Origin: Arthrobacter echini | GTDB lineage: Bacteria > Actinomycetota > Actinomycetes > Actinomycetales > Micrococcaceae | Direction: 5' to 3' | DNA length: 64,000 nucleotides | NCBI RefSeq assembly: GCF_004803505.1 | Contig: NZ_SSWH01000007.1 | Span: 124,001 to 188,000 of the forward strand | Shown here: positions 1 through 64,000 of the stretch, in pieces | How positions within the stretch are numbered: the stretch's first letter is position 1 | How the letters are laid out: every line of letters begins with the position of its first letter | The notes under the pieces: model-generated | The model's input: only the letters and a program-made list of their open reading frames with translations | What the model was told of the DNA's origin: nothing | Database searches by the model: none | Program-made: the position numbers and the translations under genes

Positions 1-289
1 TGTTCACCAGTACGTGGAGTGGTCCGCTGAAAGCGGCGGCGAACTCCCTGATGGATGCCAGGCTCGCCAGGTCGAGGATGCGCATCTCGACCTGATCGCT
101 GCCGGTCCGGGCGCGCACGCGTTTCTCGGCCTCGCGTCCGCGCTGTTCGTCGCGGCAGGCAAGCACCACCTGCGCTCCGGCGCGGGCGAGCCCGATCGAG
201 GTCTGGAGCCCGAGACCGCTGTTGGCGCCGGTGACCACCACCCGCATGCCGGTCAGGTCGCCGATCGCATCCGCTGTGAAGCCACTCAT
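1..289 (-). CDS. SDR family oxidoreductase (C-terminus beyond window)
   Basis: The N-terminal ~96 residues of a short-chain dehydrogenase/reductase; the rest lies off the left edge. The Rossmann nucleotide-binding motif TGANSGLG is at residues ~20-27, followed by the ACRDEQRG segment typical of retinol-dehydrogenase-like or WW-domain-oxidoreductase-like SDRs that use NADP(H), and the LDLASL segment that contacts the adenine. The ATG at 289 is preceded by GAGAGGAATTCG, a usable ribosome site. It lies downstream of, and on the same strand as, the marR-type gene. The substrate cannot be told because the catalytic YxxxK part is outside the window. Confidence 0.85.
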   Translation of the reverse strand, partial: MSGFTADAIGDLTGMRVVVTGANSGLGLQTSIGLARAGAQVVLACRDEQRGREAEKRVRARTGSDQVEMRILDLASLASIREFAAAFSGPLHVLVN

Positions 290-401
290 CGAATTCCTCT
301 CGCCTGGCACGCCCTGCCCGGACGGGTGCTGCCCGCCCGACGTCGAGGAACGCCGCCCGTACCAGCATAGGGTCGGGCGGGGAGCCGCTGCACGTCGATC
401 G

Positions 402-875
402 TCACCGGCCCAGGCGCGCGCTGATCCTGTCGGTCAGCGACTTCAGTTCTTCCATCTCGCCGGCGTCCAGGATCGGACCCAGCACCTCCTGGATACGATG
501 CACGTGGGCGGATCCGATGCGTCGCTGCAGTGCTCGTCCTTCATCCGTCAGGGCCACCTCGACCCCGCGCTGATCGCTCCGGGCCGGCCGCTTCTGCAGC
601 AGGTTCTTGGCCTCCAGGCGATCGACCATCCTGCTCAGACTCGGCTGGCTGATCAGCAGGTGATTGTTCAGTTCGTTCAGGCGGGTCCAGCCGGCGGGAC
701 GGCGGGTCAGATTGAACAGGACGTCGTACTCGGCGATCGGAAGCTCACCGAACGCGGGGTCCTGCCGGATGCGGCGCATCAGGGACACCTGTGCCCTGAA
801 GAGCGACTCCCAGGTCTCCGCCGACTGGCGCACCGACGGCGTACCGTCCTTCGGACTGTCCGGTTCAACCACCAT
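402..875 (-). CDS. MarR family transcriptional regulator
   Basis: Winged-helix repressor of the MarR type, 157 aa. The helix-turn-helix spans LNELNNHLLISQPSLSRMVDRLEAKNLL and the wing carries the family signature KRPARSDQRGVEVALTDEG (split here: KRPARSDQRG, VEVALTDEG). Two starts are possible: the ATG at 884 sits directly on the GGAGGAGG ribosome site, whereas the ATG at 875 has that site at 8-9 nt, so 875 is preferred. The gene follows the RND exporter gene by ~30 nt on the same strand, so it probably controls that exporter in response to a small lipophilic or phenolic ligand. The regulatory link is inferred from position only. Confidence 0.88.
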   Translation of the reverse strand: MVVEPDSPKDGTPSVRQSAETWESLFRAQVSLMRRIRQDPAFGELPIAEYDVLFNLTRRPAGWTRLNELNNHLLISQPSLSRMVDRLEAKNLLQKRPARSDQRGVEVALTDEGRALQRRIGSAHVHRIQEVLGPILDAGEMEELKSLTDRISARLGR

Positions 876-906
876 GTCCGACATCCTCCTCCTTCGATCC
901 GCTTCG

Positions 907-3900
907 TCAGGCCGCACCGGCGGCAGTGCGTCGCAGGGCACGGTCCTCGCGGCGGCCCTCCACGAGCCTGTAGAGCACCGGAACGAGGATCAGCGTCAGC
1001 GCCGTCGACGAGATGAGCCCCCCGATGACGACGACGGCCAGCGGCCGGGAGATGAATCCACCCTCACCGGTCAGTCCCAGTGCCATCGGGATGAGCGCGA
1101 AGATCGTGGCGAGGGCCGTCATCAGGATGGGGCGCAGCCTGCGCCGTGCTCCCTCGCGGATGGCCTCCGCGACCCGCAGTCCGGGGACACCGTCCCGCGG
1201 CAGCCGGTACTGGTTGATCAGGTCGATGAGCACGATCGCGTTGGTGACCACGATACCGACGAGCATCAGCATGCCGATCAGCGACGGAAGACCGAGCGGG
1301 ATCCCCGTGATCAGCAGCAGTGCGATCGCACCCGTCGCGGCGAACGGGATGGACACCAGCAGGATCAGCGGCTGCACCAGGCTCTTGAAGGTCGCCACCA
1401 TGATCACGTAGACAATGGCGATGGCAGCCCAGAGCGCGAGGAACAACTGCCCGAAGGACTCGGCCTGCTCGGCCGTCGCCCCGCCGACGGTGGCTTCGGC
1501 GCCGTCGGGCAGGTCGATGCCCTCGAGCCGGTCCGTCACGGCGGTCGACAGCGTGCCGAGGTCGTCGTCGACGGGAGTGATCGATACCCGTGCGGTGCGC
1601 TCACCGTCGGAGCTGGTGATCGTGAGCGGAACCTCGACCTCCTCGACCGAGGCGACATCCGTGAGGGGAATGGGCCCCTGGGCTGTAGGCAGCTGGAGCG
1701 TGCGCAACTGCTCCAGGCTCGTGATCTCCGTGCCCTCGCCGACCAGGACCGGGAAGTCGTCGGCGTTGAAGCGGACGCTCCCGGCCGGAATGGGGCTGAT
1801 GCTCCCTCCGAGCAGTGCTGCGATCTGTCCCTCGGTCAGGCCGGCTTCGACGGCTGCCGCACGATCGACGTCGATCTGGACCTGGGGCTGGGCCGCCGAG
1901 AGGTTGCTCGTGATCTCTCCGGTGCCGTCGAGGCCTTCCATTCCCTCGAGGACGGCGGCATTGGCGGCGTCGAGGGAATCGGGGTCGGGGGCGGTGATGT
2001 CGATGTCGATGGTGCTCGCGATGCCCAGGCCGCCCTCCTGGCCCGCCACCGTGATCTCACCGGCTCCCTCGAGCTCGTCGAGTTCCGCGCGGATCGAGTC
2101 CTGCAGCGCTTCCTGGTCGGCCTCCTCGTCCGTGATGACGGTGAAGGATGCGACGGACGACCCGCTCGAGAACTGGGCGGCGAAACCACCCTGGGCGTTG
2201 CCGATGGTCAGCTGCACGTCCTGGACCTGCGGATCATCCGCCAGGATCTCCTCCGTCCGGCTCGCCGCCTCCTCCGTGGTCGCGAGACTGGATCCTGCCG
2301 GGAGTCGCTGCGTGATGGACAGGGAGTTCTGTCCGGACCCGCCCAGGAGGTTCGTCGGCAGGAACGGCACCATTGCTGCCGTGGCGCCGAGGACGATCAG
2401 TGCCGCGACCAGGGTGATGACGGGGTGGCGCTGGGTCGTGGTCAGGATCGGCAGATATCCGCGCTGGAGCACGGACGGCCGGTCCGCGGGCGCTGCCTCG
2501 TGGGCCCCGTCGTCCTGGGCGTCGGCGGAGTGGCGCCCATGATGCGAGGCCGATACCGCTGTCGCTGCGGCCGGTTCCGCCGATGCTGCGGGCGCTTCTG
2601 CAGGGGAGGAGGTCGACCGCGGGGAGGATGTCCGCGGCAGGATCCAGTACGCCAGTACCGGGATGATGGTCAGGGAGACCGCGAGCGAGGCCAGCAGTGC
2701 TATGCCCGTGGTCACCGCGAAGGGCCGGAAGAGCTCGCCGGCCAGGCCGCCCACGAAACCGATGGGCGCGAAGACGGCCACGGTGGTCAGCGTCGACGCG
2801 GTGATGGCGCCGGCGACCTCGCGGACCGCGGTGAGGATGGCCTGCCGCTTCTCCTCCCCGTATCCGAGGTGGCGCTTGATGTTCTCGATCACCACGATCG
2901 AGTCGTCGACGACACGGCCGATGGCGATGGTCAGCGCCCCGAGCGTGAGCAGATTCAGCGAATAGCCCGCGACGGAGAGCCCGATGAATGTGATGAGCAG
3001 GGACAGGGGGATCGAGATCGCGGTGACGATCGTGGAGCGTACCGAGAGCAGAAAGATGAGGATCACGAGCACGGCGAAACCGAGCCCGAGGATCCCCTCC
3101 GTCGTCAGGTCGTCGATGCTGCTCTCGATGAACGGCGCCTGGTCGAAGACCACCGTGATGTCGGCAGCGTTGCCGAGCTCCGCCTCGAGCTCGGGGACGA
3201 GGTCCGTGATCTGCTGGGAGATCTGCACGGTGTCGCCGTCGGGCACCTTCGTCACGGTCAGTGCGAGGGTCTCGACGCCGTTGGTACGCGTGATCGAGGT
3301 GGGGGCATCGTCGGCCAGCGACACGTCGGCGACCTCGCCGATCGTCACGATCGGTGCGGGCGCGGGTGCGGGCTCGGGATCTGCCGGGAGCTCGGGTACC
3401 CCGGACGGCGGCACCGCTGGGGAGTCCGGGGTACCCGTGTCGGGCGCGGCCGGCGGCGTGCCGGCGTCGCCGGAGGGACTCCCCGATTCCGCGGGCAGGA
3501 CCGGCAGCGCCGCGATGTCCTCCAGCGACCCGATCCGGCTGCCCGCCTGGATGGTCAGGGAGCGGGGGTCGTCCTCGAGGGTACCTACCGGGAACAGAGC
3601 ACCGTTGTCCTCGAGCGTGCTGGTGAGATCACCGACGGTCAGTCCCGCGTCCTCGAGGGCGCCGTCACGGGGCAGGATCGCGACGTGCTGGGTGCTGCCG
3701 CCGGAGATGTCCGCGGTTCTGACGCCCTCGATCTTCTGCAGGCGGGGGACCGTGAGCCGCGCGAGGTCGCCGTTGAGCTCGCTGAGGGACTCGTCCGAGG
3801 ACACGGCCATGAAGACGATGGGCAGGTCGTTGACGCTGCCCGCCAGTGACTGGGGCTCGACGCCGTCGGGCAGTGCCGGCCGGACAGCCGAGATGGCCCG

Positions 3901-4230
3901 GTCCACCTGGGCGCGTGCCCGGTCCAGGTCCGTTCCGTACACGAAGACGAGATTGACCGTCGAGACGCTGGTGCGGGACGTCGACGTCGAGGATTCAAGA
4001 CCCTCCACTCCGCTGAGCGCGGCCTCCAGCGGTTCGCTGACCTGCTGGTCGAGGTATTCCGGCGATGCTCCTGTCACGGTGGAGAGCACCGTGATCTGGG
4101 GGAACTCCAGTGAGGGGATGAGTTCCTGTTTGAGTGACCCGAGCGTGATGAACCCGAAGACCGACGCCAGGATCGTGATGAGCGCGATCAGGGCGCGATT
4201 GGCAAGGGATAGCTGAGCCAGACGGAACAA
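907..4230 (-). CDS. RND-type efflux permease (AcrB/SwrC family)
   Basis: A proton-driven exporter of 1107 aa in the cytoplasmic membrane. It shows the duplicated RND layout: TM1 at ~10-30, a large extracytoplasmic loop, and a TM block from ~375 carrying GRVVDDSIVVIENI; the Asp pair at 442-443 matches the proton-relay Asp residues of AcrB. The second half repeats this with GIVVTNAIVLIDLINQYR near the C-terminus. A Pro/Ala/Gly-rich insert (~258-293) in the first loop and a low-complexity cytoplasmic linker at ~540-595 are unusual but common in actinobacterial members. Translation probably begins at a TTG (4230) behind AAGGCAGG. No membrane-fusion protein or outer-membrane partner is nearby, as expected for a monoderm. 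Substrates may be drugs, lipopeptides or lipids. Confidence 0.9.
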   Translation of the reverse strand: MFRLAQLSLANRALIALITILASVFGFITLGSLKQELIPSLEFPQITVLSTVTGASPEYLDQQVSEPLEAALSGVEGLESSTSTSRTSVSTVNLVFVYGTDLDRARAQVDRAISAVRPALPDGVEPQSLAGSVNDLPIVFMAVSSDESLSELNGDLARLTVPRLQKIEGVRTADISGGSTQHVAILPRDGALEDAGLTVGDLTSTLEDNGALFPVGTLEDDPRSLTIQAGSRIGSLEDIAALPVLPAESGSPSGDAGTPPAAPDTGTPDSPAVPPSGVPELPADPEPAPAPAPIVTIGEVADVSLADDAPTSITRTNGVETLALTVTKVPDGDTVQISQQITDLVPELEAELGNAADITVVFDQAPFIESSIDDLTTEGILGLGFAVLVILIFLLSVRSTIVTAISIPLSLLITFIGLSVAGYSLNLLTLGALTIAIGRVVDDSIVVIENIKRHLGYGEEKRQAILTAVREVAGAITASTLTTVAVFAPIGFVGGLAGELFRPFAVTTGIALLASLAVSLTIIPVLAYWILPRTSSPRSTSSPAEAPAASAEPAAATAVSASHHGRHSADAQDDGAHEAAPADRPSVLQRGYLPILTTTQRHPVITLVAALIVLGATAAMVPFLPTNLLGGSGQNSLSITQRLPAGSSLATTEEAASRTEEILADDPQVQDVQLTIGNAQGGFAAQFSSGSSVASFTVITDEEADQEALQDSIRAELDELEGAGEITVAGQEGGLGIASTIDIDITAPDPDSLDAANAAVLEGMEGLDGTGEITSNLSAAQPQVQIDVDRAAAVEAGLTEGQIAALLGGSISPIPAGSVRFNADDFPVLVGEGTEITSLEQLRTLQLPTAQGPIPLTDVASVEEVEVPLTITSSDGERTARVSITPVDDDLGTLSTAVTDRLEGIDLPDGAEATVGGATAEQAESFGQLFLALWAAIAIVYVIMVATFKSLVQPLILLVSIPFAATGAIALLLITGIPLGLPSLIGMLMLVGIVVTNAIVLIDLINQYRLPRDGVPGLRVAEAIREGARRRLRPILMTALATIFALIPMALGLTGEGGFISRPLAVVVIGGLISSTALTLILVPVLYRLVEGRREDRALRRTAAGAA

Positions 4231-4280
4231 GAGGAACCTGCCTTAGGTGCTGACGGTGGCCTGGCCGGCTCCGCCGCGAG

Positions 4281-5774
4281 TTACTTGAGTTTGAGGACCG
4301 AATTGGTCAGCGACTGGACTTCTGCGGCCAGGCTCCGATTGTCGTTGAGTTTGACGCCGTACCCGGGCAGCATCTCCTTGAGCTTGGGCTCCCAGGCGGA
4401 GAAGTTGCGGGGGAAGCATCGCTTCAGGAGTTCCACCATGATCGGTGCGGCCGTGGAGGCTCCCGGCGAGGCGCCGAGCAGGGCGCCCACCGATCCGTCC
4501 GAGGAGGTGATGACCTCGGTGCCGAACTGCAGGATGCCGCCCTTCCCGGGCGCCTTCTTGATGACCTGTACACGCTGGCCGGCGGTGATCAGTTCCCACT
4601 CGTCGCCGTCCGCCGACGGGATGAACGCGTTGAGGGCCTCGTTCTTCGCGTCGCGGTTCTTGAGCACCTCGGTGACCAGGTACTTCGTGAGGGCCACATT
4701 GTCCTTGGCGACCGCGAGCATGGGGACGAGGTTCGACGGACGGATGGACCCGGGAAGATCGAGGTACGAGCCCTCCTTCAGGAACTTGGTGGAGAAACCG
4801 GCGTAGGGGCCGAAGAGGAGGGAGCGCTCGCCGTTCACAAAGCGCGTGTCCAGGTGCGGTACGGACATCGGGGGAGCCCCGACGGACGCCTGCCCGTACA
4901 CCTTCGCATCATGCTGATCGACGATCCCGGGATTCGTGCTGCGCAGGAACTGACCCGAGACGGGGAAGCCCGCGAATCCCTTGCCCTCCGGGATGCCACT
5001 GCGCTGCAACAGGTGGAGGGCGCCCCCACCGGCGCCGATGAAGAGGAACCTGGTGGTGACCGTGGTGGTCTCGCCCGAGGCCCTGTCCTTGACCTTCACG
5101 TCCCAGCGTCCGTCGGAGGCACGCTCGACGTCGAGCACGTCGAAGCCGAAGTGGAGATCGACGCCCGTCCCCTCCAGGTAGCTGGTGAGCTGGCGTGTGA
5201 GGGAGCCGAAGTCGACGTCGGTGCCGCCCTCCACACGGGAGGCCGCAACCGGCTGCGACGGGTTGCGTCCCTTCATCAGCAGCGGAGCCCACCCGGCGAT
5301 GGTGTCCTGGTCCTCGCTGAACTCCATCGTGCTGAACAGCGGTTGCGGCTTGAGCGCCTCGTGGCGTCTGCGCAGGTAGTCCGCGTTCGCCTGACCCCAG
5401 ACGAAGCTCATGTGGGGGACCTGGTTGATGAAGGTACGGGGATCGCCCACGTGTCCCTCGGACACCATGTGGCTCCAGAACTGGCGTGAGACCTGGAACT
5501 GCTCGTTGATGGCGACGGCCTTGGCGGGATCCACGGAGCCGTCCGGACCGGCGGGGGAGTAGTTCAGCTCACACAGTGCGGAGTGCCCGGTACCCGCGTT
5601 GTTCCAGGGGTCGGAGCTCTCGAGGCCGACGACGTCGAGCCGTTCGAACAGGGAGATGTCCCACTCGGGCTGGAGCTGACGGAGGAAGGACCCGAGTGTG
5701 GCGCTCATGATGCCGCCGCCGATCAGGACGACGTCGGTTGTCCTGGCGGGGGTGCCCTGCTTGTTCTTGATCAA
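4281..5774 (-). CDS. mqo: Malate:quinone oxidoreductase
   Basis: FAD-dependent, membrane-associated enzyme that oxidises L-malate to oxaloacetate and passes electrons to the quinone pool. At 497 aa it is full length for Mqo. The FAD-binding [10 protein letters not shown] is at residues ~18-27, followed by the family-specific [21 protein letters not shown] segment (written in parts: [21 protein letters not shown]). A C-terminal [11 protein letters not shown] closes the flavin site. The best start is TTG at 5774, preceded by GGAGAG at good spacing; no in-frame ATG is close by. It lies 50 nt upstream of the RND exporter gene on the same strand, but there is no functional reason to link the two. 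Confidence 0.95.
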
Positions 5775-5885
5775 GAGTCTCTCCAGTCACGAGGTACTAG
5801 CAGACAAAGCGTAGCCTCTGGCGGTGACCTTGTTTAAATCATCCCATGCACCCCGTGAGCAGGCCACGGAGCACAGCGGCGGGTC

Positions 5886-7604
5886 TCACCCGGAGGGCGC
5901 CGGTTCCGGTTCCACGTCGGCAAGATCGATCCTGTTGAAGACCTCGTGCATGACGGGACTCACGGGGTAGCTCAGAACGCGTGGACTCATCGCCAGAGCG
6001 GACACGGGCAGGGCCAGCGGTACGGCGGGAAGCCGGTCGGAGATCTGCGCGCTGATGTCGGCATAGGCATCCCGGCGCTCCTGGCCGGCAGGAAGACCGC
6101 GCGCGCGGGTGATCTTGCTCACCAGCTGTGGGTCGTCGTAGGCGAACTCGTCGCTGTAGGTGCCGAAGAGATCGCCGGTGAAGTTGTCCGGATCCTGATA
6201 GGTGCCACTCCAGCCCAGGAGGTGGAACGCCCGGTCGCCCGGCTGCTGGACGGCGTCGACGTACCCCTCGCCCCAGTCGATCGGCACCGGCCGGATGTTG
6301 AAGCCCGCCGCCACGAGCTGCCTGCTCAGCTCGGCGTATGCCTTCTCGGGCGAGGGCAGGTAGGGCCGGGAAACGGAGCGCGGGTAGTAGAAGGGAAGCT
6401 CCCTGCCGTCGTAACCGGCGTCGTCGAGCAGGTCCCTGGCGAGCTCGGGATCATAGGAGTAGTCGGTGACGGTCTCAGTGCTGATACCGAGCTTCTCGGG
6501 AAGGAACTGCGCGGTGCTCCTCGTCCCGTCGAGGAACCGGCCCTCGATGAGCGCCGGCTTGTCGATCGCGTGCGCCACGGCCTGGCGGAAGAGCGGGTCG
6601 TCCACACCGGGGAAGTCCTGGTTCATCCCGAGATACAGCACCGAGTAAGGATCCCGCTGGAGGAACTGGAAGCCGTTGCGGGCCAGGTCCACGGCGCTGT
6701 CGACGGAGATGAAGTCGTAGCCATCGATGCGCCCGGAGGTGAGGGCACGTGCGCGTGAGTTTGCATCGGGGATGGTGGTGAAGACCACGCGGTCCACCTC
6801 GCCGCGCTCGCCCCAGTAACCGTCGAAGGAGTCGAGTCGCACCTCACCGGGTTGCCAGGACACGAGTTCGAACGGTCCGGTGCCCACCGGCGCTGTGGCG
6901 AATCCCGAGGTGGGAACGCCGCTCCTGCTCGGGTTCAGCTCCCCCGTCCGGTTCGCGGTGAAGGCGGCGGGGGAGCCCATGGCGAAGCCAGGGGCAGCCA
7001 GCGCAGGGATCAACGAGGTCGTTCGGCGGGCGAGCTGGAGGGTGAGCGTGTACTGCGATGTCGCCGTGCACCCCTCGTAGAGGCTCAGCTCGGGCTGGTC
7101 CGAGAATGCCCTGAAGACTCTCTCGAAGGCCAGCAGCGGTCCATCCTGCCGGGCAGCAGGGGGCAGGGTGTACCAGCGATCGAAGTTCGCGCAGACGGCA
7201 GCTGCATCGAAGGGTTCTCCGTCCTGGAAGAGAACGTCCTCCCGGAGTGTGAACTCGTACGTCCGACCGCTGTCGCGCTCTTCCCATGACTCGGCGAGGA
7301 GGGGCGTGGGCTCGGAGGTGAGCGGGTCGACGCCGACCAGGCCCTCCATCAGCTGGCGTGTCACGCGGTACGACTCGGTGTCGTTCGCGAGCGCGGGATC
7401 GAGGGTGAACGGATCAGCGGCCGCACCGAACGTGAAGGTTCCCGGATCGCCTGCGGCCGAGCTGCTGGCGACCGGCTGCGGCGAGACCTCCGCCGCGGTG
7501 CACGACACGAGGGCGAGGGAGGCAACCAGCGCGGCTCCGGTCAGGACCCGGCCCGGGGAACGCCCCGCACGGTGCCCGGGACAGCGCGCGGCAGCAGTGT
7601 TCAC
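5886..7604 (-). CDS. ABC transporter substrate-binding lipoprotein, family 5 (DppA/OppA type)
   Basis: Extracytoplasmic solute receptor of 572 aa from the peptide/nickel/opine-binding family. The GTG at 7604 gives a short basic N-terminus, a hydrophobic segment and the lipobox LVSC, so the protein is a lipid-anchored receptor. The SBP_bac_5 domain follows: FGAAADPFTLDPALANDTES, LLAESWEERDSGRTYEFTLR and LGMNQDFPGVDDPLFRQAVA are typical strings. An upstream extension in the same frame to 7739 would place the signal peptide internally and is rejected. No permease or ATPase genes adjoin it, so it is an orphan receptor or uses a transporter encoded elsewhere. The ligand is not evident; di- or oligopeptides are the usual cargo. 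Confidence 0.88.
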   Translation of the reverse strand: MNTAAARCPGHRAGRSPGRVLTGAALVASLALVSCTAAEVSPQPVASSSAAGDPGTFTFGAAADPFTLDPALANDTESYRVTRQLMEGLVGVDPLTSEPTPLLAESWEERDSGRTYEFTLREDVLFQDGEPFDAAAVCANFDRWYTLPPAARQDGPLLAFERVFRAFSDQPELSLYEGCTATSQYTLTLQLARRTTSLIPALAAPGFAMGSPAAFTANRTGELNPSRSGVPTSGFATAPVGTGPFELVSWQPGEVRLDSFDGYWGERGEVDRVVFTTIPDANSRARALTSGRIDGYDFISVDSAVDLARNGFQFLQRDPYSVLYLGMNQDFPGVDDPLFRQAVAHAIDKPALIEGRFLDGTRSTAQFLPEKLGISTETVTDYSYDPELARDLLDDAGYDGRELPFYYPRSVSRPYLPSPEKAYAELSRQLVAAGFNIRPVPIDWGEGYVDAVQQPGDRAFHLLGWSGTYQDPDNFTGDLFGTYSDEFAYDDPQLVSKITRARGLPAGQERRDAYADISAQISDRLPAVPLALPVSALAMSPRVLSYPVSPVMHEVFNRIDLADVEPEPAPSG

Positions 7605-7696
7605 GGGCGGATTCTCCGATGGGCATGGTGGCTGAAGACCCCAGTGTAGGTGATGGCTCTGATCATTCAGCCCTGCGACGCAGGGGTCCGTCCGAC

Positions 7697-7733
7697 GACG
7701 AACCCCCTCTTCGCGCGGATGAGGGGGTTCGTC
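7697..7733. terminator. Perfect 13-bp hairpin downstream of the fasciclin gene
   Basis: GACGAACCCCCTC and GAGGGGGTTCGTC are exact inverted copies separated by an 11-nt loop. The hairpin lies 3' of the fasciclin gene and 5' of the substrate-binding-protein gene (both minus strand). There is no run of T after the stem, so it would be an actinobacterial tail-less terminator or an mRNA-stabilising hairpin. Confidence 0.55.
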
Positions 7734-7781
7734 ATACATCCCTGGACCGCGTTAGAGGTTCGGACCAGGGAAACCGGTGGA

Positions 7782-8516
7782 CTAGCTCGTGGGGGGCATC
7801 AGAACCGCGTCGATGAGGTAGACGACGGCATTGGAGGTCTGGACGCCTCCGCAGACGACACTGGCATCATTGACCATGAGCTCGTCCCCGGAACCGCTGA
7901 CCTCGACATCCTCGCCCTGGAGTGTGGTCTGGGTGGTTCCCTCTATGTCGGCGGGCTGGATCATGCCCTCGACGACGTGGTACGTCAGGATGTTGTTCAG
8001 GCCCTCGGTGTCGGTCTCCAGTTCCGTGACGGTCTCTTCCGGCAGTGCCTCGAAGGCCGAGTCGACCGGAGCGAAGACCGTGAACTCGCCGCTGTTGAGG
8101 GTGTCGACGAGATCGACATCGGGATTGATGCCACCGGAGATGGCGGCCGTGAGCTGGCTGAGGATCGGATTGTTGGACGCTGCATCGGCGACGGGAGCGA
8201 GTGCCATCCCGTCAACGGAGGCATCACCTTCCGGATTCTCGGCTGCATAGTCATCGCAGCCCGGGCCCACGAGGTTCGCTGCGGGATCCATCATGGCGTC
8301 GGCGGAGGCCGACGGCTCCATGCCGGCCATCCCGGTCTCCGTTGGCATGCTGCTCTCGGGAGCCATGGAGGTCTCCGGAGCCATGCTGGTCTCGCTGGCC
8401 ATGCTGGTCTCGGCGGCATCGGATGCCGTGTCGTCCCCACCGCAGCCTGCAAGGCCGAGCATCGAGATTGCGGCGATTCCGAGGATCGAGAGATTCCTGC
8501 GCTGTGTGGTTGCCAT
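7782..8516 (-). CDS. Fasciclin (FAS1) domain lipoprotein, MPB70/MPT83-like
   Basis: Secreted surface protein of 244 aa. A signal peptide ends in the lipobox LAGC, followed by GGDD and a ~35-residue low-complexity linker built from a repeated S-M-A-x-E-T/S-S motif ([24 protein letters not shown]). The single C-terminal FAS1 domain contains the H1 box [15 protein letters not shown] and the H2 box LTYHVVEG, and ends with [15 protein letters not shown]1 domains mediate adhesion or ligand binding at cell surfaces. Of three close Met codons, ATG 8516 is favoured because GGAGG lies 8 nt upstream. Function in this organism is unknown. Confidence 0.9.
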
Positions 8517-8699
8517 GTTCATTTCCTCCATAGATGCGACCCGGCGGCTGCCGGCGGCCCGTGACGTGCGGTGGAACACATCGTGACGATGTCTCACAGC
8601 TCATTCGGGTGATCGACGCCGGCGGATGGGTTCAGGAACGCAGAAAGAGAAAAATCGTCGGAGCACGTGGTGCCGACGAGGAACAGGTAGTCACTACTC

Positions 8700-8828
8700 A
8701 TGCAGGAGGCATCGTCGCGGATCTACTGTGCGTTCATGACGTACTCGGAGCACAAATGCCAATGCTGTGGCGAGGAATCGGACGCCGTGTTCTGCGAGGA
8801 GTGCCGGGCGGACCACGCGGACTGCTGA
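8700..8828 (+). CDS. Small cysteine-rich (zinc-ribbon-like) protein
   Basis: A 42-codon frame not otherwise explained, encoding KCQCCGEESDAVFCEECRADHADC at its C-terminus (in parts: KCQCCGEESD, AVFCEECRADHADC). The CxCC-x10-CxxC-x6-C spacing resembles a minimal treble-clef or zinc-ribbon knuckle. An alternative start is the ATG at 8736 (30 aa). Neither start has a good ribosome site, so the reading frame is chosen by its Cys pattern rather than initiation signals. It stands between the fasciclin gene (divergent) and the end of the sugar-permease gene. Could be a chance frame. Confidence 0.35.
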   Translation: MQEASSRIYCAFMTYSEHKCQCCGEESDAVFCEECRADHADC

Positions 8829-8918
8829 CCCGGGAGCGGGGAAGCGGACGGGAGCGACGCCGGTGATCGTGATCCGGCTCGAGCGGACGCGCCGCCGCAC
8901 TCGGCAGCAGCGGGTGCA

Positions 8919-9827
8919 CTACTTGACGGATCCAGCGGTGAGTCCTCCGATGAGTCTCTTCTCGATGAGGGCGAACAGGATGATCACCGGGACGATCGCG
9001 ACGATCGACAGCCCGAAGACGTACTGCCAGCTCGTCGCGTACTGGCCGATGAACTTGGTGAGGGCGACGGAGAGCGGCTGGTTCTCCGCGGTCGACATGA
9101 TGACCAGGCTGGCGGCGAATTCATTCCACGAGGCCACGAAGGTGAAGATGATGGCGGTGACGATGCCCGGCCAGACGAGCGGCAGATTGATCCGGAAGAG
9201 CACGCTCAGTCGGCTCGCCCCGTCGAGCTGGGCTGCCTCGTCGACTTCCTTCGGGATCCCGGCGAAGAAACTGTGCATGATCCACAGCGCGAAGGACAGG
9301 TTGAAGGCCGCATTGATCAGGATCATGGCGAGCCAGGTGTCGTTGAGGTCGAGCACGAGCATCTGCCGGAAGAGCCCTGCCGTGAGAACGGCCGGCTGGA
9401 GCATCTGCGTCACGATGACGAGGAACAGGAACGCCCACTTGCCGGGGAAACTGAAGCGAGCAGTGTAGTAGGCCGCGGGTGTGGCGACGAGCAGGACGAG
9501 CAGGGTCGCGAACACCGCGATGATCACCGTGGAGATGAAGTTGTACGGCAGCGGGGTCTCGGGGGTCGACCACATGGTGAGGTAATTGCCGACCTGCAGT
9601 CCGTCCTGCGGGAGGTAGCGGGGAGGCACGGCGAGGATCTCCGATCGGGTCTTCAGCGACCCGACGAGCATGATGAGGTACGGGACGAGGAAGACGACGA
9701 TGATCAGTATCCCCACGACGACGCGCGTCACCATCCACTTCCGGGTGACGCCGTCGGCGCCGTACTTCCGGGCGCGGCTGGTCGAGGGTGCCGACGCAGG
9801 AACCTCCGGTGGTGCTGCAATGGCCAT
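8919..9827 (-). CDS. Carbohydrate ABC transporter permease (MalG/UgpE type)
   Basis: Inner-membrane subunit of 302 aa with six predicted TM helices (first at ~32-55). The cytoplasmic EAA loop reads EVDEAAQLDGASRLSVLFRI, the docking site for the ATPase, and LPLVWPGIVTA follows. The C-terminal EKRLIGGLTAGSVK is the classic ending of MalG-like permeases. It starts one base after the stop of the first permease, indicating translational coupling. With the binding protein and the other permease it forms a sugar importer; the ATPase must be supplied from elsewhere, as with shared MsiK/MsmK ATPases of actinobacteria. Confidence 0.93.
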   Translation of the reverse strand: MAIAAPPEVPASAPSTSRARKYGADGVTRKWMVTRVVVGILIIVVFLVPYLIMLVGSLKTRSEILAVPPRYLPQDGLQVGNYLTMWSTPETPLPYNFISTVIIAVFATLLVLLVATPAAYYTARFSFPGKWAFLFLVIVTQMLQPAVLTAGLFRQMLVLDLNDTWLAMILINAAFNLSFALWIMHSFFAGIPKEVDEAAQLDGASRLSVLFRINLPLVWPGIVTAIIFTFVASWNEFAASLVIMSTAENQPLSVALTKFIGQYATSWQYVFGLSIVAIVPVIILFALIEKRLIGGLTAGSVK

Positions 9828-9828
9828 C

Positions 9829-10755
9829 TCAGTCCTCTTTCATCGGTTTGACGATCTTCACGTACGCCGCGACTATGACGATCACGATGGCGAAGTTGAG
9901 CACACTCAGTGCGCTTGCGAGGTCCAGACGCCGGTCGAACTGGAGGACCTTGAAGATGTAGGTCATCAGGGTGTCGGCGTCGTAGCCGGGGATCGACCCG
10001 GTCATGATGCGCAGGATCGGCAGATTGTTGAAGACATTGATGACATTGATGAGTACCGCCACCGCAAGCGCACTGCGCAGTTGCGGCAGGATCACCAGGA
10101 AGTACGTGCGCACCCTGCCTGCGCCGTCCATCTTCGCCGCTTCGAGGATATCCGCCGGGACCGCCTGCAGACCCGCGAGCAGCGTGTAGGTGGTGAAGGG
10201 GATGGAGACGAAGATGCCGACGACGATCGCCGCGCCCAGGGCCGCCGTGACGTTCTTCGTGAAGCCGTAGGGGCTGTCGAGTATCCCGATGTCGACGAGG
10301 AAGGTGTTCATGATGCCGTAGTCACGGTCCAGCCCGTAGTAGAACACCGTGGTCGTCATGACCACACTCGCGGCCCAGGGGACCACGACCGCCATCCTCA
10401 CCAGCGTCCGGCCGGGAAAGGGCTTGTTGAGGAAACTGGCGAGCGCGAGCGAGAGGATGACGGTGAGGGTCACGACCACCGTGACCCATACGACCGTGTT
10501 CAGCAGGATCCGGGGGAGGTTGGGATCGGCAAGTACCCGGCTGAAGTTCGCGAACCCCACGCCTTCGATGTTCGTTCCCGCCTGGCTGATCCGCCGGGTG
10601 GAGTTGTAGATCATGTAGGCGGCAGGGAACACGACGACGCCGAAGATCAGGATCAGTACCGGCCCGATCCACGGAAGCGCTGCGACGAAGCTCTCCCGGT
10701 TCCGGACACGCGCCCTCCGGATACGCGTGATGGGGGGCTGCTCGAAGGTACTCAT
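9829..10755 (-). CDS. Carbohydrate ABC transporter permease (MalF/UgpA type)
   Basis: The 308-aa partner permease. It has an N-terminal TM helix (WIGPVLILIFGVVVFPAAYM), a periplasmic stretch, then the core helices and an EAA loop DILEAAKMDGAGRVRTYFLV. ATG 10755 (MSTFEQ) is chosen because residues upstream of it look non-coding and a purine-rich GGAAAGAACGG precedes it. It lies between the binding-protein gene (70 nt upstream) and the MalG-type gene in one minus-strand operon. Cargo probably an oligosaccharide or polyol; the sequence alone does not specify it. Confidence 0.92.
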   Translation of the reverse strand: MSTFEQPPITRIRRARVRNRESFVAALPWIGPVLILIFGVVVFPAAYMIYNSTRRISQAGTNIEGVGFANFSRVLADPNLPRILLNTVVWVTVVVTLTVILSLALASFLNKPFPGRTLVRMAVVVPWAASVVMTTTVFYYGLDRDYGIMNTFLVDIGILDSPYGFTKNVTAALGAAIVVGIFVSIPFTTYTLLAGLQAVPADILEAAKMDGAGRVRTYFLVILPQLRSALAVAVLINVINVFNNLPILRIMTGSIPGYDADTLMTYIFKVLQFDRRLDLASALSVLNFAIVIVIVAAYVKIVKPMKED

Positions 10756-10826
10756 GGGTACTGACCGTTCTTTCCGGGCGGGAGGGGAACCGACGAGGAC
10801 GAGCCGGTGCCCCCGGCTCCGATGCC

Positions 10827-12065
10827 TCAGCTCGCGGCGTCGGCCCTCGCCTGGATCTGCTCGAGGACGGAAGCGGGGTCCTGTGTCTCCAGCAGGCCCA
10901 TCAGTGACTTGAAGGCACCGTCGGTTGCGTTCCACGCCGGGTTGGACGTCGGGTAGAACTCCGCGGCCGGCAGCATCTCGAGGAACGGCTGCAGCGTCTC
11001 GTCCGATGCCATGGCCTCGGCCCCTGATTTCGTGGTCGGGAGGAAGCCCTCGGTCTGCACCCAGTCGACATACTGGTCATCGGCGAAGAAGAAGTCCATG
11101 AAGGAGGTGATGGCTTCCTGCTTGCTCTCGTCGTTCCTGAAGGCCATGAGGCGGTCTGCCACGCCGAGGGTGGCCGGCTCCCCGGTATTCGTGGGCACAT
11201 TCGCGATCCCGTAGTTCAGGTCGGGGTTGGCCTCCTCGATCTGGCCGACCGTCTGCGGAAGGGCGTAGACCATCCCGATCCTGCCCTGCAGGAAGACGTT
11301 GAGCATCGGCGTACGCTGTGTCGCGCCGGGGTCGGGCTGCGTGAGTCCGTCCGTGATCATCTGCTTCATGAACTCGGCCGCCTCGAGGTTCTCCGGGGTG
11401 TCGACCGTGATCGTGGACTCGTCTCCGAAACCACCGCCGTTGCCGGCGAACCAGATGAGAGCCTCGCCCTGCGCTTCCTCGGAACCGAGCGGCATGCCGT
11501 AGCCGGGAGTGCCCGTCGCCGTGATCTTCTCGGCGGCGTCGTGCATTTCCTCCCACGTCGTGGGTGGGGCCTCGACGCCCGCGGCGTCGAACAGATCCTG
11601 GTTGTAGAACAGGGCGCGGGCAGAAGCCAGAAGAGGCAGTGCGTACTGGGTTCCCTCGAAGCTCTCGTTCACGGCGAAGGACTCCTGGAAGTCGTCCAGG
11701 GTGTCCGCGGATGCGACGTCCTCGGCGGGATAGAGCAGGCCTTCCGAGGCGAAGGCCGAGAATGCGCCGCCGTTGTAGATCTCCGGGGCCTCGCCCGCCT
11801 GGATCTTCGTCTGCAGCACTGATTCGAGGTTCTCCCAGGATTCGATCTGCAGATCGACCGTGACACCCTCATTGGCTGCCTCGAAATCCTCGATCACACC
11901 CTCCCACAGGGCCCTGGTGTCGTCGGAGTAGCTGGGGACCAGCATGTCGATCGTGGTGTCCCCCTCCGATCCGGCGGACGTGTCACCACCGAAACCGCAG
12001 GAGGAAACAGCAAGCGTGCCGATGGCAGCCATCGCCATCATCGTCGTCCTCGTCGTGCTTTTCAT
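10827..12065 (-). CDS. Extracellular sugar-binding lipoprotein (family 1 SBP)
   Basis: Lipid-anchored solute receptor of 412 aa heading the sugar importer operon. It has a signal peptide with lipobox VSSC (residues ~19-22), then an Asp/Ser/Gly-rich linker and an SBP_bac_1 domain (TIDMLVPSYSDDTRALWEG; FYNQDLFDAAGVEAPPTTWEE; GMPLGSEEAQGEALIWFAGN). The ATG at 12065 follows GAAGGAATCCAGCA, a good ribosome site. Close to family strings for binding proteins of disaccharides or glycerol-3-phosphate-like ligands, but the ligand cannot be assigned. The 120 bp upstream hold the operon promoter; no operator is evident. Confidence 0.92.
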   Translation of the reverse strand: MKSTTRTTMMAMAAIGTLAVSSCGFGGDTSAGSEGDTTIDMLVPSYSDDTRALWEGVIEDFEAANEGVTVDLQIESWENLESVLQTKIQAGEAPEIYNGGAFSAFASEGLLYPAEDVASADTLDDFQESFAVNESFEGTQYALPLLASARALFYNQDLFDAAGVEAPPTTWEEMHDAAEKITATGTPGYGMPLGSEEAQGEALIWFAGNGGGFGDESTITVDTPENLEAAEFMKQMITDGLTQPDPGATQRTPMLNVFLQGRIGMVYALPQTVGQIEEANPDLNYGIANVPTNTGEPATLGVADRLMAFRNDESKQEAITSFMDFFFADDQYVDWVQTEGFLPTTKSGAEAMASDETLQPFLEMLPAAEFYPTSNPAWNATDGAFKSLMGLLETQDPASVLEQIQARADAAS

Positions 12066-12310
12066 TGCTGGATTCCTTCTCGAGATGGTCCCGGAACAGG
12101 GATGGGCCAGGAGCGAAGAGGTCGTCAACCCCAACAACTGCTGAATCAATGTGATCGGAGCAAGGCCCCAGAAGTCAGTTGCGAGCATCCATTTTCCACA
12201 GCATGCCGTGACGCAGGTCTCAGGTCAAGTGTTTCGTGAGGCACTGTGATCCGGCCGTGTCGACACCGGGAGAGTGTCCTCCGAGGAGAATCCGATCAGG
12301 CGTTGCACTG
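12066..12310. other. Non-coding stretch upstream of the sugar importer operon
   Basis: About 245 bp between the sugar-binding-protein start and the 3' end of tRNA-Leu. It must hold the importer promoter. No clear palindromic operator or extra gene was seen. Confidence 0.5.
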
Positions 12311-12392
<82 letters not shown>

Positions 12393-12462
12393 GAGGGATG
12401 CCGCTCCGGCGAGGGCACCCGTTCCCTGCCACTCTAGCGTTCGATCCGTGGCACCGCAGGAC

Positions 12463-12936
12463 CTACTGATCGATCCCGAGATCCCGTCGCAGCTTGGCCA
12501 CATGACCGGTGGCCCGCACGTTGTACTGCGCGAGCGAGACCTTCCCCGTCGCATCGATCGCCACCGTCGACCGGATGAGCCCCTCGTAGGTCCTGCCGTA
12601 ATTCTTCTTCTCCCCCCAGGCCCCGTAGGCTCCCGCGACGCGATGATCCTCGTCCGAGAGCAGCGGGAACGTGAGGGACTCCTTCTCGGCGAACGCCTCG
12701 AGCTTCCCTACCGGATCCGGTGAGATCCCGAGGACGGTGAATCCGGCAGCGCCGAGCGAGGCCAGGTTGTCACGGAAGTCGCACGCCTGCGTGGTGCACC
12801 CCGGTGTCGCGGCTGCGGGATAGAAGTACACGATGACCTCGCTGCCCCTGAAGGAGGACAGGGTCACGCTTCCGCCCTCCTGGTCGGGAAGGGTGAAGTC
12901 CGGCGCGGGTGTACCCGGGACCAACTGCTGCGTCAT
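12463..12936 (-). CDS. bcp: Thioredoxin-dependent peroxiredoxin (Bcp/PrxQ)
   Basis: Reduces hydrogen peroxide and organic hydroperoxides in the cytoplasm; 157 aa. AhpC/TSA fold with PAPDFTLPDQEGG near the N-terminus and the catalytic motif TPGCTTQACDF, where the first Cys (~46) is the peroxidatic residue and the second (~51) the resolving one, the arrangement of PrxQ. YGRTYEGLIRSTVAID is also family-typical. ATG 12936 is preceded by GAGGAG. The frame stays open for another 135 codons upstream, but that stretch overlaps the divergent marR gene and lacks family similarity. Divergently arranged with the MarR regulator at 13090, which may sense oxidants. Confidence 0.95.
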   Translation of the reverse strand: MTQQLVPGTPAPDFTLPDQEGGSVTLSSFRGSEVIVYFYPAAATPGCTTQACDFRDNLASLGAAGFTVLGISPDPVGKLEAFAEKESLTFPLLSDEDHRVAGAYGAWGEKKNYGRTYEGLIRSTVAIDATGKVSLAQYNVRATGHVAKLRRDLGIDQ

Positions 12937-13089
12937 GCTGACTCCTCGACGATGATGGACCACCAGCAGCGGGATCGCCCTCCGGTGCAGACGGGAACTG
13001 TGACGAACCTCCCGAGCATCCAGCCTAGCTATCATGGAGCTGAGATCAGGCACCTGGCGCGGCGGGTGAGCGAGCACGAGGAAGGTTCC

Positions 13090-13602
13090 ATGCGCAATCT
13101 GGACCACTGGTCCACGAGTCGCCTGCTCACGACGGCGGCACGCCTCGTGGAGCACGCATGGACGGAGCGGCTGAACAGCATCGGGGTCACACATGCCGGT
13201 GTCATCGCTCTCGGCGTCCTCTCGGAACAGGGCGCGATGACCCAGGCGAGGCTCGCCGAGCATGTCCGGGTGCAGGCACAGACCATGGGGAAGACTCTTT
13301 CCCACCTGGAATCGAGGGGGTGCGTTCTCCGGGAGCCGCACGATGCGGATCGGCGATCGCAGCTCCTGTCCATCTCCGCCGTCGGTCGCCAGGTGCTCGA
13401 TGCGACCGATGACATCGAGCCGACCCTCGTGACCGACGGCAGCCTGGCGTCCGAGGAATTCCGGGGCCGGCTGGCGGCGATCATCACCGAGCTGGGGGCG
13501 TCGCGGTGGACGTGGACCACCTCCGCCGATGCAGCCGGTACCGAGCCTGATACCGAGGACCCGACGGGATCGGGATCCACTGCCGGTCTGCCGTCCTTAT
13601 AG
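13090..13602 (+). CDS. MarR family transcriptional regulator
   Basis: 170 aa. Winged helix visible as ALGVLSEQGAMTQARLAEHV, the recognition helix VQAQTMGKTLSHLESRGCVL and the wing DADRRSQLLSISAVGR. ATG 13090 has AGGAAGG 5 nt upstream. A Cys in the recognition-helix end (RGCVL) could be redox active as in OhrR/MarR-type sensors, but this is speculation. The long hydrophilic C-terminal tail (~45 residues rich in Thr, Asp, Gly, Pro) is not part of the DNA-binding fold. It is divergent from bcp with ~150 bp between starts, so shared control of the peroxiredoxin is plausible. Confidence 0.88.
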   Translation: MRNLDHWSTSRLLTTAARLVEHAWTERLNSIGVTHAGVIALGVLSEQGAMTQARLAEHVRVQAQTMGKTLSHLESRGCVLREPHDADRRSQLLSISAVGRQVLDATDDIEPTLVTDGSLASEEFRGRLAAIITELGASRWTWTTSADAAGTEPDTEDPTGSGSTAGLPSL

Positions 13603-13806
13603 CTCCTGGGGATGGATAAGGGAAGGTGGTGGAGCGAAGTGGCGCCATGCACGAGGACGGTTGCATAGTTCTCCATCGCCTGTTCTGTTGGAACGTGTGA
13701 ATGCTCATCCGACGACGACGACCGGCCTTCCGGGTCCGGCCACGTTCCTGGTACCGACGGCGGACCAACCGGTGACACCCTCGCGTGCCCTCCTGCTGGT
13801 GCTGTC

Positions 13807-14565
13807 GTGACACGGTCGGGGGCGCGGCTGGCCGCAGCGCTGCAGGACGACATCGTGCTGCGCCACCTGGGCCTTGCCGAGTCCGTCGCGCGCTCCTTCG
13901 CCCTGTCCGGTCCGGAGGCCGCCGATATCCGCCAAGTCGCCTACCTCGGCCTCGTCAAGGCGGTCCAGCGTTTCGATCCGGCTCGTGGCGTGCCCTTCAC
14001 GTCCTTCGCCGTTCCGACGATCACCGGCGAGGTCAAGCGGTACCTGCGCGATTCCTGCTGGGTGATCCGGCCGCCGCGGCAGGTGCAGGACCTGCGGACC
14101 GAGATCATCAGGACCGCACCGGCACTGGCCCAGCGGCTCGGACGCGAGGCGACCGCGCGGGAACTGGGGCGCGAACTCGGCTGGTCCGAAGCGAGGATCC
14201 TCGAGGCGCAGGCATCCCACTCCAGCCTCCGCCCCGAGTCCCTGGATGCTCCCTCCGATGGTCTGGGCTGGGCCGAGACCCTCGCGGCCGGATCGAGTCA
14301 GCTGGAACGCAGCGACGACATGATCTCGCTGCGTGGAGCCGTGAACGATCTCGGGCCGGACGAGAAGGAGCTGCTGTACCGCCGCTACTTCATGGAGCAG
14401 ACCCAGCAGACCATCGCCGACGCGCTGGGGATGTCGCAGATGCAGGTCTCACGGGCCCTCGCGCGGATCCTCGTGCAGCTGCAGAAGACTCTGCTCGCAT
14501 CGCCGGTCCAGGACCTTCCGGTGCGGGGTGCAGCGGTCGCAGGAACTGGAACGCCCGGTGCGTGA
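13807..14565 (+). CDS. RNA polymerase sigma factor, SigB/SigF/WhiG family (sigma-70 group 3)
   Basis: 252 aa. Region 2 is complete (VARSFALSGPEAADIRQVAYLGLVKAVQRFDPARGVPFTSFAVPTITGEVKRYLRD; key parts GLVKAVQRFDP and TITGEVKRYLRD), followed by region 3 (REATARELGRELGWSEARI) and region 4 (LLYRRYFMEQTQQTIADALGMSQMQVSRALARI) with the helix-turn-helix contacting the -35 element. This is the stress/SigB-type signature. The GTG at 13807 has no good ribosome site and the start is uncertain. No anti-sigma (RsbW) or anti-anti-sigma gene is adjacent, unlike many sigB loci. Probably a general-stress or stationary-phase sigma factor. Confidence 0.93.
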   Translation: MTRSGARLAAALQDDIVLRHLGLAESVARSFALSGPEAADIRQVAYLGLVKAVQRFDPARGVPFTSFAVPTITGEVKRYLRDSCWVIRPPRQVQDLRTEIIRTAPALAQRLGREATARELGRELGWSEARILEAQASHSSLRPESLDAPSDGLGWAETLAAGSSQLERSDDMISLRGAVNDLGPDEKELLYRRYFMEQTQQTIADALGMSQMQVSRALARILVQLQKTLLASPVQDLPVRGAAVAGTGTPGA

Positions 14566-14598
14566 GCGCTCCTGCCGGAGGTCGAGCCGGTGCCACAG

Positions 14599-15576
14599 CT
14601 ATCCGACGCCGTGATCCGCCGCGGCCGCGAGTACCTGCTCCACGGTGACGGCCAGCAACGCAGGATCAGGAGCGGGCGAGAACGTCTCACCGCGGCGTAC
14701 CGAGGCATCCGTCAGGACGGTATGCGGACCCGGTGGCGGACCCCACTCGGAGGCAGGTGCCGGTCCGAACAGCACGACCGAGGGCCGCGCATAGGCGGAG
14801 GCCAGGTGCGCGGCACCCGTATCAGCCGAGATGACGAGCGCTGCGCCGGCGATCAGCCCGGCGAACACATCGAGCGGCAGTTGCCCCGCGGCCACGGTGT
14901 CCTCGGGCAGGCCGGCGGCGTCGGCGACCGCGAGCGCGCGCGGGCGCTCCTTCCCGCTGCCGGTGAACAGGATCTGGTGTCCGGCGGCCGCGAGTCGCCG
15001 GGCCACCTGTGCGAACCGCTCGACGGGCCACAACCGACTCCCGTAGGCGGCCCCCACATGCACCACGACGGCGCCCGGCGCAGGGTTCGTGACCGCCGGG
15101 ATGACCAGGCTGCAGTCCAGCGGGTCGGCCGGTGCGCCGTGCCAGGAGACCAGGGATGCCCAGCGCTCCCGCTCGTGGACGCCGTCCTGCCATTCGGGAC
15201 CCTCCCAGCCGGGCGAGCGATGTCCCATCCGCACTCTCGCGCCGATCTCCTCGAGCCGCCCGCGGCTCTCCGGGCCGTTGCCGTGGAGATTGACGGCGAT
15301 GTCGATCCGCCCGTGGTCGATGGGCAGGGGATCGTCCAGTCCGTGCGTCGGGAGGAGATCGTCGACCGCGTCGGTCAGACCGACGACGGGCCGGAGCCAC
15401 TCCTGCGCGGCGTAGAGGATCCGGTGGTCCGGGAAGGCACGGCGCAGACCCTTGAGAGCGGGGACGGCGACGAGGAGGTCACCGAGCTTCAGGGCGCGCA
15501 GGGCCAGCAGCTCCGGGCGTCCGTCCGGTGCGGGGGTGGAGCCGGGGATCGTTGCCTCGGAAGTCATGCGGTTCAT
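14599..15576 (-). CDS. Glycosyltransferase family 9 (heptosyltransferase-like)
   Basis: 325 aa GT-B enzyme. N-terminal ALRALKLGDLLVAVPALKGL is the GT9 acceptor-side motif; the C-terminal half has VVVHVGAAYGSRLWPVERFAQVARRL and the nucleotide-sugar site ISADTGAAHLASAYARPSVVLFGPA. GT9 proteins transfer heptose from ADP-heptose (LPS core in Gram-negatives). ATGs at 15576 and 15567 are both possible; the latter has GGCAGG at better spacing. Divergent from, and ~130 bp before, the gmhB-like gene, so it belongs to the same glycan cluster. Acceptor unknown; a wall glycopolymer or glycolipid is more likely than LPS. Confidence 0.9.
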   Translation of the reverse strand: MNRMTSEATIPGSTPAPDGRPELLALRALKLGDLLVAVPALKGLRRAFPDHRILYAAQEWLRPVVGLTDAVDDLLPTHGLDDPLPIDHGRIDIAVNLHGNGPESRGRLEEIGARVRMGHRSPGWEGPEWQDGVHERERWASLVSWHGAPADPLDCSLVIPAVTNPAPGAVVVHVGAAYGSRLWPVERFAQVARRLAAAGHQILFTGSGKERPRALAVADAAGLPEDTVAAGQLPLDVFAGLIAGAALVISADTGAAHLASAYARPSVVLFGPAPASEWGPPPGPHTVLTDASVRRGETFSPAPDPALLAVTVEQVLAAAADHGVG

Positions 15577-15706
15577 CCTGCCAGAGGTCCGGTCCGGCCC
15601 GGTGAGGCGCTGCCGGAGGAGAGATAGGGCCTCCGGAGGATCCGGCGAGGCGAAGAAGTTCGGTCCGGAGTGTTTAGCAGTGCTCCTTCGCGGGAACTGA
15701 ACCAGT

Positions 15707-16255
15707 ATGGATCTCTCACCCGGACGCCCGCGGACCGCTCCGCGGGCCGTCCTGTTCGATCGCGACGGAACCATCGTCAGGGACGTCCCCTACAACGGTG
15801 ACCCCTCGCTGGTGGAGCCCATGCCCGGTGCCCGTACCGTGCTCGAGGACCTGCGCTCGCGCGGTGTCCGCGTGGGCGTGGTCACCAATCAGTCAGGGAT
15901 CGCCCGCGGCCTCGTGACCCGGGAGCAGGTCGATGCCGTCAATGCGCGGGTCGAGGACCTGCTCGGCCCCTTCGACGTCTGGGAGGTCTGCCCCCACGGA
16001 ACGGCGGACGGATGCGCGTGCCGCAAACCCCGCCCGGGCATGATCCTCTCGGCGAGTGATCGGCTGCAGCTCGATCCCGTCGACGTCGCGGTGATCGGCG
16101 ACATCGGGGCGGACATGGGGGCTGCCGCGGCCGCCGGAGCGCGCGCGGTGCTCGTCCCGACGAGCGTCACCCTCGTGGAGGAGATCCAGGCGGCACCCGC
16201 CGCCGCCGGCACCCTCTCCGACGCCGTGGCCATGCTGTGGGAGGGCCGCGCATGA
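15707..16255 (+). CDS. gmhB: D-glycero-D-manno-heptose 1,7-bisphosphate 7-phosphatase (GmhB-like HAD)
   Basis: HAD-IIIA phosphatase of 182 aa that removes the 7-phosphate in ADP-heptose synthesis. The nucleophile motif is FDRDGT (Asp at ~17 and acid/base Asp at ~19), motif II is VTNQSG, and motif III is RKPRPGM with Lys. The zinc-binding CPH...GCAC loop (Cys, His, Cys, Cys) just before it is diagnostic of GmhB rather than histidinol phosphatase. GDIGADMGAAAAAGA completes the site. First gene of the plus-strand run; its TGA overlaps the next ATG by the sequence ATGA. Confidence 0.9.
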   Translation: MDLSPGRPRTAPRAVLFDRDGTIVRDVPYNGDPSLVEPMPGARTVLEDLRSRGVRVGVVTNQSGIARGLVTREQVDAVNARVEDLLGPFDVWEVCPHGTADGCACRKPRPGMILSASDRLQLDPVDVAVIGDIGADMGAAAAAGARAVLVPTSVTLVEEIQAAPAAAGTLSDAVAMLWEGRA

Positions 16256-17364
16256 GGCGCCGCGTCCTCGTGGCCCGCCTGGACAGCGCCGGTGACGTGC
16301 TGCTCGCCGGCCCCGCGGTCCGGGCCATCGCTGCCGGCGACCACGGCGACTCGCCCACCGACGTCGTCCTGCTGTGCGGACCGCAGGGAGCCGCGGCCGG
16401 CCGGTTGCTGCCCGGCGTGAGAGAGGTCCTCACCTGGTCGGCTCCGTGGATCGTCGACCCCGCGCCGGAGCCGACGCCCGAACTGATCGGCGAGCTCCAC
16501 GACGCCGTCGTGGCCCTCGCGATCGACGAGGCCGTGATCCTGACCTCCTTCCACCAGTCCCCGCTGCCGCTGGCCCTGCTGCTGCGCCTTGCCGGAGTGC
16601 GCCGCATCGCAGGGGCCTCGGTGGACTACGCGGGCTCGCTGCTGGACGTCCGCCTCCGGCCCGGGGAGGACTTCGACGAGGACCAGCCCGAGGCCGAGCG
16701 GGCCCTGGGGATCGCGGAGGCCGCGGGCTACGCGCTGCCGTCCGGCGACGACGGTGCCCTCCAGGTCACCGGACTTGCCGAGTCCGCGGAGCTGGCGGAC
16801 CTCGTGGGCCACGAGCCCTACGTCGTGGTGCATCCGGGTGCGGCCGTACCCGCCAGGGCCTGGCCCCCCCTGCACCACGCAGCCGCGGTCGAACTCCTCA
16901 CCGCAGCCGGGTTCCGGGTGGTGGTCACCGGCGGTCCCGGTGAGACCGGGCTGACAGCCACCGTTGCCGGCCCGGAGGCCCTCGACCTCGGTGGCAGGAC
17001 GGACCTGGCCACCCTGGGTGCCGTGCTGGCGGGAGCGTCCGTCGTGATCACCGGCAACACCGGACCCGCACATCTGGCCGCTGCCGTGGGCACGCCGGTG
17101 GTGTCCCTGTTCTCGCCGGTGGTCCCGGCCGTCCGGTGGGCACCGTATCGTGTGCCTGTGGAACTGCTCGGGGACCAGGACGCCGCCTGCGCGCTCAGCA
17201 GGGCGAGGATCTGTCCCGTCCGGGGTCACCCGTGCCTGTCGAACGTCTCGCCCGAGGACGTCGTGGATGCCGTCCTGCGGCTCAGCTCCGGAATATCGTC
17301 ACTCGGCTCACGCCGCAGTATCGGCCGTACGGACGGCCGCAGAACCACGAGGGGAAAGCGATGA
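16252..17364 (+). CDS. Glycosyltransferase family 9 (heptosyltransferase-like)
   Basis: 370 aa. The second GT9 of the cluster: VLVARLDSAGDVLLAGPAVRAI at the N-terminus, VVVHPGAAVPARAWPPLHHA at the start of the C-terminal domain and VITGNTGPAHLAAAVGTPVVSLFSP as the donor site. ARICPVRGHPCLSNVSPEDVV near the end contains two Cys, seen in many GT9 proteins. Its start overlaps the gmhB stop (ATGA) and its stop overlaps the next start, so the run is translationally coupled. Predicted to add a heptose to a growing glycan at the inner membrane face. Confidence 0.92.
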   Translation: MRRRVLVARLDSAGDVLLAGPAVRAIAAGDHGDSPTDVVLLCGPQGAAAGRLLPGVREVLTWSAPWIVDPAPEPTPELIGELHDAVVALAIDEAVILTSFHQSPLPLALLLRLAGVRRIAGASVDYAGSLLDVRLRPGEDFDEDQPEAERALGIAEAAGYALPSGDDGALQVTGLAESAELADLVGHEPYVVVHPGAAVPARAWPPLHHAAAVELLTAAGFRVVVTGGPGETGLTATVAGPEALDLGGRTDLATLGAVLAGASVVITGNTGPAHLAAAVGTPVVSLFSPVVPAVRWAPYRVPVELLGDQDAACALSRARICPVRGHPCLSNVSPEDVVDAVLRLSSGISSLGSRRSIGRTDGRRTTRGKR

Positions 17365-18359
17365 GAATCCTGCTCTGGCATGTCCACGGAGGGTGGACCG
17401 ATGCCTTCGTCAGGGGTGGACACACCTACGTGCTGCCCACGCGACCGGAGGGCGGTCCGTGGGGGCTCGGCAGGGCCGGACGCGACTGGCCCGGGACGGT
17501 CCTCGAGGTCCCGCCGGAGGAGCTGGCGGAGGCCGACATCGACGTCGTCGTCCTGCAGCGCGTGGAGGAGCTCGCCGAGTGCGAGCGGCTCCTGGGACGC
17601 ACTCCGGGCCGTGATCTGCCCGCTGTGTTCGTCGAACACAACACCCCTCGCCGCGACACGGTGGGAACCATCCATGCCCTGGCGGACCAGAGGGACGTGC
17701 CGGTCATCCACGTGACCCACTTCAACGAGCTGTTCTGGGACAGCGGGAGGGCCAGGACCACGGTCATCGAGCACGGGATCGTGGATCCGGGGTATCTCTA
17801 CACGGGGGAGCTGCAGCAGCTCGCCGCCGTCATCAACGAACCCGTCCGGCGGGGTCGGATCACCGGGACCGATCTGCTGTCCCGCTTCGCCGGCGTCGCG
17901 CCGCTGGAGGTGTTCGGCATGGGAACGGACGCACTCGGGGACGCGCTGGACCTCGATCCGACCGAACTGCGCATCGGAGGAGACCTGCCCACTGCCCGCC
18001 TGCACGCCAGGCTGGGACGCTCACGCGCCTACGTGCATCCGCTACGGTGGACCTCCCTGGGACTGTCCCTCCTGGAGGCGATGCACATCGGTCTGCCGGT
18101 GCTGGCGCTGGCGACCACGGAGGCATCCCGCGCGGTGCCGGACGGCGCCGGCGCCATCTCGACCAGGGTGGAGGATCTGCTCAGGATGGCGGCCCGCCTG
18201 ATCGCGGACCCCGACGAGGCCCGCGCGCGGGGTCTCGCCGCACGCGAGGCGGCACTGGCGCACTACGGGCTCGGGCGGTTCCTCGCCGACTGGGACGATG
18301 TGCTGGACGCGGAATCCTCGCGGTTACGATCACCGGTCATGGAAGGCAGGGCGCAGTGA
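17361..18359 (+). CDS. Glycosyltransferase, GT-B fold (GT4-like)
   Basis: 332 aa. Starts [21 protein letters not shown], where the Gly-rich N-terminal loop is that of GT-B enzymes; [11 protein letters not shown] and [10 protein letters not shown] are central, and [28 protein letters not shown] carries the E-x7-E-like donor-binding segment of GT4 proteins (Glu in [11 protein letters not shown]). ATG 17361 has GAGGGGAAA upstream and overlaps the previous stop by ATGA. The stop overlaps the next GTG (GTGA). Sugar donor and acceptor unknown. This type recurs beside heptose genes in actinobacteria as far as I recall, which I cannot check here. Confidence 0.85.
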
Positions 18360-19636
18360 GAATATCAATGGTGTCCGAGCACGCGAGTCCACTCGCCGCG
18401 CTCGGCGGAGTCGACGCCGGCGGGCAGAACGTGCACGTGGCCGAACTCTCACTCGCCCTCGCGCGTCGCGGACACGACGTCACGGTCTACACGCGCCGCG
18501 ATGATCCGGCACTACCGGCCCGGGTCCGCACCGATCCGGGGCTGGAGGTGGTCCACATCGACGCCGGCCCCGCGCGCGTGGTCTCCAAGGATCTCCTCCT
18601 GCCGTACATGGATGCGCTCGCCGACGGCATCGTCGCCGACTGGGGTGAGGACACACCGGATGTGGTCCACGGGCATTTCTGGATGTCCGGTCTCGCGGCA
18701 CTGAACGCCGCACGCCAGGCCGAATGCTCAGGGCGCGTGGTGAAGGTCATCCAGACCTTCCACGCACTGGGAACGGTCAAGCGGCGGCATCAGGGCGCCG
18801 AGGACACGAGCCCGGCCGAGCGCCTCGCGCTCGAGGCGATGGTGGGTCGCAGCGCCGACCACGTGGTCGCGACCTGCTCGGACGAGGTGCTCGAGCTGGC
18901 GGCGATGGGAGTGCCGCAGGGCTCGGTGTCCATCGCCCCCTGCGGCGTCGACGTCGATCTCTTCACGCCCTCCGGTCCGGCGCAGGAACGCGGACGCGCC
19001 CACCGCATCATCAGCGTCGGCCGCCTCGTACCACGGAAGGGCATGGACCTCGCGATCCACGCCCTCGCCGAGCTGGACCGGAGCGACGTCGAGCTCGTGG
19101 TCGTCGGCGGGGCCGGGAACTCCAGCGACCTGCAGGGCGATCCCGAGGCGCAGCGGCTCCGCGCGCTGGCGGCGCAGCTCGGCGTCGCCGATCGGGTGAT
19201 CCTGCTCGGTCAAGTCTCCCGAGCCCGCATGCCGGCGGTCCTCCGCAGCGCCGACGCCGTCGTCTGCGCACCCTGGTACGAACCCTTCGGCATCGTTCCG
19301 CTCGAGGCCATGGCCTGCGGCGTACCCGTCATCGCGGCCGCTGTGGGCGGCCTGCTGGACACCGTCGTCGACGGCACCACCGGGCTCCACACCCCACCGC
19401 AGAATGCGGGAGCCATCGCGGCTGCGATCGCCGCTGTCCTCGCCGACCCGGTCCGGGCCCGCGAGCTCGGGGAGAACGGCCACCGTCGGGTGCTGGCGCG
19501 CTACTCCTGGGACCGGATCGCCGCCGACACGGAAATGGCCTATCTCGCCGCGCTCGGGACGGCAGTACCAGGATCGGCCGGGGTTCGGCGCAGCGCCGCA
19601 CGACCCCTCGAGAGCACAGGAGGACGGGTACTGTGA
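18356..19636 (+). CDS. Glycosyltransferase family 4 (MshA/sucrose-synthase-like)
   Basis: 426 aa. The N-terminal [27 protein letters not shown] and [12 protein letters not shown] are very close to MshA and sucrose-phosphate-synthase-type GT4 proteins. The donor domain has [20 protein letters not shown], with catalytic-region Arg and Lys, and [25 protein letters not shown] with the E-x7-E motif. GTG 18356 overlaps the upstream stop (GTGA). MshA itself makes the mycothiol precursor from UDP-GlcNAc, but the setting within heptose genes argues for a glycan-specific transferase. Retaining mechanism expected. Confidence 0.9.
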
Positions 19637-20316
19637 CCACGGAACTGTCGGACACCGAAGCACGCGCGGGCGTCGGGGCGCCGGGCTCCGCCTGCGCGCT
19701 CGACGCGGAACTGGTGGATTCGGAGCAGCTCGTGCTGTCCCACCTGCAGGCGCTCACCCCGGCCATGGAATCGCTGGCGCTCAATGCCGGCACCCTCGCG
19801 GGCTGGGGACTGGAGCTGGCCACGCGGCTCATGGCGGGTCAGCGCCTGCTCGCTGCCGGCAACGGAGGCTCCGCCGCGGAGGCGCAGCACCTGACGGCCG
19901 AGCTCGTGGGGCGGTTCGACGGTGAACGCGAGCCGTTCTCCGCGATCTCGCTGCACGCCGAGAGCTCGGCGGTCACGGCGATCGCGAACGACTACGGCTT
20001 CGAGCGCGTGTTCGCCCGCCAGGTGAGCGCGCACGGCAGGGAGGGGGACATCCTCATGCTGTTCAGTACCAGTGGCAGGAGCCCCAATCTCCTGCACGCG
20101 GTGGACGCGGCGCGAGCCGCCGGGATCACCACCTGGGCGCTGACGGGGGCCGGCCCCAATCCGCTGACCGAGTGCGCCGATTCCTCCGTGGCCATCGACG
20201 CCGTCTCCGCCAGCGCCCAGGAGGGCCACCTGATAGCCCTGCACGCCATCTGCCGTGCGTTCGACGCCGCGGTGCGCCGTCGTCGTCAGGAGCAGCGATG
20301 CAGTCAGGAGCAGTGA
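19633..20316 (+). CDS. gmhA: Sedoheptulose 7-phosphate isomerase (GmhA-like SIS protein)
   Basis: 227 aa. Converts sedoheptulose 7-phosphate to D-glycero-D-manno-heptose 7-phosphate, the first step of ADP-heptose synthesis. SIS domain with [20 protein letters not shown] (phosphate loop and zinc-ligand His), [15 protein letters not shown] and the C-terminal [16 protein letters not shown], which carries Gln and His residues typical of GmhA. The ~30-residue N-terminal extension is not part of the fold. GTG 19633 overlaps the preceding TGA. Its place between a glycosyltransferase and an hldE-like gene fits. Confidence 0.92.
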
Positions 20317-20404
20317 TGCCGGGCGGATCAGCCGTGTCCGGCGGAACAGCAGGACCGGGAGAAGCAACCATCCCGGGAGCAGCAGCACCATCGGAGGAAC
20401 AGCA

Positions 20405-21772
20405 ATGAGGATCGTCGTCGTCGGAGATGTGCTGCTCGACACGGATCTGTCCGGGGCAGCGGGCCGCCTGTCACCGGACGCGCCCGTCCCGGTCGTCGAC
20501 ATCGACACCGTGCGGCGGCGCGCCGGGGGCGCCGGGCTCGTAGCACGCATGGTGCAGGGTGAGGGACACGAGGCCGTTCTCGTCACGGTGCTCGGGGACG
20601 ACGACGCCGCCGGGCTCCTGCGCGCTGAACTCGACGGCATCCAGGTCATCGAGGGCCACTCGGGTGCCCCTACCCCCGTCAAGACCCGCATCCGGGCCTC
20701 GGGCCAGGCCGTGGTCCGCTTCGACGAGGGGTGCGCGCCACCTCCCGTCCCCGACGTCACCGCCGGGATGCTGGGGGCCCTCACCGGAGCGGATGCCATC
20801 ATCGCCGCCGACTACGGCCGCGGTCTCCTCGCCAACCCGCAGCTGCGGGAGCACCTGGAGTCCCTCGTCGGCTCCACTCCCGTCATCTGGGATCCGCACC
20901 CGCTGGGAGGGACACCCGTCGCGGGGGTGGCCGCCGTCACCCCGAATCTCGGTGAGGCGCTTCGCTTCGCGGAGGTGCGCGGCTCCGGCACGCAGGCCGC
21001 AGCGGCGTCCGCCGATACCCTGCTGTCGAGGTGGGGCAGTGCTGCCGTGATCGTCACGATGGGTGAGCACGGCGCCCTCGTCGCCGCTGCCGGTCTGCTG
21101 CCCCAGGTGGTACCCGCGCCGCGCGTGAGCGTGTCGGACCCCTGCGGCGCCGGTGACCGGTTCGCCGCCGCGCTCGCCGTCGGGCTCGCCGAGGGTGAGG
21201 CCATCGATACCGCCGTCCGCCGGGCGACCGGTGCCGCCGCGCAGTTCCTCGGACGCGGCGGCATCACGGCGATGGCCCCTGGCACCGAACCGGCGTTGCA
21301 CCAGCTGCCCGTCGACGGATTCGATGCCCTGGACGTGGCGCGGCGGACGCGCGAGGCCGGTGGCACCGTCGTCGCCACCGGCGGGTGCTTCGACCTGCTG
21401 CATGCGGGGCATGCGCGGACGCTGGCGGCGGCACGTGCGCTCGGTGACTGCCTCATCGTGTGCCTGAACTCCGACGAGTCCGTCCGTGGGCTCAAGGGGG
21501 AGCACAGGCCCATCATCAGGCAGGACGACCGCGCCGAGCTGCTGTCGGCGCTGGAGTGCGTCGACGCCGTGCTCGTCTTCTCCGAGTCGACACCGGAGAA
21601 CGTGCTCGCCCGCCTGCAGCCGGACATCTGGGTCAAGGGCGGGGACTACGCGGCCGAGGATCTCCCGGAGGCAGCACTGATGAGCAGCTGGGGCGGCAGG
21701 ACCGTCACCGTGCCGTACATCCCCGCACGGTCCACCACGAAACTTGCAGCGGCGCTCGCCCGCGTCGGCTGA
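20405..21772 (+). CDS. Bifunctional heptose 7-phosphate kinase / heptose 1-phosphate adenylyltransferase (HldE-like, copy 1)
   Basis: 455 aa. N-terminal PfkB/ribokinase domain: VVVGDVLLDTDLSG, GGAGLVARMVQGEG, and the catalytic loop DPCGAGDRFAAALAVG with the general-base Asp. C-terminal nucleotidyltransferase domain (from ~325): GGCFDLLHAGHARTL with the HxGH ATP site, then KGEHRPI and WVKGGDYAAEDLPE. Together they would phosphorylate O1 and adenylylate the heptose around the GmhB step. The sugar-binding part is shorter and more divergent than in copy 2 (GGAGLVARMVQG in place of the usual GGAANVA type string). ATG 20405 follows GGAGGAACAGCA. The 88-bp upstream gap is purine-rich with imperfect GGAACAGCA repeats. 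Confidence 0.9.
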   Translation: MRIVVVGDVLLDTDLSGAAGRLSPDAPVPVVDIDTVRRRAGGAGLVARMVQGEGHEAVLVTVLGDDDAAGLLRAELDGIQVIEGHSGAPTPVKTRIRASGQAVVRFDEGCAPPPVPDVTAGMLGALTGADAIIAADYGRGLLANPQLREHLESLVGSTPVIWDPHPLGGTPVAGVAAVTPNLGEALRFAEVRGSGTQAAAASADTLLSRWGSAAVIVTMGEHGALVAAAGLLPQVVPAPRVSVSDPCGAGDRFAAALAVGLAEGEAIDTAVRRATGAAAQFLGRGGITAMAPGTEPALHQLPVDGFDALDVARRTREAGGTVVATGGCFDLLHAGHARTLAAARALGDCLIVCLNSDESVRGLKGEHRPIIRQDDRAELLSALECVDAVLVFSESTPENVLARLQPDIWVKGGDYAAEDLPEAALMSSWGGRTVTVPYIPARSTTKLAAALARVG

Positions 21773-21827
21773 CACCCCCGCACATCCTCGCCCGGGTCCT
21801 CCGGGCGTACGCAACGAAAGGAACAGC

Positions 21828-22568
21828 ATGAGCGAGAACACCCAGGTCGAGAATCCTCCCGCGAACTCCTCCGGCAGCAGCTTCAACCCCGGACGCGTCC
21901 TGGTGACCGGCGGAGGCTCCGGCCTCGGCGCGGCGGTCGTCCAGGGAGTCATCGCTGCCGGCGGAACGCCCGTGGTGCTCGACCGCGACATCAGCCGCGT
22001 CAGCGGCGTGAAGGCCTTCGAGGTCGACGTCGCCGATCGTGGAGCCGTCGAGGAAGCGGTCCGGGCCGCCGCCGAGATGCTCGACGGGCTCGACGCCGTG
22101 GTCACCGCGGCCGGCATCGACCGCTGCGGTGCGCTGGACTCCGTGGCCGCCGACGAGTGGGAGAAGGTGATCGGCGTGAATCTCATGGGTACCGCCTCGA
22201 CGGCGCGCGCGGCGCTGCCTCACCTCAAGCGGACCCACGGCCGCCTCATCACGGTCGCCTCGACACTCGGCATCAAGGCCGTAGGCGACGCGACGGCCTA
22301 CTGCGCCTCGAAGTTCGGGGTCATGGGCTTCTCCCAGGCCCTGGCGGCCGAGACCGCAGGCCGGATCGGTGTCACGACCATCATTCCCGGCGGCATGAAG
22401 ACCCGGTTCTTCGACGATCGGGACGAGCAGTACAAGCCGCAGGACGACTCGCGGCTGAACGATCCCGAGCGGGTGGCGGAGGCCATCCTCTTCGCTCTCG
22501 CTCAGCCGAAGAGCTGCGAGATCCGCGAGATGGTCATCGCCCACGCAGAAGAAGGCTCGTGGCCCTGA
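21828..22568 (+). CDS. Short-chain dehydrogenase/reductase in the heptose cluster
   Basis: 246 aa classical SDR. Cofactor motif TGGGSGLG (~29-36), VDVADRG, NxAG-like TAAGID, catalytic Ser in VASTLG and YCASK (Tyr/Lys pair). It is a classical, not an extended, SDR, so it is not the usual ADP-heptose epimerase HldD. It could oxidise or reduce a sugar carbon, for example to a deoxy- or keto-heptose. The N-terminal ~20 residues are hydrophilic and Asn/Ser-rich. Its 3' end overlaps the convergent GT9 gene by 35 bp. ATG 21828 follows AAAGGAACAGC. Confidence 0.88.
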   Translation: MSENTQVENPPANSSGSSFNPGRVLVTGGGSGLGAAVVQGVIAAGGTPVVLDRDISRVSGVKAFEVDVADRGAVEEAVRAAAEMLDGLDAVVTAAGIDRCGALDSVAADEWEKVIGVNLMGTASTARAALPHLKRTHGRLITVASTLGIKAVGDATAYCASKFGVMGFSQALAAETAGRIGVTTIIPGGMKTRFFDDRDEQYKPQDDSRLNDPERVAEAILFALAQPKSCEIREMVIAHAEEGSWP

Positions 22569-23688
22569 GTTCCGCCACGTCGGCGTAGACGGCGCCGGGC
22601 TGGACGGAGGCGACGAGTGAGTCATCGTGCTCGCAGCGTTCGGCCGTCCAGCCCACCTGGCGCAGATCGGCCCCGCACGTGGGGCAGTGCGTCACCCAGG
22701 AGAAGTGCAGGCGGTGGAGTGTGCGGCCCACCGGCCCCGCGTTGATCACGTTCCCGATCCAGAACACTCCGACCGTGGGTGTACCCAGGGCCTGTGCCAG
22801 GTGCCTGGGCCCGCTGTCGTTGCCGACCACCACGGTGCTGGCTCCGAGCACCCCCAGCAGCTCGCCGAGGTCCAGCCGGCCGGCCAGGGAGCGGACCGAC
22901 GCGGTGGGCAGTTGCGCCAGGGCGAGGCGGACGATCTCCTCGGCGGCCGGGACGTCGGAGGCGTCCCCCACCACCACCACCTCGCAGCCGTCGGCTGCGG
23001 CGCGTACGGCGACCTCCGCGAACGACGACGACGGCCAGCGGCGCCTGGGATCCGTGGCACCGGGATGCAGTGCGATCACCGGTCCCGGTCCGAGCAGCTG
23101 ACCCGCACGCTCGGCGTCGCGCGCGGTCAGGGACAGGCGCGCCTCGGGCTCGACGGGTGCGGCACCGGCCAGTCCCACGACTTCCAGGGCGCGGAACACC
23201 TCCTGCTGGTAGTAGACGTACGGAATGGTCCGCTCCAGTGCGACGGCGTCGTGCGTGCGTGTGCCGATGGTGTGACGCGCTTCGAGGCGCAGCAGGAACG
23301 GATTGGAGTTCCTCCCGCCACCGTGCAGCTGCACCGCGAGATCGAAGGATCCGCGTACGGTGTCGAAGAACTGTTCGACGGCGGCGGGGTCGCTCTCACC
23401 CGGTCGCACTCCGGGGTGGACCGGTAACTCCACGACCTCGCTGACGGACGCTTCCCTGCCCGTCAGGAGTGCGGCGTGAGCGGGCATGCCGAGGAGTGTG
23501 ATCACCGCCTCCGGGTACCGGTTCTTCAGCGCCGCGATGGCGGGGAGGGCGAACATGAGATCTCCCAGGCCACCACCGCGCAGCACGGCGATGGTGCGGA
23601 TGTCCTCGAACGGGGCGAGCAGGGGGCCGACGGATCTGCCCGGATCCTGCCGCCCGCCGAACGCCGCCGTCGTCTCTGGCTGCTGCAT
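22534..23688 (-). CDS. Glycosyltransferase family 9 (heptosyltransferase-like)
   Basis: 384 aa, the third GT9. IAVLRGGGLGDLMFALPAIAALKNRYP at the N-terminus, DLAVQLHGGGRNSNP in the acceptor half, ALHPGATDPRRRWPSSSFAEVA opening the donor half, and VGNDSGPRHLAQALGTPTVGVFW as donor loop. A C-terminal CPTCGADLRQVGWTAERCEHD with three Cys and one His may bind a metal. ATG 23688 follows GAAGGACGTACGAC. Convergent with the SDR and divergent from the aldehyde dehydrogenase gene. Likely to transfer heptose to a cell-envelope acceptor. Confidence 0.92.
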   Translation of the reverse strand: MQQPETTAAFGGRQDPGRSVGPLLAPFEDIRTIAVLRGGGLGDLMFALPAIAALKNRYPEAVITLLGMPAHAALLTGREASVSEVVELPVHPGVRPGESDPAAVEQFFDTVRGSFDLAVQLHGGGRNSNPFLLRLEARHTIGTRTHDAVALERTIPYVYYQQEVFRALEVVGLAGAAPVEPEARLSLTARDAERAGQLLGPGPVIALHPGATDPRRRWPSSSFAEVAVRAAADGCEVVVVGDASDVPAAEEIVRLALAQLPTASVRSLAGRLDLGELLGVLGASTVVVGNDSGPRHLAQALGTPTVGVFWIGNVINAGPVGRTLHRLHFSWVTHCPTCGADLRQVGWTAERCEHDDSLVASVQPGAVYADVAELRATSLLLRGR

Positions 23689-23937
23689 GTCGTACGTCCT
23701 TCGTTCGTGGTGCGGGTGCCCGGACGCCGTGCGCTGCCTGCTCCTCGAGGGGAGCACTTCGTCCTCAGCCACCATGCTAGGTGTTCGGGCCAGGGCGCCG
23801 GCAGCCCGCCGGATCGGTGGAAAATACCGCCCGGACTGTGTGAACGGCCCGATCCTGGGTATCTGACCAGTAGACGTGCGGCGCGAAGCGGCCGCTGCAC
23901 GACCACCTGCACCATTGATCCATCCTCGAGGAGCGCA

Positions 23938-25347
23938 ATGTCCATCGACGCCCAGGCACCCACCCGACGTGACGTGAGTGACGAGCATTCCATCACCATC
24001 CATGATCCGGCGGACGGGTCCGAAGTGGGCTCCGTATCCTTCGCCACGCGCGAGGACGTCCTCGCCGCGCTCGAGCAGGCGCGGGCCGTCCAGCCCGGTT
24101 GGGCGGCGACCAGCACCGCAGACCGCGGCGCGGCACTGCGTCGCGCGGCCGACGCGCTGCGCGGGTCGGCGCAGGACCTGGCGGAGCTGAACACCCGCGA
24201 GACGGGCAAGCCGATCGGCGATTCGCTCGGCGGTGTCGACGCCGCTGTCGCCACGCTCGAGCAGTACGCCGAGCTCGGCCCGGTGCACCGCGGACTCAGT
24301 CTGCGCGGCGCGGTCACCGCCACCGATTACACCGTGGCCGAACCGCGCGGCGTCGCCGTCCTCCTGACGCCCTGGAACGACCCGGTGGCTGTCGCCGCGG
24401 GCCTGATCGGAGCCGCACTGGTCACCGGGAACACCGTGATCCACAAGCCGAGCGAACGCTGCCCGCACGTGGGCGAGCTCCTCGGCGAGCTCCTGGCGCC
24501 CGCGTTCGGCGAGGGTGTCCTCACTACGCTGACCGGTGGTTCCGCGGTGGGGCAGCTGCTCACGGAGCAGACCGGCGTGGACGTCGTCGCGCACGTGGGA
24601 TCGAGCGCGGCCGGGGCTGCGATAGCCCGCGCGGCCTCCGTGACCGGCGCGCACGTCATCCGGGAGAACGGCGGCAACGATCCGCTCATCGTCGACGCCG
24701 ACGTCGATCCTGACTGGGCTGCGGCCCAGGCGGCCCTCGGCGCCTTCGCCAACGCGGGTCAGATCTGCACCTCCGTGGAACGCATCTACGTGCATCAGGA
24801 CATCGCCGAACCCTTCCTCGCAGCCCTGGCGGGCCAGGCGCAGAGCCGCAGCGAGAGCGGTAGCTTCCCGCCGCTCGTCGACCGCCGCATGCGCGACGCC
24901 GTCGAGGCGCACGTCACCGAGGCCCTCCAGCTCGGTGCCCGGTGTCTGGCAGGTGGTGTCACGCCGACCGGACCCGGCTCCCACTACCCGCCCACCGTCC
25001 TGACGGAGTGCACCGAGGCCATGTCCGTGATGACCGAGGAGACCTTCGGTCCCGTCGCACCGGTGACCGTGGTCGGAAGCTTCGAGGAGGGCCTCCGGTT
25101 GGCGGCAGCAGGTCCCTACGGCCTGGCCGCCTCGGTGCTGACGGGAAGCATCGCCCACGCCCAGCAGGCCATCGCCGCGCTCGCCGTGGGTACCGTCAAG
25201 GTCAACGCCGTGTTCGGCGGCGCGCCCGGAGGCTCCGCGCAGCCGCGCGGGATCAGCGGCGCAGGCTTCGGCTACGGGCCCGAACTGCTCGACGAGTTCG
25301 CCCTCGTGAAGGTGGTCCACATCAGTTCTCCGCAGCAGGGCGCCTGA
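23938..25347 (+). CDS. Aldehyde dehydrogenase family protein in the heptose cluster
   Basis: 469 aa NAD(P)-dependent dehydrogenase. Catalytic Asn is in LLTPWNDPV, the general-base Glu in HVIRENGGNDP and the nucleophilic Cys in GQICTSVERIYV; TEETFGPVAPV is the usual C-terminal signature. It oxidises an aldehyde to an acid. Its TGA overlaps the ATG of the second hldE-like gene (TGATG), so it is co-translated with heptose activation. That suggests an aldehyde derived from a sugar or a lipid acceptor, but no substrate can be read from the sequence. ATG 23938 follows CGAGGAGCGCA. Confidence 0.9.
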   Translation: MSIDAQAPTRRDVSDEHSITIHDPADGSEVGSVSFATREDVLAALEQARAVQPGWAATSTADRGAALRRAADALRGSAQDLAELNTRETGKPIGDSLGGVDAAVATLEQYAELGPVHRGLSLRGAVTATDYTVAEPRGVAVLLTPWNDPVAVAAGLIGAALVTGNTVIHKPSERCPHVGELLGELLAPAFGEGVLTTLTGGSAVGQLLTEQTGVDVVAHVGSSAAGAAIARAASVTGAHVIRENGGNDPLIVDADVDPDWAAAQAALGAFANAGQICTSVERIYVHQDIAEPFLAALAGQAQSRSESGSFPPLVDRRMRDAVEAHVTEALQLGARCLAGGVTPTGPGSHYPPTVLTECTEAMSVMTEETFGPVAPVTVVGSFEEGLRLAAAGPYGLAASVLTGSIAHAQQAIAALAVGTVKVNAVFGGAPGGSAQPRGISGAGFGYGPELLDEFALVKVVHISSPQQGA

Positions 25348-26918
25348 TGACCGACAATCACGAGGTCGGTGTCACCGCGTCAGGCACACCGTCGGGTACG
25401 CCGACCGGCGAGCTGTCCGGGGTCCGTGGTCTCGCGGCCTGGGTGCCGGCCGCGATCGCTGCCGAGGCACCGCTCGTCACCGTGGTCGGCGACGCCATCC
25501 TCGACGGCTGGTGGAGCGGCACGATCGAGCGGCTGTGCCGTGAGGCGCCCGCGCCCGTCGTCGACATCCGACGGCGCGACTACGCCGCGGGCGGCGCCGC
25601 CAACACGGCGATGAATCTGGCCGCACTCGGGGCGAGGGTGCGCATGTGCGCGGTGATCGGGGCGGACGACGCCGGGGACCGGCTCCGCGGCATCCTCGAG
25701 GAGGCAGGGGTGTGCACCGCGGATCTGGTGCAGGACGAGCGCGTTGCCACCACCACCAAGTACCGCATCGTCGGCGCGGGCCAGGTCATGCTCAGGATCG
25801 ACGACACGCACGAGAACCCCCCTGCGGCGGCCGTCCAGGTGCTGGCCGAACGGGTGGCCGGTGCGGTGGCCGGTGCCGACGCCGTCGTCGTCTGCGACTA
25901 CGGCTCGGGCGCACTCGACGACGCGGTCCGCGACGCCCTCATCGACGCGACCGCGAGCGAACCGGACGCGCTCGTGGTCGTCGACGCGCACGACACCGCC
26001 GCCTGGTCCGCTCTGCGGCCGGACATCGTCACGCCCAACGCGCAGGAGGCGGCGGCGGTCCTGGATCTGCGTCTGGACCCGCGCTCGGACCGCGCAGCAC
26101 GCGTGAGCACACGGCGTGACGACCTGCTGGACGCCACCGGTGCGGCCGCCGCCGTCGTGACCCTCGACCGCGACGGCACCGTCCTGCTCGGCCGTGACGG
26201 CGAGGACCACCGCACCTGGGCCAGGCCGGCCGACGAGAAGCAGGCCTCCGGCGCCGGGGACACCTTCGTGGCCAGCCTCACGGCGGCCCGGGCCGCGGGA
26301 CTGCCGCTGTCCACGAGTCTCGATCTGGCGCAGGCGGCCGCCGACGTCGTCGTCCACCGGCCCGGCACCTCGGTGTGCACGACGGCGGATCTCACGCGCC
26401 ATCTGCAGTCCTTCGCCGATACGGCGCTGACCACGGCCGAACTGCTGCGCAGGGTCGAGGAGGACCGCGCCGACGGCAAGCGGATCGTGCTCACCAACGG
26501 CTGCTTCGACGTGCTGCACCGCGGTCACACGCGCTACCTCAATCAGGCCAAGCAGCTCGGCGACGTCCTCGTGGTCGCGCTGAACGACGACGACGGCGTG
26601 CGCCGGCTCAAGGGCCCGGACCGGCCCATCAACTCCATCGCCGACCGCGCCGGGATCATCGCCTCCCTGAGCTGCGTGGACTACGTCAGCGTGTTCAGCA
26701 CCGACACCCTGGTGCCCCTGATCGAGCTCCTGAAGCCGGACGTCTACGCCAAGGGTGGCGACTACACGGCCCAGATGCTGCTGGAGACCCCCAGCGTCGA
26801 GGCCAACGGCGGCACGGTCAGCATCCTCGACTACGTCCCCGAGCGCTCCACCGCTGCCGTGGTGAGCCGGATCCGCTCCCTGCCGGCGCCTCTGCCCACC
26901 GGCGATGATGCCCCGTGA
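25347..26918 (+). CDS. hldE: Bifunctional heptose 7-phosphate kinase / heptose 1-phosphate adenylyltransferase (HldE-like, copy 2)
   Basis: 523 aa and closer to canonical HldE than copy 1. Kinase domain: VVGDAILDGWWSGTIERLCREAPAPVVDI, the family string GGAANTAMNLAALG, VVVCDYGSGAL and catalytic loop ASGAGDTFVASL. Adenylyltransferase domain from ~370: TNGCFDVLHRGHTRYL (HxGH), RLKGPDRPINSIADRAGII and YAKGGDYTAQMLLETPSV. Start overlaps the aldehyde dehydrogenase stop and the stop overlaps the next GTG. Predicted to yield ADP-D-glycero-beta-D-manno-heptose when combined with GmhA and GmhB. Confidence 0.93.
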   Translation: MTDNHEVGVTASGTPSGTPTGELSGVRGLAAWVPAAIAAEAPLVTVVGDAILDGWWSGTIERLCREAPAPVVDIRRRDYAAGGAANTAMNLAALGARVRMCAVIGADDAGDRLRGILEEAGVCTADLVQDERVATTTKYRIVGAGQVMLRIDDTHENPPAAAVQVLAERVAGAVAGADAVVVCDYGSGALDDAVRDALIDATASEPDALVVVDAHDTAAWSALRPDIVTPNAQEAAAVLDLRLDPRSDRAARVSTRRDDLLDATGAAAAVVTLDRDGTVLLGRDGEDHRTWARPADEKQASGAGDTFVASLTAARAAGLPLSTSLDLAQAAADVVVHRPGTSVCTTADLTRHLQSFADTALTTAELLRRVEEDRADGKRIVLTNGCFDVLHRGHTRYLNQAKQLGDVLVVALNDDDGVRRLKGPDRPINSIADRAGIIASLSCVDYVSVFSTDTLVPLIELLKPDVYAKGGDYTAQMLLETPSVEANGGTVSILDYVPERSTAAVVSRIRSLPAPLPTGDDAP

Positions 26919-27778
26919 CACCCAGACCGTCGGGGCAGTGGGCTGCGGACACACCGGGGCGCGAGCCGCTCGTCGACGTCCTGATCCCATCCTTCGGACG
27001 GCCCGGCGAACTGGCCGTGACCCTGTCCGGCCTCGCGGCGCAGGAGGGGGTGCCCTTCCGCGTCATCGTGAGCGACCAGAGCGACGGCGACGCACTGCCC
27101 CTCGAGCAGTCGGCGGTCCAGGCCATGGTCCGGGTCCTTCGGGCACAGGGGCGCTCGGTGCAGCTCGAGCGGCACCTGCCGCGTCGCGGGCTCGCGGAGC
27201 ACCGCAGCTTCCTCCTCTCCCTGACGAGGGCGCCGTCCGTGCTCTTCCTCGACAACGACGTCTGGCTCGAACCGGGATCGCTGGACCGGATGAGCCAGGC
27301 CCTGCGCAGGGCGGGCTGTGGTTTCATCGGCTCCGCCGTGCAGGGTCTGTCCTATCTCGACGACAGCAGGCCGGCCGAGCGGTCCACGCTGAGTCTGTGG
27401 CCCGATGATGCGGTGGAGCCGGAGCGCATCCGGCCCGGGACCGAGGGGTTCGAGCGCTGGCCGCTGCACAATGCCGCGAATCTGGCGCACGCCGCCGTCG
27501 AGCTCGCCATCCCTCCGGGCGAGTGGCGGCTCTACCGCGTCGCCTGGGTGGGCGGGTGTGTCCTGTTCGACCGGCAGAAGCTGCTCGACGTCGGCGGATT
27601 CGACTTCTGGGACCAGTTGCCGGCGGAGCACGCGGGGGAGGATGTCGCGGTCCAGTGGCGGGTCATGGAGCGTTTCGGGGGCGCCGGCATCATTCCGTCG
27701 GGGGCCGTGCACCTCGAGGCTCCTACCACGGTGACCGACCGTGGCACAGACGCTGCCCAGGTGGTCCTGGGTCAGTGA
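26915..27778 (+). CDS. Glycosyltransferase family 2
   Basis: 287 aa GT-A enzyme, inverting. VDVLIPSFGRPGELAVTLSGL is the nucleotide-binding start, VLFLDNDVWLEPGSL holds the metal-binding DxD (Asp-Asn-Asp), and AWVGGCVLFDRQKLLDVGGFD plus HAGEDVAVQWRV supply the acceptor and catalytic-base region (ED). GTG 26915 overlaps the preceding TGA. Last gene of the heptose cluster. Donor unknown. Confidence 0.9.
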   Translation: MTPRPSGQWAADTPGREPLVDVLIPSFGRPGELAVTLSGLAAQEGVPFRVIVSDQSDGDALPLEQSAVQAMVRVLRAQGRSVQLERHLPRRGLAEHRSFLLSLTRAPSVLFLDNDVWLEPGSLDRMSQALRRAGCGFIGSAVQGLSYLDDSRPAERSTLSLWPDDAVEPERIRPGTEGFERWPLHNAANLAHAAVELAIPPGEWRLYRVAWVGGCVLFDRQKLLDVGGFDFWDQLPAEHAGEDVAVQWRVMERFGGAGIIPSGAVHLEAPTTVTDRGTDAAQVVLGQ

Positions 27779-27837
27779 CAGGAGTTCCCGTCCGGGGAGC
27801 GCCTGCAGCAGATGGAACCGACACGAAGGAGCAGCAC

Positions 27838-28026
27838 ATGGCAGATCCGAGCCCGATCGATCTTCAGAAGGCCCTCAAGGGCATGGACTACCCGGCGTCG
27901 AAGGACGATCTGGTGAAGCGCGCCGAGGACAACGGCGCCGACCCGTCGGTCATGGAGACCCTCCAGGGTCTCCCGGACCGCCAGTTCGACTCGCCGGCGG
28001 ACGTGAACAAGGACGCCTCGAACTAG
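27838..28026 (+). CDS. DUF2795-like small protein
   Basis: 62 aa, hydrophilic. IDLQKALKGMDYPASKDDLVKRAEDNGAD matches the DUF2795 pattern of a short helical domain with YPA-K-DLV (in parts: LQKALKGMDYPASKDDLV). ETLQGLPDRQFDSPADVNKDAS follows. A strong GAAGGAGCAGCAC ribosome site precedes ATG 27838. Function unknown; such proteins are frequent in actinobacteria. A terminator hairpin lies 14 bp after the stop. Confidence 0.9.
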   Translation: MADPSPIDLQKALKGMDYPASKDDLVKRAEDNGADPSVMETLQGLPDRQFDSPADVNKDASN

Positions 28027-28039
28027 GAGTTCCTCCCTC

Positions 28040-28076
28040 CGGCGGTGGTGACTCCTTCCGCGAGCCACCACCGCCG
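28040..28076. terminator. Bidirectional hairpin between convergent genes
   Basis: CGGCGGTGGTG and CACCACCGCCG form a perfect 11-bp stem with a 15-nt loop. It lies between the stop of the DUF2795-like gene (plus) and the stop of the hydrolase gene (minus), where a shared terminator is expected. No T tract follows. Confidence 0.7.
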
Positions 28077-28112
28077 ATGGACCTGCGTTCCACGGTAACG
28101 AGCGAGGGCGGG

Positions 28113-29414
28113 TCAGCCACCGGCGACGAAGTCGCCGCCGACCACGCGGCGGAGCACCTCGGTGAGGAGGTCGACACCGGCGAGCATGTCCTCGTCCCGG
28201 GTCAGTTCCTTCTCGTTGTGGGAGATGCCGTCCACGCTCGGGACGAAGAGCATGATCGTGGGGACGATGTCTTTCATGTTCGTCGAGTCGTGGCCCGCCA
28301 GAGTGCGAACGGTGCCGTAGGTCAGACCGAGTTCCTCTGCCGCTGCGGCGGCCAGCGCCATGCCGGAGGCGTCATAGGCCTTCGACGCCCAGATGTGCTC
28401 GGCGCCGCGCTCGATCGACACGTCGGCGCGCTCCTCGATGGCTGCGACCCGCCGGTGCAGCTCGGCATCGGCCGCTGCCAGCACGTCGTGGTCGGTGCTG
28501 CGCAGATCGACGAGCAGGTCCACGCGGCTCGCCACCACGACGGGGGAGTTCGGGAACACCGTGAACTCGCCGCACGAGGTGATGACCGCGTGCTCGTCGG
28601 TGGAGAACTCGTCGGCGATCTCACGTGCAGCGGCCACCAGCAGCGATGCACCGAGCAGGGCATCATGACGGTCGGCGATGACGGTGGCGCCGGTGTGTGC
28701 CTGTTCGCCGTGCACGACGAACTCGTACTTGTTCGCGCCCCAGGTGGATTCCACCAGCCCGATGGAGAGCCCGTGGTCCTCCAGCGAGCGCCCCTGTTCG
28801 ATGTGGATCTCCAGGTAGGCCGCGACCTCCAGACCGAAGTCGCCGACGGTGCCGATCGATTCCAGTGCCTCACGCACCGTGGTGCCGCGCGGATCGGTGG
28901 TCGCGAGGACCTGCTCGACCGGGAGCTTGCCCGTGAACACGGCACTGCCCATCATCGAGGGCTTGAAGCGGCACCCCTCCTCGTTGAACCAGTTGATGAC
29001 GGCGATGTTGAACGCGGGGGCAGAGGCATCCGCCAGGGCCGCCCGGAGGCGGATGGCCGCATGTGCGGCAGCGAGCACTCCGTAGGCGCCGTCGAAGCGC
29101 CCGCCCAGCGGCTGGGAGTCCAGGTGGGAGCCCATCGCCACGTAGGGCACCCCGGGGACGAGTTCGAGCAGCGCGAACTGGTTGCCGACGGCGTCGTAGC
29201 GGACCTCGAAGCCGTGGCCCTCGACGAGCCCTCGGAACCAGTTCCGCGTCTGCCCGTCGGCCGCTGTGCCGGCCTGGCGGTCCACCCCTCCGCCGGTAGT
29301 GGCACCGAACGTGCTCATCGAGCGGAAGTCGGCGAGGAAGGCTCGGGCCGCCTCGTCACGTTCGGTGGAGTCCATGCCGTCGGGGGAGGCGGTGGTGGAA
29401 TCGGTCGTGCTCAT
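28113..29414 (-). CDS. M20/M28-type Zn-dependent amidase/hydrolase (N-carbamoyl-L-amino acid hydrolase / allantoate amidohydrolase family)
   Basis: 433 aa, two-metal hydrolase. The metal-binding strings are MGSHLDSQPLGGRFDGAYGVLAA (His and bridging Asp) and INWFNEEGCRFKPSM (catalytic Glu and metal Glu), then a lid domain with EIHIEQGRSLEDHGLSIG and a C-terminal AGHDSTNMKDIVPTIMLF (His ligand), the pattern of hydantoinase/carbamoylase-family amidases. It would hydrolyse an N-carbamoyl or ureido group. ATG 29414 overlaps the upstream amidohydrolase stop (ATGA). Third gene of a transporter-amidohydrolase-amidase operon. Confidence 0.92.
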   Translation of the reverse strand: MSTTDSTTASPDGMDSTERDEAARAFLADFRSMSTFGATTGGGVDRQAGTAADGQTRNWFRGLVEGHGFEVRYDAVGNQFALLELVPGVPYVAMGSHLDSQPLGGRFDGAYGVLAAAHAAIRLRAALADASAPAFNIAVINWFNEEGCRFKPSMMGSAVFTGKLPVEQVLATTDPRGTTVREALESIGTVGDFGLEVAAYLEIHIEQGRSLEDHGLSIGLVESTWGANKYEFVVHGEQAHTGATVIADRHDALLGASLLVAAAREIADEFSTDEHAVITSCGEFTVFPNSPVVVASRVDLLVDLRSTDHDVLAAADAELHRRVAAIEERADVSIERGAEHIWASKAYDASGMALAAAAAEELGLTYGTVRTLAGHDSTNMKDIVPTIMLFVPSVDGISHNEKELTRDEDMLAGVDLLTEVLRRVVGGDFVAGG

Positions 29415-31138
29415 GCTGCGGCTCCGTTCGGCCTGGTGGATTCGGTGGGGACGCCGTCGAGGGTGGAGTGGGTGAATCGGCCGCCGACGAGCGTGGCCAG
29501 GACGTCGAGTGCGGCGATGTCCGGGGCGTCGAGCGGCGAACCGGAGAGGACCGCCAGATCGGCGAGCTTCCCGATACGCAGCGAGCCTTTCTCGGCCGCG
29601 GTACCGGTGGCGGCGGCACCCCAGGAGGTGTAGGCGCGCAGCGCCTCCTCCGGTGAGAGTCCCTCCACGGGGGCGCCGTCGTCGTCGGCACCCCCGAGGA
29701 CACGGCCGGTGGAGGTGCGGCGGTCGACCCAGGCCTGCATGCCGCGGCGGACGTTGTTGTCGGACACCGGCAGGTCGGAGGAGCCGGCGAGCAGACCGCC
29801 GGCGTCGACGACGGAGCGGCCGCGGTAGAGCCAGCCCTCCCGGTCGGGGCCGACGAGGGCTGCCATCTGGTCGCCCAGCGGGCCGATGAAGGCGGCCTGT
29901 GGCGTGACGGCGATACCGTGGCGGGCAGCGAGGTCGACCTGGTCAGGTCGGGCGATCCCGAAGTGCTCGATCCTGTTGGGCAGCAGATTGGCGCCGTAGG
30001 CGTCCTGGCAGGTGACGATCAGGTCCAGGGCCAGGTCGATGGCGGCGTCGCCGATGGCATGCAGGGCGATCGGCCAGCCGGCCCGGTAGACAGCGGTGAC
30101 CGCATCGCGGTAGGCGGTCTCGTCGTCGAGCAGGTAGCCGCGGGTGTGCGGGTGGCCGCAGAAGTCCTCGGTGACGGCGGCGGTGGTGCCGAGCAGGGAG
30201 CCGTCCAGGAAGACCTTCACCGGTCCGAGTGAGAGCCAGGCATCACCGAAGCCGGCCCTGATCCCCAGATCCAGCCCCCGGCCGGGGGACCCGTGCAGGT
30301 CCTCGGCGTGGGCGGCGATCTGGTGCAGGGCGTCGAGGGTGGGCATCAGCTGGGCGCGCGCGTGCAGGCGGCCGGTGCTGCGGGCGTGCTGGTAGGCGTC
30401 CACTTCCAGGGGGCTGTGCCCTATCCATCCGGCGGCGATGCCGGCCTCGGTGAAGCTGGTGATGCCTTCGGCGGCGTACCGGGAGGTGGCGGCGTCGAGC
30501 GCATCGACGATGGCGGCGCGCGAGTAGGGCAGCAGCAGGTCCTGCACGAGCCCCTGGGCGGCCTCCTCGACGACCCCGGTGGGTCGGCCCTGGCCGTCGC
30601 GGCGAACGGAACCACCCACCGGGTCCTCGAATCCCGGCTCCAGGGCACCGGCCAGCGCCAGGGTTGCCGTGTTGGTGATCGCCTGGTGGCCCGAGACGTG
30701 TCTCAGGTACAGCGGACGGTCGCCGGTGACGGCATCGAGCCGGGCGATGTCGGGGAAAGCGCCACCGTGGTGCTCGTGGTTGAATCCGGTGCCGTGCAGC
30801 CAGGCGCGGCCGGCTGCCCCGCCGTCGGGCTTCTCGTCCTCCTCCAGTCGTGCCGCCTCGGCCTCGAGCAGGGCGTAGAGCTCGTCGAGGCCGCGGGCGT
30901 GCTGCAGGTCCACCGACTCCAGCCCGAGGCCCCACCAGGTGGTGTGGCAGTGGGCGTCGATGAACCCGGGCACGATGGTTGCTCCGGCGAGGTCGATCTC
31001 ACGGGTGGCGGTGCAGCCGGCGAGCTCGTCGTCGAAGCCTGCGATGCGCCCGTGCAGGATGCCGATGCTGCGCGCGCGGGGGCGCTCGTCCTCGAGGGTG
31101 ATGATGTGGGCACCGCGCAGGATCAGGTCCAGGTTCAT
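29411..31138 (-). CDS. YtcJ-like metal-dependent amidohydrolase
   Basis: 575 aa TIM-barrel amidohydrolase. LILRGAHIITLEDERPRA opens the composite domain, IVPGFIDAHCHTTWWGLGLESVDL carries the HxH metal ligands, and PIALHAIGDAAIDLALDLIV and RIEHFGIARPDQV carry further His ligands; SSDLPVSDNNVRRGMQAWVDRR and GKLADLAVLSGSPLDAP close the fold. These are features of the amidohydrolase 3 (YtcJ) group, which act on amides such as formamide-like or imide substrates. Start ATG 31138 has GGAGGG at 7 nt. It follows the transporter gene by 12 nt and overlaps the M20-type gene, suggesting consecutive reactions. Confidence 0.9.
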   Translation of the reverse strand: MNLDLILRGAHIITLEDERPRARSIGILHGRIAGFDDELAGCTATREIDLAGATIVPGFIDAHCHTTWWGLGLESVDLQHARGLDELYALLEAEAARLEEDEKPDGGAAGRAWLHGTGFNHEHHGGAFPDIARLDAVTGDRPLYLRHVSGHQAITNTATLALAGALEPGFEDPVGGSVRRDGQGRPTGVVEEAAQGLVQDLLLPYSRAAIVDALDAATSRYAAEGITSFTEAGIAAGWIGHSPLEVDAYQHARSTGRLHARAQLMPTLDALHQIAAHAEDLHGSPGRGLDLGIRAGFGDAWLSLGPVKVFLDGSLLGTTAAVTEDFCGHPHTRGYLLDDETAYRDAVTAVYRAGWPIALHAIGDAAIDLALDLIVTCQDAYGANLLPNRIEHFGIARPDQVDLAARHGIAVTPQAAFIGPLGDQMAALVGPDREGWLYRGRSVVDAGGLLAGSSDLPVSDNNVRRGMQAWVDRRTSTGRVLGGADDDGAPVEGLSPEEALRAYTSWGAAATGTAAEKGSLRIGKLADLAVLSGSPLDAPDIAALDVLATLVGGRFTHSTLDGVPTESTRPNGAAA

Positions 31139-31150
31139 GCGCAATCCCTC

Positions 31151-32473
31151 CTAGTGCCGGAAGCCGGGCAGGTCCACGCTCATGCGCGGTGCGAGATACC
31201 CGGCGACGGCGGTGAACAGCGACAGGACGACGAGGATGGTGGCAGCAGGCCACCACTGCCTGTCCGCAGCCGCGGTGAGACTGACGGCCAGCAGCGGGAT
31301 GAAGCCGGAGAGCATGCCGGCCACGTTCTGGGAGAATCCGACACCCGTGTAGCGGGTGGTCGCCGGGAACAGGCCGGTCATCACCGTGCCCGATGCCGCG
31401 TAGGGGAAGGACAGCGTCGCAACGGCCAGGACCACACCCAGGACCACCAGCACGTCGTTGCCGCTGGCAACCAGGAGGAACGCCGGCACGGCGACGACGG
31501 CGGAGAGCAGTCCGCCGTAGATGATCACCTTGCTGCCGCCGAAGCGTTCGCCCAGCCGTCCGCCGATGATCAGCACCGGAATCTCCACGACGGCGGCGAC
31601 GATCGTGGCGAGCAGCATCAGCGAGGCGCTGTAGCCCAGCACCGTCGTGCCGTAGTAGACCATGAACGCGGTGACGAGGTAGAAGCCGCCCACACCGAGC
31701 AGCGCGGCGGCCATGCCGACGATGATGTGCTTCCAGCTCTGCTTGAGCACGGTGCGGATGGGTGCCTTCTCGGTGGCTCCGGCCTCCAGCAGCTCCGCGA
31801 AGACCGGGGACTCGTCCAGCCGCGAGCGGATGAACAGGGCCAGCAGCAGCATCGGGAAGGCGGCCAGGAACGGGATGCGCCAGCCGAAGGAGGTGAAGGA
31901 CTCCTGCGAGAAGTACAGCGTGGCCAGGAAGAAGCCGCCGGAGGAGAGGATGGTGCCGATCGGGGAGCCGATCTGCGGCAGGGCGGCGTAGCGGGCGCGG
32001 CGCTTCAGCGGCGCGTTCTCCACGACGATCGTCATGGCCCCGGACCATTCACCGCCCACGAAGAGTCCCTGGAAGATGCGCAGCAGGACCAGCAGGATCG
32101 GTGCGGCGACCCCGATCGCCGAGTAGTCGGGCAGCAGTCCGATCAGCCCGGTCACCAGGCCGATGCCCACGATCGTGATCATCAGGGTCCTGCGACGGCC
32201 GATCCTGTCGCCCATGGCGCCGAAGAACATGCCCCCCAGGGGACGGGCCACCAGGCCCACGCCGAACGTGGCGAAGGAGGCCATCGCGGCCGCCGTGGGG
32301 TTCTCGTTGGTGAAGTAGTGGACGTTGAAGATGAGCGCTGCGGCGGCACTGAAGAGGAAGAAGTCGTACCACTCCATGGCGGTGCCGACCAGGGCTCCCA
32401 TGGCGACCTTCGTGGCTTCCTTGTCGGTGACCTGGTGGGTCGCTCCCGCTTCGAGATTGGTCTGCTGGGTCAT
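31151..32473 (-). CDS. MFS transporter, metabolite:H+ symporter (MHS) type
   Basis: 440 aa with twelve predicted TM helices. MEWYDFFLFSAAAALIFN is the MHS-family first helix, RPLGGMFFGAMGDRIGRRRTL is the conserved loop 2-3 with the RxGRR motif, and RIFQGLFVGGEWSGAMTIVVENAP is helix 5. It is similar to ShiA, proline/betaine and alpha-ketoglutarate symporters. ATG 32473 has GTGGAGG upstream. First gene of the operon, so it likely imports the substrate of the two hydrolases downstream. Confidence 0.93.
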   Translation of the reverse strand: MTQQTNLEAGATHQVTDKEATKVAMGALVGTAMEWYDFFLFSAAAALIFNVHYFTNENPTAAAMASFATFGVGLVARPLGGMFFGAMGDRIGRRRTLMITIVGIGLVTGLIGLLPDYSAIGVAAPILLVLLRIFQGLFVGGEWSGAMTIVVENAPLKRRARYAALPQIGSPIGTILSSGGFFLATLYFSQESFTSFGWRIPFLAAFPMLLLALFIRSRLDESPVFAELLEAGATEKAPIRTVLKQSWKHIIVGMAAALLGVGGFYLVTAFMVYYGTTVLGYSASLMLLATIVAAVVEIPVLIIGGRLGERFGGSKVIIYGGLLSAVVAVPAFLLVASGNDVLVVLGVVLAVATLSFPYAASGTVMTGLFPATTRYTGVGFSQNVAGMLSGFIPLLAVSLTAAADRQWWPAATILVVLSLFTAVAGYLAPRMSVDLPGFRH

Positions 32474-33028
32474 GTGTGCCTCCACACTGGTGCTCGGGGC
32501 GGGACGGCGGGACTGCCGCGCTGAGGGACTGCCACCAGTCTCGCAGCGTGAGGAGGCTCACTCCAAGGGACGTTCGGCACGGGTTCATCGGCGTTCCTCT
32601 CACGCGTGATGCGTTAGCCCCACCACGAGCACTCCCCGCTGCCGGCGCAGAACTCCGCCGTACCGGCGAGCAGTCCTTCGAAGCGCTGATCCGCAGCCTG
32701 CGCTGCACGCGCCCCTCGGGCGAGCCGGACGAGCTGCGGGACATCACGCTGGACATCGCCACCGACGTCGGGGTCTCCCGCGCCCGCGTCGACATCCCCG
32801 TCGACGCGGCAGGGACTGGTCGCATCGGTCTTCGGGGTGACCGCGGCATCACCGACCGTCGTCGAGCGGGCCGCCACCGCGGTTGGTCTAGTCGTGCTCG
32901 ACACGGACGTGGTGATCGGGGTTGCCGACTTCATGCAGCGCTTCCACCCGCCTTCGTCCGCTACGGAACCCGACCAACTTCCGGCCGTGCCACGCTCCGC
33001 GACGTGTGTGCCCGACCACCGTAGCCGC

Positions 33029-33056
33029 ATCGACGATCGACGATCGACGATCGACA
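33029..33056. repeat. Four tandem copies of a 7-bp unit
   Basis: The unit ATCGACG occurs three times in a row and a fourth time as ATCGACA. It ends 4 bp before the left arm of the 23-bp palindrome. Likely replication slippage; may also be part of a binding-site array. Confidence 0.8.
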
Positions 33057-33059
33057 CAC

Positions 33060-33082
33060 CGTGGTGCCATCATGGCACCACG
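33060..33082. promoter_or_regulatory. Perfect 11-bp inverted repeat, probable antitoxin operator
   Basis: CGTGGTGCCAT and ATGGCACCACG are exact inverted copies around one central base. The palindrome sits 6 bp before the ATG of the antitoxin-like fragment, the usual position of an operator bound by the antitoxin's own ribbon-helix-helix domain. The operator role is inferred. Confidence 0.6.
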
Positions 33083-33088
33083 AAGAGG

Positions 33089-33178
33089 ATGAACTTGCGG
33101 GACGTTCCCGACGATGTGTACGCAGCGCTGGCGGCGCGGATCCTCGGCCGTGAGGTTGGAGGGCTGCGTCTGGCTTAA
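33089..33178 (+). pseudogene. Remnant of a FitA/VapB-like ribbon-helix-helix antitoxin
   Basis: 29 codons: MNLRDVPDDVYAALAARI is the start of a ribbon-helix-helix antitoxin (strand NLRDVPDDV, helix YAALAARI), after which the similarity stops and the frame ends in TAA at 33176. Intact antitoxins of this type are ~70-85 aa and are followed by a PIN toxin gene; neither the rest nor a toxin is present. Purine-rich GAAGAGG precedes the ATG. Either a truncated relic or, less likely, a minimal DNA-binding peptide. Confidence 0.55.
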
Positions 33179-33191
33179 TGGCGACAGCCTG

Positions 33192-33388
33192 CTAGAAGCG
33201 TCGCGCGACTGATTCAAGGTGGTCGCGGTACTGCCGCCACAACGTATCGTCCCCAACAGCCATGGTGTCGTTGCCTTTCCGACGATTGGCGCTTCCGTCG
33301 ACAAGTTCACGTCGGCCTATTTCCACGTGATCGCATCGCGACCCTCCTGCAGATACCGGTGCAGGTTCGCCTTGAGATCATCATTCAT
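33192..33388 (-). pseudogene. DinB/DUF664 family remnant with internal deletion
   Basis: Reading from 33388, MNDDLKANLHRYLQEGRDAITWK and then a stop (33317-33319) match the N-terminus of DinB-type (DUF664) proteins (parts: DLKANLHRYLQ, RDAITWK). In another frame, ending at 33192, GDDTLWRQYRDHLESVARRF resembles the C-terminus of the same family. The ~110 residues that should separate them are missing, so the gene appears to have lost its middle through deletion with a frame change. Family assignment is from memory of the motif. Confidence 0.55.
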
Positions 33389-33653
33389 GCGCGTCAGGCT
33401 GCCGCACTGTCATACTCCCGGCAAGCGCTCAGCGGACAGCTCCCGGTGAGGCGGCGCTGAAGTTGCATACCTCCCGGGCAGCACACGCGTATGATGGTCA
33501 GTCCTCGCCTCCCAGGGATCATCGACTGCACAAACAGCAGCCGGTAGGGTCGGCCGACTACGAGTCGGTCACAGAATGATCATGACCGACGATTGGAGTT
33601 CTGGGCAGTATGAAGACCTTGCGTACCTGGTGGAGTTGCGGGCGGTGCAACAC

Positions 33654-35090
33654 ATGAGCAACACGCTTCCGTTTCCATGCACTGGTGGGGCCGTCGCCGC
33701 ACAGGTCAAGCAGCCGGCGGGTCTGAACAAGCGGGGAACCCTGATCTCCACGATCCTGGGTTCGAGCCTGGCGTTCGTCGTCGGATCGATCATCAACGTC
33801 GCTCTGCCGCAGATGCAGCAGGAATTCGAGGCCGGGGCAACCGGAGCGCAATGGATCGTCAATGCCTACCTGTTGCCGTTGGGTGCCCTGGTCCTGCTCG
33901 GTGGTGCTCTTGGTGACAAGTACGGGCGACGGCGGATCTTCCTGGCAGGACTCGTGATCTTCGCTGTCGCGTGTGTCCTGTGCGCGGTCGCATGGAGCTT
34001 CCCGGTGCTCTTGCTCGGGCGGGTCCTGGAAGGCGTCGGCGCCGCGATGCTGGCACCCACGTCCCTCGCAATTCTGGCCGACGGCTTCTCCGGGCGTGAA
34101 CGAGGCGCTGCCATCGGTACCTGGACGGCTGCGAGCGCTGCTGCGGGGGCTGCAGCACCGCTCCTCGGCGGGGTGATCGTCGATGTCGCCGGCTGGCGCT
34201 GGGCATTCGTGCTGATGGTGCCGCTGTCCCTCATCGCTCTGGTGGTCGCCTTCCGCTCCGTGCGCGAGAGCCGGGCCGACGCCGAGGAGAGTGCGCCCCT
34301 GGACTGGGTCGGTGCAATCCTGTCCGGGGTGGGCCTGTTCGCCCTGATCTGGGCATTGATAGCACTGCCGGATCGTGGCCCGACAGGCGTGGTCTGGGGT
34401 GCGCTCGGGTTGGGGATCCTTCTGCTCGGCGCCTTCGTCCTCGTCGAGCATCGACTCGGGGATGCTGCGATGACCCCGCTCGTGCTCTTCACCATCCGTA
34501 CCTTCTCCGGCCTGTCGATCCTGACGTTCTTCCTCTACGCCGCTCTCGGCGGGCTGATGGTCCTGCTGCCCTACGTCCTGATCGAGGAGATCGGATACTC
34601 CGCCACCGGAGCCGGCGCCGCGATCCTCCCCTTCCCGCTCCTGATGTTCCTTCTTTCCCGCTTCGTCGGTGGAACCCTGTCCGAGCGATTCGGCACCAGA
34701 ACCCTGTTGACGGTCGGTTCCAGTCTGGTCGCTGCGGGCTTCCTCCTGTTGTCGGCCGTCCCCCCGATGGACGTGAGCTACTGGCGTCACATCCTCCCCG
34801 GGCTCGTCGTCCTCGCCTGCGGGATGGCCACCTCGGTGACCCCGCTGACCACTGCGGTGCTCAACAGTGTGGGGCAGCGCTACACGGGCGTTGCCTCAGG
34901 GGTGAACAACGCCATCTCGCGCATCGGCGGTCTGGTGGCAACGGGCCTGCTCGGGCTGGTCCTCATCGGTTCCGCCGACAACCTCCTGGAAGGGTTCGCC
35001 GCCGCAGCCTGGGTGGGAGCGGGGCTTGCATTGCTCAGCGCCGTCACGGCCTTCCTCCTCGTCCGCGATACTGCGGAATCGGCCGACTGA
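33654..35090 (+). CDS. DHA2 family MFS drug exporter (EmrB/QacA type, 14 TM)
   Basis: 478 aa from ATG 33654; the frame is also open to ATG 33576, and no strong ribosome site decides. SLAFVVGSIINVALPQMQQEF is TM1 with the DHA-family asparagine, GGALGDKYGRRRIFLAG is motif A, LLGRVLEGVGAAMLAPTSLAIL is motif B, and AAAGAAAPLLGGVIVDVAGWRWAFVL includes motif C, typical of antiporters. PLTTAVLNSVGQRYTGVASGVNNAISRIG lies near the C-terminus. Exports drugs or toxic metabolites with proton exchange. It lies alone in the accessory stretch with no adjacent regulator gene. Confidence 0.92.
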   Translation: MSNTLPFPCTGGAVAAQVKQPAGLNKRGTLISTILGSSLAFVVGSIINVALPQMQQEFEAGATGAQWIVNAYLLPLGALVLLGGALGDKYGRRRIFLAGLVIFAVACVLCAVAWSFPVLLLGRVLEGVGAAMLAPTSLAILADGFSGRERGAAIGTWTAASAAAGAAAPLLGGVIVDVAGWRWAFVLMVPLSLIALVVAFRSVRESRADAEESAPLDWVGAILSGVGLFALIWALIALPDRGPTGVVWGALGLGILLLGAFVLVEHRLGDAAMTPLVLFTIRTFSGLSILTFFLYAALGGLMVLLPYVLIEEIGYSATGAGAAILPFPLLMFLLSRFVGGTLSERFGTRTLLTVGSSLVAAGFLLLSAVPPMDVSYWRHILPGLVVLACGMATSVTPLTTAVLNSVGQRYTGVASGVNNAISRIGGLVATGLLGLVLIGSADNLLEGFAAAAWVGAGLALLSAVTAFLLVRDTAESAD

Positions 35091-35133
35091 CGGCGCCTCG
35101 CGACTGCTATGCATCCTGACCGCGGACGAGCCA

Positions 35134-35484
35134 TCAGAATGATTCCCTGCGACGATGCATCCGCGTCTGCCGTTCCAGGGTAGCTGCGCGCCCTATCAAA
35201 GCCCAGAAGCCACCGACGACGACGATTCCAGGCAGACTCAGAACAAGCAACAGGGAAAAGACGATTTCCAGATTTGCGGATTCAGGGCTCGGTGGTGCGT
35301 CAAGTCTGCCCTGCATCATTACCAGGATGAACCACGCGATGACGGCAAGACCGACCACCCACAGGTATCGCACCCAAGCTCGCAGGTCGGGTTCTCTCCT
35401 GAGAACGAGGAACCCGACGACCAGAACGCCGATTGGCAACGCGGCGAAGCCAAGCATGAACCAGATGAGTTCCATGGGACTCAT
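35134..35484 (-). CDS. Small membrane protein, three TM helices
   Basis: 116 aa from ATG 35484 (113 aa from ATG 35475). Hydrophobic segments LIWFMLGFAALPIGVLVVGFLVL, WVRYLWVVGLAVIAWFILVMM and a C-terminal IVFSLLLVLSLPGIVVVGGFWAL (each a TM helix), with a short basic tail. Not a family I recognise. Slightly lower GC than its surroundings. The open frame upstream of 35484 runs under the divergent small gene and is not credible as coding. Confidence 0.6.
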   Translation of the reverse strand: MSPMELIWFMLGFAALPIGVLVVGFLVLRREPDLRAWVRYLWVVGLAVIAWFILVMMQGRLDAPPSPESANLEIVFSLLLVLSLPGIVVVGGFWALIGRAATLERQTRMHRRRESF

Positions 35485-35568
35485 ACTTGCGCATAGTTGC
35501 GTCGAAAGATCGCTCGACGGTTCTCCTGGTGTCCGTTGGCGGTCCCATCGCCGCCCTGTCGCTGCGCC

Positions 35569-35574
35569 TAGTAT
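35569..35574 (+). promoter_or_regulatory. -10 box for a leaderless start at 35581
   Basis: TAGTAT lies exactly 6 nt before ATG 35581, so transcription would begin at or next to the start codon. Confidence 0.55.
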
Positions 35575-35580
35575 GGCGGT

Positions 35581-35793
35581 ATGGGGACTGTCGTGGATGA
35601 GGAGCGACGGCATGTCGTTCCGATCGTGGTGGTAGGGGTATTGATGACCGCAGCGTATGCGTTGATCGGTGCGCTGCAGATCCTGGTGTGGAACCCGTTG
35701 GCGGCAGTTCCCGACATGAACCGTGACGAGATCAAAGCTGCGATGTCCGCCGCCGCAGACACCACCTCCTCTCCAACAGAACCTGATCGGTGA
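35581..35793 (+). CDS. Small single-pass membrane protein
   Basis: 70 aa. One TM helix (VVPIVVVGVLMTAAYALIGALQIL, residues ~12-35) followed by a hydrophilic tail with NRDEIKAAMSAAADTTSSP. No family recognised. Start supported by a -10 box 6 nt upstream (leaderless). Divergent from the three-TM protein gene with ~100 bp between. Confidence 0.6.
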   Translation: MGTVVDEERRHVVPIVVVGVLMTAAYALIGALQILVWNPLAAVPDMNRDEIKAAMSAAADTTSSPTEPDR

Positions 35794-35878
35794 AAGAGGT
35801 CGTTGACGTTATCGACCACGAGCGGGTATGAGTGTGGGGCGGTGAAGGCCTTGCATGTGCGCGGTACTGCACGCCGCG

Positions 35879-36346
35879 TCAGGGCGGTGACGAGCCCCGA
35901 CGCGATCCGATGGCTCCGGCGACGCTCTGCTCGAGGGAGTCGATCGTCGCATCGGGCAGGACGATCAGCCCGTCGAGCTCACGGCGTGCCCGGCGGTACG
36001 CGGCCTGCCGTTCGGCTGCGGTGGCGGCGTCGTCCACTGCCACGGTGACGAGCTTGCGTGCGGTCTCCAGGCGGGTGCGCTCGTCCACCGTGAAGCCGCT
36101 GGCCTTCACGCGGCGCGCCTCGGTCTCGGCGACCTGGAAGGCGACGTCGTAGGCGGTGACGGCGGACCGGTAGGCAGCGAGATCCTCGGGATCCACGTGC
36201 GCTGCGTTCGGGTGCTCGAGTCGGTACAGCTCCACCCTACGTCGGTGACGCTTTTCCGCAGCCTCCGACCAGCCCTCGAAGGCGAGCGCGGAGAGCGGGA
36301 GCACGAGCCACCAGTAGTCTCCGGCGACGGCGAGGAGTTCGTTCAC
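35879..36346 (-). CDS. Membrane-anchored coiled-coil protein of unknown function
   Basis: 155 aa from GTG 36346. One N-terminal TM segment (YWWLVLPLSALAFEGW, ~9-24), then a charged Arg/Glu/Ala-rich helix-forming region (EAAEKRHRRRVELYRLEH; ETEARRVKASGFTVDERTRLETARKL) with coiled-coil character. The GTG is supported by TACGAT 6 nt upstream, a leaderless layout. Not recognised; similar short-TM plus coiled-coil proteins are common in Arthrobacter. Confidence 0.72.
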   Translation of the reverse strand: MNELLAVAGDYWWLVLPLSALAFEGWSEAAEKRHRRRVELYRLEHPNAAHVDPEDLAAYRSAVTAYDVAFQVAETEARRVKASGFTVDERTRLETARKLVTVAVDDAATAAERQAAYRRARRELDGLIVLPDATIDSLEQSVAGAIGSRRGSSPP

Positions 36347-36352
36347 GGGACC

Positions 36353-36358
36353 ATCGTA
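36353..36358 (-). promoter_or_regulatory. -10 box for a leaderless start at 36346
   Basis: TACGAT on the minus strand, 6 nt before GTG 36346. Confidence 0.5.
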
Positions 36359-36457
36359 GGCGTCCACCACTCGCACCGGCCGCGTCGGCACGACATTCCC
36401 GGACAGAACGATTCCCCGCCCCTCAGGCGGCGAGACCTGACGAGCGGGGAATCGAAG

Positions 36458-36530
36458 TGCACCCCTCGGGACTTGAACCCGAAACCCATTGATTAAGAGT
36501 CAATTGCTCTGCCAATTGAGCTAGAGGTGC
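36458..36530 (-). tRNA. tRNA-Lys (anticodon CUU)
   Basis: Complete cloverleaf on the minus strand: acceptor GCACCTC/GGGGTGC (one G-U), D arm GCTCAATTGGCAGAGC, anticodon stem ATTGA/TCAAT with loop CTCTTAA (CTT at 34-36), T arm CGGGTTCAAGTCCCG, discriminator A. No encoded CCA. It reads AAG, the main lysine codon here, and marks the right edge of the accessory stretch. Confidence 0.97.
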
Positions 36531-36583
36531 GTGGCGTCTTCCTTCCCGGTTTGACCCGGTCCGGCGATCCGCAACAGCACTGA

Positions 36584-36613
36584 ACATTACCAGCATCCGC
36601 GCTGAATCATGAA
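36584..36613 (-). promoter_or_regulatory. Candidate promoter of tRNA-Lys
   Basis: TTCATG, an 18-bp spacer and TAATGT on the minus strand, ~54 nt before the tRNA 5' end. Confidence 0.45.
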
Positions 36614-36688
36614 ACCAGCGCACGTGGTCGGCTCTGATATACCGGCGGTGGGGTCGCAGTGCCGGACCCTGCCCGGGGATGCGCACAC

Positions 36689-36694
36689 TAGGCT
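36689..36694 (+). promoter_or_regulatory. -10 box for a leaderless start at 36701
   Basis: TAGGCT, 6 nt before ATG 36701. Confidence 0.55.
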
Positions 36695-36700
36695 GACGGC

Positions 36701-37672
36701 ATGACGACTCCCGTGCCGGACGCCGACCACCGACCAGTGCGCACCCTCAGCGTCCCGACAGCCGAGCTCAGGGATGCCCTCGCCGACGCCTCACCGCAGG
36801 TCGACGTGGTGCTCTGGGACTTCGACCACGCGCCCGACGGCGTGGATCCCGCCCATCTCGACGCCGTCGTCCTGCCGTACACGGGCGAGGCCGATCTGGC
36901 CGGAGCGCTCGCCGCGGCCACCAACCTGAAGCTCGTCCACACGCAATCGACCGGCTACGACGGCGTCGCGGGCCTCGTGGGACCGGACGTCGCGATCGCC
37001 ACGGCAGCCGGCGTCCACGCCGCCGCCACGGCGGAACTGGCCGTCGGACTTGCCCTGGCATCGCTGCGCGGCATCGACGACGCCGTCCGGCAGCAGGCCG
37101 AGGGCGTGTGGCGCAGCGCACGCTATCCGGGCCTGGCCGATCGCAGGGTGCTGCTCGTAGGCGTCGGTGGCATCGGTCGTCAGATCCTCAGGCGGCTGGA
37201 GACCTTCGAGACCGAGATCACGCGGGTGGGCAGTGTCGCCCGCGACGACGAGCGTGGCCACGTCCACGGAAGCGACGAACTGGAGGAGCTCGCACCGCAC
37301 CACGACGTCGTCATCGTCATCACGCCGCTGACCGACTCGACGCGCGGACTCATCGGGCGGCGGGTGCTGGCGGCGCTGCCCGACGGCGCGCTGGTGGTCA
37401 ATGTGGCGCGCGGACCGGTCGTCGACACCGAGGCCCTGACCCGCGAGGTCATCGCCAGCCGGCTGCGAGCCGCGCTCGACGTCGTCGACCCGGAACCGCT
37501 GCCGTCGGGCCATCCGCTGTGGAGTGCGCCGGGAGCACTCATCACGCCGCACAACGGCGGCAACACGGGCGCTTTCCCACCGCGCATCCGCGCACTGCTC
37601 CACCGCCAGATCCGCGTCCTCGGAGAGGGTGGGGAACCGGACAATCTGGTCCGGCGGGGCCCCTGGCAGTGA
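36701..37672 (+). CDS. D-2-hydroxyacid dehydrogenase family protein
   Basis: 323 aa. NAD-binding Rossmann motif VGVGGIGRQILRRLE at ~150, catalytic Arg in VVNVARGPVVDTEAL, Glu in DVVDPEPLPSGHPLW and His in LITPHNGG, the R-E-H set of phosphoglycerate/lactate/glyoxylate-type dehydrogenases. The N-terminal substrate domain is reduced. Substrate unknown; a 2-oxo acid is reduced (or the hydroxy acid oxidised) with NAD(P)H. ATG 36701 lies 6 nt after TAGGCT, so the mRNA is probably leaderless. Convergent with the next gene. Confidence 0.92.
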   Translation: MTTPVPDADHRPVRTLSVPTAELRDALADASPQVDVVLWDFDHAPDGVDPAHLDAVVLPYTGEADLAGALAAATNLKLVHTQSTGYDGVAGLVGPDVAIATAAGVHAAATAELAVGLALASLRGIDDAVRQQAEGVWRSARYPGLADRRVLLVGVGGIGRQILRRLETFETEITRVGSVARDDERGHVHGSDELEELAPHHDVVIVITPLTDSTRGLIGRRVLAALPDGALVVNVARGPVVDTEALTREVIASRLRAALDVVDPEPLPSGHPLWSAPGALITPHNGGNTGAFPPRIRALLHRQIRVLGEGGEPDNLVRRGPWQ

Positions 37673-37701
37673 CCGTTCCGGCGCAGGGTGCCCGCGGTGC
37701 C

Positions 37702-38160
37702 TCAGGCCAGGGCGATGAATGCCTCCATGAAGGCGGTGAAGTCCACGAGGTCGTCGGTCTGTTCGAGGAGCATCGGTGTACCCGGGCCGATGTCGAGCAC
37801 CGGTTCGGCCTCGAGGCCGAACCGGAAGACCCGCCCGGTGCTCGTGCCCACCTCGTAGCTGCCGTCCTCCCACTGGAGAGCGTGGGCCAGATTGGTCATG
37901 TTCACGTCGGAGGGCACGCCCGCGCTCGTGATGCCCGAGAGGTCCGTCGGGGCGATCATCAGTTCGGCGGGCTTCCAGCGGTAGCCGACGACGAATGCCG
38001 TTCCCGTGCCGTCCCCGATACTGGCACCGTGCCGGAAGGCGACCACCAGGTTGTAGTCACCGTAGTTCGGTATCTGCCGGTCGAAGACGCCTCGGAGCGC
38101 GTTCTTCAGTCCCTGCCCACCCTCGAGCGGTGAACCTGATCCGGAATCTTCGGAAGTCAT
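37702..38160 (-). CDS. Conserved hypothetical protein
   Basis: 152 aa, soluble, no TM helix or signal peptide. [44 protein letters not shown] and [22 protein letters not shown] are the most structured parts (the first looks like a beta-rich SIMPL-unrelated alpha/beta fold). I do not recognise the family. ATG 38160 follows TAGCGAAGCGGCGTGAT with weak ribosome-site character. Divergent from ilvD, with ~180 bp between starts. Confidence 0.75.
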
Positions 38161-38325
38161 ATCACGCCGCTTCGCTAGGAGGCTGTCGGTCTGGTCCCGT
38201 CGGGGAACCGGTCGCGGTACATCCGTCCGCCGGGCTGGGAAGATCACCCTCCGAGCCAGCCTACCGGAGCCTGCAGCGGCTGTAACAGGACAGTCATACT
38301 GCCGAAGGCGACCCTTGCACACGCC

Positions 38326-38331
38326 TAGACT
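38326..38331 (+). promoter_or_regulatory. -10 box of ilvD (leaderless)
   Basis: TAGACT, 7 nt before ATG 38339; no ribosome site in front of the ATG. Confidence 0.6.
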
Positions 38332-38338
38332 CTCCCCT

Positions 38339-40042
38339 ATGAGTGTGGAGACGACCCCGGACATCAAGCCCAGAAGCCGTACTGTCACGGACGGTATCCA
38401 TGCCGCCCCGGCCCGCGGCATGTTCCGGGCGGTCGGCATGGGGGACGACGATTTCGCCAAGCCGCAGATCGGCGTCGCAAGTTCCTGGAACGAGATCACG
38501 CCCTGCAATCTGTCCCTCAACCGCCTCGCCCAGGGCGCCAAGGAGGGTGTGCATGCCGGGGGAGGGTTCCCCATGCAGTTCGGCACCATCTCCGTGTCCG
38601 ACGGCATCTCCATGGGACACCAGGGCATGCACTTCTCCCTCGTCTCCCGCGAGGTCATCGCCGATTCGGTGGAGACCGTGATGGAAGCCGAGCGGATCGA
38701 CGGCTCGGTGCTCCTGGCAGGCTGCGACAAGTCCCTGCCGGGGATGCTGATGGCCGCCGCGCGCCTCGATCTGGCGTCCGTGTTCCTCTACGCCGGCACC
38801 ATCATGCCGGGCTTCGCGAAGCTCGAGGACGGCACGGAGAAGGAGGTCACCCTGATCGACGCCTTCGAGGCCGTGGGTGCGTGTGCCGCCGGGACGATGA
38901 GCCGGAAGGATCTCGACAGTATCGAGCGCGCCATCTGCCCGGGCGAAGGAGCCTGCGGCGGCATGTACACCGCTAACACGATGGCGTGCATCGGTGAGGC
39001 GCTGGGGATGTCGCTCCCCGGGTCGGCGGCCCCTCCCTCGGCCGACCGCCGCCGTGACATGTTCGCCCGCAAGTCCGGCGAGGCCGTGGTGAATCTGCTG
39101 CGCCTCGGGATCACCGCCCGCGACATCCTGACCAAGAAGGCGTTCGAGAACGCCATCGCGGTGACCATGGCCTTCGGCGGATCCACGAACGCCGTCCTGC
39201 ACCTGCTCGCCATCGCCCGCGAGGCGGAGGTGGACCTCACCCTCGAGGACTTCACGCGCATCGGGGACCGCATCCCGCACCTGGGGGATCTCAAGCCCTT
39301 CGGGCGCTACGTGATGTTCGACGTCGACAAGGTGGGCGGCGTCCCGGTGATCATGAAGGCACTGCTCGACGCCGGGCTGATCCACGGTGACTGCCTCACC
39401 GTCACCGGTAAGACTGTCGCCGAGAATCTCGCGGAGATCGACCCGCCGGATCTGGACGGCAAGATCCTGCGGGCGCTCGACAATCCCATGCACAAGACCG
39501 GGGGTATCACGATCCTCCACGGCTCGCTCGCTCCCGAGGGTGCCGTGGTCAAGAGTGCAGGCTTCGACGCCGACGTCTTCGAGGGGACCGCGCGCGTCTT
39601 CGAACGCGAGCAGGGTGCCCTCGACGCCCTCGACGCGGGGGGTATCCAGGCGGGCGACGTCGTCGTGATCCGCTACGAGGGACCCAAGGGCGGACCGGGC
39701 ATGCGCGAGATGCTCGCCATCACCGGAGCCATCAAGGGCGCAGGCCTCGGCAAGGATGTCCTCCTGCTCACCGACGGGCGCTTCTCCGGCGGGACCACGG
39801 GACTGTGCATCGGGCACGTGGCGCCCGAGGCCGTGGACGGCGGACCGATCGCCTTCGTGCGCGACGGCGACCGGATCAGGGTGGACATCGCCGCGAAGAG
39901 CTTCGACCTGCTGGTGGACGGGTCCGAACTCGATCGGCGCAGGGTCGACTGGTCCCCGCTTCCCGCACGCTACACCAGGGGTGTGCTCGGCAAGTACGTG
40001 AAGCTCGTGCACTCGGCGTCGACCGGTGCCTACTGCAGTTGA
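38339..40042 (+). CDS. ilvD: Dihydroxy-acid dehydratase
   Basis: 567 aa, full length. Dehydrates 2,3-dihydroxy-isovalerate or -methylvalerate to the 2-oxo acid, third common step to valine, isoleucine and (via 2-oxoisovalerate) leucine. Conserved iron-sulfur and Mg strings: [69 protein letters not shown] and [18 protein letters not shown] (with the base Ser near the end). ATG 38339 is preceded by the -10 box TAGACT, leaving no 5' untranslated leader. Followed by the ilvB attenuator. Confidence 0.97.
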
Positions 40043-40106
40043 CCGAGGGGTCGCTGTCCACGCACTGGACGCGAATGTCCACGATGTGAGACGAGCAGGG
40101 GAACGT

Positions 40107-40136
40107 TTGACACGCTTTCCGGGGGCCGGGGACACT
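40107..40136 (+). promoter_or_regulatory. Promoter of the ilvBNC attenuator transcript
   Basis: TTGACA, an 18-bp spacer and GACACT. The -10 ends 6 nt before the ATG of the leader peptide, so the transcript likely starts at that ATG. Confidence 0.6.
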
Positions 40137-40142
40137 ACAGGT

Positions 40143-40190
40143 ATGCATTCCGCACCCGTAGTCGTCATTCTTACCCAGCGCGTGGTCTGA
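40143..40190 (+). CDS. ilvB leader peptide (attenuation)
   Basis: 15 codons, MHSAPVVVILTQRVV, then TGA. Seven of the fifteen residues are Val, Ile or Leu, with a VVVIL run, so ribosome speed here reports branched-chain aminoacyl-tRNA supply. It is followed by a pause hairpin and a terminator. The arrangement is known for ilvBNC leaders of corynebacteria and other actinobacteria; the sequence here fits it. Confidence 0.88.
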   Translation: MHSAPVVVILTQRVV

Positions 40191-40220
40191 AGCCCGTTCG
40201 GTAGACGACTTCACCCACGC
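40180..40220 (+). promoter_or_regulatory. Pause hairpin of the ilv leader
   Basis: GCGTGG-TC-TGAAG (40180-40192) pairs with CTTCA-C-CCACGC (40209-40220), overlapping the leader peptide's last codons. The downstream AGCCCG (40191-40196) is also complementary to CGGGCT (40243-40248) inside the terminator, an antiterminator candidate. Confidence 0.65.
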
Positions 40221-40222
40221 GT

Positions 40223-40261
40223 AACCCCTCGAAGAGCCCCACCGGGCTGAGGGGTTTTTTT
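40223..40261 (+). terminator. Attenuator terminator upstream of ilvB
   Basis: AACCCCTC pairs with GAGGGGTT, and AGCCC with GGGCT within it, followed by seven T residues. An intrinsic terminator located between the leader peptide and ilvB, 95 bp before the ilvB start. Confidence 0.92.
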
Positions 40262-40355
40262 GTTGACACGATCTGTCGACACAGTTCGCGCGGGAGAAGG
40301 TGCGTCCGCAGTCATAGCAGCAGCAAAGCAGTAACCGTTCCGAAGGAAGTTCCAG

Positions 40356-42245
40356 ATGTCCAAGGGATCGCCCATCAGCCCAGCGCTGTTGGCAGCAAGG
40401 CCAGCACCGCAGGCAGCGCCTGTACGAAATGTGGCCCCGGAGCGTGACGCGGCGCCGGTCAGCGCCGTCCGTGGCCCGAACACCGTCGTCGCGCCCATCC
40501 CGATGCTCGGTTCCGCGGCGATCGTACGGTCCCTCGAGGAACTCGGGGTCGATGACATCTTCGGTCTGCCCGGAGGGGCGATCCTGCCCACCTACGACCC
40601 GCTGATGGCCTCCTCGAAGCTCCGCCACATCCTCGTGCGCCACGAGCAGGGCGCCGGGCACGCGGCCCAGGGCTATGCCATGGTCACGGGCCGGCCCGGG
40701 GTATGCATCGCGACCTCGGGTCCCGGCGCCACCAATCTCGTCACGGCGATCGCGGACGCCCACATGGACTCCGTACCCATGGTCGCGATCACAGGTCAGG
40801 TCTCCAGCGCGGTCATCGGCTCCGACGCGTTCCAGGAAGCCGACATCGTCGGCATCACCATGCCGATCACCAAGCACTCCTATCTCGTGACCGACGCCCA
40901 GGACATTCCCAGGGTGCTGGCCGAAGCCTTCCACATCGCCACCACGGGCCGTCCGGGACCGGTGCTCGTGGACATCGCCAAGGACGCCCAGCAGGGCGAG
41001 ATGACCTTCTCCTGGCCGCCGAGGATCGAACTGCCCGGGTATCGTCCGGTACTCCGCGGGCACGCCAAGCAGGTCCGCGAGGCCGCCCGCCTCATCGCGG
41101 AGTCGCAGCGGCCGGTGTTCTATGTGGGAGGCGGCTGCATCAAGGCGCACGCCGCCGCGGAACTGCTGGAACTCGCGGAGCTGGTCGGCGCCCCCGTGGC
41201 GACCACCCTGATGGCGCGGGGAGTGTTCCCGGACTCGCACGAGCAGCACGTGGGGATGCCCGGGATGCACGGCGCGGTCTCGGCCGTGACCGCTCTCCAG
41301 CAGTCGGATCTGCTGATCACCCTCGGGGCACGCTTCGACGACCGCGTCACCGGTGTGCTCTCCAGCTTCGCCCCGAACGCGAAGGTCATCCACGCGGACA
41401 TCGACCCCGCCGAGATCTCCAAGAACCGTCTGGCCGACGTGCCGATCGTGGGCTCGGTGAAGGAGATCATCCCCGAGCTGACAGCGGCGCTCCGTGGTGC
41501 CTTCGATGCGCAGGGCCGGCCTGACATCTCCGCCTGGTGGAAGACGCTGGACCGCCTGAGGGAGACCTACCCGGTGGGCTTCACGCAGCCCGACGACGGC
41601 CGTTCGGCACCGCAGCAGGTCATCAAGCGCATTGGCGAGCTCACCGGACCAGAGGGCGTCTTCGTCTCCGGTGTGGGGCAGCACCAGATGTGGGCCGCCC
41701 AGTTCATCCAGTACGAGCGCCCCCATTCCTGGCTCAACTCCGGGGGCCTGGGCACCATGGGGTACTCGGTGCCCGCGGCGATGGGGGCCAAGGTCGGCGA
41801 TCCGGACCGCGTGGTGTGGGCCATCGACGGTGACGGCTGCTTCCAGATGACCAATCAGGAACTCGCCACCTGCGTGATCAACAACATCCCGATCAAGGTC
41901 GCGGTCATCAACAACTCCTCGCTCGGTATGGTGCGGCAGTGGCAGACCCTGTTCTACGAGGGCCGGTACTCCAACACCGATCTGAACACCGGTCACGACA
42001 CCGTGCGCGTACCGGACTTCGTGAAGCTCGCCGACGCCTACGGGTGCGTGGGGCTGCGCTGCGAGCGGGACGAGGACATCGACGCGACCATCGAGCAGGC
42101 GCTGGCCATCAACGACCGCCCCGTGGTGATCGATTTCGTGGTCAGTCGGGACTCGATGGTGTGGCCCATGGTCCCGTCCGGCGTGAGCAACGATCTCATC
42201 CAGATAGCCCGCGGCATGACACCGACGTGGGAAGAGGAGGACTGA
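40356..42245 (+). CDS. ilvB: Acetolactate synthase large subunit
   Basis: 629 aa ThDP- and FAD-dependent enzyme joining two pyruvates (to acetolactate) or pyruvate and 2-oxobutyrate. The catalytic Glu is in [14 protein letters not shown], the ThDP-binding GDG...NN motif is [21 protein letters not shown], and [15 protein letters not shown] and [14 protein letters not shown] are family signatures. The ~40-residue N-terminal extension (Ala/Pro-rich) is longer than in E. coli. Good AAGGAAG ribosome site before ATG 40356. Expression is controlled by the attenuator just upstream. Next gene starts two bases after the stop. Confidence 0.97.
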
Positions 42246-42247
42246 CC

Positions 42248-43844
<1,597 letters not shown>

Positions 43845-43859
43845 CGGCGCATCCATGTC

Positions 43860-43901
43860 CCGGCAGGGCACGTGCTCGACGGCGAGCAGGTGTCCTGCCG
43901 G
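43860..43901 (+). terminator. 18-bp imperfect hairpin between ilvC and serA
   Basis: Arms CCGGCAGGGCACGTGCTC and GAGCAGGTGTCCTGCCGG pair with one G-U and one mismatch around the 6-nt loop GACGGC. It sits 16 nt after ilvC. No T tract, so either a tail-less terminator or an mRNA-processing/stability element. Confidence 0.55.
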
Positions 43902-43968
43902 AGCCATGTCCGGCCCCGCTCACGTTCCTGCCCTCCCGACCCCCTCAACGACTCCTGAAGGAAGCCCC

Positions 43969-45561
43969 GTGATACCCAAGCCCGTCGTCCTCATCGCCGA
44001 GGAACTCTCGCCCGCCACCATCGATGCCCTCGGCCCCGACTTCGAGATCCGCAGCACCGACGGAGCGGACCGCGGTCAGCTCCTGGCGGCCCTGGCCGAC
44101 GTCGACGCCGTCCTCATCCGCTCCGCGACCCAGCTGGACGCAGAAGCCATCGGCGCCGCACCCAAGCTCAAGGTCATCGCCCGCGCGGGCGTCGGCCTGG
44201 ACAACGTGGACATCAGGGCCGCCACCCAGGCAGGCGTCATGGTGGTCAATGCCCCGACGTCGAACATCATCTCCGCTGCCGAACTCACGGTGGGTCACAT
44301 CCTCAGCCTCGCCCGGAACATCCCGCAGGCCAGTGCCGCCCTGAAGGCGGGGCAGTGGAAGCGCTCGCTGTTCTCGGGCAGCGAGCTCTACGAGAAGACG
44401 ATCGGGATCATCGGGCTGGGACGCATCGGGGCGCTCGTGGCCGAGCGGCTGCAGGGCTTCGGCACCACCATCCTCGCCTACGACCCCTATGTGACCTCGG
44501 CGCGAGCGGCCCAGCTCAACGTGCAGCTGGTGTCCCTCGAGGAGCTGCTCCGCGCGTCGGACTTCGTGACCATCCACATGCCGAAGACCCCCGAGACCCT
44601 CGGCATGCTCGGCGCCGAGGCCTTCGACCTCATGAAGGACACCGCATACGTGGTCAACGTGGCGCGCGGCGGGCTCGTGGACGAGGTCGCGCTCCACTCC
44701 GCGCTCGAGGACGGCCGGCTCGCCGGCGCGGGCATCGACGTCTTCGTCGAGGAGCCGAGCACCGATCTGCCGTTCTTCACACATGATCGCGTGGTGGTGA
44801 CTCCGCACCTGGGAGCGTCCACCGACGAGGCACAGGAGAAGGCGGGCGTCTCGGTCGCCAAGTCCGTGCGGCTCGCCCTCGCCGGGGAACTCGTGCCCGA
44901 CGCCGTCAACGTGGCCGGCGGCGTCATAGATCCCGCGGTGCGCCCCGGCATCCCGCTCATGGAGAAGCTCGGACGTATCTTCACCGCGCTCACGCATGAC
45001 TCCCTGACCCAGATCGAGATCGAGGTGGCCGGCGAGATCGCAGCCCTCGACGTGAAGGCGCTCGAGCTCGCAGCGCTGAAAGGTGTCTTCACGGACATCG
45101 TCTCCGAGCAGGTCTCCTACGTGAACGCGCCCGTCCTGGCGGAGCAGCGCGGCGTGGCGGTCCGCCTCGTCACCACCGCCGAATCCGAGGAGTACCGCAA
45201 TGTGCTGGCCCTCCGTGGTGCGCTCTCGGACGGGTCGCAGATCTCGGTGGCCGGGACCCTGACCGGACCCAAGCAGGTGGAGAAGCTCGTGGGCGTGAAC
45301 GGGTACGATCTCGAGATCCCCATCAGCGACCACCTGATCGTGCTGCTCTACGCGGACCGCCCCGGGGTGATCGGCACCCTCGGCCGCCTCCTGGGTGAGC
45401 ACGACATCAATATCGCGGGCATGCAGGTGGCGCGGAGTCGCGAGGGCGATCAGGCGCTGTCCCTGCTCACGGTGGACAGTTCGGTACCTCAGCAGGTCCT
45501 GGAAACCATCCGGGCCGAGATCGGCGCGAGTGTCGCACGTGAAGTGGACCTGCAGGACTGA
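43969..45561 (+). CDS. serA: D-3-phosphoglycerate dehydrogenase
   Basis: 530 aa, long (type I, ASB-containing) form as in mycobacteria. Substrate domain, then Rossmann motif IGLGRIGALVAERL (~152), catalytic Arg in NVARGGLVDE, Glu in VFVEEPSTDLPFF and His in VVTPHLGAS. After ~310 an allosteric substrate-binding domain (GVFTDIVSEQVSYVNAPVLAEQRG) and a C-terminal ACT domain (LIVLLYADRPGVIGTLGRLLGEHDINIAGMQVAR). GTG 43969 follows GAAGGAAGCCCC. Adjacent to but outside ilvBNC by 124 bp with a hairpin between. Confidence 0.97.
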   Translation: MIPKPVVLIAEELSPATIDALGPDFEIRSTDGADRGQLLAALADVDAVLIRSATQLDAEAIGAAPKLKVIARAGVGLDNVDIRAATQAGVMVVNAPTSNIISAAELTVGHILSLARNIPQASAALKAGQWKRSLFSGSELYEKTIGIIGLGRIGALVAERLQGFGTTILAYDPYVTSARAAQLNVQLVSLEELLRASDFVTIHMPKTPETLGMLGAEAFDLMKDTAYVVNVARGGLVDEVALHSALEDGRLAGAGIDVFVEEPSTDLPFFTHDRVVVTPHLGASTDEAQEKAGVSVAKSVRLALAGELVPDAVNVAGGVIDPAVRPGIPLMEKLGRIFTALTHDSLTQIEIEVAGEIAALDVKALELAALKGVFTDIVSEQVSYVNAPVLAEQRGVAVRLVTTAESEEYRNVLALRGALSDGSQISVAGTLTGPKQVEKLVGVNGYDLEIPISDHLIVLLYADRPGVIGTLGRLLGEHDINIAGMQVARSREGDQALSLLTVDSSVPQQVLETIRAEIGASVAREVDLQD

Positions 45562-45565
45562 CGCT

Positions 45566-46870
45566 TCAGAGCTCTCCGGGGTCACACTCGACGGGCGGGC
45601 CGGCAGGGCGGGTGACCTGTGCTATGCGCCAGGCAGTTCCGTCCCATTCCATCTGGTATCGATTCGTCCAGATGGAACACTCCTGGCCCTCGGGGCCGTC
45701 GGCGGCGGACTGCTCGGTACGTAGTTCCACATCAGCGAGGAGTACGTCCCCCTCACCGGTGACCTGCTCCAGCGTCAGCGTCCGCCAGTACGTCGTGAGA
45801 AGACCGCTCCGCCAGGTCTCGAGACCACCGAGCGACTCCTGGAGTTCCGGAGTGAACACCGCGAATGCTGTCTCGTAGGCGCCGTGGTTGATCGACTGGC
45901 CGTGGACGAGCAGGCTCTGGGCGATGTTCGTCGCCTGGTCATGGGTCGACTGCACATCGATGACGACGTCGGCGCTGGTGGATTCTTGTCCGCCGTCGCA
46001 GGTCTCGGGCGGAACGGGTACCGTGCGCTGCTGCCACTCGGTCGAGGCCTGGTAGGCGCGCGGCCCGGACACGGCGTAGGCCGTCCCCTCCGCGCTGAAG
46101 TCCTCTGCGGTCCCGGTCCCGAGCACCCAGGTTCGCTTCGCGCTCATTACTCCGGCGACCTCCCCGTCGATCGTGATCAACGGTCCACCACTGTTCCCCG
46201 GGTTCACGGCTGCATCTGTCTGGATGAGGGGCTGCGCGGTCCCGGAGGCGGTGGGGTCCACATTCAGGCCACTGACGGCACCACGGGTGAAGGTGAGATC
46301 GGCGCGCAAGGGGTAGCCGAGGGCCGCGACCTCCTCACCGACGGCGGGATCGGCGTCGGTGAACGAGAAGATATGGCCACTGAGGTCGGTGGTCGTTCTG
46401 AGCAGCGCGAGATCCGCCTCGGAATTGATACCGAGCACCTGCGCGCTCGTCACCTCACCGCCCACGGCGACGTTCAGTGCTGTGGCGCCCTCCACGACAT
46501 GTGCGGCGGTGACGATAAGATCGTCGTCGACCAGGAATCCCGTGCCCTGCCCTGCGGCGTCGCATGTGGTGACCGTGAGACGGGCGACTCCCGATTGCAC
46601 GGTTTCGACGGTCGCGGGCCAGGAAGGTGATGGAGGCGGAGGGAGTGAGGGCTCGGGGTCAGAAGGGACGGTGGTCTCGACGGGCGGTTGCGTCGTCGGC
46701 GGTGGAGCTGGTGTGGTCACCGGCGGCGGCGGCGGTGGTGGTGGTGGTGCCGTCGCCCCACCGGCCGGCGAAGGGCCGCCCGGCACGGTGATGCATGCAC
46801 TGGTGGTGCCGAGGACCAGGAGCCACACGGCGCCCATCTGCAGTCGCGTTCTGCCAGCATGATCCTTCAT
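45566..46870 (-). CDS. Trypsin-like serine protease lipoprotein (S1C/HtrA-like)
   Basis: 434 aa. Signal peptide with lipobox TSAC (residues ~23-26), then a Pro-rich, Thr-rich wall-spanning linker (nine Pro in a row at ~42-50). The protease domain contains the triad: His in VTAAHVVEG, Asp in EADLALLRT and Ser in AVNPGNSGGPLI. After ~320 a distinct C-terminal domain of NTF2-like appearance (SLGGLETWRSGLLTTYWRTLTLEQV and TNRYQMEWDGTAWRIAQV). No PDZ domain. Start ATG 46870 chosen by the signal peptide. Divergent from the formamidase-like gene. Confidence 0.9.
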   Translation of the reverse strand: MKDHAGRTRLQMGAVWLLVLGTTSACITVPGGPSPAGGATAPPPPPPPPPVTTPAPPPTTQPPVETTVPSDPEPSLPPPPSPSWPATVETVQSGVARLTVTTCDAAGQGTGFLVDDDLIVTAAHVVEGATALNVAVGGEVTSAQVLGINSEADLALLRTTTDLSGHIFSFTDADPAVGEEVAALGYPLRADLTFTRGAVSGLNVDPTASGTAQPLIQTDAAVNPGNSGGPLITIDGEVAGVMSAKRTWVLGTGTAEDFSAEGTAYAVSGPRAYQASTEWQQRTVPVPPETCDGGQESTSADVVIDVQSTHDQATNIAQSLLVHGQSINHGAYETAFAVFTPELQESLGGLETWRSGLLTTYWRTLTLEQVTGEGDVLLADVELRTEQSAADGPEGQECSIWTNRYQMEWDGTAWRIAQVTRPAGPPVECDPGEL

Positions 46871-46896
46871 GATGTCCTCGATTCCGGGCGCGGCCG

Positions 46897-46943
46897 ACCA
46901 CTTGTGATTACGGTCGCACCAAGAGGACACTGCCACAAGTGGT
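46897..46943. promoter_or_regulatory. Pair of inverted 10-bp half sites in a divergent promoter region
   Basis: ACCACTTGTG (46897-46906) and CACAAGTGGT (46934-46943) are exact inverted copies with 27 bp between. They lie between the protease and the formamidase-like gene, whose starts are 157 bp apart. Candidate operator for a dimer or for DNA looping; protein unknown. Confidence 0.45.
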
Positions 46944-47027
46944 TCGACTACTCGCTTTCGGGTGAACCTGAGCCGTGGGTACAGGTACCGTACGGAAGAA
47001 TGCCCTTCTCGAGCAGAAAGGATCCGT

Positions 47028-47975
47028 ATGAGAACACACCAGCTTCCCGCCGAGCAGTCGACGGCGGTCCAGGTCCTCTCGCGGGACACCTCGCCCGTCC
47101 TGCGGGTGGAACCCGGGGACCGCGTCGTGGTCGAATCTCTGGACGCCTGGGGCCATCTGGAACGGCAGGTGGCACCGGGGGAGCCGGGCAGCTACCGGTT
47201 CCCGGACCGGATCGGGCACGCGCTCACGGGGCCCATCGAGGTGGCGGGAGCCGAGCCGGGGGACACCCTCGCCGTCCACTTCGAATCGCTCGAACCGTAC
47301 GAGTGGGGGTGGACCGTCGCGAACCGGCAGGACGACGCCTTCCTGCGCGGTCTCGGGCTCGACGGCGCGGAACCGGCGTGGCTGCTCTGGGACCTCGACC
47401 GGAGGATGGGCTCGGGGACGAACCAGTTCGGACACAGTGTCCTGCTGTCCCCGTTCCTCGGCGTGGTGGGCCTGCCGCCGGCCGAGCCGGGGGAGCACTC
47501 CACGACGCCGCCCCGGACCGCCGGGGGCGGAAACATCGACTGCCGTGAGCTGACGGCGGGTTCCACGCTGTTCCTCCCGGTCACGGTGCCCGGCGCGCTG
47601 CTCCATCTCGGGGACGGGCATGCCGCTCAGGGCGACGGCGAGGTGGGCGGCACGGCGATCGAGTGCGGCATGACGACGACCTTCACCGTGGACCTCGTGC
47701 AGGATGCCCCGCTGGAGGTCATCCACGCCCTGACGCCCACCGCGCGCATCACCTTCGGCTTCGACGCCGACCTGAACCGCGCGACGTCGGAGGCACTCGG
47801 TGCGATGCTGACGTGGCTGCAGCAGCTGTACGGGCTGGAACGGAACACTGCGCTCGCCCTGGCGAGCTCCGTGGTGGATCTGCGCATCACGCAGATCGCC
47901 AACCGGACGTGGGGCGTGCATGCGGTTCTCGGGCTCGACGCCGTGCTGGAGAGCGGTGCCATCAACGCCGGCTGA
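47028..47975 (+). CDS. Acetamidase/formamidase family protein
   Basis: 315 aa. Family features: EPGDRVVVESLDAWGH, GPIEVAGAEPGDTLAVHFESLEP, the string LGDGHAAQGDGEVGGTAIEC with the catalytic Glu/His region, and C-terminal ASSVVDLRITQIANRTWGVHAVLGLDAVLE. These zinc-dependent enzymes release ammonia from short amides. ATG 47028 has GAAAGGATCC upstream. It stands alone between serA-linked genes and metG; possible role in ammonia supply. Not linked to the amidohydrolase operon at 28-32 kb. Confidence 0.93.
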   Translation: MRTHQLPAEQSTAVQVLSRDTSPVLRVEPGDRVVVESLDAWGHLERQVAPGEPGSYRFPDRIGHALTGPIEVAGAEPGDTLAVHFESLEPYEWGWTVANRQDDAFLRGLGLDGAEPAWLLWDLDRRMGSGTNQFGHSVLLSPFLGVVGLPPAEPGEHSTTPPRTAGGGNIDCRELTAGSTLFLPVTVPGALLHLGDGHAAQGDGEVGGTAIECGMTTTFTVDLVQDAPLEVIHALTPTARITFGFDADLNRATSEALGAMLTWLQQLYGLERNTALALASSVVDLRITQIANRTWGVHAVLGLDAVLESGAINAG

Positions 47976-48009
47976 GCGGCAGGCTTGGGCGAATGAGTGC
48001 CCACCGGGG

Positions 48010-48015
48010 TAATTT
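48010..48015 (+). promoter_or_regulatory. -10 box of metG (leaderless)
   Basis: TAATTT, 6 nt before GTG 48022. Confidence 0.55.
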
Positions 48016-48021
48016 CGTAGG

Positions 48022-49596
48022 GTGACCTCCCCAGCCGAGACGAAGCCCCCGTACTACCTCACCACGTCGATCTCCTACCCCAACGGCGTCCCGCACATCG
48101 GGCACGCCTACGAGACGATCGCCGCGGACGCCCTGGCCCGCTTCAAGCGGCTCGACGGCTATGACGTGATGTACCTGACGGGTACCGACGAGCACGGCCT
48201 GAAGATGCAGCAGGCCGCCGATCGCGAGGGGATCCCCGTCCGTGAGCTGGCCGCACGCAACGCCCTGGCGTTCCGGAGGATGAACGACGTCGTCGGCACC
48301 TCCTACGACCGGTTCATCCGCACCACGGACGAGGACCACTACGCGGCCGCAACGCAGATCTGGAAGCGTATGGAAGCTGCCGGTGATCTCTACCTCGACA
48401 CCTACGCCGGCTGGTACTCGGTGCGGGACGAGGCGTTCTGGCCCGAGGACGAGACCGAGGTCCGTGAGGACGGTGTGCGGTACGCGAGCCAGACCGACAC
48501 CGAGGTCACCTGGACCGAGGAGGAGAGCTACTTCTTCCGGCTCTCCGCCTACCAGCAGAAGCTGCTGGACCTCTATGCGGCGGAGCCGGAATTCTGTGCC
48601 CCGCAGTCCCGCTTCAACGAGGTCATCTCCTTCGTGCAGCGCGGCCTCGAGGATCTCTCCGTCAGCCGCACCACGTTCGACTGGGGTGTGCCCGTACCGG
48701 GCAATGACAGGCACGTCATGTATGTGTGGGTGGACGCGCTCACCAACTACCTGACCGGTGTGGGTTTCCCCGACACGGACTCGGAGGCGTTCCGCAGGTT
48801 CTGGCCGGCCGATCTCCACGTGATCGGCAAGGACATCTCCCGCTTCCACGCCGTCTACTGGCCCGCCTTCCTGATGTCCGCCGGGCTCGAGCTCCCGGGA
48901 CGCGTCATGATCCACGGACACCTGAACAACCGCGGCGTGAAGATGTCCAAGTCGCTCGGCAACACCGTGGCACCCGAGGACTGGGTGGAGCAGTACGGTC
49001 TGGACCAGACCCGCTTCTTCCTGCTCCGCGAGATCCCCTTCGGGGCGGACGGCTCCTACAGTCACGAGGCGATCGTGGGCCGCATGAATGCCGACCTCGC
49101 GAACAATTTCGGCAATCTCGCCCAGCGGTCGCTGTCGATGGTGGCCAAGAACTGCGACGGCGTCGTACCCGCACCCGGGGACCTGGAACCTGCGGACACG
49201 GGGATCCTCGAGAAGGCCCACGCCCTGCTGGAGACGAGCCGCGCCGCCTACGAGCGCCAGGAGTTCTCCCGGGCGCTGGAAGCCGTGTGGCTCGTGCTCG
49301 GGGACACCAACGCGTACTTCGCGGAACAGCAGCCCTGGGTGCTGCGCAAGACCGATCCCGAGCGGATGCGGACCGTGCTCTACGTGACCCTGGAGGTCCT
49401 GAGAGTCGTCGCGATCCTCTCACAGCCCGTCATGCCCACCGGCGCCGGCCGCATCCTCACACTGCTGGGTCAGGGGACAGGGGAGAATGCCGAGGCTCGA
49501 TCCTTCGACGCCCTCGGTCGGCGGATCGAGCCGGGAACGCCCCTGCCCGCACCGAGCCCGGTGTTCCCGAAGTACGAGGAACCAGCCGAGGGCTGA
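48022..49596 (+). CDS. metG: Methionyl-tRNA synthetase
   Basis: 524 aa. Charges tRNA-Met. Class I signatures: HIGH at PNGVPHIGHAYETI and KMSKS at GVKMSKSLGN; YLTGTDEHGLKMQQAA and KDISRFHAVYWPAFL are typical. The zinc-knuckle Cys residues are missing, which is usual for the short MetG2/MetRS2 form. GTG 48022 is supported by a -10 box at 48010-48015 (leaderless). Ends convergent with the next gene. Confidence 0.97.
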   Translation: MTSPAETKPPYYLTTSISYPNGVPHIGHAYETIAADALARFKRLDGYDVMYLTGTDEHGLKMQQAADREGIPVRELAARNALAFRRMNDVVGTSYDRFIRTTDEDHYAAATQIWKRMEAAGDLYLDTYAGWYSVRDEAFWPEDETEVREDGVRYASQTDTEVTWTEEESYFFRLSAYQQKLLDLYAAEPEFCAPQSRFNEVISFVQRGLEDLSVSRTTFDWGVPVPGNDRHVMYVWVDALTNYLTGVGFPDTDSEAFRRFWPADLHVIGKDISRFHAVYWPAFLMSAGLELPGRVMIHGHLNNRGVKMSKSLGNTVAPEDWVEQYGLDQTRFFLLREIPFGADGSYSHEAIVGRMNADLANNFGNLAQRSLSMVAKNCDGVVPAPGDLEPADTGILEKAHALLETSRAAYERQEFSRALEAVWLVLGDTNAYFAEQQPWVLRKTDPERMRTVLYVTLEVLRVVAILSQPVMPTGAGRILTLLGQGTGENAEARSFDALGRRIEPGTPLPAPSPVFPKYEEPAEG

Positions 49597-49642
49597 TCCG
49601 CTCCCGCGCAGCTGTGCCGACCGACCCTTGCCGACGTCGTTC

Positions 49643-50182
49643 TCAGCGCCGCCGGAAGCGATCGGCGGCAGTCGCCGTCATGATCCCTGCCACGAGCTCC
49701 TGCTGGCCCCGGCAGTCTGCGAGCGAGCGCTCGATCGCGGCATGACCCGGAACGCCCTCACCCGCCCGCGCCCAGTCCTCCAGCGGCACGGCGAGCAGGG
49801 TCAGCCACAGGGCCTCCTTGCCCTTGAGCACGGAGAGCAGTGATTCGAGTTCCAGCTGGGCTCCGCCGCTCGCCGTCCGTCGACGGGGATTGAGCGGATT
49901 GCGTGCGGAGACCAGCGCCATGACGCGCGCGAGAGACTGCTTGGGCAGGCTCGGCCGGTGTCCCAGCGCCTTGATGAGCCGCTTGAGCATCGCCCGCTCC
50001 TCACGGACGGTCATCCGCAGCCGGCCGAAGTCCGCCTCGTACTGTGTACCCGTCCACGAGCTGTGGGCGGCGTCGAAGAGGCGGATGCCGTTCGAGGCAC
50101 CCATGAGGTGCAGATCGAGATACGGGTAGAGCGTCGAGGGGTCGAACCGTGCTGCTGGCGTGCGCTCCGTGTCCGGCGTCAT
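49643..50182 (-). CDS. Conserved hypothetical protein
   Basis: 179 aa, soluble, mainly helical with many His/Arg/Leu. YPYLDLHLMGASNGIRLFDAAHSSWTGTQYEADFGRLRMTVREERAMLKRLIKALGHRP is the best-ordered part (ferritin-like four-helix appearance) and resembles conserved actinobacterial hypotheticals, none of which I can name. ATG 50182 follows GGAAGGAACCCGCG. It lies 66 nt downstream of the large permease gene on the same strand, and may be the last gene of that operon. Confidence 0.8.
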   Translation of the reverse strand: MTPDTERTPAARFDPSTLYPYLDLHLMGASNGIRLFDAAHSSWTGTQYEADFGRLRMTVREERAMLKRLIKALGHRPSLPKQSLARVMALVSARNPLNPRRRTASGGAQLELESLLSVLKGKEALWLTLLAVPLEDWARAGEGVPGHAAIERSLADCRGQQELVAGIMTATAADRFRRR

Positions 50183-50248
50183 CGCGGGTTCCTTCCGTTC
50201 GTACCCAGCGCCGGGGTCGGCGGGAACCCGCAACGATACCGGGCGGCC

Positions 50249-52843
50249 TCACTCGGTCGCCAGTCCCGCCACCGGCGAGAGCCTCGCAGCGCGTCGGGCG
50301 GGGAGCACGGAGGCGAGCAGACCCGCAGCGACGGCGACTCCGAGCACCGCGATGAGCTGGCCCACCGGCACCGACACGCTCACGTCCGCGATCCCGCCGA
50401 GTGCCGATCGTGTCCCGAGCCAACCGTAGAGAATGCCGAGAACGCTGCCCAGCAACGCCGCGACGCCGGCGATGAGCACGGCCTCGACGGCAAGCATCCC
50501 GCGGAGCTGACCGCGCGTGAGGCCGAGTGCGCGCAGCAGGGAGTTCTCCCGCCGCCGTTCCAGCACGGACAGCGACAGCGTGTTGGCAACCCCGATCAGT
50601 GCGATCAGCACCGCCACCGCGAGCAGGCCGGTCACGATCAGCAGCATGACGTCGATGATCTCGTTGAAGGCGACCCGCTCGAGGGCGGCTCCACTCACCT
50701 GGTACTCCGGGACACCGGTGACGTCCACGATCCGGGACTGCACATCCCTCACTGCTTCGGTGTCCATCCCGGCGTCGAGCCCGAGCCAGAAGGAGCTCCC
50801 GACGTACGACGCGAGGGTTTGTGCTGCTGGTTGCTGATCCTCCGGAACAGGACCCGCGAGGTACGTCGCCAGGGCATCAGGCGGGGCACCACCGAGGCGC
50901 TCGGCGGTCGCCCTGCTGATGATCGGCACGAAGAACGCGGCATCTGTCGTGACCACGGGGAGGGCCGAGGGGCCGTCGCCGCCGTCGAGCACCACCTCCT
51001 GGTCGGTCCAGCCCTCAGGTGCCAGGACCACGCCGTCGGTGAGCTCCTTCCCCTCCGAGCGCAGAACACCCTCGAGAGCTGCGGGATCGGTCGCGTAGAC
51101 GAGTGACCCGCCGTCCTTCCTCGCGAGCATGACCGGCGTGAGTTCCACGACGCTCCGGACGCCGTCGATACCGAGCAGGACCGATGCCGTGTCCTCCGGT
51201 GAGGTGGTCGCAGCCGTCGTGCCCGGCATCACGACGGACGAGGCACCGATACCCGCGACCTCGAGATCGACGGTGTAGTTCCGGTCCAGTTCGGCGTCGA
51301 AGGTGGACCGCGCGCTCTGCCCGCCGACCATCACCATGGCCACGAGCGTGACACCGACCATCAGCGCCACCGACGACGCGGTGGTGCGGGCAGGGTTCCG
51401 TACGGCGTTGACGGCGGCCAGGGTACCGGGGACACCCAGCGGACGGGCGATCCGGCCGACAGCGGCGACACTCGCAGGCACGAAGAACGGTGCCAGCAGG
51501 ACGACGCCGAGGAAGGACGACGCGCCGCCTGCGACCGCCGGGACCAGTGAGGCCCTGAGTGCCCCGACGGCGAGCAGTGCCACACCTGCGCCGAGGATCA
51601 CCAGTCCTGTTGCGAGGCGGACCCGCCCACTCCTGCTCCGGACGGCCACGGGATCGCTGGGGCGCAGGGCGGCGAGCGGCGCCACGCGGGTAGCAGCGCG
51701 CGCCGGCAGGAGGGCGGCCAGGAGCGTGACGGACACCCCCACGGCCACTCCGACGAGGGCGGCGGCCGGAGGGACGGCCAGCACCGCGAAGGAACCGAAC
51801 TCGGTCTGCCTGGCCAGCCCCACGAGCCCGGCCATGACACCGACGGCGAGAAGGACGCCGAGCACCGAGCCGACCAGACCCACCAGGGCCGCCTCGATGA
51901 GTACCGACGAGCGGATCTGCCGTCGGTCGGCGCCGACGCACCGCAGGAGGGCGAGCTCACGCGTGCGCTGGGCCACGAGGACCGAGAAGGTGTTCGAGAT
52001 GACGAGACCGGCGACGAGGACGGCCACGGCGGCGAATGCGAGGAGGATCAGGGTCAGTGCATCGTCACCACCGGAGAGCTGCGCCACGTCGGCGAGTGTC
52101 TGCTCCTCCGCCGTGCGTACCACGAGGTCGGCAGTCCCAGCGGTGGAGGTGCCGGCCAGGACAGAGGAGATCTCCAGGGCCACCGCACCGGTGTCGGCGG
52201 CAGGGTCGAGGGCGAGCTGGACATTCTGCAGGATGGTCTCTCCGCCGTTCAGTGCGCGGATGACCGATTCGGCGGCGAGGATCTGCATGCCGCCGGCGAG
52301 TCGCGGATCGGCACTCGGCTCGATCAGCCCCGTCACCAGCAGATCCGACGACACCGTGTCGGACCCTGTAGCCCCGGCCATGCCGCCGCGATCGAGAGCT
52401 ATCACATCGCCCGGTACCACCTCCAGGCGCGCTGCCGAGGCGGCATCGAGCGCCACCTCGTCGGGCTGCGACGGGTAGGAGCCACTCGTGACCACGGCGG
52501 GTTCGAGGCCGTCCGGAGCCGTGCCGGTCAGGACCGCGAAGGACGTCGTCGAGCCGGTGCTGATCCGGCCGTAGCCGCGCTCGAGACCGTGGACGCCCTC
52601 GACCCCGTCGACGGCGGCGAGTTCCTCGACCACCCCGGCGGGTACGTAGGGTGTGTCCTCACCGGTGACGACCAGGTCGGCTCTCGCGTACGAGGCGCCG
52701 ATGCTCTGACCGAGGCTTGCGTTCGTGGTGGCACCGACCATGAGGGTGGCGGAGAGGAAGGCGACGCCGAGCATGACGGCGATGCCGACGGCGATGAAAC
52801 GCCGGGCGTGCACCCGAACCTGTGCCAGTGCCAGCTGCAGCAT
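50249..52843 (-). CDS. ABC transporter permease, FtsX/MacB-like with two FtsX domains
   Basis: 864 aa. Ten TM helices in the usual layout: one N-terminal helix (~16-36), a large MacB-type extracytoplasmic domain, a first FtsX block at ~260-400, a linking TM pair, a second extracytoplasmic domain and a final FtsX block (~730-850) ending in VLPARRAARLSPVAGLA. It starts one base after the ATPase stop. With the ATPase it probably moves lipoproteins, peptides or lipids, or senses antibiotics (BceAB-like systems), rather than importing small solutes. Confidence 0.92.
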   Translation of the reverse strand: MLQLALAQVRVHARRFIAVGIAVMLGVAFLSATLMVGATTNASLGQSIGASYARADLVVTGEDTPYVPAGVVEELAAVDGVEGVHGLERGYGRISTGSTTSFAVLTGTAPDGLEPAVVTSGSYPSQPDEVALDAASAARLEVVPGDVIALDRGGMAGATGSDTVSSDLLVTGLIEPSADPRLAGGMQILAAESVIRALNGGETILQNVQLALDPAADTGAVALEISSVLAGTSTAGTADLVVRTAEEQTLADVAQLSGGDDALTLILLAFAAVAVLVAGLVISNTFSVLVAQRTRELALLRCVGADRRQIRSSVLIEAALVGLVGSVLGVLLAVGVMAGLVGLARQTEFGSFAVLAVPPAAALVGVAVGVSVTLLAALLPARAATRVAPLAALRPSDPVAVRSRSGRVRLATGLVILGAGVALLAVGALRASLVPAVAGGASSFLGVVLLAPFFVPASVAAVGRIARPLGVPGTLAAVNAVRNPARTTASSVALMVGVTLVAMVMVGGQSARSTFDAELDRNYTVDLEVAGIGASSVVMPGTTAATTSPEDTASVLLGIDGVRSVVELTPVMLARKDGGSLVYATDPAALEGVLRSEGKELTDGVVLAPEGWTDQEVVLDGGDGPSALPVVTTDAAFFVPIISRATAERLGGAPPDALATYLAGPVPEDQQPAAQTLASYVGSSFWLGLDAGMDTEAVRDVQSRIVDVTGVPEYQVSGAALERVAFNEIIDVMLLIVTGLLAVAVLIALIGVANTLSLSVLERRRENSLLRALGLTRGQLRGMLAVEAVLIAGVAALLGSVLGILYGWLGTRSALGGIADVSVSVPVGQLIAVLGVAVAAGLLASVLPARRAARLSPVAGLATE

Positions 52844-52844
52844 C

Positions 52845-53621
52845 TCAGCTCCCCAGTTTCGCGAGCGCCTGCAGGATCGCCTCCGGGGAGGAACGCTCGA
52901 GTTCGCCGACGAGGGCTCCGTCCTTGAGCAGGACCACACGGTCCGCATATGCTGCGGCCACGGGATCATGGGTGACCATGACGATGCTGCGGCCCATCTC
53001 GCGGCAGCTGCGCCGCAGCAGCGAGAGCACCTCGGCGCCCGTCGCGGAATCCAGGTTGCCGGTGGGCTCGTCGCCGAAGATGACATCCGGTCGGGTCAGG
53101 AGTGCCCGGGCGACGGCGACGCGCTGCTGCTGGCCACCGGAGAGCTCGTGCGGGCGGTGTGAGAGCCGGTCGAGCAGCCCCAGCGAGGAGGAGATCTCCT
53201 GCAGCCAGCCCTCGTCGACCGCGGTGCCCGCGAGGGTGACGGGCAGCGTGATGTTCTGCTTCGCCGTCAGGGTTGGCACGAGATTGAAGGCCTGGAAGAC
53301 GAAGCCCACCCGCTCGCGCCGCAGCCGGGTCAGCTCGGCGTCGGGCAGATCCGTGATCTCCGTACCGCCGATCCAGAGCCTGCCCGCATCGATGTTGTCC
53401 AGCCCCGCGAGGCAGTGCATGAGCGTGGACTTGCCCGAGCCGGAAGGGCCCATGATCGCGGTGAAGCGCGCCCGCTCGAAGTCGAGGGATATCTCGTGCA
53501 GGGCACGCACGGCGGTGTCGCCACGCCCGTAGCTCTTGGAGACGCCGCGGGCGGACAGAGCGGCCGAGGTGGCGTCGACCGGGAGCGGCTGCTGCGCTGG
53601 GCTGTTCGTGGAAGTGGTCAT
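52845..53621 (-). CDS. ABC transporter ATPase, MacB/LolD type
   Basis: 258 aa. Walker A IMGPSGSGKSTLMHCLAGLD, signature ELSGGQQQRVAVARALL, Walker B PDVIFGDEPTGNLD and the H-loop VMVTHDPVAAAYAD. The DEPTGNLD string marks the LolD/MacB/BceA-like subclass that couples ATP hydrolysis to an FtsX-type permease. Preceded by 131 bp of non-coding DNA after the response regulator and followed immediately by the permease. Confidence 0.96.
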   Translation of the reverse strand: MTTSTNSPAQQPLPVDATSAALSARGVSKSYGRGDTAVRALHEISLDFERARFTAIMGPSGSGKSTLMHCLAGLDNIDAGRLWIGGTEITDLPDAELTRLRRERVGFVFQAFNLVPTLTAKQNITLPVTLAGTAVDEGWLQEISSSLGLLDRLSHRPHELSGGQQQRVAVARALLTRPDVIFGDEPTGNLDSATGAEVLSLLRRSCREMGRSIVMVTHDPVAAAYADRVVLLKDGALVGELERSSPEAILQALAKLGS

Positions 53622-53752
53622 GGTCCCACGCTATGGCCGCCGGCCACTCCTGGAATCGGCGCAGGGACCCGGATCCAGGCCGGCTTTCCTCATCCCACGG
53701 AATGAGCGACGCCGGGCCCGGTATCCGTCGGTGGGACGGGTCCGCCCGGTGC

Positions 53753-54526
53753 TCAGGGGCGGACGACGCCGGTCTCGTACGCCATCACGACGGCCTGGAC
53801 GCGATCACGGGCCCGAAGCTTCGCGAGGATATGGCTGACGTGCGTCTTCACGGTGGCCTCGGAGAGATACAGCCTCGTCGCGATCTCCGGATTGGACAGA
53901 CCGCGGGCGATGAGTTCGAAGACCTCGTGCTCGCGGGAGGTCAGGCGCTCGACGGCCGCCTGGTGGGTGTCCTGGCCGGGGGAGGGACGGCGTAGCAGTG
54001 GCGCCACGTGGTCCAGGAGGCGGCGAGTGGTGGACGGCGCGATGACGGCGTCGCCCCGATGGACCGTCCTGATGGCCTCGAGCAGTTCCTCGGGTGGCGC
54101 GTCCTTGAGGAGGAATCCGCTGGCTCCTGCCTGGATGGCAGCCAGAGCGTACTCATCGAGGTCGAAGGTGGTCAGGACCACGATGCGCGGTGCGATGGCG
54201 GGCTGACCGCGGTCCGCCGACGTGTGGCTCGCGAGGATCTGCCGGGTGGCCTCGATGCCGTCCATGCCCGGCATGCGCACGTCCATCATGACGACGTCGG
54301 CGTGCGTCACGGTGAGCGCTTTCACCGCGTCCTGGCCGTCCGCGGCCTCACTGACCACCTCGAGATCGGGCTGGGAATTGATGAGCATCGCGAAGCCGCT
54401 GCGCACCAGGTGCTGATCGTCGACGATCGCCACCCGGATCGGGGGAGGTGTCGGGATGTGCTCGAGGTCCGGCGACAGCCCGGCGTCGGACTCATGCCGC
54501 CGAGCGGTGTTCCTGGTGCTGTCCAC
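53753..54526 (-). CDS. NarL/FixJ family response regulator
   Basis: 257 aa. Receiver domain: VAIVDDQHLVRSGFAML (acidic pair) and the phospho-acceptor Asp in VVMMDVRMPGMDGIEATRQIL; Thr in VVLTTFD and Lys in FLLKDAPPEELLEA. LuxR-type HTH at the C-terminus: LTSREHEVFELIARGLSNPEIATRLYLSEATVKTHV. GTG 54526 is in frame; the ATG two bases earlier is not. A ~30-residue disordered N-terminal tail precedes the receiver. Partner of the kinase upstream; probably controls the ABC genes downstream. Confidence 0.96.
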   Translation of the reverse strand: MDSTRNTARRHESDAGLSPDLEHIPTPPPIRVAIVDDQHLVRSGFAMLINSQPDLEVVSEAADGQDAVKALTVTHADVVMMDVRMPGMDGIEATRQILASHTSADRGQPAIAPRIVVLTTFDLDEYALAAIQAGASGFLLKDAPPEELLEAIRTVHRGDAVIAPSTTRRLLDHVAPLLRRPSPGQDTHQAAVERLTSREHEVFELIARGLSNPEIATRLYLSEATVKTHVSHILAKLRARDRVQAVVMAYETGVVRP

Positions 54527-54576
54527 ATCGGTCCGTTCTCTGAGGTGTGGTGCGTGCTCGGTGAGGGTCCGGGCAG

Positions 54577-55794
54577 CTATGTCGGGGTGTAGGGGATGAA
54601 GGCTTCCACACGGTAGCCGCCTCCGACGCGCGGTGCCGCCGTGACCACTCCGTCGTAGAGCCGGACGCGCTCACTCATTCCGGTGATGCCCTGCCCGGCG
54701 CCGGCCGTCCCGGGCAGCGGTGCTGCTCCGCGTCCGTCGTCGTCCACAGCCACGGTGAGGCCACGGCCGCCGTAGTCGAGGGAGACCTCGGTGGTCGAAT
54801 TCTCGCCGGCATGCTTGAGTACGTTCGTCAGCGACTCCTGCACCACGCGGTAGGCGGTGAGTTCGGCGCCGAGGGGAAGCGGCCTGAGCGGGGTCCCGAT
54901 GCGGCGACAGGAGACCCGCACACCTGCGCGGCGCACCGATTGGACGAGCGCGTCGATGTCGTCGAGCGTGGGTACGGGACGCGTCGAGGAGCGCTCGTCG
55001 CCGCGCAGCACGCCGAGGAGCCGGCGCATCTCCTGCAGCGAGCTTCGTCCCGTATCGGCGATGGTGGCGAGGGTCTGTACCGCGAGTTCCGGGGCGTGCG
55101 CGCTCGCGTACCGGGCGCCGTCGGCCTGCGTGATGATCACCGACAGCGAGTGGGCCACGACGTCGTGCATCTCGCGGGCTATGTGGCTGCGCTCGTCGGC
55201 CGCGGCGAGATCGCGCTCCTGCTGCCGTTCCACTTCCAGCCGCCGTGCCCGGTCCTCGAGGGCCTGGAGGGTCATCCTGCGGGAACGGGCGAGATCGCCG
55301 AGGGTCCAGGCGAGCAGGACGAGCGCTTCGACGAGGAAGAGCACCAGGAGGAACTGCGGGAGCGCACTCAGCACGGAACTGCGTGCGCCGAGGCCGAACA
55401 GATCGCCGTACTGCACGATGCCGACGGCCGTTCCCGTCATGGCCAGGATGAGGGCTCCCAGGCTCGCCCAGCGCGGGCCGTGGGCAGCCAGCGTGTACAC
55501 CGTGACGAGGATGGCGAGCTGACCCGGCACCGGCTGTACTCCGATGAGGAGCTGCAGCACGCAGATGCCGGCGACGATGCCGGCGGACAGGAGTACCTGG
55601 GATCGTCGCCAGGCCAGCGGCAGGACAAGCGCCAGGGAGACGATCACGAGCTGCCAGTACCCCTCGAAGCCCATGTTCGAGAGAGGAAGACCGAAGGGGA
55701 GGACGAGCAGCAGGAAGAGTCCCACCGCGAGGCACGCGTCGATCGTTCCGGGGTGTGCGCGCAGCCAGCGTGCGAGCCGGAGGTGCAGATCCAT
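54577..55794 (-). CDS. Sensor histidine kinase (HisKA_3, DesK/NarX-like)
   Basis: 405 aa. N-terminal membrane block of five or six TM helices (~20-165), coiled-coil linker ALEDRARRLEVERQQERDLAAADE, then the phospho-acceptor His in HIAREMHDVVAHSL, the N-box YRVVQESLTNVLKHAG and G-box GAGQGITGMSERV. Few extracytoplasmic residues suggest sensing in the membrane, as in LiaS/DesK kinases. ATG 55794 lies 6 nt after the -10 box TACATT (leaderless). Operon head for kinase, regulator and ABC exporter. Confidence 0.95.
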   Translation of the reverse strand: MDLHLRLARWLRAHPGTIDACLAVGLFLLLVLPFGLPLSNMGFEGYWQLVIVSLALVLPLAWRRSQVLLSAGIVAGICVLQLLIGVQPVPGQLAILVTVYTLAAHGPRWASLGALILAMTGTAVGIVQYGDLFGLGARSSVLSALPQFLLVLFLVEALVLLAWTLGDLARSRRMTLQALEDRARRLEVERQQERDLAAADERSHIAREMHDVVAHSLSVIITQADGARYASAHAPELAVQTLATIADTGRSSLQEMRRLLGVLRGDERSSTRPVPTLDDIDALVQSVRRAGVRVSCRRIGTPLRPLPLGAELTAYRVVQESLTNVLKHAGENSTTEVSLDYGGRGLTVAVDDDGRGAAPLPGTAGAGQGITGMSERVRLYDGVVTAAPRVGGGYRVEAFIPYTPT

Positions 55795-55800
55795 GTGACC

Positions 55801-55806
55801 AATGTA
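55801..55806 (-). promoter_or_regulatory. -10 box of the histidine kinase gene (leaderless)
   Basis: TACATT on the minus strand, 6 nt before ATG 55794. It shares a 111-bp divergent region with leuB. Confidence 0.55.
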
Positions 55807-55893
55807 GGTCGCAGCCATCACCGGCCACATCCGCCGACGGAATGAGCCGCGTCTCACCCAGCGGACCGACTGTTGCGGCCCGTGGCGCTTTCC

Positions 55894-55899
55894 TACGCT
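55894..55899 (+). promoter_or_regulatory. -10 box of leuB (leaderless)
   Basis: TACGCT, 6 nt before ATG 55906. Confidence 0.55.
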
Positions 55900-55905
55900 G
55901 GGGTC

Positions 55906-56958
55906 ATGACTGCTGCCCCGCACCGACTCGACATCGCCGTGATCCCCGGAGACGGGATCGGGCCCGAGGTGACGCGGGAGGCGGTGAAGGTACTGCGCGC
56001 GGTGACCGGTGACGACGTCGACCTCGCTCTCACCGACTACGACCTCGGCGCCGACCACTGGCTGGCGACGGGCCAGACCCTGCCCGATGCGACGCTGGAG
56101 CAGCTGCGGACCCACGATGCCATCCTCTTCGGCGCGGTGGGCGCCGCTCCGGGGGACACCCGCATCCCCTCCGGACTCATCGAACGCGAGCTCCTGCTCA
56201 GGCTCCGCTTCTCCCTCGACCACTACGTCAATCTCCGGCCCTCCCGCCTCTACAGCGGCGTTCCGAGCCCGCTGGCCGATCCCGGCGTCATCGATTTCGT
56301 CGTCGTGCGGGAGGGAACGGAGGGGCCCTACACCGGCAACGGTGGAACCCTGCGCGGCGGTACACCGCACGAGGTGGCGACCGAGGTCTCGCTCAACACC
56401 GCGCACGGTGTGGAGCGCGTGGTCCGGGACGCCTTCGCCCGGGCAGCTGCGCGCCGCGGCAGGCTGACGCTGGTCCACAAGCACAACGTGCTGGTGTATG
56501 CCGGTCGGCTGTGGAAGCGCATCGTCGAGGCGGTCGCCGCTGAGTTTCCCGACGTCGTCCACGACTACCTGCATGTGGATGCCGCCATGATCTTCCTGGT
56601 CACGGATCCCTCCCGCTTCGACGTGATCGTGACGGACAACCTGTTCGGTGACATCGTGACCGATCTCGCTGCTGCGGTGACGGGCGGAATCGGACTCGCG
56701 GCGTCGGCGAACCTGAACATGGATGGAAGCGCGCCGTCCATGTTCGAGCCCGTCCATGGGTCTGCGCCCGACATCGCGGGCCGGCAGCTCGCCGACCCCA
56801 CGGCCTCGATCCTCTCGGCGGCACTGCTGCTGCGGCACGTCGGTCTGGACGATCCGGCGGCGCGCATCGAGCGGTCCGTCGCGGAGGACATCGCCTCCAG
56901 AACCGGGAGCCGGAGTACGGCCGCCATCGGCGACGCCATCGCCGCCGCCGTGTCCTAA
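55906..56958 (+). CDS. leuB: 3-isopropylmalate dehydrogenase
   Basis: 350 aa. Oxidises and decarboxylates 3-isopropylmalate in leucine synthesis, NAD dependent. [15 protein letters not shown] at the N-terminus, substrate residues in [39 protein letters not shown], metal Asp residues in [20 protein letters not shown] and NAD-binding [35 protein letters not shown] 55906 follows TACGCT by 6 nt; the earlier in-frame ATG 55873 is not needed. Followed by ilvE after 90 bp. Confidence 0.96.
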
Positions 56959-57048
56959 AGTGGTCATACATCCCCGGTGCCACGGCACTGACCACCCACG
57001 GGCGACGGCGGCCCTGCCGCGTTCGGCTCGTTCCAGCGCGGAGGAATC

Positions 57049-58155
57049 ATGGTAGCCACCGATACCCACTTTGCCCAGCACCTCTCGACACAGCGGGTTC
57101 CGGCCGGGAAGCGGGAGGCCATCCTGGCTGATCCGGGCTTCGGCAACTACTTCACCGACCACACGGCGATCATCGACTTCAGCGCGGATACGTCCAACGT
57201 GGGGAACTGGCACGACGCGCGGGTGGAGCCCTACGGTCCGATCGCCCTGGACCCGGCAGCCGGTGTGCTGCACTACGGCCAGGAGATCTTCGAGGGCATG
57301 AAGGCCTACCGGCACGACGACGGATCCATCTGGACCTTCCGTGCCGACGCCAATGCCGCACGGCTCAATCGTTCGGCGATCCGACTCGCCCTGCCGCAAT
57401 TGCCGGAGGAACTGTTCCTGGAGTCCTTGCGCCAGCTGGTGAGCGTCGATCAGGACTGGGTCCCCACGCGCGACGGCGACAGTCTGTACCTGCGGCCGTT
57501 CATGATCGCCACGGAGGCGTTCCTCGGCGTGCGCCCTGCACGCGAGGTGTCCTTCCGCGTGATCGCCTCCCCGGCCGGCAACTACTTCGGGGGTGAGGTG
57601 AAGCCCGTGGACATCTGGGTCTCGCGCACCTATGCGCGCGCGGGACGCGGCGGCACCGGTGCGGCCAAGGCGGGCGGCAACTACGCGTCGTCCCTGGTGG
57701 CGCAGATGGAGGCCGAGGCCCACGGCTGCAAGCAGGTCCTGTTCCTCGACCAGTTCAATCACAATGCGGTCGAGGAACTCGGAGGAATGAATGTCTTCTT
57801 CGTCTTCCGCGACGGTTCGATGGTCACACCGGCGCTCTCGGGGACCATCCTCGAGGGCATCACGCGCGCGTCCGTCATCCAGCTCGGCCGGGACCGGGGG
57901 CTCCACGTCACCGAGCGCACCATCACGCTCGACGAGTGGCGTGACGGCATCGCGTCCGGCGAGATCACGGAGGTCTTCGCGTGCGGTACGGCGGCCGTCA
58001 TCACACCGATCGGGCAGCTGCGCGACGGCGACGAGCTGATCGGTGCAGCCGGTGCTCCGGCCGGCGAGGTGACCATGTCCATCCGCAGCCAGCTGCTGGG
58101 TATCCAGGCCGGACTCCTCGAGGACACGCACGGCTGGCTCACGCGCCTGGTGTAG
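57049..58155 (+). CDS. ilvE: Branched-chain amino acid aminotransferase
   Basis: 368 aa, PLP fold type IV. The PLP lysine is in GTGAAKAGGNYASSL, followed by CKQVLFLDQFNHNAVEELGGMNVFFVF and the phosphate-binding GTAAVITPIG; FEGMKAYRHDDGSIWTFR is family-typical. Final transamination to valine, leucine and isoleucine. GGAGGAATC ribosome site before ATG 57049. Confidence 0.97.
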   Translation: MVATDTHFAQHLSTQRVPAGKREAILADPGFGNYFTDHTAIIDFSADTSNVGNWHDARVEPYGPIALDPAAGVLHYGQEIFEGMKAYRHDDGSIWTFRADANAARLNRSAIRLALPQLPEELFLESLRQLVSVDQDWVPTRDGDSLYLRPFMIATEAFLGVRPAREVSFRVIASPAGNYFGGEVKPVDIWVSRTYARAGRGGTGAAKAGGNYASSLVAQMEAEAHGCKQVLFLDQFNHNAVEELGGMNVFFVFRDGSMVTPALSGTILEGITRASVIQLGRDRGLHVTERTITLDEWRDGIASGEITEVFACGTAAVITPIGQLRDGDELIGAAGAPAGEVTMSIRSQLLGIQAGLLEDTHGWLTRLV

Positions 58156-58181
58156 TGGCCGGTGAGTGCAGGGCAGACGAC

Positions 58182-59771
58182 TCAGCGCACGGCCGGGATC
58201 CCCGTGTCGTCGATCTCGTTGAGCTCGTCCATCTCGTCGCGCTCTCCCAGGTAACGGGTGGCACCGAGGAGTGCGCCCATCTCGTCCGCCGGCAGCGGCT
58301 TGCAGAAGTAGAAGCCCTGCCCGCTGTTGCACCGCATGGCCCTGAGCTGATCCGCCTGCTGACGCGTCTCGATGCCCTCGAACACCGCCTCGAGACCGGC
58401 GGCCGTGATCAGTTGCAGGATCGCTGCGACGAACTCGAGCTGACCCGGTCTGGTGTTCAGCTCGGTGAGCAGCGAACGGTCCACTTTGACCATGCTGACC
58501 GGCAGTTCGCGCAGATAGCTGATCGAGGAGTATCCGGTCCCGAAGTCGTCGATCTCGATGCCGACGCCGAGCTGTTTGAGGCTCAGCAGTGAGTACATCT
58601 CCACCTCGCCGCGAGTGACGATCGCGGTCTCGGTGATCTCGACGACGAGGCTGCTGGCGGGAAGATCGAGTTCACGCAACAGCGCCCGCACATGATCCAC
58701 GAGGTCGAGCTGTTTGAGTTCGACGGCGGAGAGATTGACCCGGAGCTGGAAGTCGTCGTCGAGCGCCAGCTCCTTCTTCCATCGAGCGAGCTGTCGCAGG
58801 GAGGTGGACATCACCCAGCGGTCGAGATCGTGGATCACCCCGATCTCCTCCGCGAGCGGGATGAACGTGTCCGGTGGGATGAGGCCGCGCACCGGGTGCT
58901 GCCACCGGACGAGGACCTCGACTCCCAGGATCCGGTTCGTGGCGAGTTCGACGACCGGCTGATAGTGCAGCACGAGCTCGGTCGAGGCGATGGCGTCCCG
59001 CAGCTCGGCGGCCATCTGGCTGCGGAGCTGCCGTGAGTAGAGCATGACCGGCTGGAAGATCTTGATGATGTTGCGGCCCTCACGCTTGGCCGCGTACATG
59101 GCCGTGTCGGCGTCCAGCAGCAGCTCCTCAGCACTCTGGTTCGTTGTGCCGATGCGGATGCCGACGCTCGCGCGGCATTCGATATCGACCGCATCGACCC
59201 GGATCTTCTCCGCGAGCGCTTCAACGGCCCTGCGTGCCACCTGCAGGGCGATGTCCAGCGTTGCACCGGGAAGCAGGACGGCGAACTCGTCGCCGCCGAG
59301 GCGCGCCACGAGATCGCTCTCGCGCACCACCCTGTTGAGTCGGTGCGCGACCACCTGGAGCACGCGGTCGCCGGTGTCGTGACCGAAGCGATCATTGATG
59401 TTCTTGAAACTGTCCAGGTCGAGGAGCAGGAGAGCCGGGGGCAGGGCTCCCTCGGCGATCTGACCGAGGGCTTCCTCGATCCCGTCCATCAGGGCCACGC
59501 GATTGGCGAGTCCCGTGAGTGCGTCCGACATGGCCATCTTCATCATGTCGACATGGGCCTGGCGGAGCATGGCCGTGCGGCTCTCCACCCGTTTCTCGAA
59601 CTGCTCGTAGACCTGCTGGAGCTCTTCGGCGAGGAGATTCACGCCGGTGATGACGGCGTCCACCTCGTCCCTGGCGCTGGAGGGCTCGAGACGACTGCTG
59701 AGCTCTCCCTTGGAGAGCCGGACGATGCTCTCGACCAGCATCGCGAGTCGGGGGTCCTTGTCAGCGCTCAT
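58182..59771 (-). CDS. GGDEF-EAL cyclic-di-GMP protein
   Basis: 529 aa, no TM helix. N-terminal ~60 residues resemble a HAMP/helical dimeriser, followed by LEDVLTGLANR-type start of the GGDEF domain (ALTGLANRVALMDGI), the active site LVARLGGDEFAVLLPG and the metal-binding LDLDSFKNIND. The EAL domain has EVLVRWQHP (EVL in place of EAL), NLSAVELKQ, LVVEITETAI and IDDFGTGYSSISYLRELP, with all metal ligands I could check. So both synthesis and hydrolysis of c-di-GMP are possible. ATG 59771 is 7 nt after TAGGCT (leaderless). Confidence 0.95.
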   Translation of the reverse strand: MSADKDPRLAMLVESIVRLSKGELSSRLEPSSARDEVDAVITGVNLLAEELQQVYEQFEKRVESRTAMLRQAHVDMMKMAMSDALTGLANRVALMDGIEEALGQIAEGALPPALLLLDLDSFKNINDRFGHDTGDRVLQVVAHRLNRVVRESDLVARLGGDEFAVLLPGATLDIALQVARRAVEALAEKIRVDAVDIECRASVGIRIGTTNQSAEELLLDADTAMYAAKREGRNIIKIFQPVMLYSRQLRSQMAAELRDAIASTELVLHYQPVVELATNRILGVEVLVRWQHPVRGLIPPDTFIPLAEEIGVIHDLDRWVMSTSLRQLARWKKELALDDDFQLRVNLSAVELKQLDLVDHVRALLRELDLPASSLVVEITETAIVTRGEVEMYSLLSLKQLGVGIEIDDFGTGYSSISYLRELPVSMVKVDRSLLTELNTRPGQLEFVAAILQLITAAGLEAVFEGIETRQQADQLRAMRCNSGQGFYFCKPLPADEMGALLGATRYLGERDEMDELNEIDDTGIPAVR

Positions 59772-59778
59772 CGGACCC

Positions 59779-59784
59779 AGCCTA
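59779..59784 (-). promoter_or_regulatory. -10 box of the GGDEF-EAL gene (leaderless)
   Basis: TAGGCT on the minus strand, 7 nt before ATG 59771. Confidence 0.55.
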
Positions 59785-59866
59785 CCGTCAGGCAGAGATT
59801 CATCCGCAGCGGAATGGCCAGGTTAAGCGAGCGCGGGGAGGTGACGCCGGAAGATTTCAGCCACAC

Positions 59867-60928
59867 CTATCGCTGCTGAAGATCGTCGATGAGTTGCCTC
59901 GCTGTCGCTGCCCGGTCCTGGGCGCCGGACTGCAGGAAGAGGTCCTCGCCGAGCTCGAGCTGAGTGATGGCATCCGCAGTGCTGCCACTTTCGGCCAGCG
60001 CCTGTCCGAGGAGGAGGTGGGCCTGGGCAGCGGTGTGTGATGCGACGAGGTCCTTATGGTCGATCACTGAGTGCAGCAGCTCAGTCGCTGTATCGAACTG
60101 ACCCGTCAGGACAAGCCAGTGAGCGCGCGTGAGCTTGAGTTCCTCGCGGTCCCGGTCAGTGCCACCGATGATGAAGTTGGCCATTTCAGCCCGCTCGATG
60201 CACTCGAGAGTCTCAGACTCGACGACGCCTGCAGAGAGTCGAAGCGACGCCGATGCTCGGTTGAACCGGGACCAGAGATCGAGGTCGTTCATGGGAGAGA
60301 TAGTTTTCGCAGCTAGCCGATGGTAGTAGACGCCCTCGTCAATCTGCTTCAGTAGGAACGCAACATTTCCCATGGCCCAGTAAGACTGACCTGCATAGGG
60401 GCTCTCAGGGTGGGACACCAATATCGCAGCAAGACTTTGGCTCTCCTGCCAGGCAGCCTCCCTTTGATCGCTATCGGCCAGAGCGGCAATGAGTGCATTT
60501 AGCGCCTCTACCAGTATATTTGGTTGCCCTATCTCACTCGACGCGATCTCGACGGCGTGTCGGCCGGCGGCGATCGCGGGTGCCAAGTCACCACTACCTT
60601 GCAGAGCGAAGGAAATCAAACTTGAGACCCTCGCGCTGAGTGCTTTCGAGCGCTGTGTCAGAGGATGGTCGGCGAGCCGCTCTGCTATCGCCGCTGATTC
60701 CCTCATCATTCCCTGCTTCCTCGCGCACTCGGATACGAGGAAAGTGGCGTTCCACCACGACAGATCGTCTCCATCGTGCTGCGCGGATGATGCGAGTTGT
60801 CTTGCAACATTTTTGGCGCCCGCGTAGTCGCGACGGTTCCATGCGTCGCGGGCCTGCAGTTCGAGCAGCAGCCGTGCACCGACCGCTTCGTCGTAGGCCA
60901 TGACCCTCTTCAACTCTCCATCTGACAT
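59867..60928 (-). CDS. All-helical TPR-like protein, candidate peptide receptor
   Basis: 353 aa from ATG 60928, with no TM helix or signal peptide. Multiple ~34-40-residue helical hairpins, e.g. ARDAWNRRDYAGAKNVARQL, GQSYWAMGNVAFLLKQIDEGVYYHRLA, AHWLVLTGQFDTATELLHSVI and AHLLLGQALAESGSTADAITQLELGEDLFLQ, the last a clear TPR. Length and fold resemble Rap or the C-terminal part of RRNPP receptors, which bind short peptides. No helix-turn-helix is convincing, though the frame stays open for 55 more codons upstream (to 61093) where a weak AT-rich extension overlaps the promoter. GAGGG stands 10 nt before ATG 60928. Lower GC and more AT-ending codons than its neighbours, hinting at transfer. Divergent from a secreted peptide gene. 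Confidence 0.75.
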   Translation of the reverse strand: MSDGELKRVMAYDEAVGARLLLELQARDAWNRRDYAGAKNVARQLASSAQHDGDDLSWWNATFLVSECARKQGMMRESAAIAERLADHPLTQRSKALSARVSSLISFALQGSGDLAPAIAAGRHAVEIASSEIGQPNILVEALNALIAALADSDQREAAWQESQSLAAILVSHPESPYAGQSYWAMGNVAFLLKQIDEGVYYHRLAAKTISPMNDLDLWSRFNRASASLRLSAGVVESETLECIERAEMANFIIGGTDRDREELKLTRAHWLVLTGQFDTATELLHSVIDHKDLVASHTAAQAHLLLGQALAESGSTADAITQLELGEDLFLQSGAQDRAATARQLIDDLQQR

Positions 60929-61010
60929 AAGGCTGTATCCCTCATTATTAGGGCTCTTCTTTGGTAGAGCGACCCAAGCTGGGGATTTATGAAGAATCTG
61001 TTCAAGGTTG

Positions 61011-61039
61011 TTACAAAAGTGACTGGTGTGGCTTACGAT
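61011..61039 (+). promoter_or_regulatory. Promoter of the secreted peptide gene
   Basis: TTACAA, a 17-bp spacer and TACGAT. The -35 hexamer lies in the small palindrome TTGT-T-ACAA (61008-61016), which is also positioned to serve the divergent gene. It leaves a ~65-nt 5' leader before ATG 61111. Confidence 0.65.
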
Positions 61040-61110
61040 GAAAAGCGAGCCGCCCGTGGTACTACGCGCGATGCTCGCAACCACTGAAATCACTACATAA
61101 GGATGTCTTC

Positions 61111-61251
61111 ATGAAGCGTTTTACCTCAGCCCTCGTTCTCGCCACCATGCTCGTCACCGGTTCTGCCGCAGTCGCAAATGCTGCTCCTGCGAAGGCCGGT
61201 TCCGACGTGCCGGTGTCATCCGTAGACCGTGTAAACAACTGGCCCTTCTAG
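61111..61251 (+). CDS. Small secreted peptide (candidate pheromone precursor)
   Basis: 46 aa, too short for most gene callers. Basic start MKRF, hydrophobic core TSALVLATMLVTGSAAV and a signal-peptidase site ANA before APAKAG, leaving ~22 residues with C-terminus VDRVNNWPF. AAGGATG precedes the ATG; a consensus-like promoter and a strong hairpin after the stop make it a complete transcription unit. Divergent from the TPR-like gene. The aromatic/basic C-terminus is of the type released by further proteolysis in Phr- or SHP-like signals. No homologue is known to me. Confidence 0.72.
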   Translation: MKRFTSALVLATMLVTGSAAVANAAPAKAGSDVPVSSVDRVNNWPF

Positions 61252-61316
61252 GTCCCTATCGGCCGACCGGCGCCTTTCGTTAGGTACCGGGCCACATCGG
61301 TAGGCTGAGCAGACAA

Positions 61317-61365
61317 ATACCGCGGGCGCCCTCCACTGGGGAGGGAGCGTCCGCGGTATCTGTTT
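61317..61365. terminator. Terminator after the secreted peptide gene
   Basis: ATACCGCGGGCG-CCCTCC pairs with GGAGGGAGCGTCCGCGGTAT with a small bulge and one G-U, loop ~6 nt, followed by CTGTTT. About 65 bp after the peptide stop; the region between it and the FAH gene has no further gene. Confidence 0.8.
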
Positions 61366-61434
61366 AACCACGTATGACGAATCTTTACGGGCTACGCGAT
61401 GCCGGGGGAGTGCAGAGGTCAGCACGCCGGGCAC

Positions 61435-61440
61435 TAGGCT
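61435..61440 (+). promoter_or_regulatory. -10 box of the FAH-family gene (leaderless)
   Basis: TAGGCT, 6 nt before ATG 61447. Confidence 0.55.
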
Positions 61441-61446
61441 GGTTCA

Positions 61447-62220
61447 ATGCGAATCGCACGCTTTGTCGTCCAGGATGACCCAATGTTCGGAGTGGTCGAG
61501 GGTGCCACCGGAAGTGAGGAGATCGCCGTCATCCAGGGCGATCCCTTCTACAACGGTATCGAGCCCACCGGTGCGCGCCACGCGCTCGAGGATGTGCGGC
61601 TGCTCGCCCCGGTGATCCCGCGCAGCAAGGTAGTGGGGGTCGGGCGCAACTACGCCGACCACATCCAGGAGATGAACAGCGAGACCCCGGCAGCTCCACT
61701 GCTGTTCCTCAAGCCCAACACCTCGGTGATCGGCCCGGGGGACCCCATCATGCTCCCCTCCTTCTCGGACCAGATCTCGTACGAGGCCGAGCTCGCCATC
61801 GTGATCGGGCGCATCTGCAAGGACGTGCCGCTGGAGCGCGTGGACGACGTCGTCTTCGGCTACACCTGCGCCAACGACGTGACGGCGCGCGACGTCCAGA
61901 AGACCGACGACCAGTGGGCGCGGGCCAAGGGCTTCGACACCTCGTGCCCCATCGGTCCGTGGATCGAGACGGATCTGAATCCCGACAACCTCAGGATCAC
62001 CGGCGCGCTCGACGGCGATCTCCGCCAGGACGGCTCCACGAGCGAGATGGTCTGGGGCGCCCGCGAACTGGTGTCCTACGTCTCGCAGGCGTTCACGCTC
62101 CTTCCGGGTGATCTGATCCTCACCGGAACACCTGCCGGCGTCGGACTGATCACCGACGGCCAGCGGTACGACATCGACATCGAGGGCATCGGACGCCTGT
62201 CCAACATCGCGCGCCGCTGA
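61447..62220 (+). CDS. Fumarylacetoacetate hydrolase family protein
   Basis: 257 aa. VVGVGRNYADHIQEM is the family start of the FAH domain, FLKPNTSVIGPGDPI the substrate strand, ISYEAELAIVIGR (metal Glu pair), FGYTCANDVTARDVQ (metal Asp), and TPAGVG near the C-terminus. Such proteins are 2-hydroxyhepta-2,4-diene-1,7-dioate isomerases, acylpyruvases or oxaloacetate decarboxylases. Its constant place just before gltX in this group suggests a housekeeping acylpyruvate or oxaloacetate repair role, but this is not proven. Confidence 0.93.
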   Translation: MRIARFVVQDDPMFGVVEGATGSEEIAVIQGDPFYNGIEPTGARHALEDVRLLAPVIPRSKVVGVGRNYADHIQEMNSETPAAPLLFLKPNTSVIGPGDPIMLPSFSDQISYEAELAIVIGRICKDVPLERVDDVVFGYTCANDVTARDVQKTDDQWARAKGFDTSCPIGPWIETDLNPDNLRITGALDGDLRQDGSTSEMVWGARELVSYVSQAFTLLPGDLILTGTPAGVGLITDGQRYDIDIEGIGRLSNIARR

Positions 62221-62273
62221 GCGGCTGCCTCGTCGGGCCCGGCCGGTGGAACGAGCGGTACGGCGCGAGGAGC

Positions 62274-62306
62274 CATGATGGTCCCATTTAGACTGGGACC
62301 ATCATG
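62274..62306. promoter_or_regulatory. Perfect 13-bp inverted repeat over the gltX -10 box and start codon
   Basis: Arms CATGATGGTCCCA (62274-62286) and TGGGACCATCATG (62294-62306) enclose TTTAGAC. The likely -10 box TAGACT (62289-62294) lies in the loop and the right arm ends with the gltX ATG. Whether it is bound by a protein is not known. Confidence 0.7.
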
Positions 62307-63812
62307 ACTACTGCCGCCGAAGTACCGACCGTCACCGATACCACGCCCGTCAGGGTCCGGTTCTGCCCCTCACCCACGGGTACACCGCACGTGGGACTGA
62401 TCAGAACCGCGCTCTTCAACTGGGCGTACGCGCGTCACACCGAGGGGAAGCTGATCTTCCGCATCGAGGACACCGATGCGGCCCGTGACAGCGAGGAGAG
62501 CTACCAGCAGCTCCTGGACGCCATGAACTGGCTCGGCATCGATTGGGACGAGGGAGTCGAGGTGGGCGGACCCCATGCACCCTACCGCCAGTCGCAGCGC
62601 GGTGAGCAGTACCGGGACGTCATCGACCGGCTCCTCGAGGCCGGTCATCTGTACGAGTCGTTCTCGACACCCGAGGAGGTCGAGGAGCGTCACCGGGCCG
62701 CCGGGCGCGACGTCAAGCTCGGCTACGACAATCACGACCGCGACCTCACGGCCGAGCAGAAGGAGTCCTTCCGCGACGCCGGCCGCACCGCCGTCCTGCG
62801 CCTGAGAATGCCCGACGAGGACATCACCTTCTCGGATCTCGTGCGAGGCGAGATCACCTTCCGTGCCGGCAGCGTGCCGGACTTCGCGGTCGTGCGCGCC
62901 AACGGCGCCCCGCTCTACACGCTCGTCAACCCGGTGGACGACGCCCTCATGGGCATCACGCACGTCCTCCGCGGCGAGGACCTGCTCTCCTCCACGCCTC
63001 GCCAGGTGGCGCTGTACCGGGCGCTGATCGACATCGGCGTGGCGCGCTACATCCCCCTGTTCGGTCATCTGCCGTACGTCATGGGCCAGGGCAACAAGAA
63101 GCTCTCCAAGCGCGACCCGGAATCCAATCTGTTCCTGCACCGCGAGCGCGGCTTCATCCGCGAGGGGCTGCTGAACTACCTCTCCCTGCTCGGCTGGAGT
63201 CTGTCGGCGGACCAGGACATCTTCTCCGTACAGCAGCTCGTCGAGAACTTCGACGTGCGTGATGTACTTCCCAATCCGGCGCGCTTCGATCTCAAGAAGG
63301 CGGAGGCGATCAACGGTACCCACGTCCGGTTGCTCGACCCCGCCGAGTTCCGCAGCAGGCTCCTTCCCTACCTCGTCGCAGCCGACGTCATCGGTGCGGC
63401 GCCCACCGAAGCCGAGCTGAGGACCGTGGCCGAAGCCGCCCCGCTCATCCAGGAGCGCATCACCCTGCTCGGTGAGGCCCCGGAGATGATCGGGTTCCTC
63501 TTCAAGGCCGACGACGCCGTCGACATCGCCGACGACGCCCGGAAGGGGCTGCCGGACAACGCCGGCGCGGTGCTCGATGCAGCCCTGACAGCACTCGAGG
63601 GCGTCGCGGCCTGGGAGACGGACGTGCTGCAGGCCGCGCTGCGCGAGGCGCTCGTGGACTCGATGGGGCTGAAGCCGCGCGTCGCCTTCGGGCCGGTCCG
63701 CACCGCGGTCTCGGGTCGCAGGATCTCCCCGCCGCTGTTCGAGTCGATGGTGATCCTCGGGCGGAAGTCCTCCCTGGCACGCCTTCGTGCCCTGCGCGCG
63801 ACTCTCGGCTGA
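62304..63812 (+). CDS. gltX: Glutamyl-tRNA synthetase
   Basis: 502 aa. Class I synthetase: HIGH-equivalent [28 protein letters not shown]-equivalent [13 protein letters not shown], and the intermediate strings [13 protein letters not shown] and [22 protein letters not shown]. Length fits bacterial GluRS. In actinobacteria lacking GlnRS the enzyme also charges tRNA-Gln, which is converted by GatCAB; the tRNA-Gln gene is just downstream. ATG 62304 comes 9 nt after TAGACT, so the mRNA has almost no leader and the start codon is part of an inverted repeat. Confidence 0.97.
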
Positions 63813-63835
63813 CAGGCAGCAAGCAGGCGGGCGTT

Positions 63836-63865
63836 TTGCAGTTCCCGGCTCCGGTCCGGTAACGT
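63836..63865 (+). promoter_or_regulatory. Promoter of tRNA-Gln
   Basis: TTGCAG, an 18-bp spacer and TAACGT. The -10 ends 67 nt before the tRNA. Confidence 0.6.
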
Positions 63866-63932
63866 TGTTTCTCGGCGCGGCGCGGAAACGTGGTCGGATC
63901 CCAGCAGGATTCGGGACTTCGAGGAACGCCCT

Positions 63933-64000
63933 TGGGGTATGGTGTAATTGGCAACACACTGGTTTCTGGTACCAACGTTCTAGGTTCGAGTCCTGGTACC
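63933..64000 (+). tRNA. tRNA-Gln (anticodon CUG), cut by the window edge
   Basis: Acceptor TGGGGTA, D arm GGTGTAATTGGCAACAC, anticodon stem TGGT/ACCA with loop TTCTGGT (CTG at 34-36) and T arm CTAGGTTCGAGTCCTGG. The last ~4-7 bases of the acceptor lie beyond position 64000. It is read by the GluRS encoded just upstream in organisms without GlnRS. Confidence 0.95.

Follow-up and report, generated by a model that had tools for sequence, protein, structure and literature searches.

The window (the whole 64,000-nucleotide stretch of Arthrobacter echini DNA that was analysed) harbors a short gene for a secreted peptide that lies head to head with the gene of a TPR protein. The earlier note, made from the sequence, had described a 46-codon gene with a signal peptide in this arrangement. 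Both the ORF and its conserved pairing are found, and the observation of paired peptide and TPR genes is confirmed and extended here. The main features are as follows (window positions, strand, feature, basis):

61008-61041, plus: conserved promoter block including TTACAA-17-TACGAT (conservation and sequence; the consensus scan did not call it)
61099-61103, plus: ribosome binding site AAGGA of the propeptide (sequence; an AAGGA-like site also occurs in relatives)
61111-61251, plus: 46-codon gene for a candidate pheromone propeptide (ORF, conserved frame, pairing with the receptor in relatives)
61111-61182, plus: predicted Sec signal peptide, residues 1-24, MKRF...AVANA (inspection and invariant residues)
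61228-61248, plus: predicted mature pheromone core RVNNWPF, ends approximate (WP core in tandem in relatives)
61306-61366 (about), plus: strong terminator-like hairpin (fold of 61252-61380, z -4.5)
59867-60901, minus: candidate TPR peptide receptor without HTH, 344 aa (homologues, structure model, fold matches, conserved W/N pairs)
58182-59771, minus: HAMP-GGDEF-EAL protein, 529 aa, 95 bp after the receptor gene, candidate target (Pfam, linkage, conserved motifs)
5886-7739, minus: family-5 binding protein (a true SBP_bac_5), one of 7 in the genome

The 46-aa ORF reads MKRFTSALVLATMLVTGSAAVANAAPAKAGSDVPVSSVDRVNNWPF. Judged by inspection, it begins with a Sec-type signal peptide composed of a K/R start, a hydrophobic stretch and an AxA site. 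Among 17 distinct 46-codon homologues, K2, R3, S6, L10, A19, A20, A22, A24, A25 and P26 are invariant, as are D39, R40, W44 and P45 toward the C-terminus, where residues 42, 43 and 46 vary. The same 17 versions give diversities of 0.21/0.13/0.43 at the three codon positions and a pN/pS of 0.34. Judging from these substitution patterns, purifying selection acts on the peptide frame, and the frame conservation that the earlier note had proposed as a check is borne out. The strong terminator that it placed after the peptide gene is likewise recovered as the hairpin listed above.

Upstream of the peptide gene, TTACAA occurs at 61011 and, after a spacer of 17 nt, TACGAT at 61034. The proposed promoter is thus present as a sequence, and the block around it is conserved 5′ of the peptide within the window's own clade. 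However, the sigma-70 consensus scan for a promoter of the peptide gene found 0, and the block conservation was not seen in more distant members of the genus. In L055-L070, L072 and L074 the block occupies the same place (TGTTAC.AAAGTG.CTGG.GTGGCTTACGAT), and it reads GTTAC/GTGAC/GTGGC, spaced by nine bases. Such spaced repeats are perhaps the binding site of a regulator. The GC content is 0.55–0.59 in the intervals covering 60000–61499 vs. 0.63–0.70 on both flanks, in agreement with the lower GC content noted for the TPR gene.

The preferred start of the TPR protein is ATG 60901, which gives 344 aa; it is directly preceded by AAGAGGG, and the length agrees with that of database protein P0001. 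This start supersedes the one at 60928 (353 aa) given originally. An extension of the ORF to GTG 61093 (408 aa) is rejected as coding sequence because several close relatives align to the added stretch only across a stop codon; the stretch is the conserved promoter region. The receptor contains no HTH detectable by Pfam or by an HTH profile, and none is hidden upstream in the minus frames or according to that profile, as had been read from the sequence at the outset. The structure model is a TPR solenoid (pLDDT 94.9). The same conserved W...N pair is located on two successive inner helices, W175/N179 and W210/N214; both tryptophans are invariant and both asparagines 95–96% conserved across 80 receptor clusters. 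Rap, NprR and AimR are among the fold matches listed for the model, none of them as the best match. Two results weigh against the receptor reading: APPBP2, MalT and APC/C subunits outscore Rap among the matches listed, and the top Foldseek rows are designed TPRs and LGN. The TPR fold does not discriminate peptide receptors, and the fold shared by the model is no proof of peptide binding. PlcR, PrgX, Rgg and ComR are not among the best 50 fold matches listed, which carries no weight against them.

Neither receptor nor peptide has an NCBIfam match that passes the cut-off. A sequence search of the PDB with the A1 profile (mostly HTH-less receptors) and with the HTH-bearing relative P0121 returned designed, repeat and HTH proteins, and the A1 profile found no RRNPPA member there. 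A phage or plasmid origin is rejected, the window receptor having no match in a collection of 50,697 phage records. PHROGs contains no match to it either, and P0121 has HTH matches there; the plasmid search, with P0121 as its only query, returned 8 Streptomyces records aligned over the HTH part alone.

Homologues of the TPR protein occur in 35 of the 57 relatives searched (the window's genome included) and in 221 of 395 genomes, representing 17 of 32 genera of the family. A profile search of the order found them in 26 of 396 genomes, four of which lie outside the family. Named relatives are nearly all Arthrobacter, and the window's own genome has a single receptor homologue, that of the window. 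One homologue labelled Vibrio cholerae (P0037) is on a 65,993-base contig, which is also the length of contig 17 in G025, a genome of the same genus, and is probably a mislabelled or contaminated record.

Pairing was assessed in 115 receptor ORFs drawn from part of the homologue-bearing genomes (the window, L055-L133, L138, L139, L142-L144 and 23 later loci, excluding repeated loci and loci without a receptor); these form 80 clusters at 80% identity, so the counts are not independent. A fixed rule was applied: a divergent ORF of 30–140 aa with a signal-peptide-like start and [GNDST]xWP located beyond roughly residue 18 and either close to the end or repeated. It is satisfied beside 98 of the 112 receptor genes with at least 450 nt of upstream sequence (three were dropped for having less), and at 2/272 other genes in the control (loci L055-L114 and the window). 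Because a Sec signal peptide is built into the rule, its presence in all accepted precursors is no independent evidence. By class, a peptide accompanies 68/69 HTH-less receptors, as the earlier note would have it for homologues of the TPR gene, and 30/43 receptors with an XRE HTH. The HTH-less exception is the second copy in L086; the 13 HTH-bearing ones are L092-L094, L127-L129, L131, L132, L139, L142-L144 and L169. The 14/112 receptors without a peptide by the rule count against the explanation favored below. At L092 a divergent ORF carries three IGDWPLGG and has no accepted signal peptide. Upstream of the receptor gene in L132, VGNWPDR repeats are broken in frame, which would fit either decay of the precursor or an error in the sequence. 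By this comparison of loci, the peptide-receptor pair is conserved among relatives.

The accepted precursors share a WP core, present once in 50/98 and in 2–8 copies in 48/98. The repeats include five IGNWPDPM (L115), eight VG[DN]WPH (L120), six VGNWPDA (L122), five FVGNWPDAV (L123) and five VGNWPDR (L133). WP is mostly preceded by V or I, then G/N/D, then a freer residue. Precursors of the window's clade have one core, at the C-terminus. A pheromone placed C-terminally or in tandem within its propeptide, a feature of known systems, is thus seen at the level of sequence. Bacillus Phr propeptides contain several, up to 8, pheromone copies in the part of PMC11343458 available, and the multi-core precursors resemble such multi-copy propeptides. 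These tandem cores go beyond the earlier note, whose proposal of a peptide-pheromone system with a TPR partner they support. Where receptors are duplicated in tandem, the copies carry different peptides at all five loci in which both were seen (L079, L080, L084, L085, L088): K[IVS]GNWP[DG] repeats lie beside one copy and ID[DN]WP[HN] beside the other. The two receptor types of these loci form separate, supported groups in the receptor tree.

The family also includes receptors with a DNA-binding domain. The HTH profile detects an HTH in 43/115 receptor ORFs, within the genus as well (L092-L094), and HTH_31/HTH_3 score above cut-off in both HTH relatives scanned with Pfam. The receptor tree shows only about two changes of the HTH label. 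A profile of 13 HTH relatives matches PlcR with E 1.4e-9 over the HTH and most of the TPR part (profile positions 4-223), in a list where designed repeat proteins obtain better scores. In f17, another family within the order, the divergent precursor holds two VGGSWPT at L166 and three at L167; L168 has one precursor ending in SDTWPA, and L169 has none. Across the phylum the HTH profile matches 15/396 genomes. Among 12 distant loci (L216-L227), a set without controls, 9 carry a short secreted ORF in divergent orientation at a distance of up to about 300 nt; WP occurs in 6 of the 9 ORFs. The XRE-TPR genes concerned, from distant lineages of the phylum, are those of L218, L219 and L221-L227, and the ORFs end, for instance, in GYPWPK, GFPWPK, GGGNWPFFDD, KWPWG or TWPHC. 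At L220 (genome G777) a 43-aa secreted ORF ending in IEWP precedes the XRE-TPR gene by about 190 nt and shares its strand. On the basis of these uncontrolled distant loci, the class of peptide receptors may span the phylum. A tentative extension, at somewhat below even odds, is that Actinomycetota have their own old class of XRE-TPR pheromone receptors with divergent WP-core propeptides; one branch, in Micrococcaceae, would have lost the HTH and become a Rap-like switch of a bifunctional GGDEF-EAL enzyme, giving the pheromone direct control of c-di-GMP and the exopolysaccharide matrix.

Peptide communication through intracellular receptors is best known in Bacillus-like bacteria. Rap proteins target Spo0F, ComA or other response regulators. 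In contrast, the pair described here has no known action on a response regulator and is linked to a GGDEF-EAL gene; its peptide gene is divergent from the receptor gene, the peptide has a WP core and the host belongs to Actinomycetota. The window receptor is also without a counterpart of the N-terminal three-helix bundle of Rap: residues 1-327 of the model align with Rap from residue 41-43 to 372, and nothing precedes them in the 344-aa protein. The likeness to PlcR-PapR consists of the PlcR match of the HTH relatives and the adjacent secreted peptide, whereas the window receptor has no HTH, the peptide repeats reach 8 copies, and the peptides have nothing in common with PapR among the features tested. 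The AimR-AimP arbitrium pair is a phage system, unlike the chromosomal pair of the window. With the gamma-butyrolactones and similar signals of Actinobacteria, the likeness is density signalling in the same phylum. In the accessible parts of two sources, actinobacterial signals are typically enzyme-made small molecules and quorum sensing in this group is under-explored (PMC10075063, PMC4748050); here the candidate signal is a gene-encoded peptide. RRNPPA systems are placed in Firmicutes, with all but one genus in Bacilli, in the portion of PMC9765709 at hand. By sequence and model, the window protein appears to have the TPR domain of this family together with an adjacent small secreted propeptide gene, and to be without the N-terminal HTH and the Rap bundle. 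The HTH-bearing relatives may be true RRNPPA members. The literature searched, which excluded preprints and most subscription journals, contains no description of a peptide-TPR pair of this kind, and GNWPD occurs there in one influenza paper only.

The gene downstream of the receptor encodes the HAMP-GGDEF-EAL protein. A same-strand orthologue accompanies 67/69 HTH-less receptor ORFs in stretches of mostly 11 kb; L189, L193 and L194 are biased, having been fetched for their GGDEF-EAL gene. The misses are L071, whose sequence breaks off behind the DUF7793 gene, and L090, which borders the end of its contig. Two gene orders exist: in L189, L198 and L199 the GGDEF-EAL gene flanks the receptor gene on the side opposite to that in the rest. 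The FAH and GltX neighbors of the window are missing from the L097-L111 stretches, where the GGDEF-EAL gene is kept. No orthologue occurs near HTH receptors (0/14). In 56 orthologues, GGDEF is intact in 55/55 covered, E[AV]L and DDFG in 56/56, and the R and D of the I-site each in 52/55. With a threshold of E<=1e-100, the enzyme is present in 5/11 family members with a receptor and in 0/16 without one (16 of 20 listed among 174). Against a functional link, the stretches of L188, L190, L191 and L192 contain DUF7793-GGDEF-EAL and no receptor, and two of these loci are from genomes where only HTH receptors were found (G062, G071). The linkage of receptor and enzyme could be inherited synteny. The original suggestion that the TPR protein acts on another protein in the manner of Rap holds as an analogy, to which linkage adds the adjacent GGDEF-EAL protein as a candidate target.

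Other genes recur in the cluster. A DUF7793 gene (with a SpoIIAA-like match below cut-off) often adjoins the enzyme gene. DUF7793 (PF25056) stands next to GGDEF-EAL genes at L097-L111, L188-L192, L199 and others, the window's genome has one copy elsewhere (contig 38), and the domain is not named in the searched literature. A GT2 glycosyltransferase with an opposed CBM5_12 gene, whose GH18 match is below Pfam's cut-off, occurs in the cluster at 11 loci within the genus and also in four further genera. The GT2 (about 780 aa) and the opposed GH18-like/CBM5_12 gene are seen in L071, L077-L080, L083-L085, L087, L089, L091, L095, L096 and L193-L196. In the window's genome these genes lie together on contig 41, the window itself being on contig 39, and are absent from the pheromone locus, which counts against the explanation favored below. 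The flanks of L056 are rearranged relative to its close relative L055: FAH and GGDEF-EAL are matched only in part, and GltX and BCAT not at all.

With regard to import, the earlier note had suggested, as a speculative link, an orphan family-5 receptor as the pheromone importer. The binding protein gene is followed by a fasciclin-domain gene and two ABC permease genes (5886-10935, all on the minus strand; the permease genes, beyond the fasciclin gene, at 8919-10935). The genome has 7 SBP_bac_5 matches and 10 oligo_HPY matches, 8 of them over cut-off. As this protein is one of 7, with nothing singling it out and two permease genes nearby, a special role for it is not supported.

The reading favored here, with a probability of about three in four, is RRNPP-like peptide quorum sensing in Actinomycetota with a Rap-like branch that controls a c-di-GMP enzyme. 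Export, trimming, import and TPR binding make up the RRNPP scheme in what is available of PMC4873490 and PMC9765709, and processing, import, binding, target and c-di-GMP effect and output are proposed here by analogy and from gene content. The 46-aa propeptide would be exported by Sec and shortened extracellularly to a small peptide from its C-terminus, around RVNNWPF, which would re-enter through an oligopeptide permease and bind in the receptor groove, at the site of W175/N179 and W210/N214. Since the receptor is without a DNA-binding domain, it would act, by analogy with Rap, on another protein; gene linkage points to the downstream-encoded HAMP-GGDEF-EAL protein as the most likely one, reached through a Rap-like contact. 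Cell density would thereby set c-di-GMP and, in turn, exopolysaccharide from the GT2 and GH18-like genes clustered in several relatives.

Other explanations accept the pair and assign it a different role. The HTH-less receptor could titrate or modulate a transcription factor, such as an XRE regulator acting at the promoter block, with GGDEF-EAL as a passenger. Three observations would fit this: in the window's clade the block upstream of the peptide is conserved and has spaced direct repeats, the receptor family includes HTH-bearing members (also in the genus), and some GGDEF-EAL orthologues have no receptor nearby. It is nevertheless unlikely given the 67/69 same-strand linkage, kept in two gene orders and in genera with differing flanks, and the single receptor homologue in the window's genome. 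That the small protein is instead a secreted structural or matrix-binding peptide with WP-rich repeats, the TPR protein controlling its export or a matrix operon, is improbable. GT2 and GH18-like/CBM5_12 genes do cluster with the pair in several relatives, and binding peptides can have repeats too; however, the same peptides pair with HTH receptors at loci without these genes, the window's clade has a single short C-terminal core, and the core stays constant while the repeat number varies.

The peptide might also be a cognate inhibitor or antagonist within the producer or acting on itself (self-sensing, a timer), with no population signal. Sequence data cannot separate a self-signal from a population signal, and a pathway of the Rap-Phr type is compatible with both; this version, against which none of the present results speaks, is given very little credence. 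A chance ORF that merely happens to lie next to an unrelated TPR gene is close to negligible in probability: short ORFs are common here and the consensus promoter scan found nothing, but the pairing of 98/112 vs. 2/272, the pN/pS value and the tandem repeats speak against it.

If the quorum-sensing reading is true, Arthrobacter-like soil bacteria would become open to methods developed in Bacillus (synthetic peptides, specificity swaps and signal-blind mutants). Because the core is repeated in many precursors, their mature peptides can be predicted and put to the test immediately. Since the HTH label changes about twice on the tree, loss or gain of the DNA-binding domain can be studied as a parallel to Rap. 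The GGDEF-EAL link, if functional, would provide a short path from a peptide pheromone to c-di-GMP.
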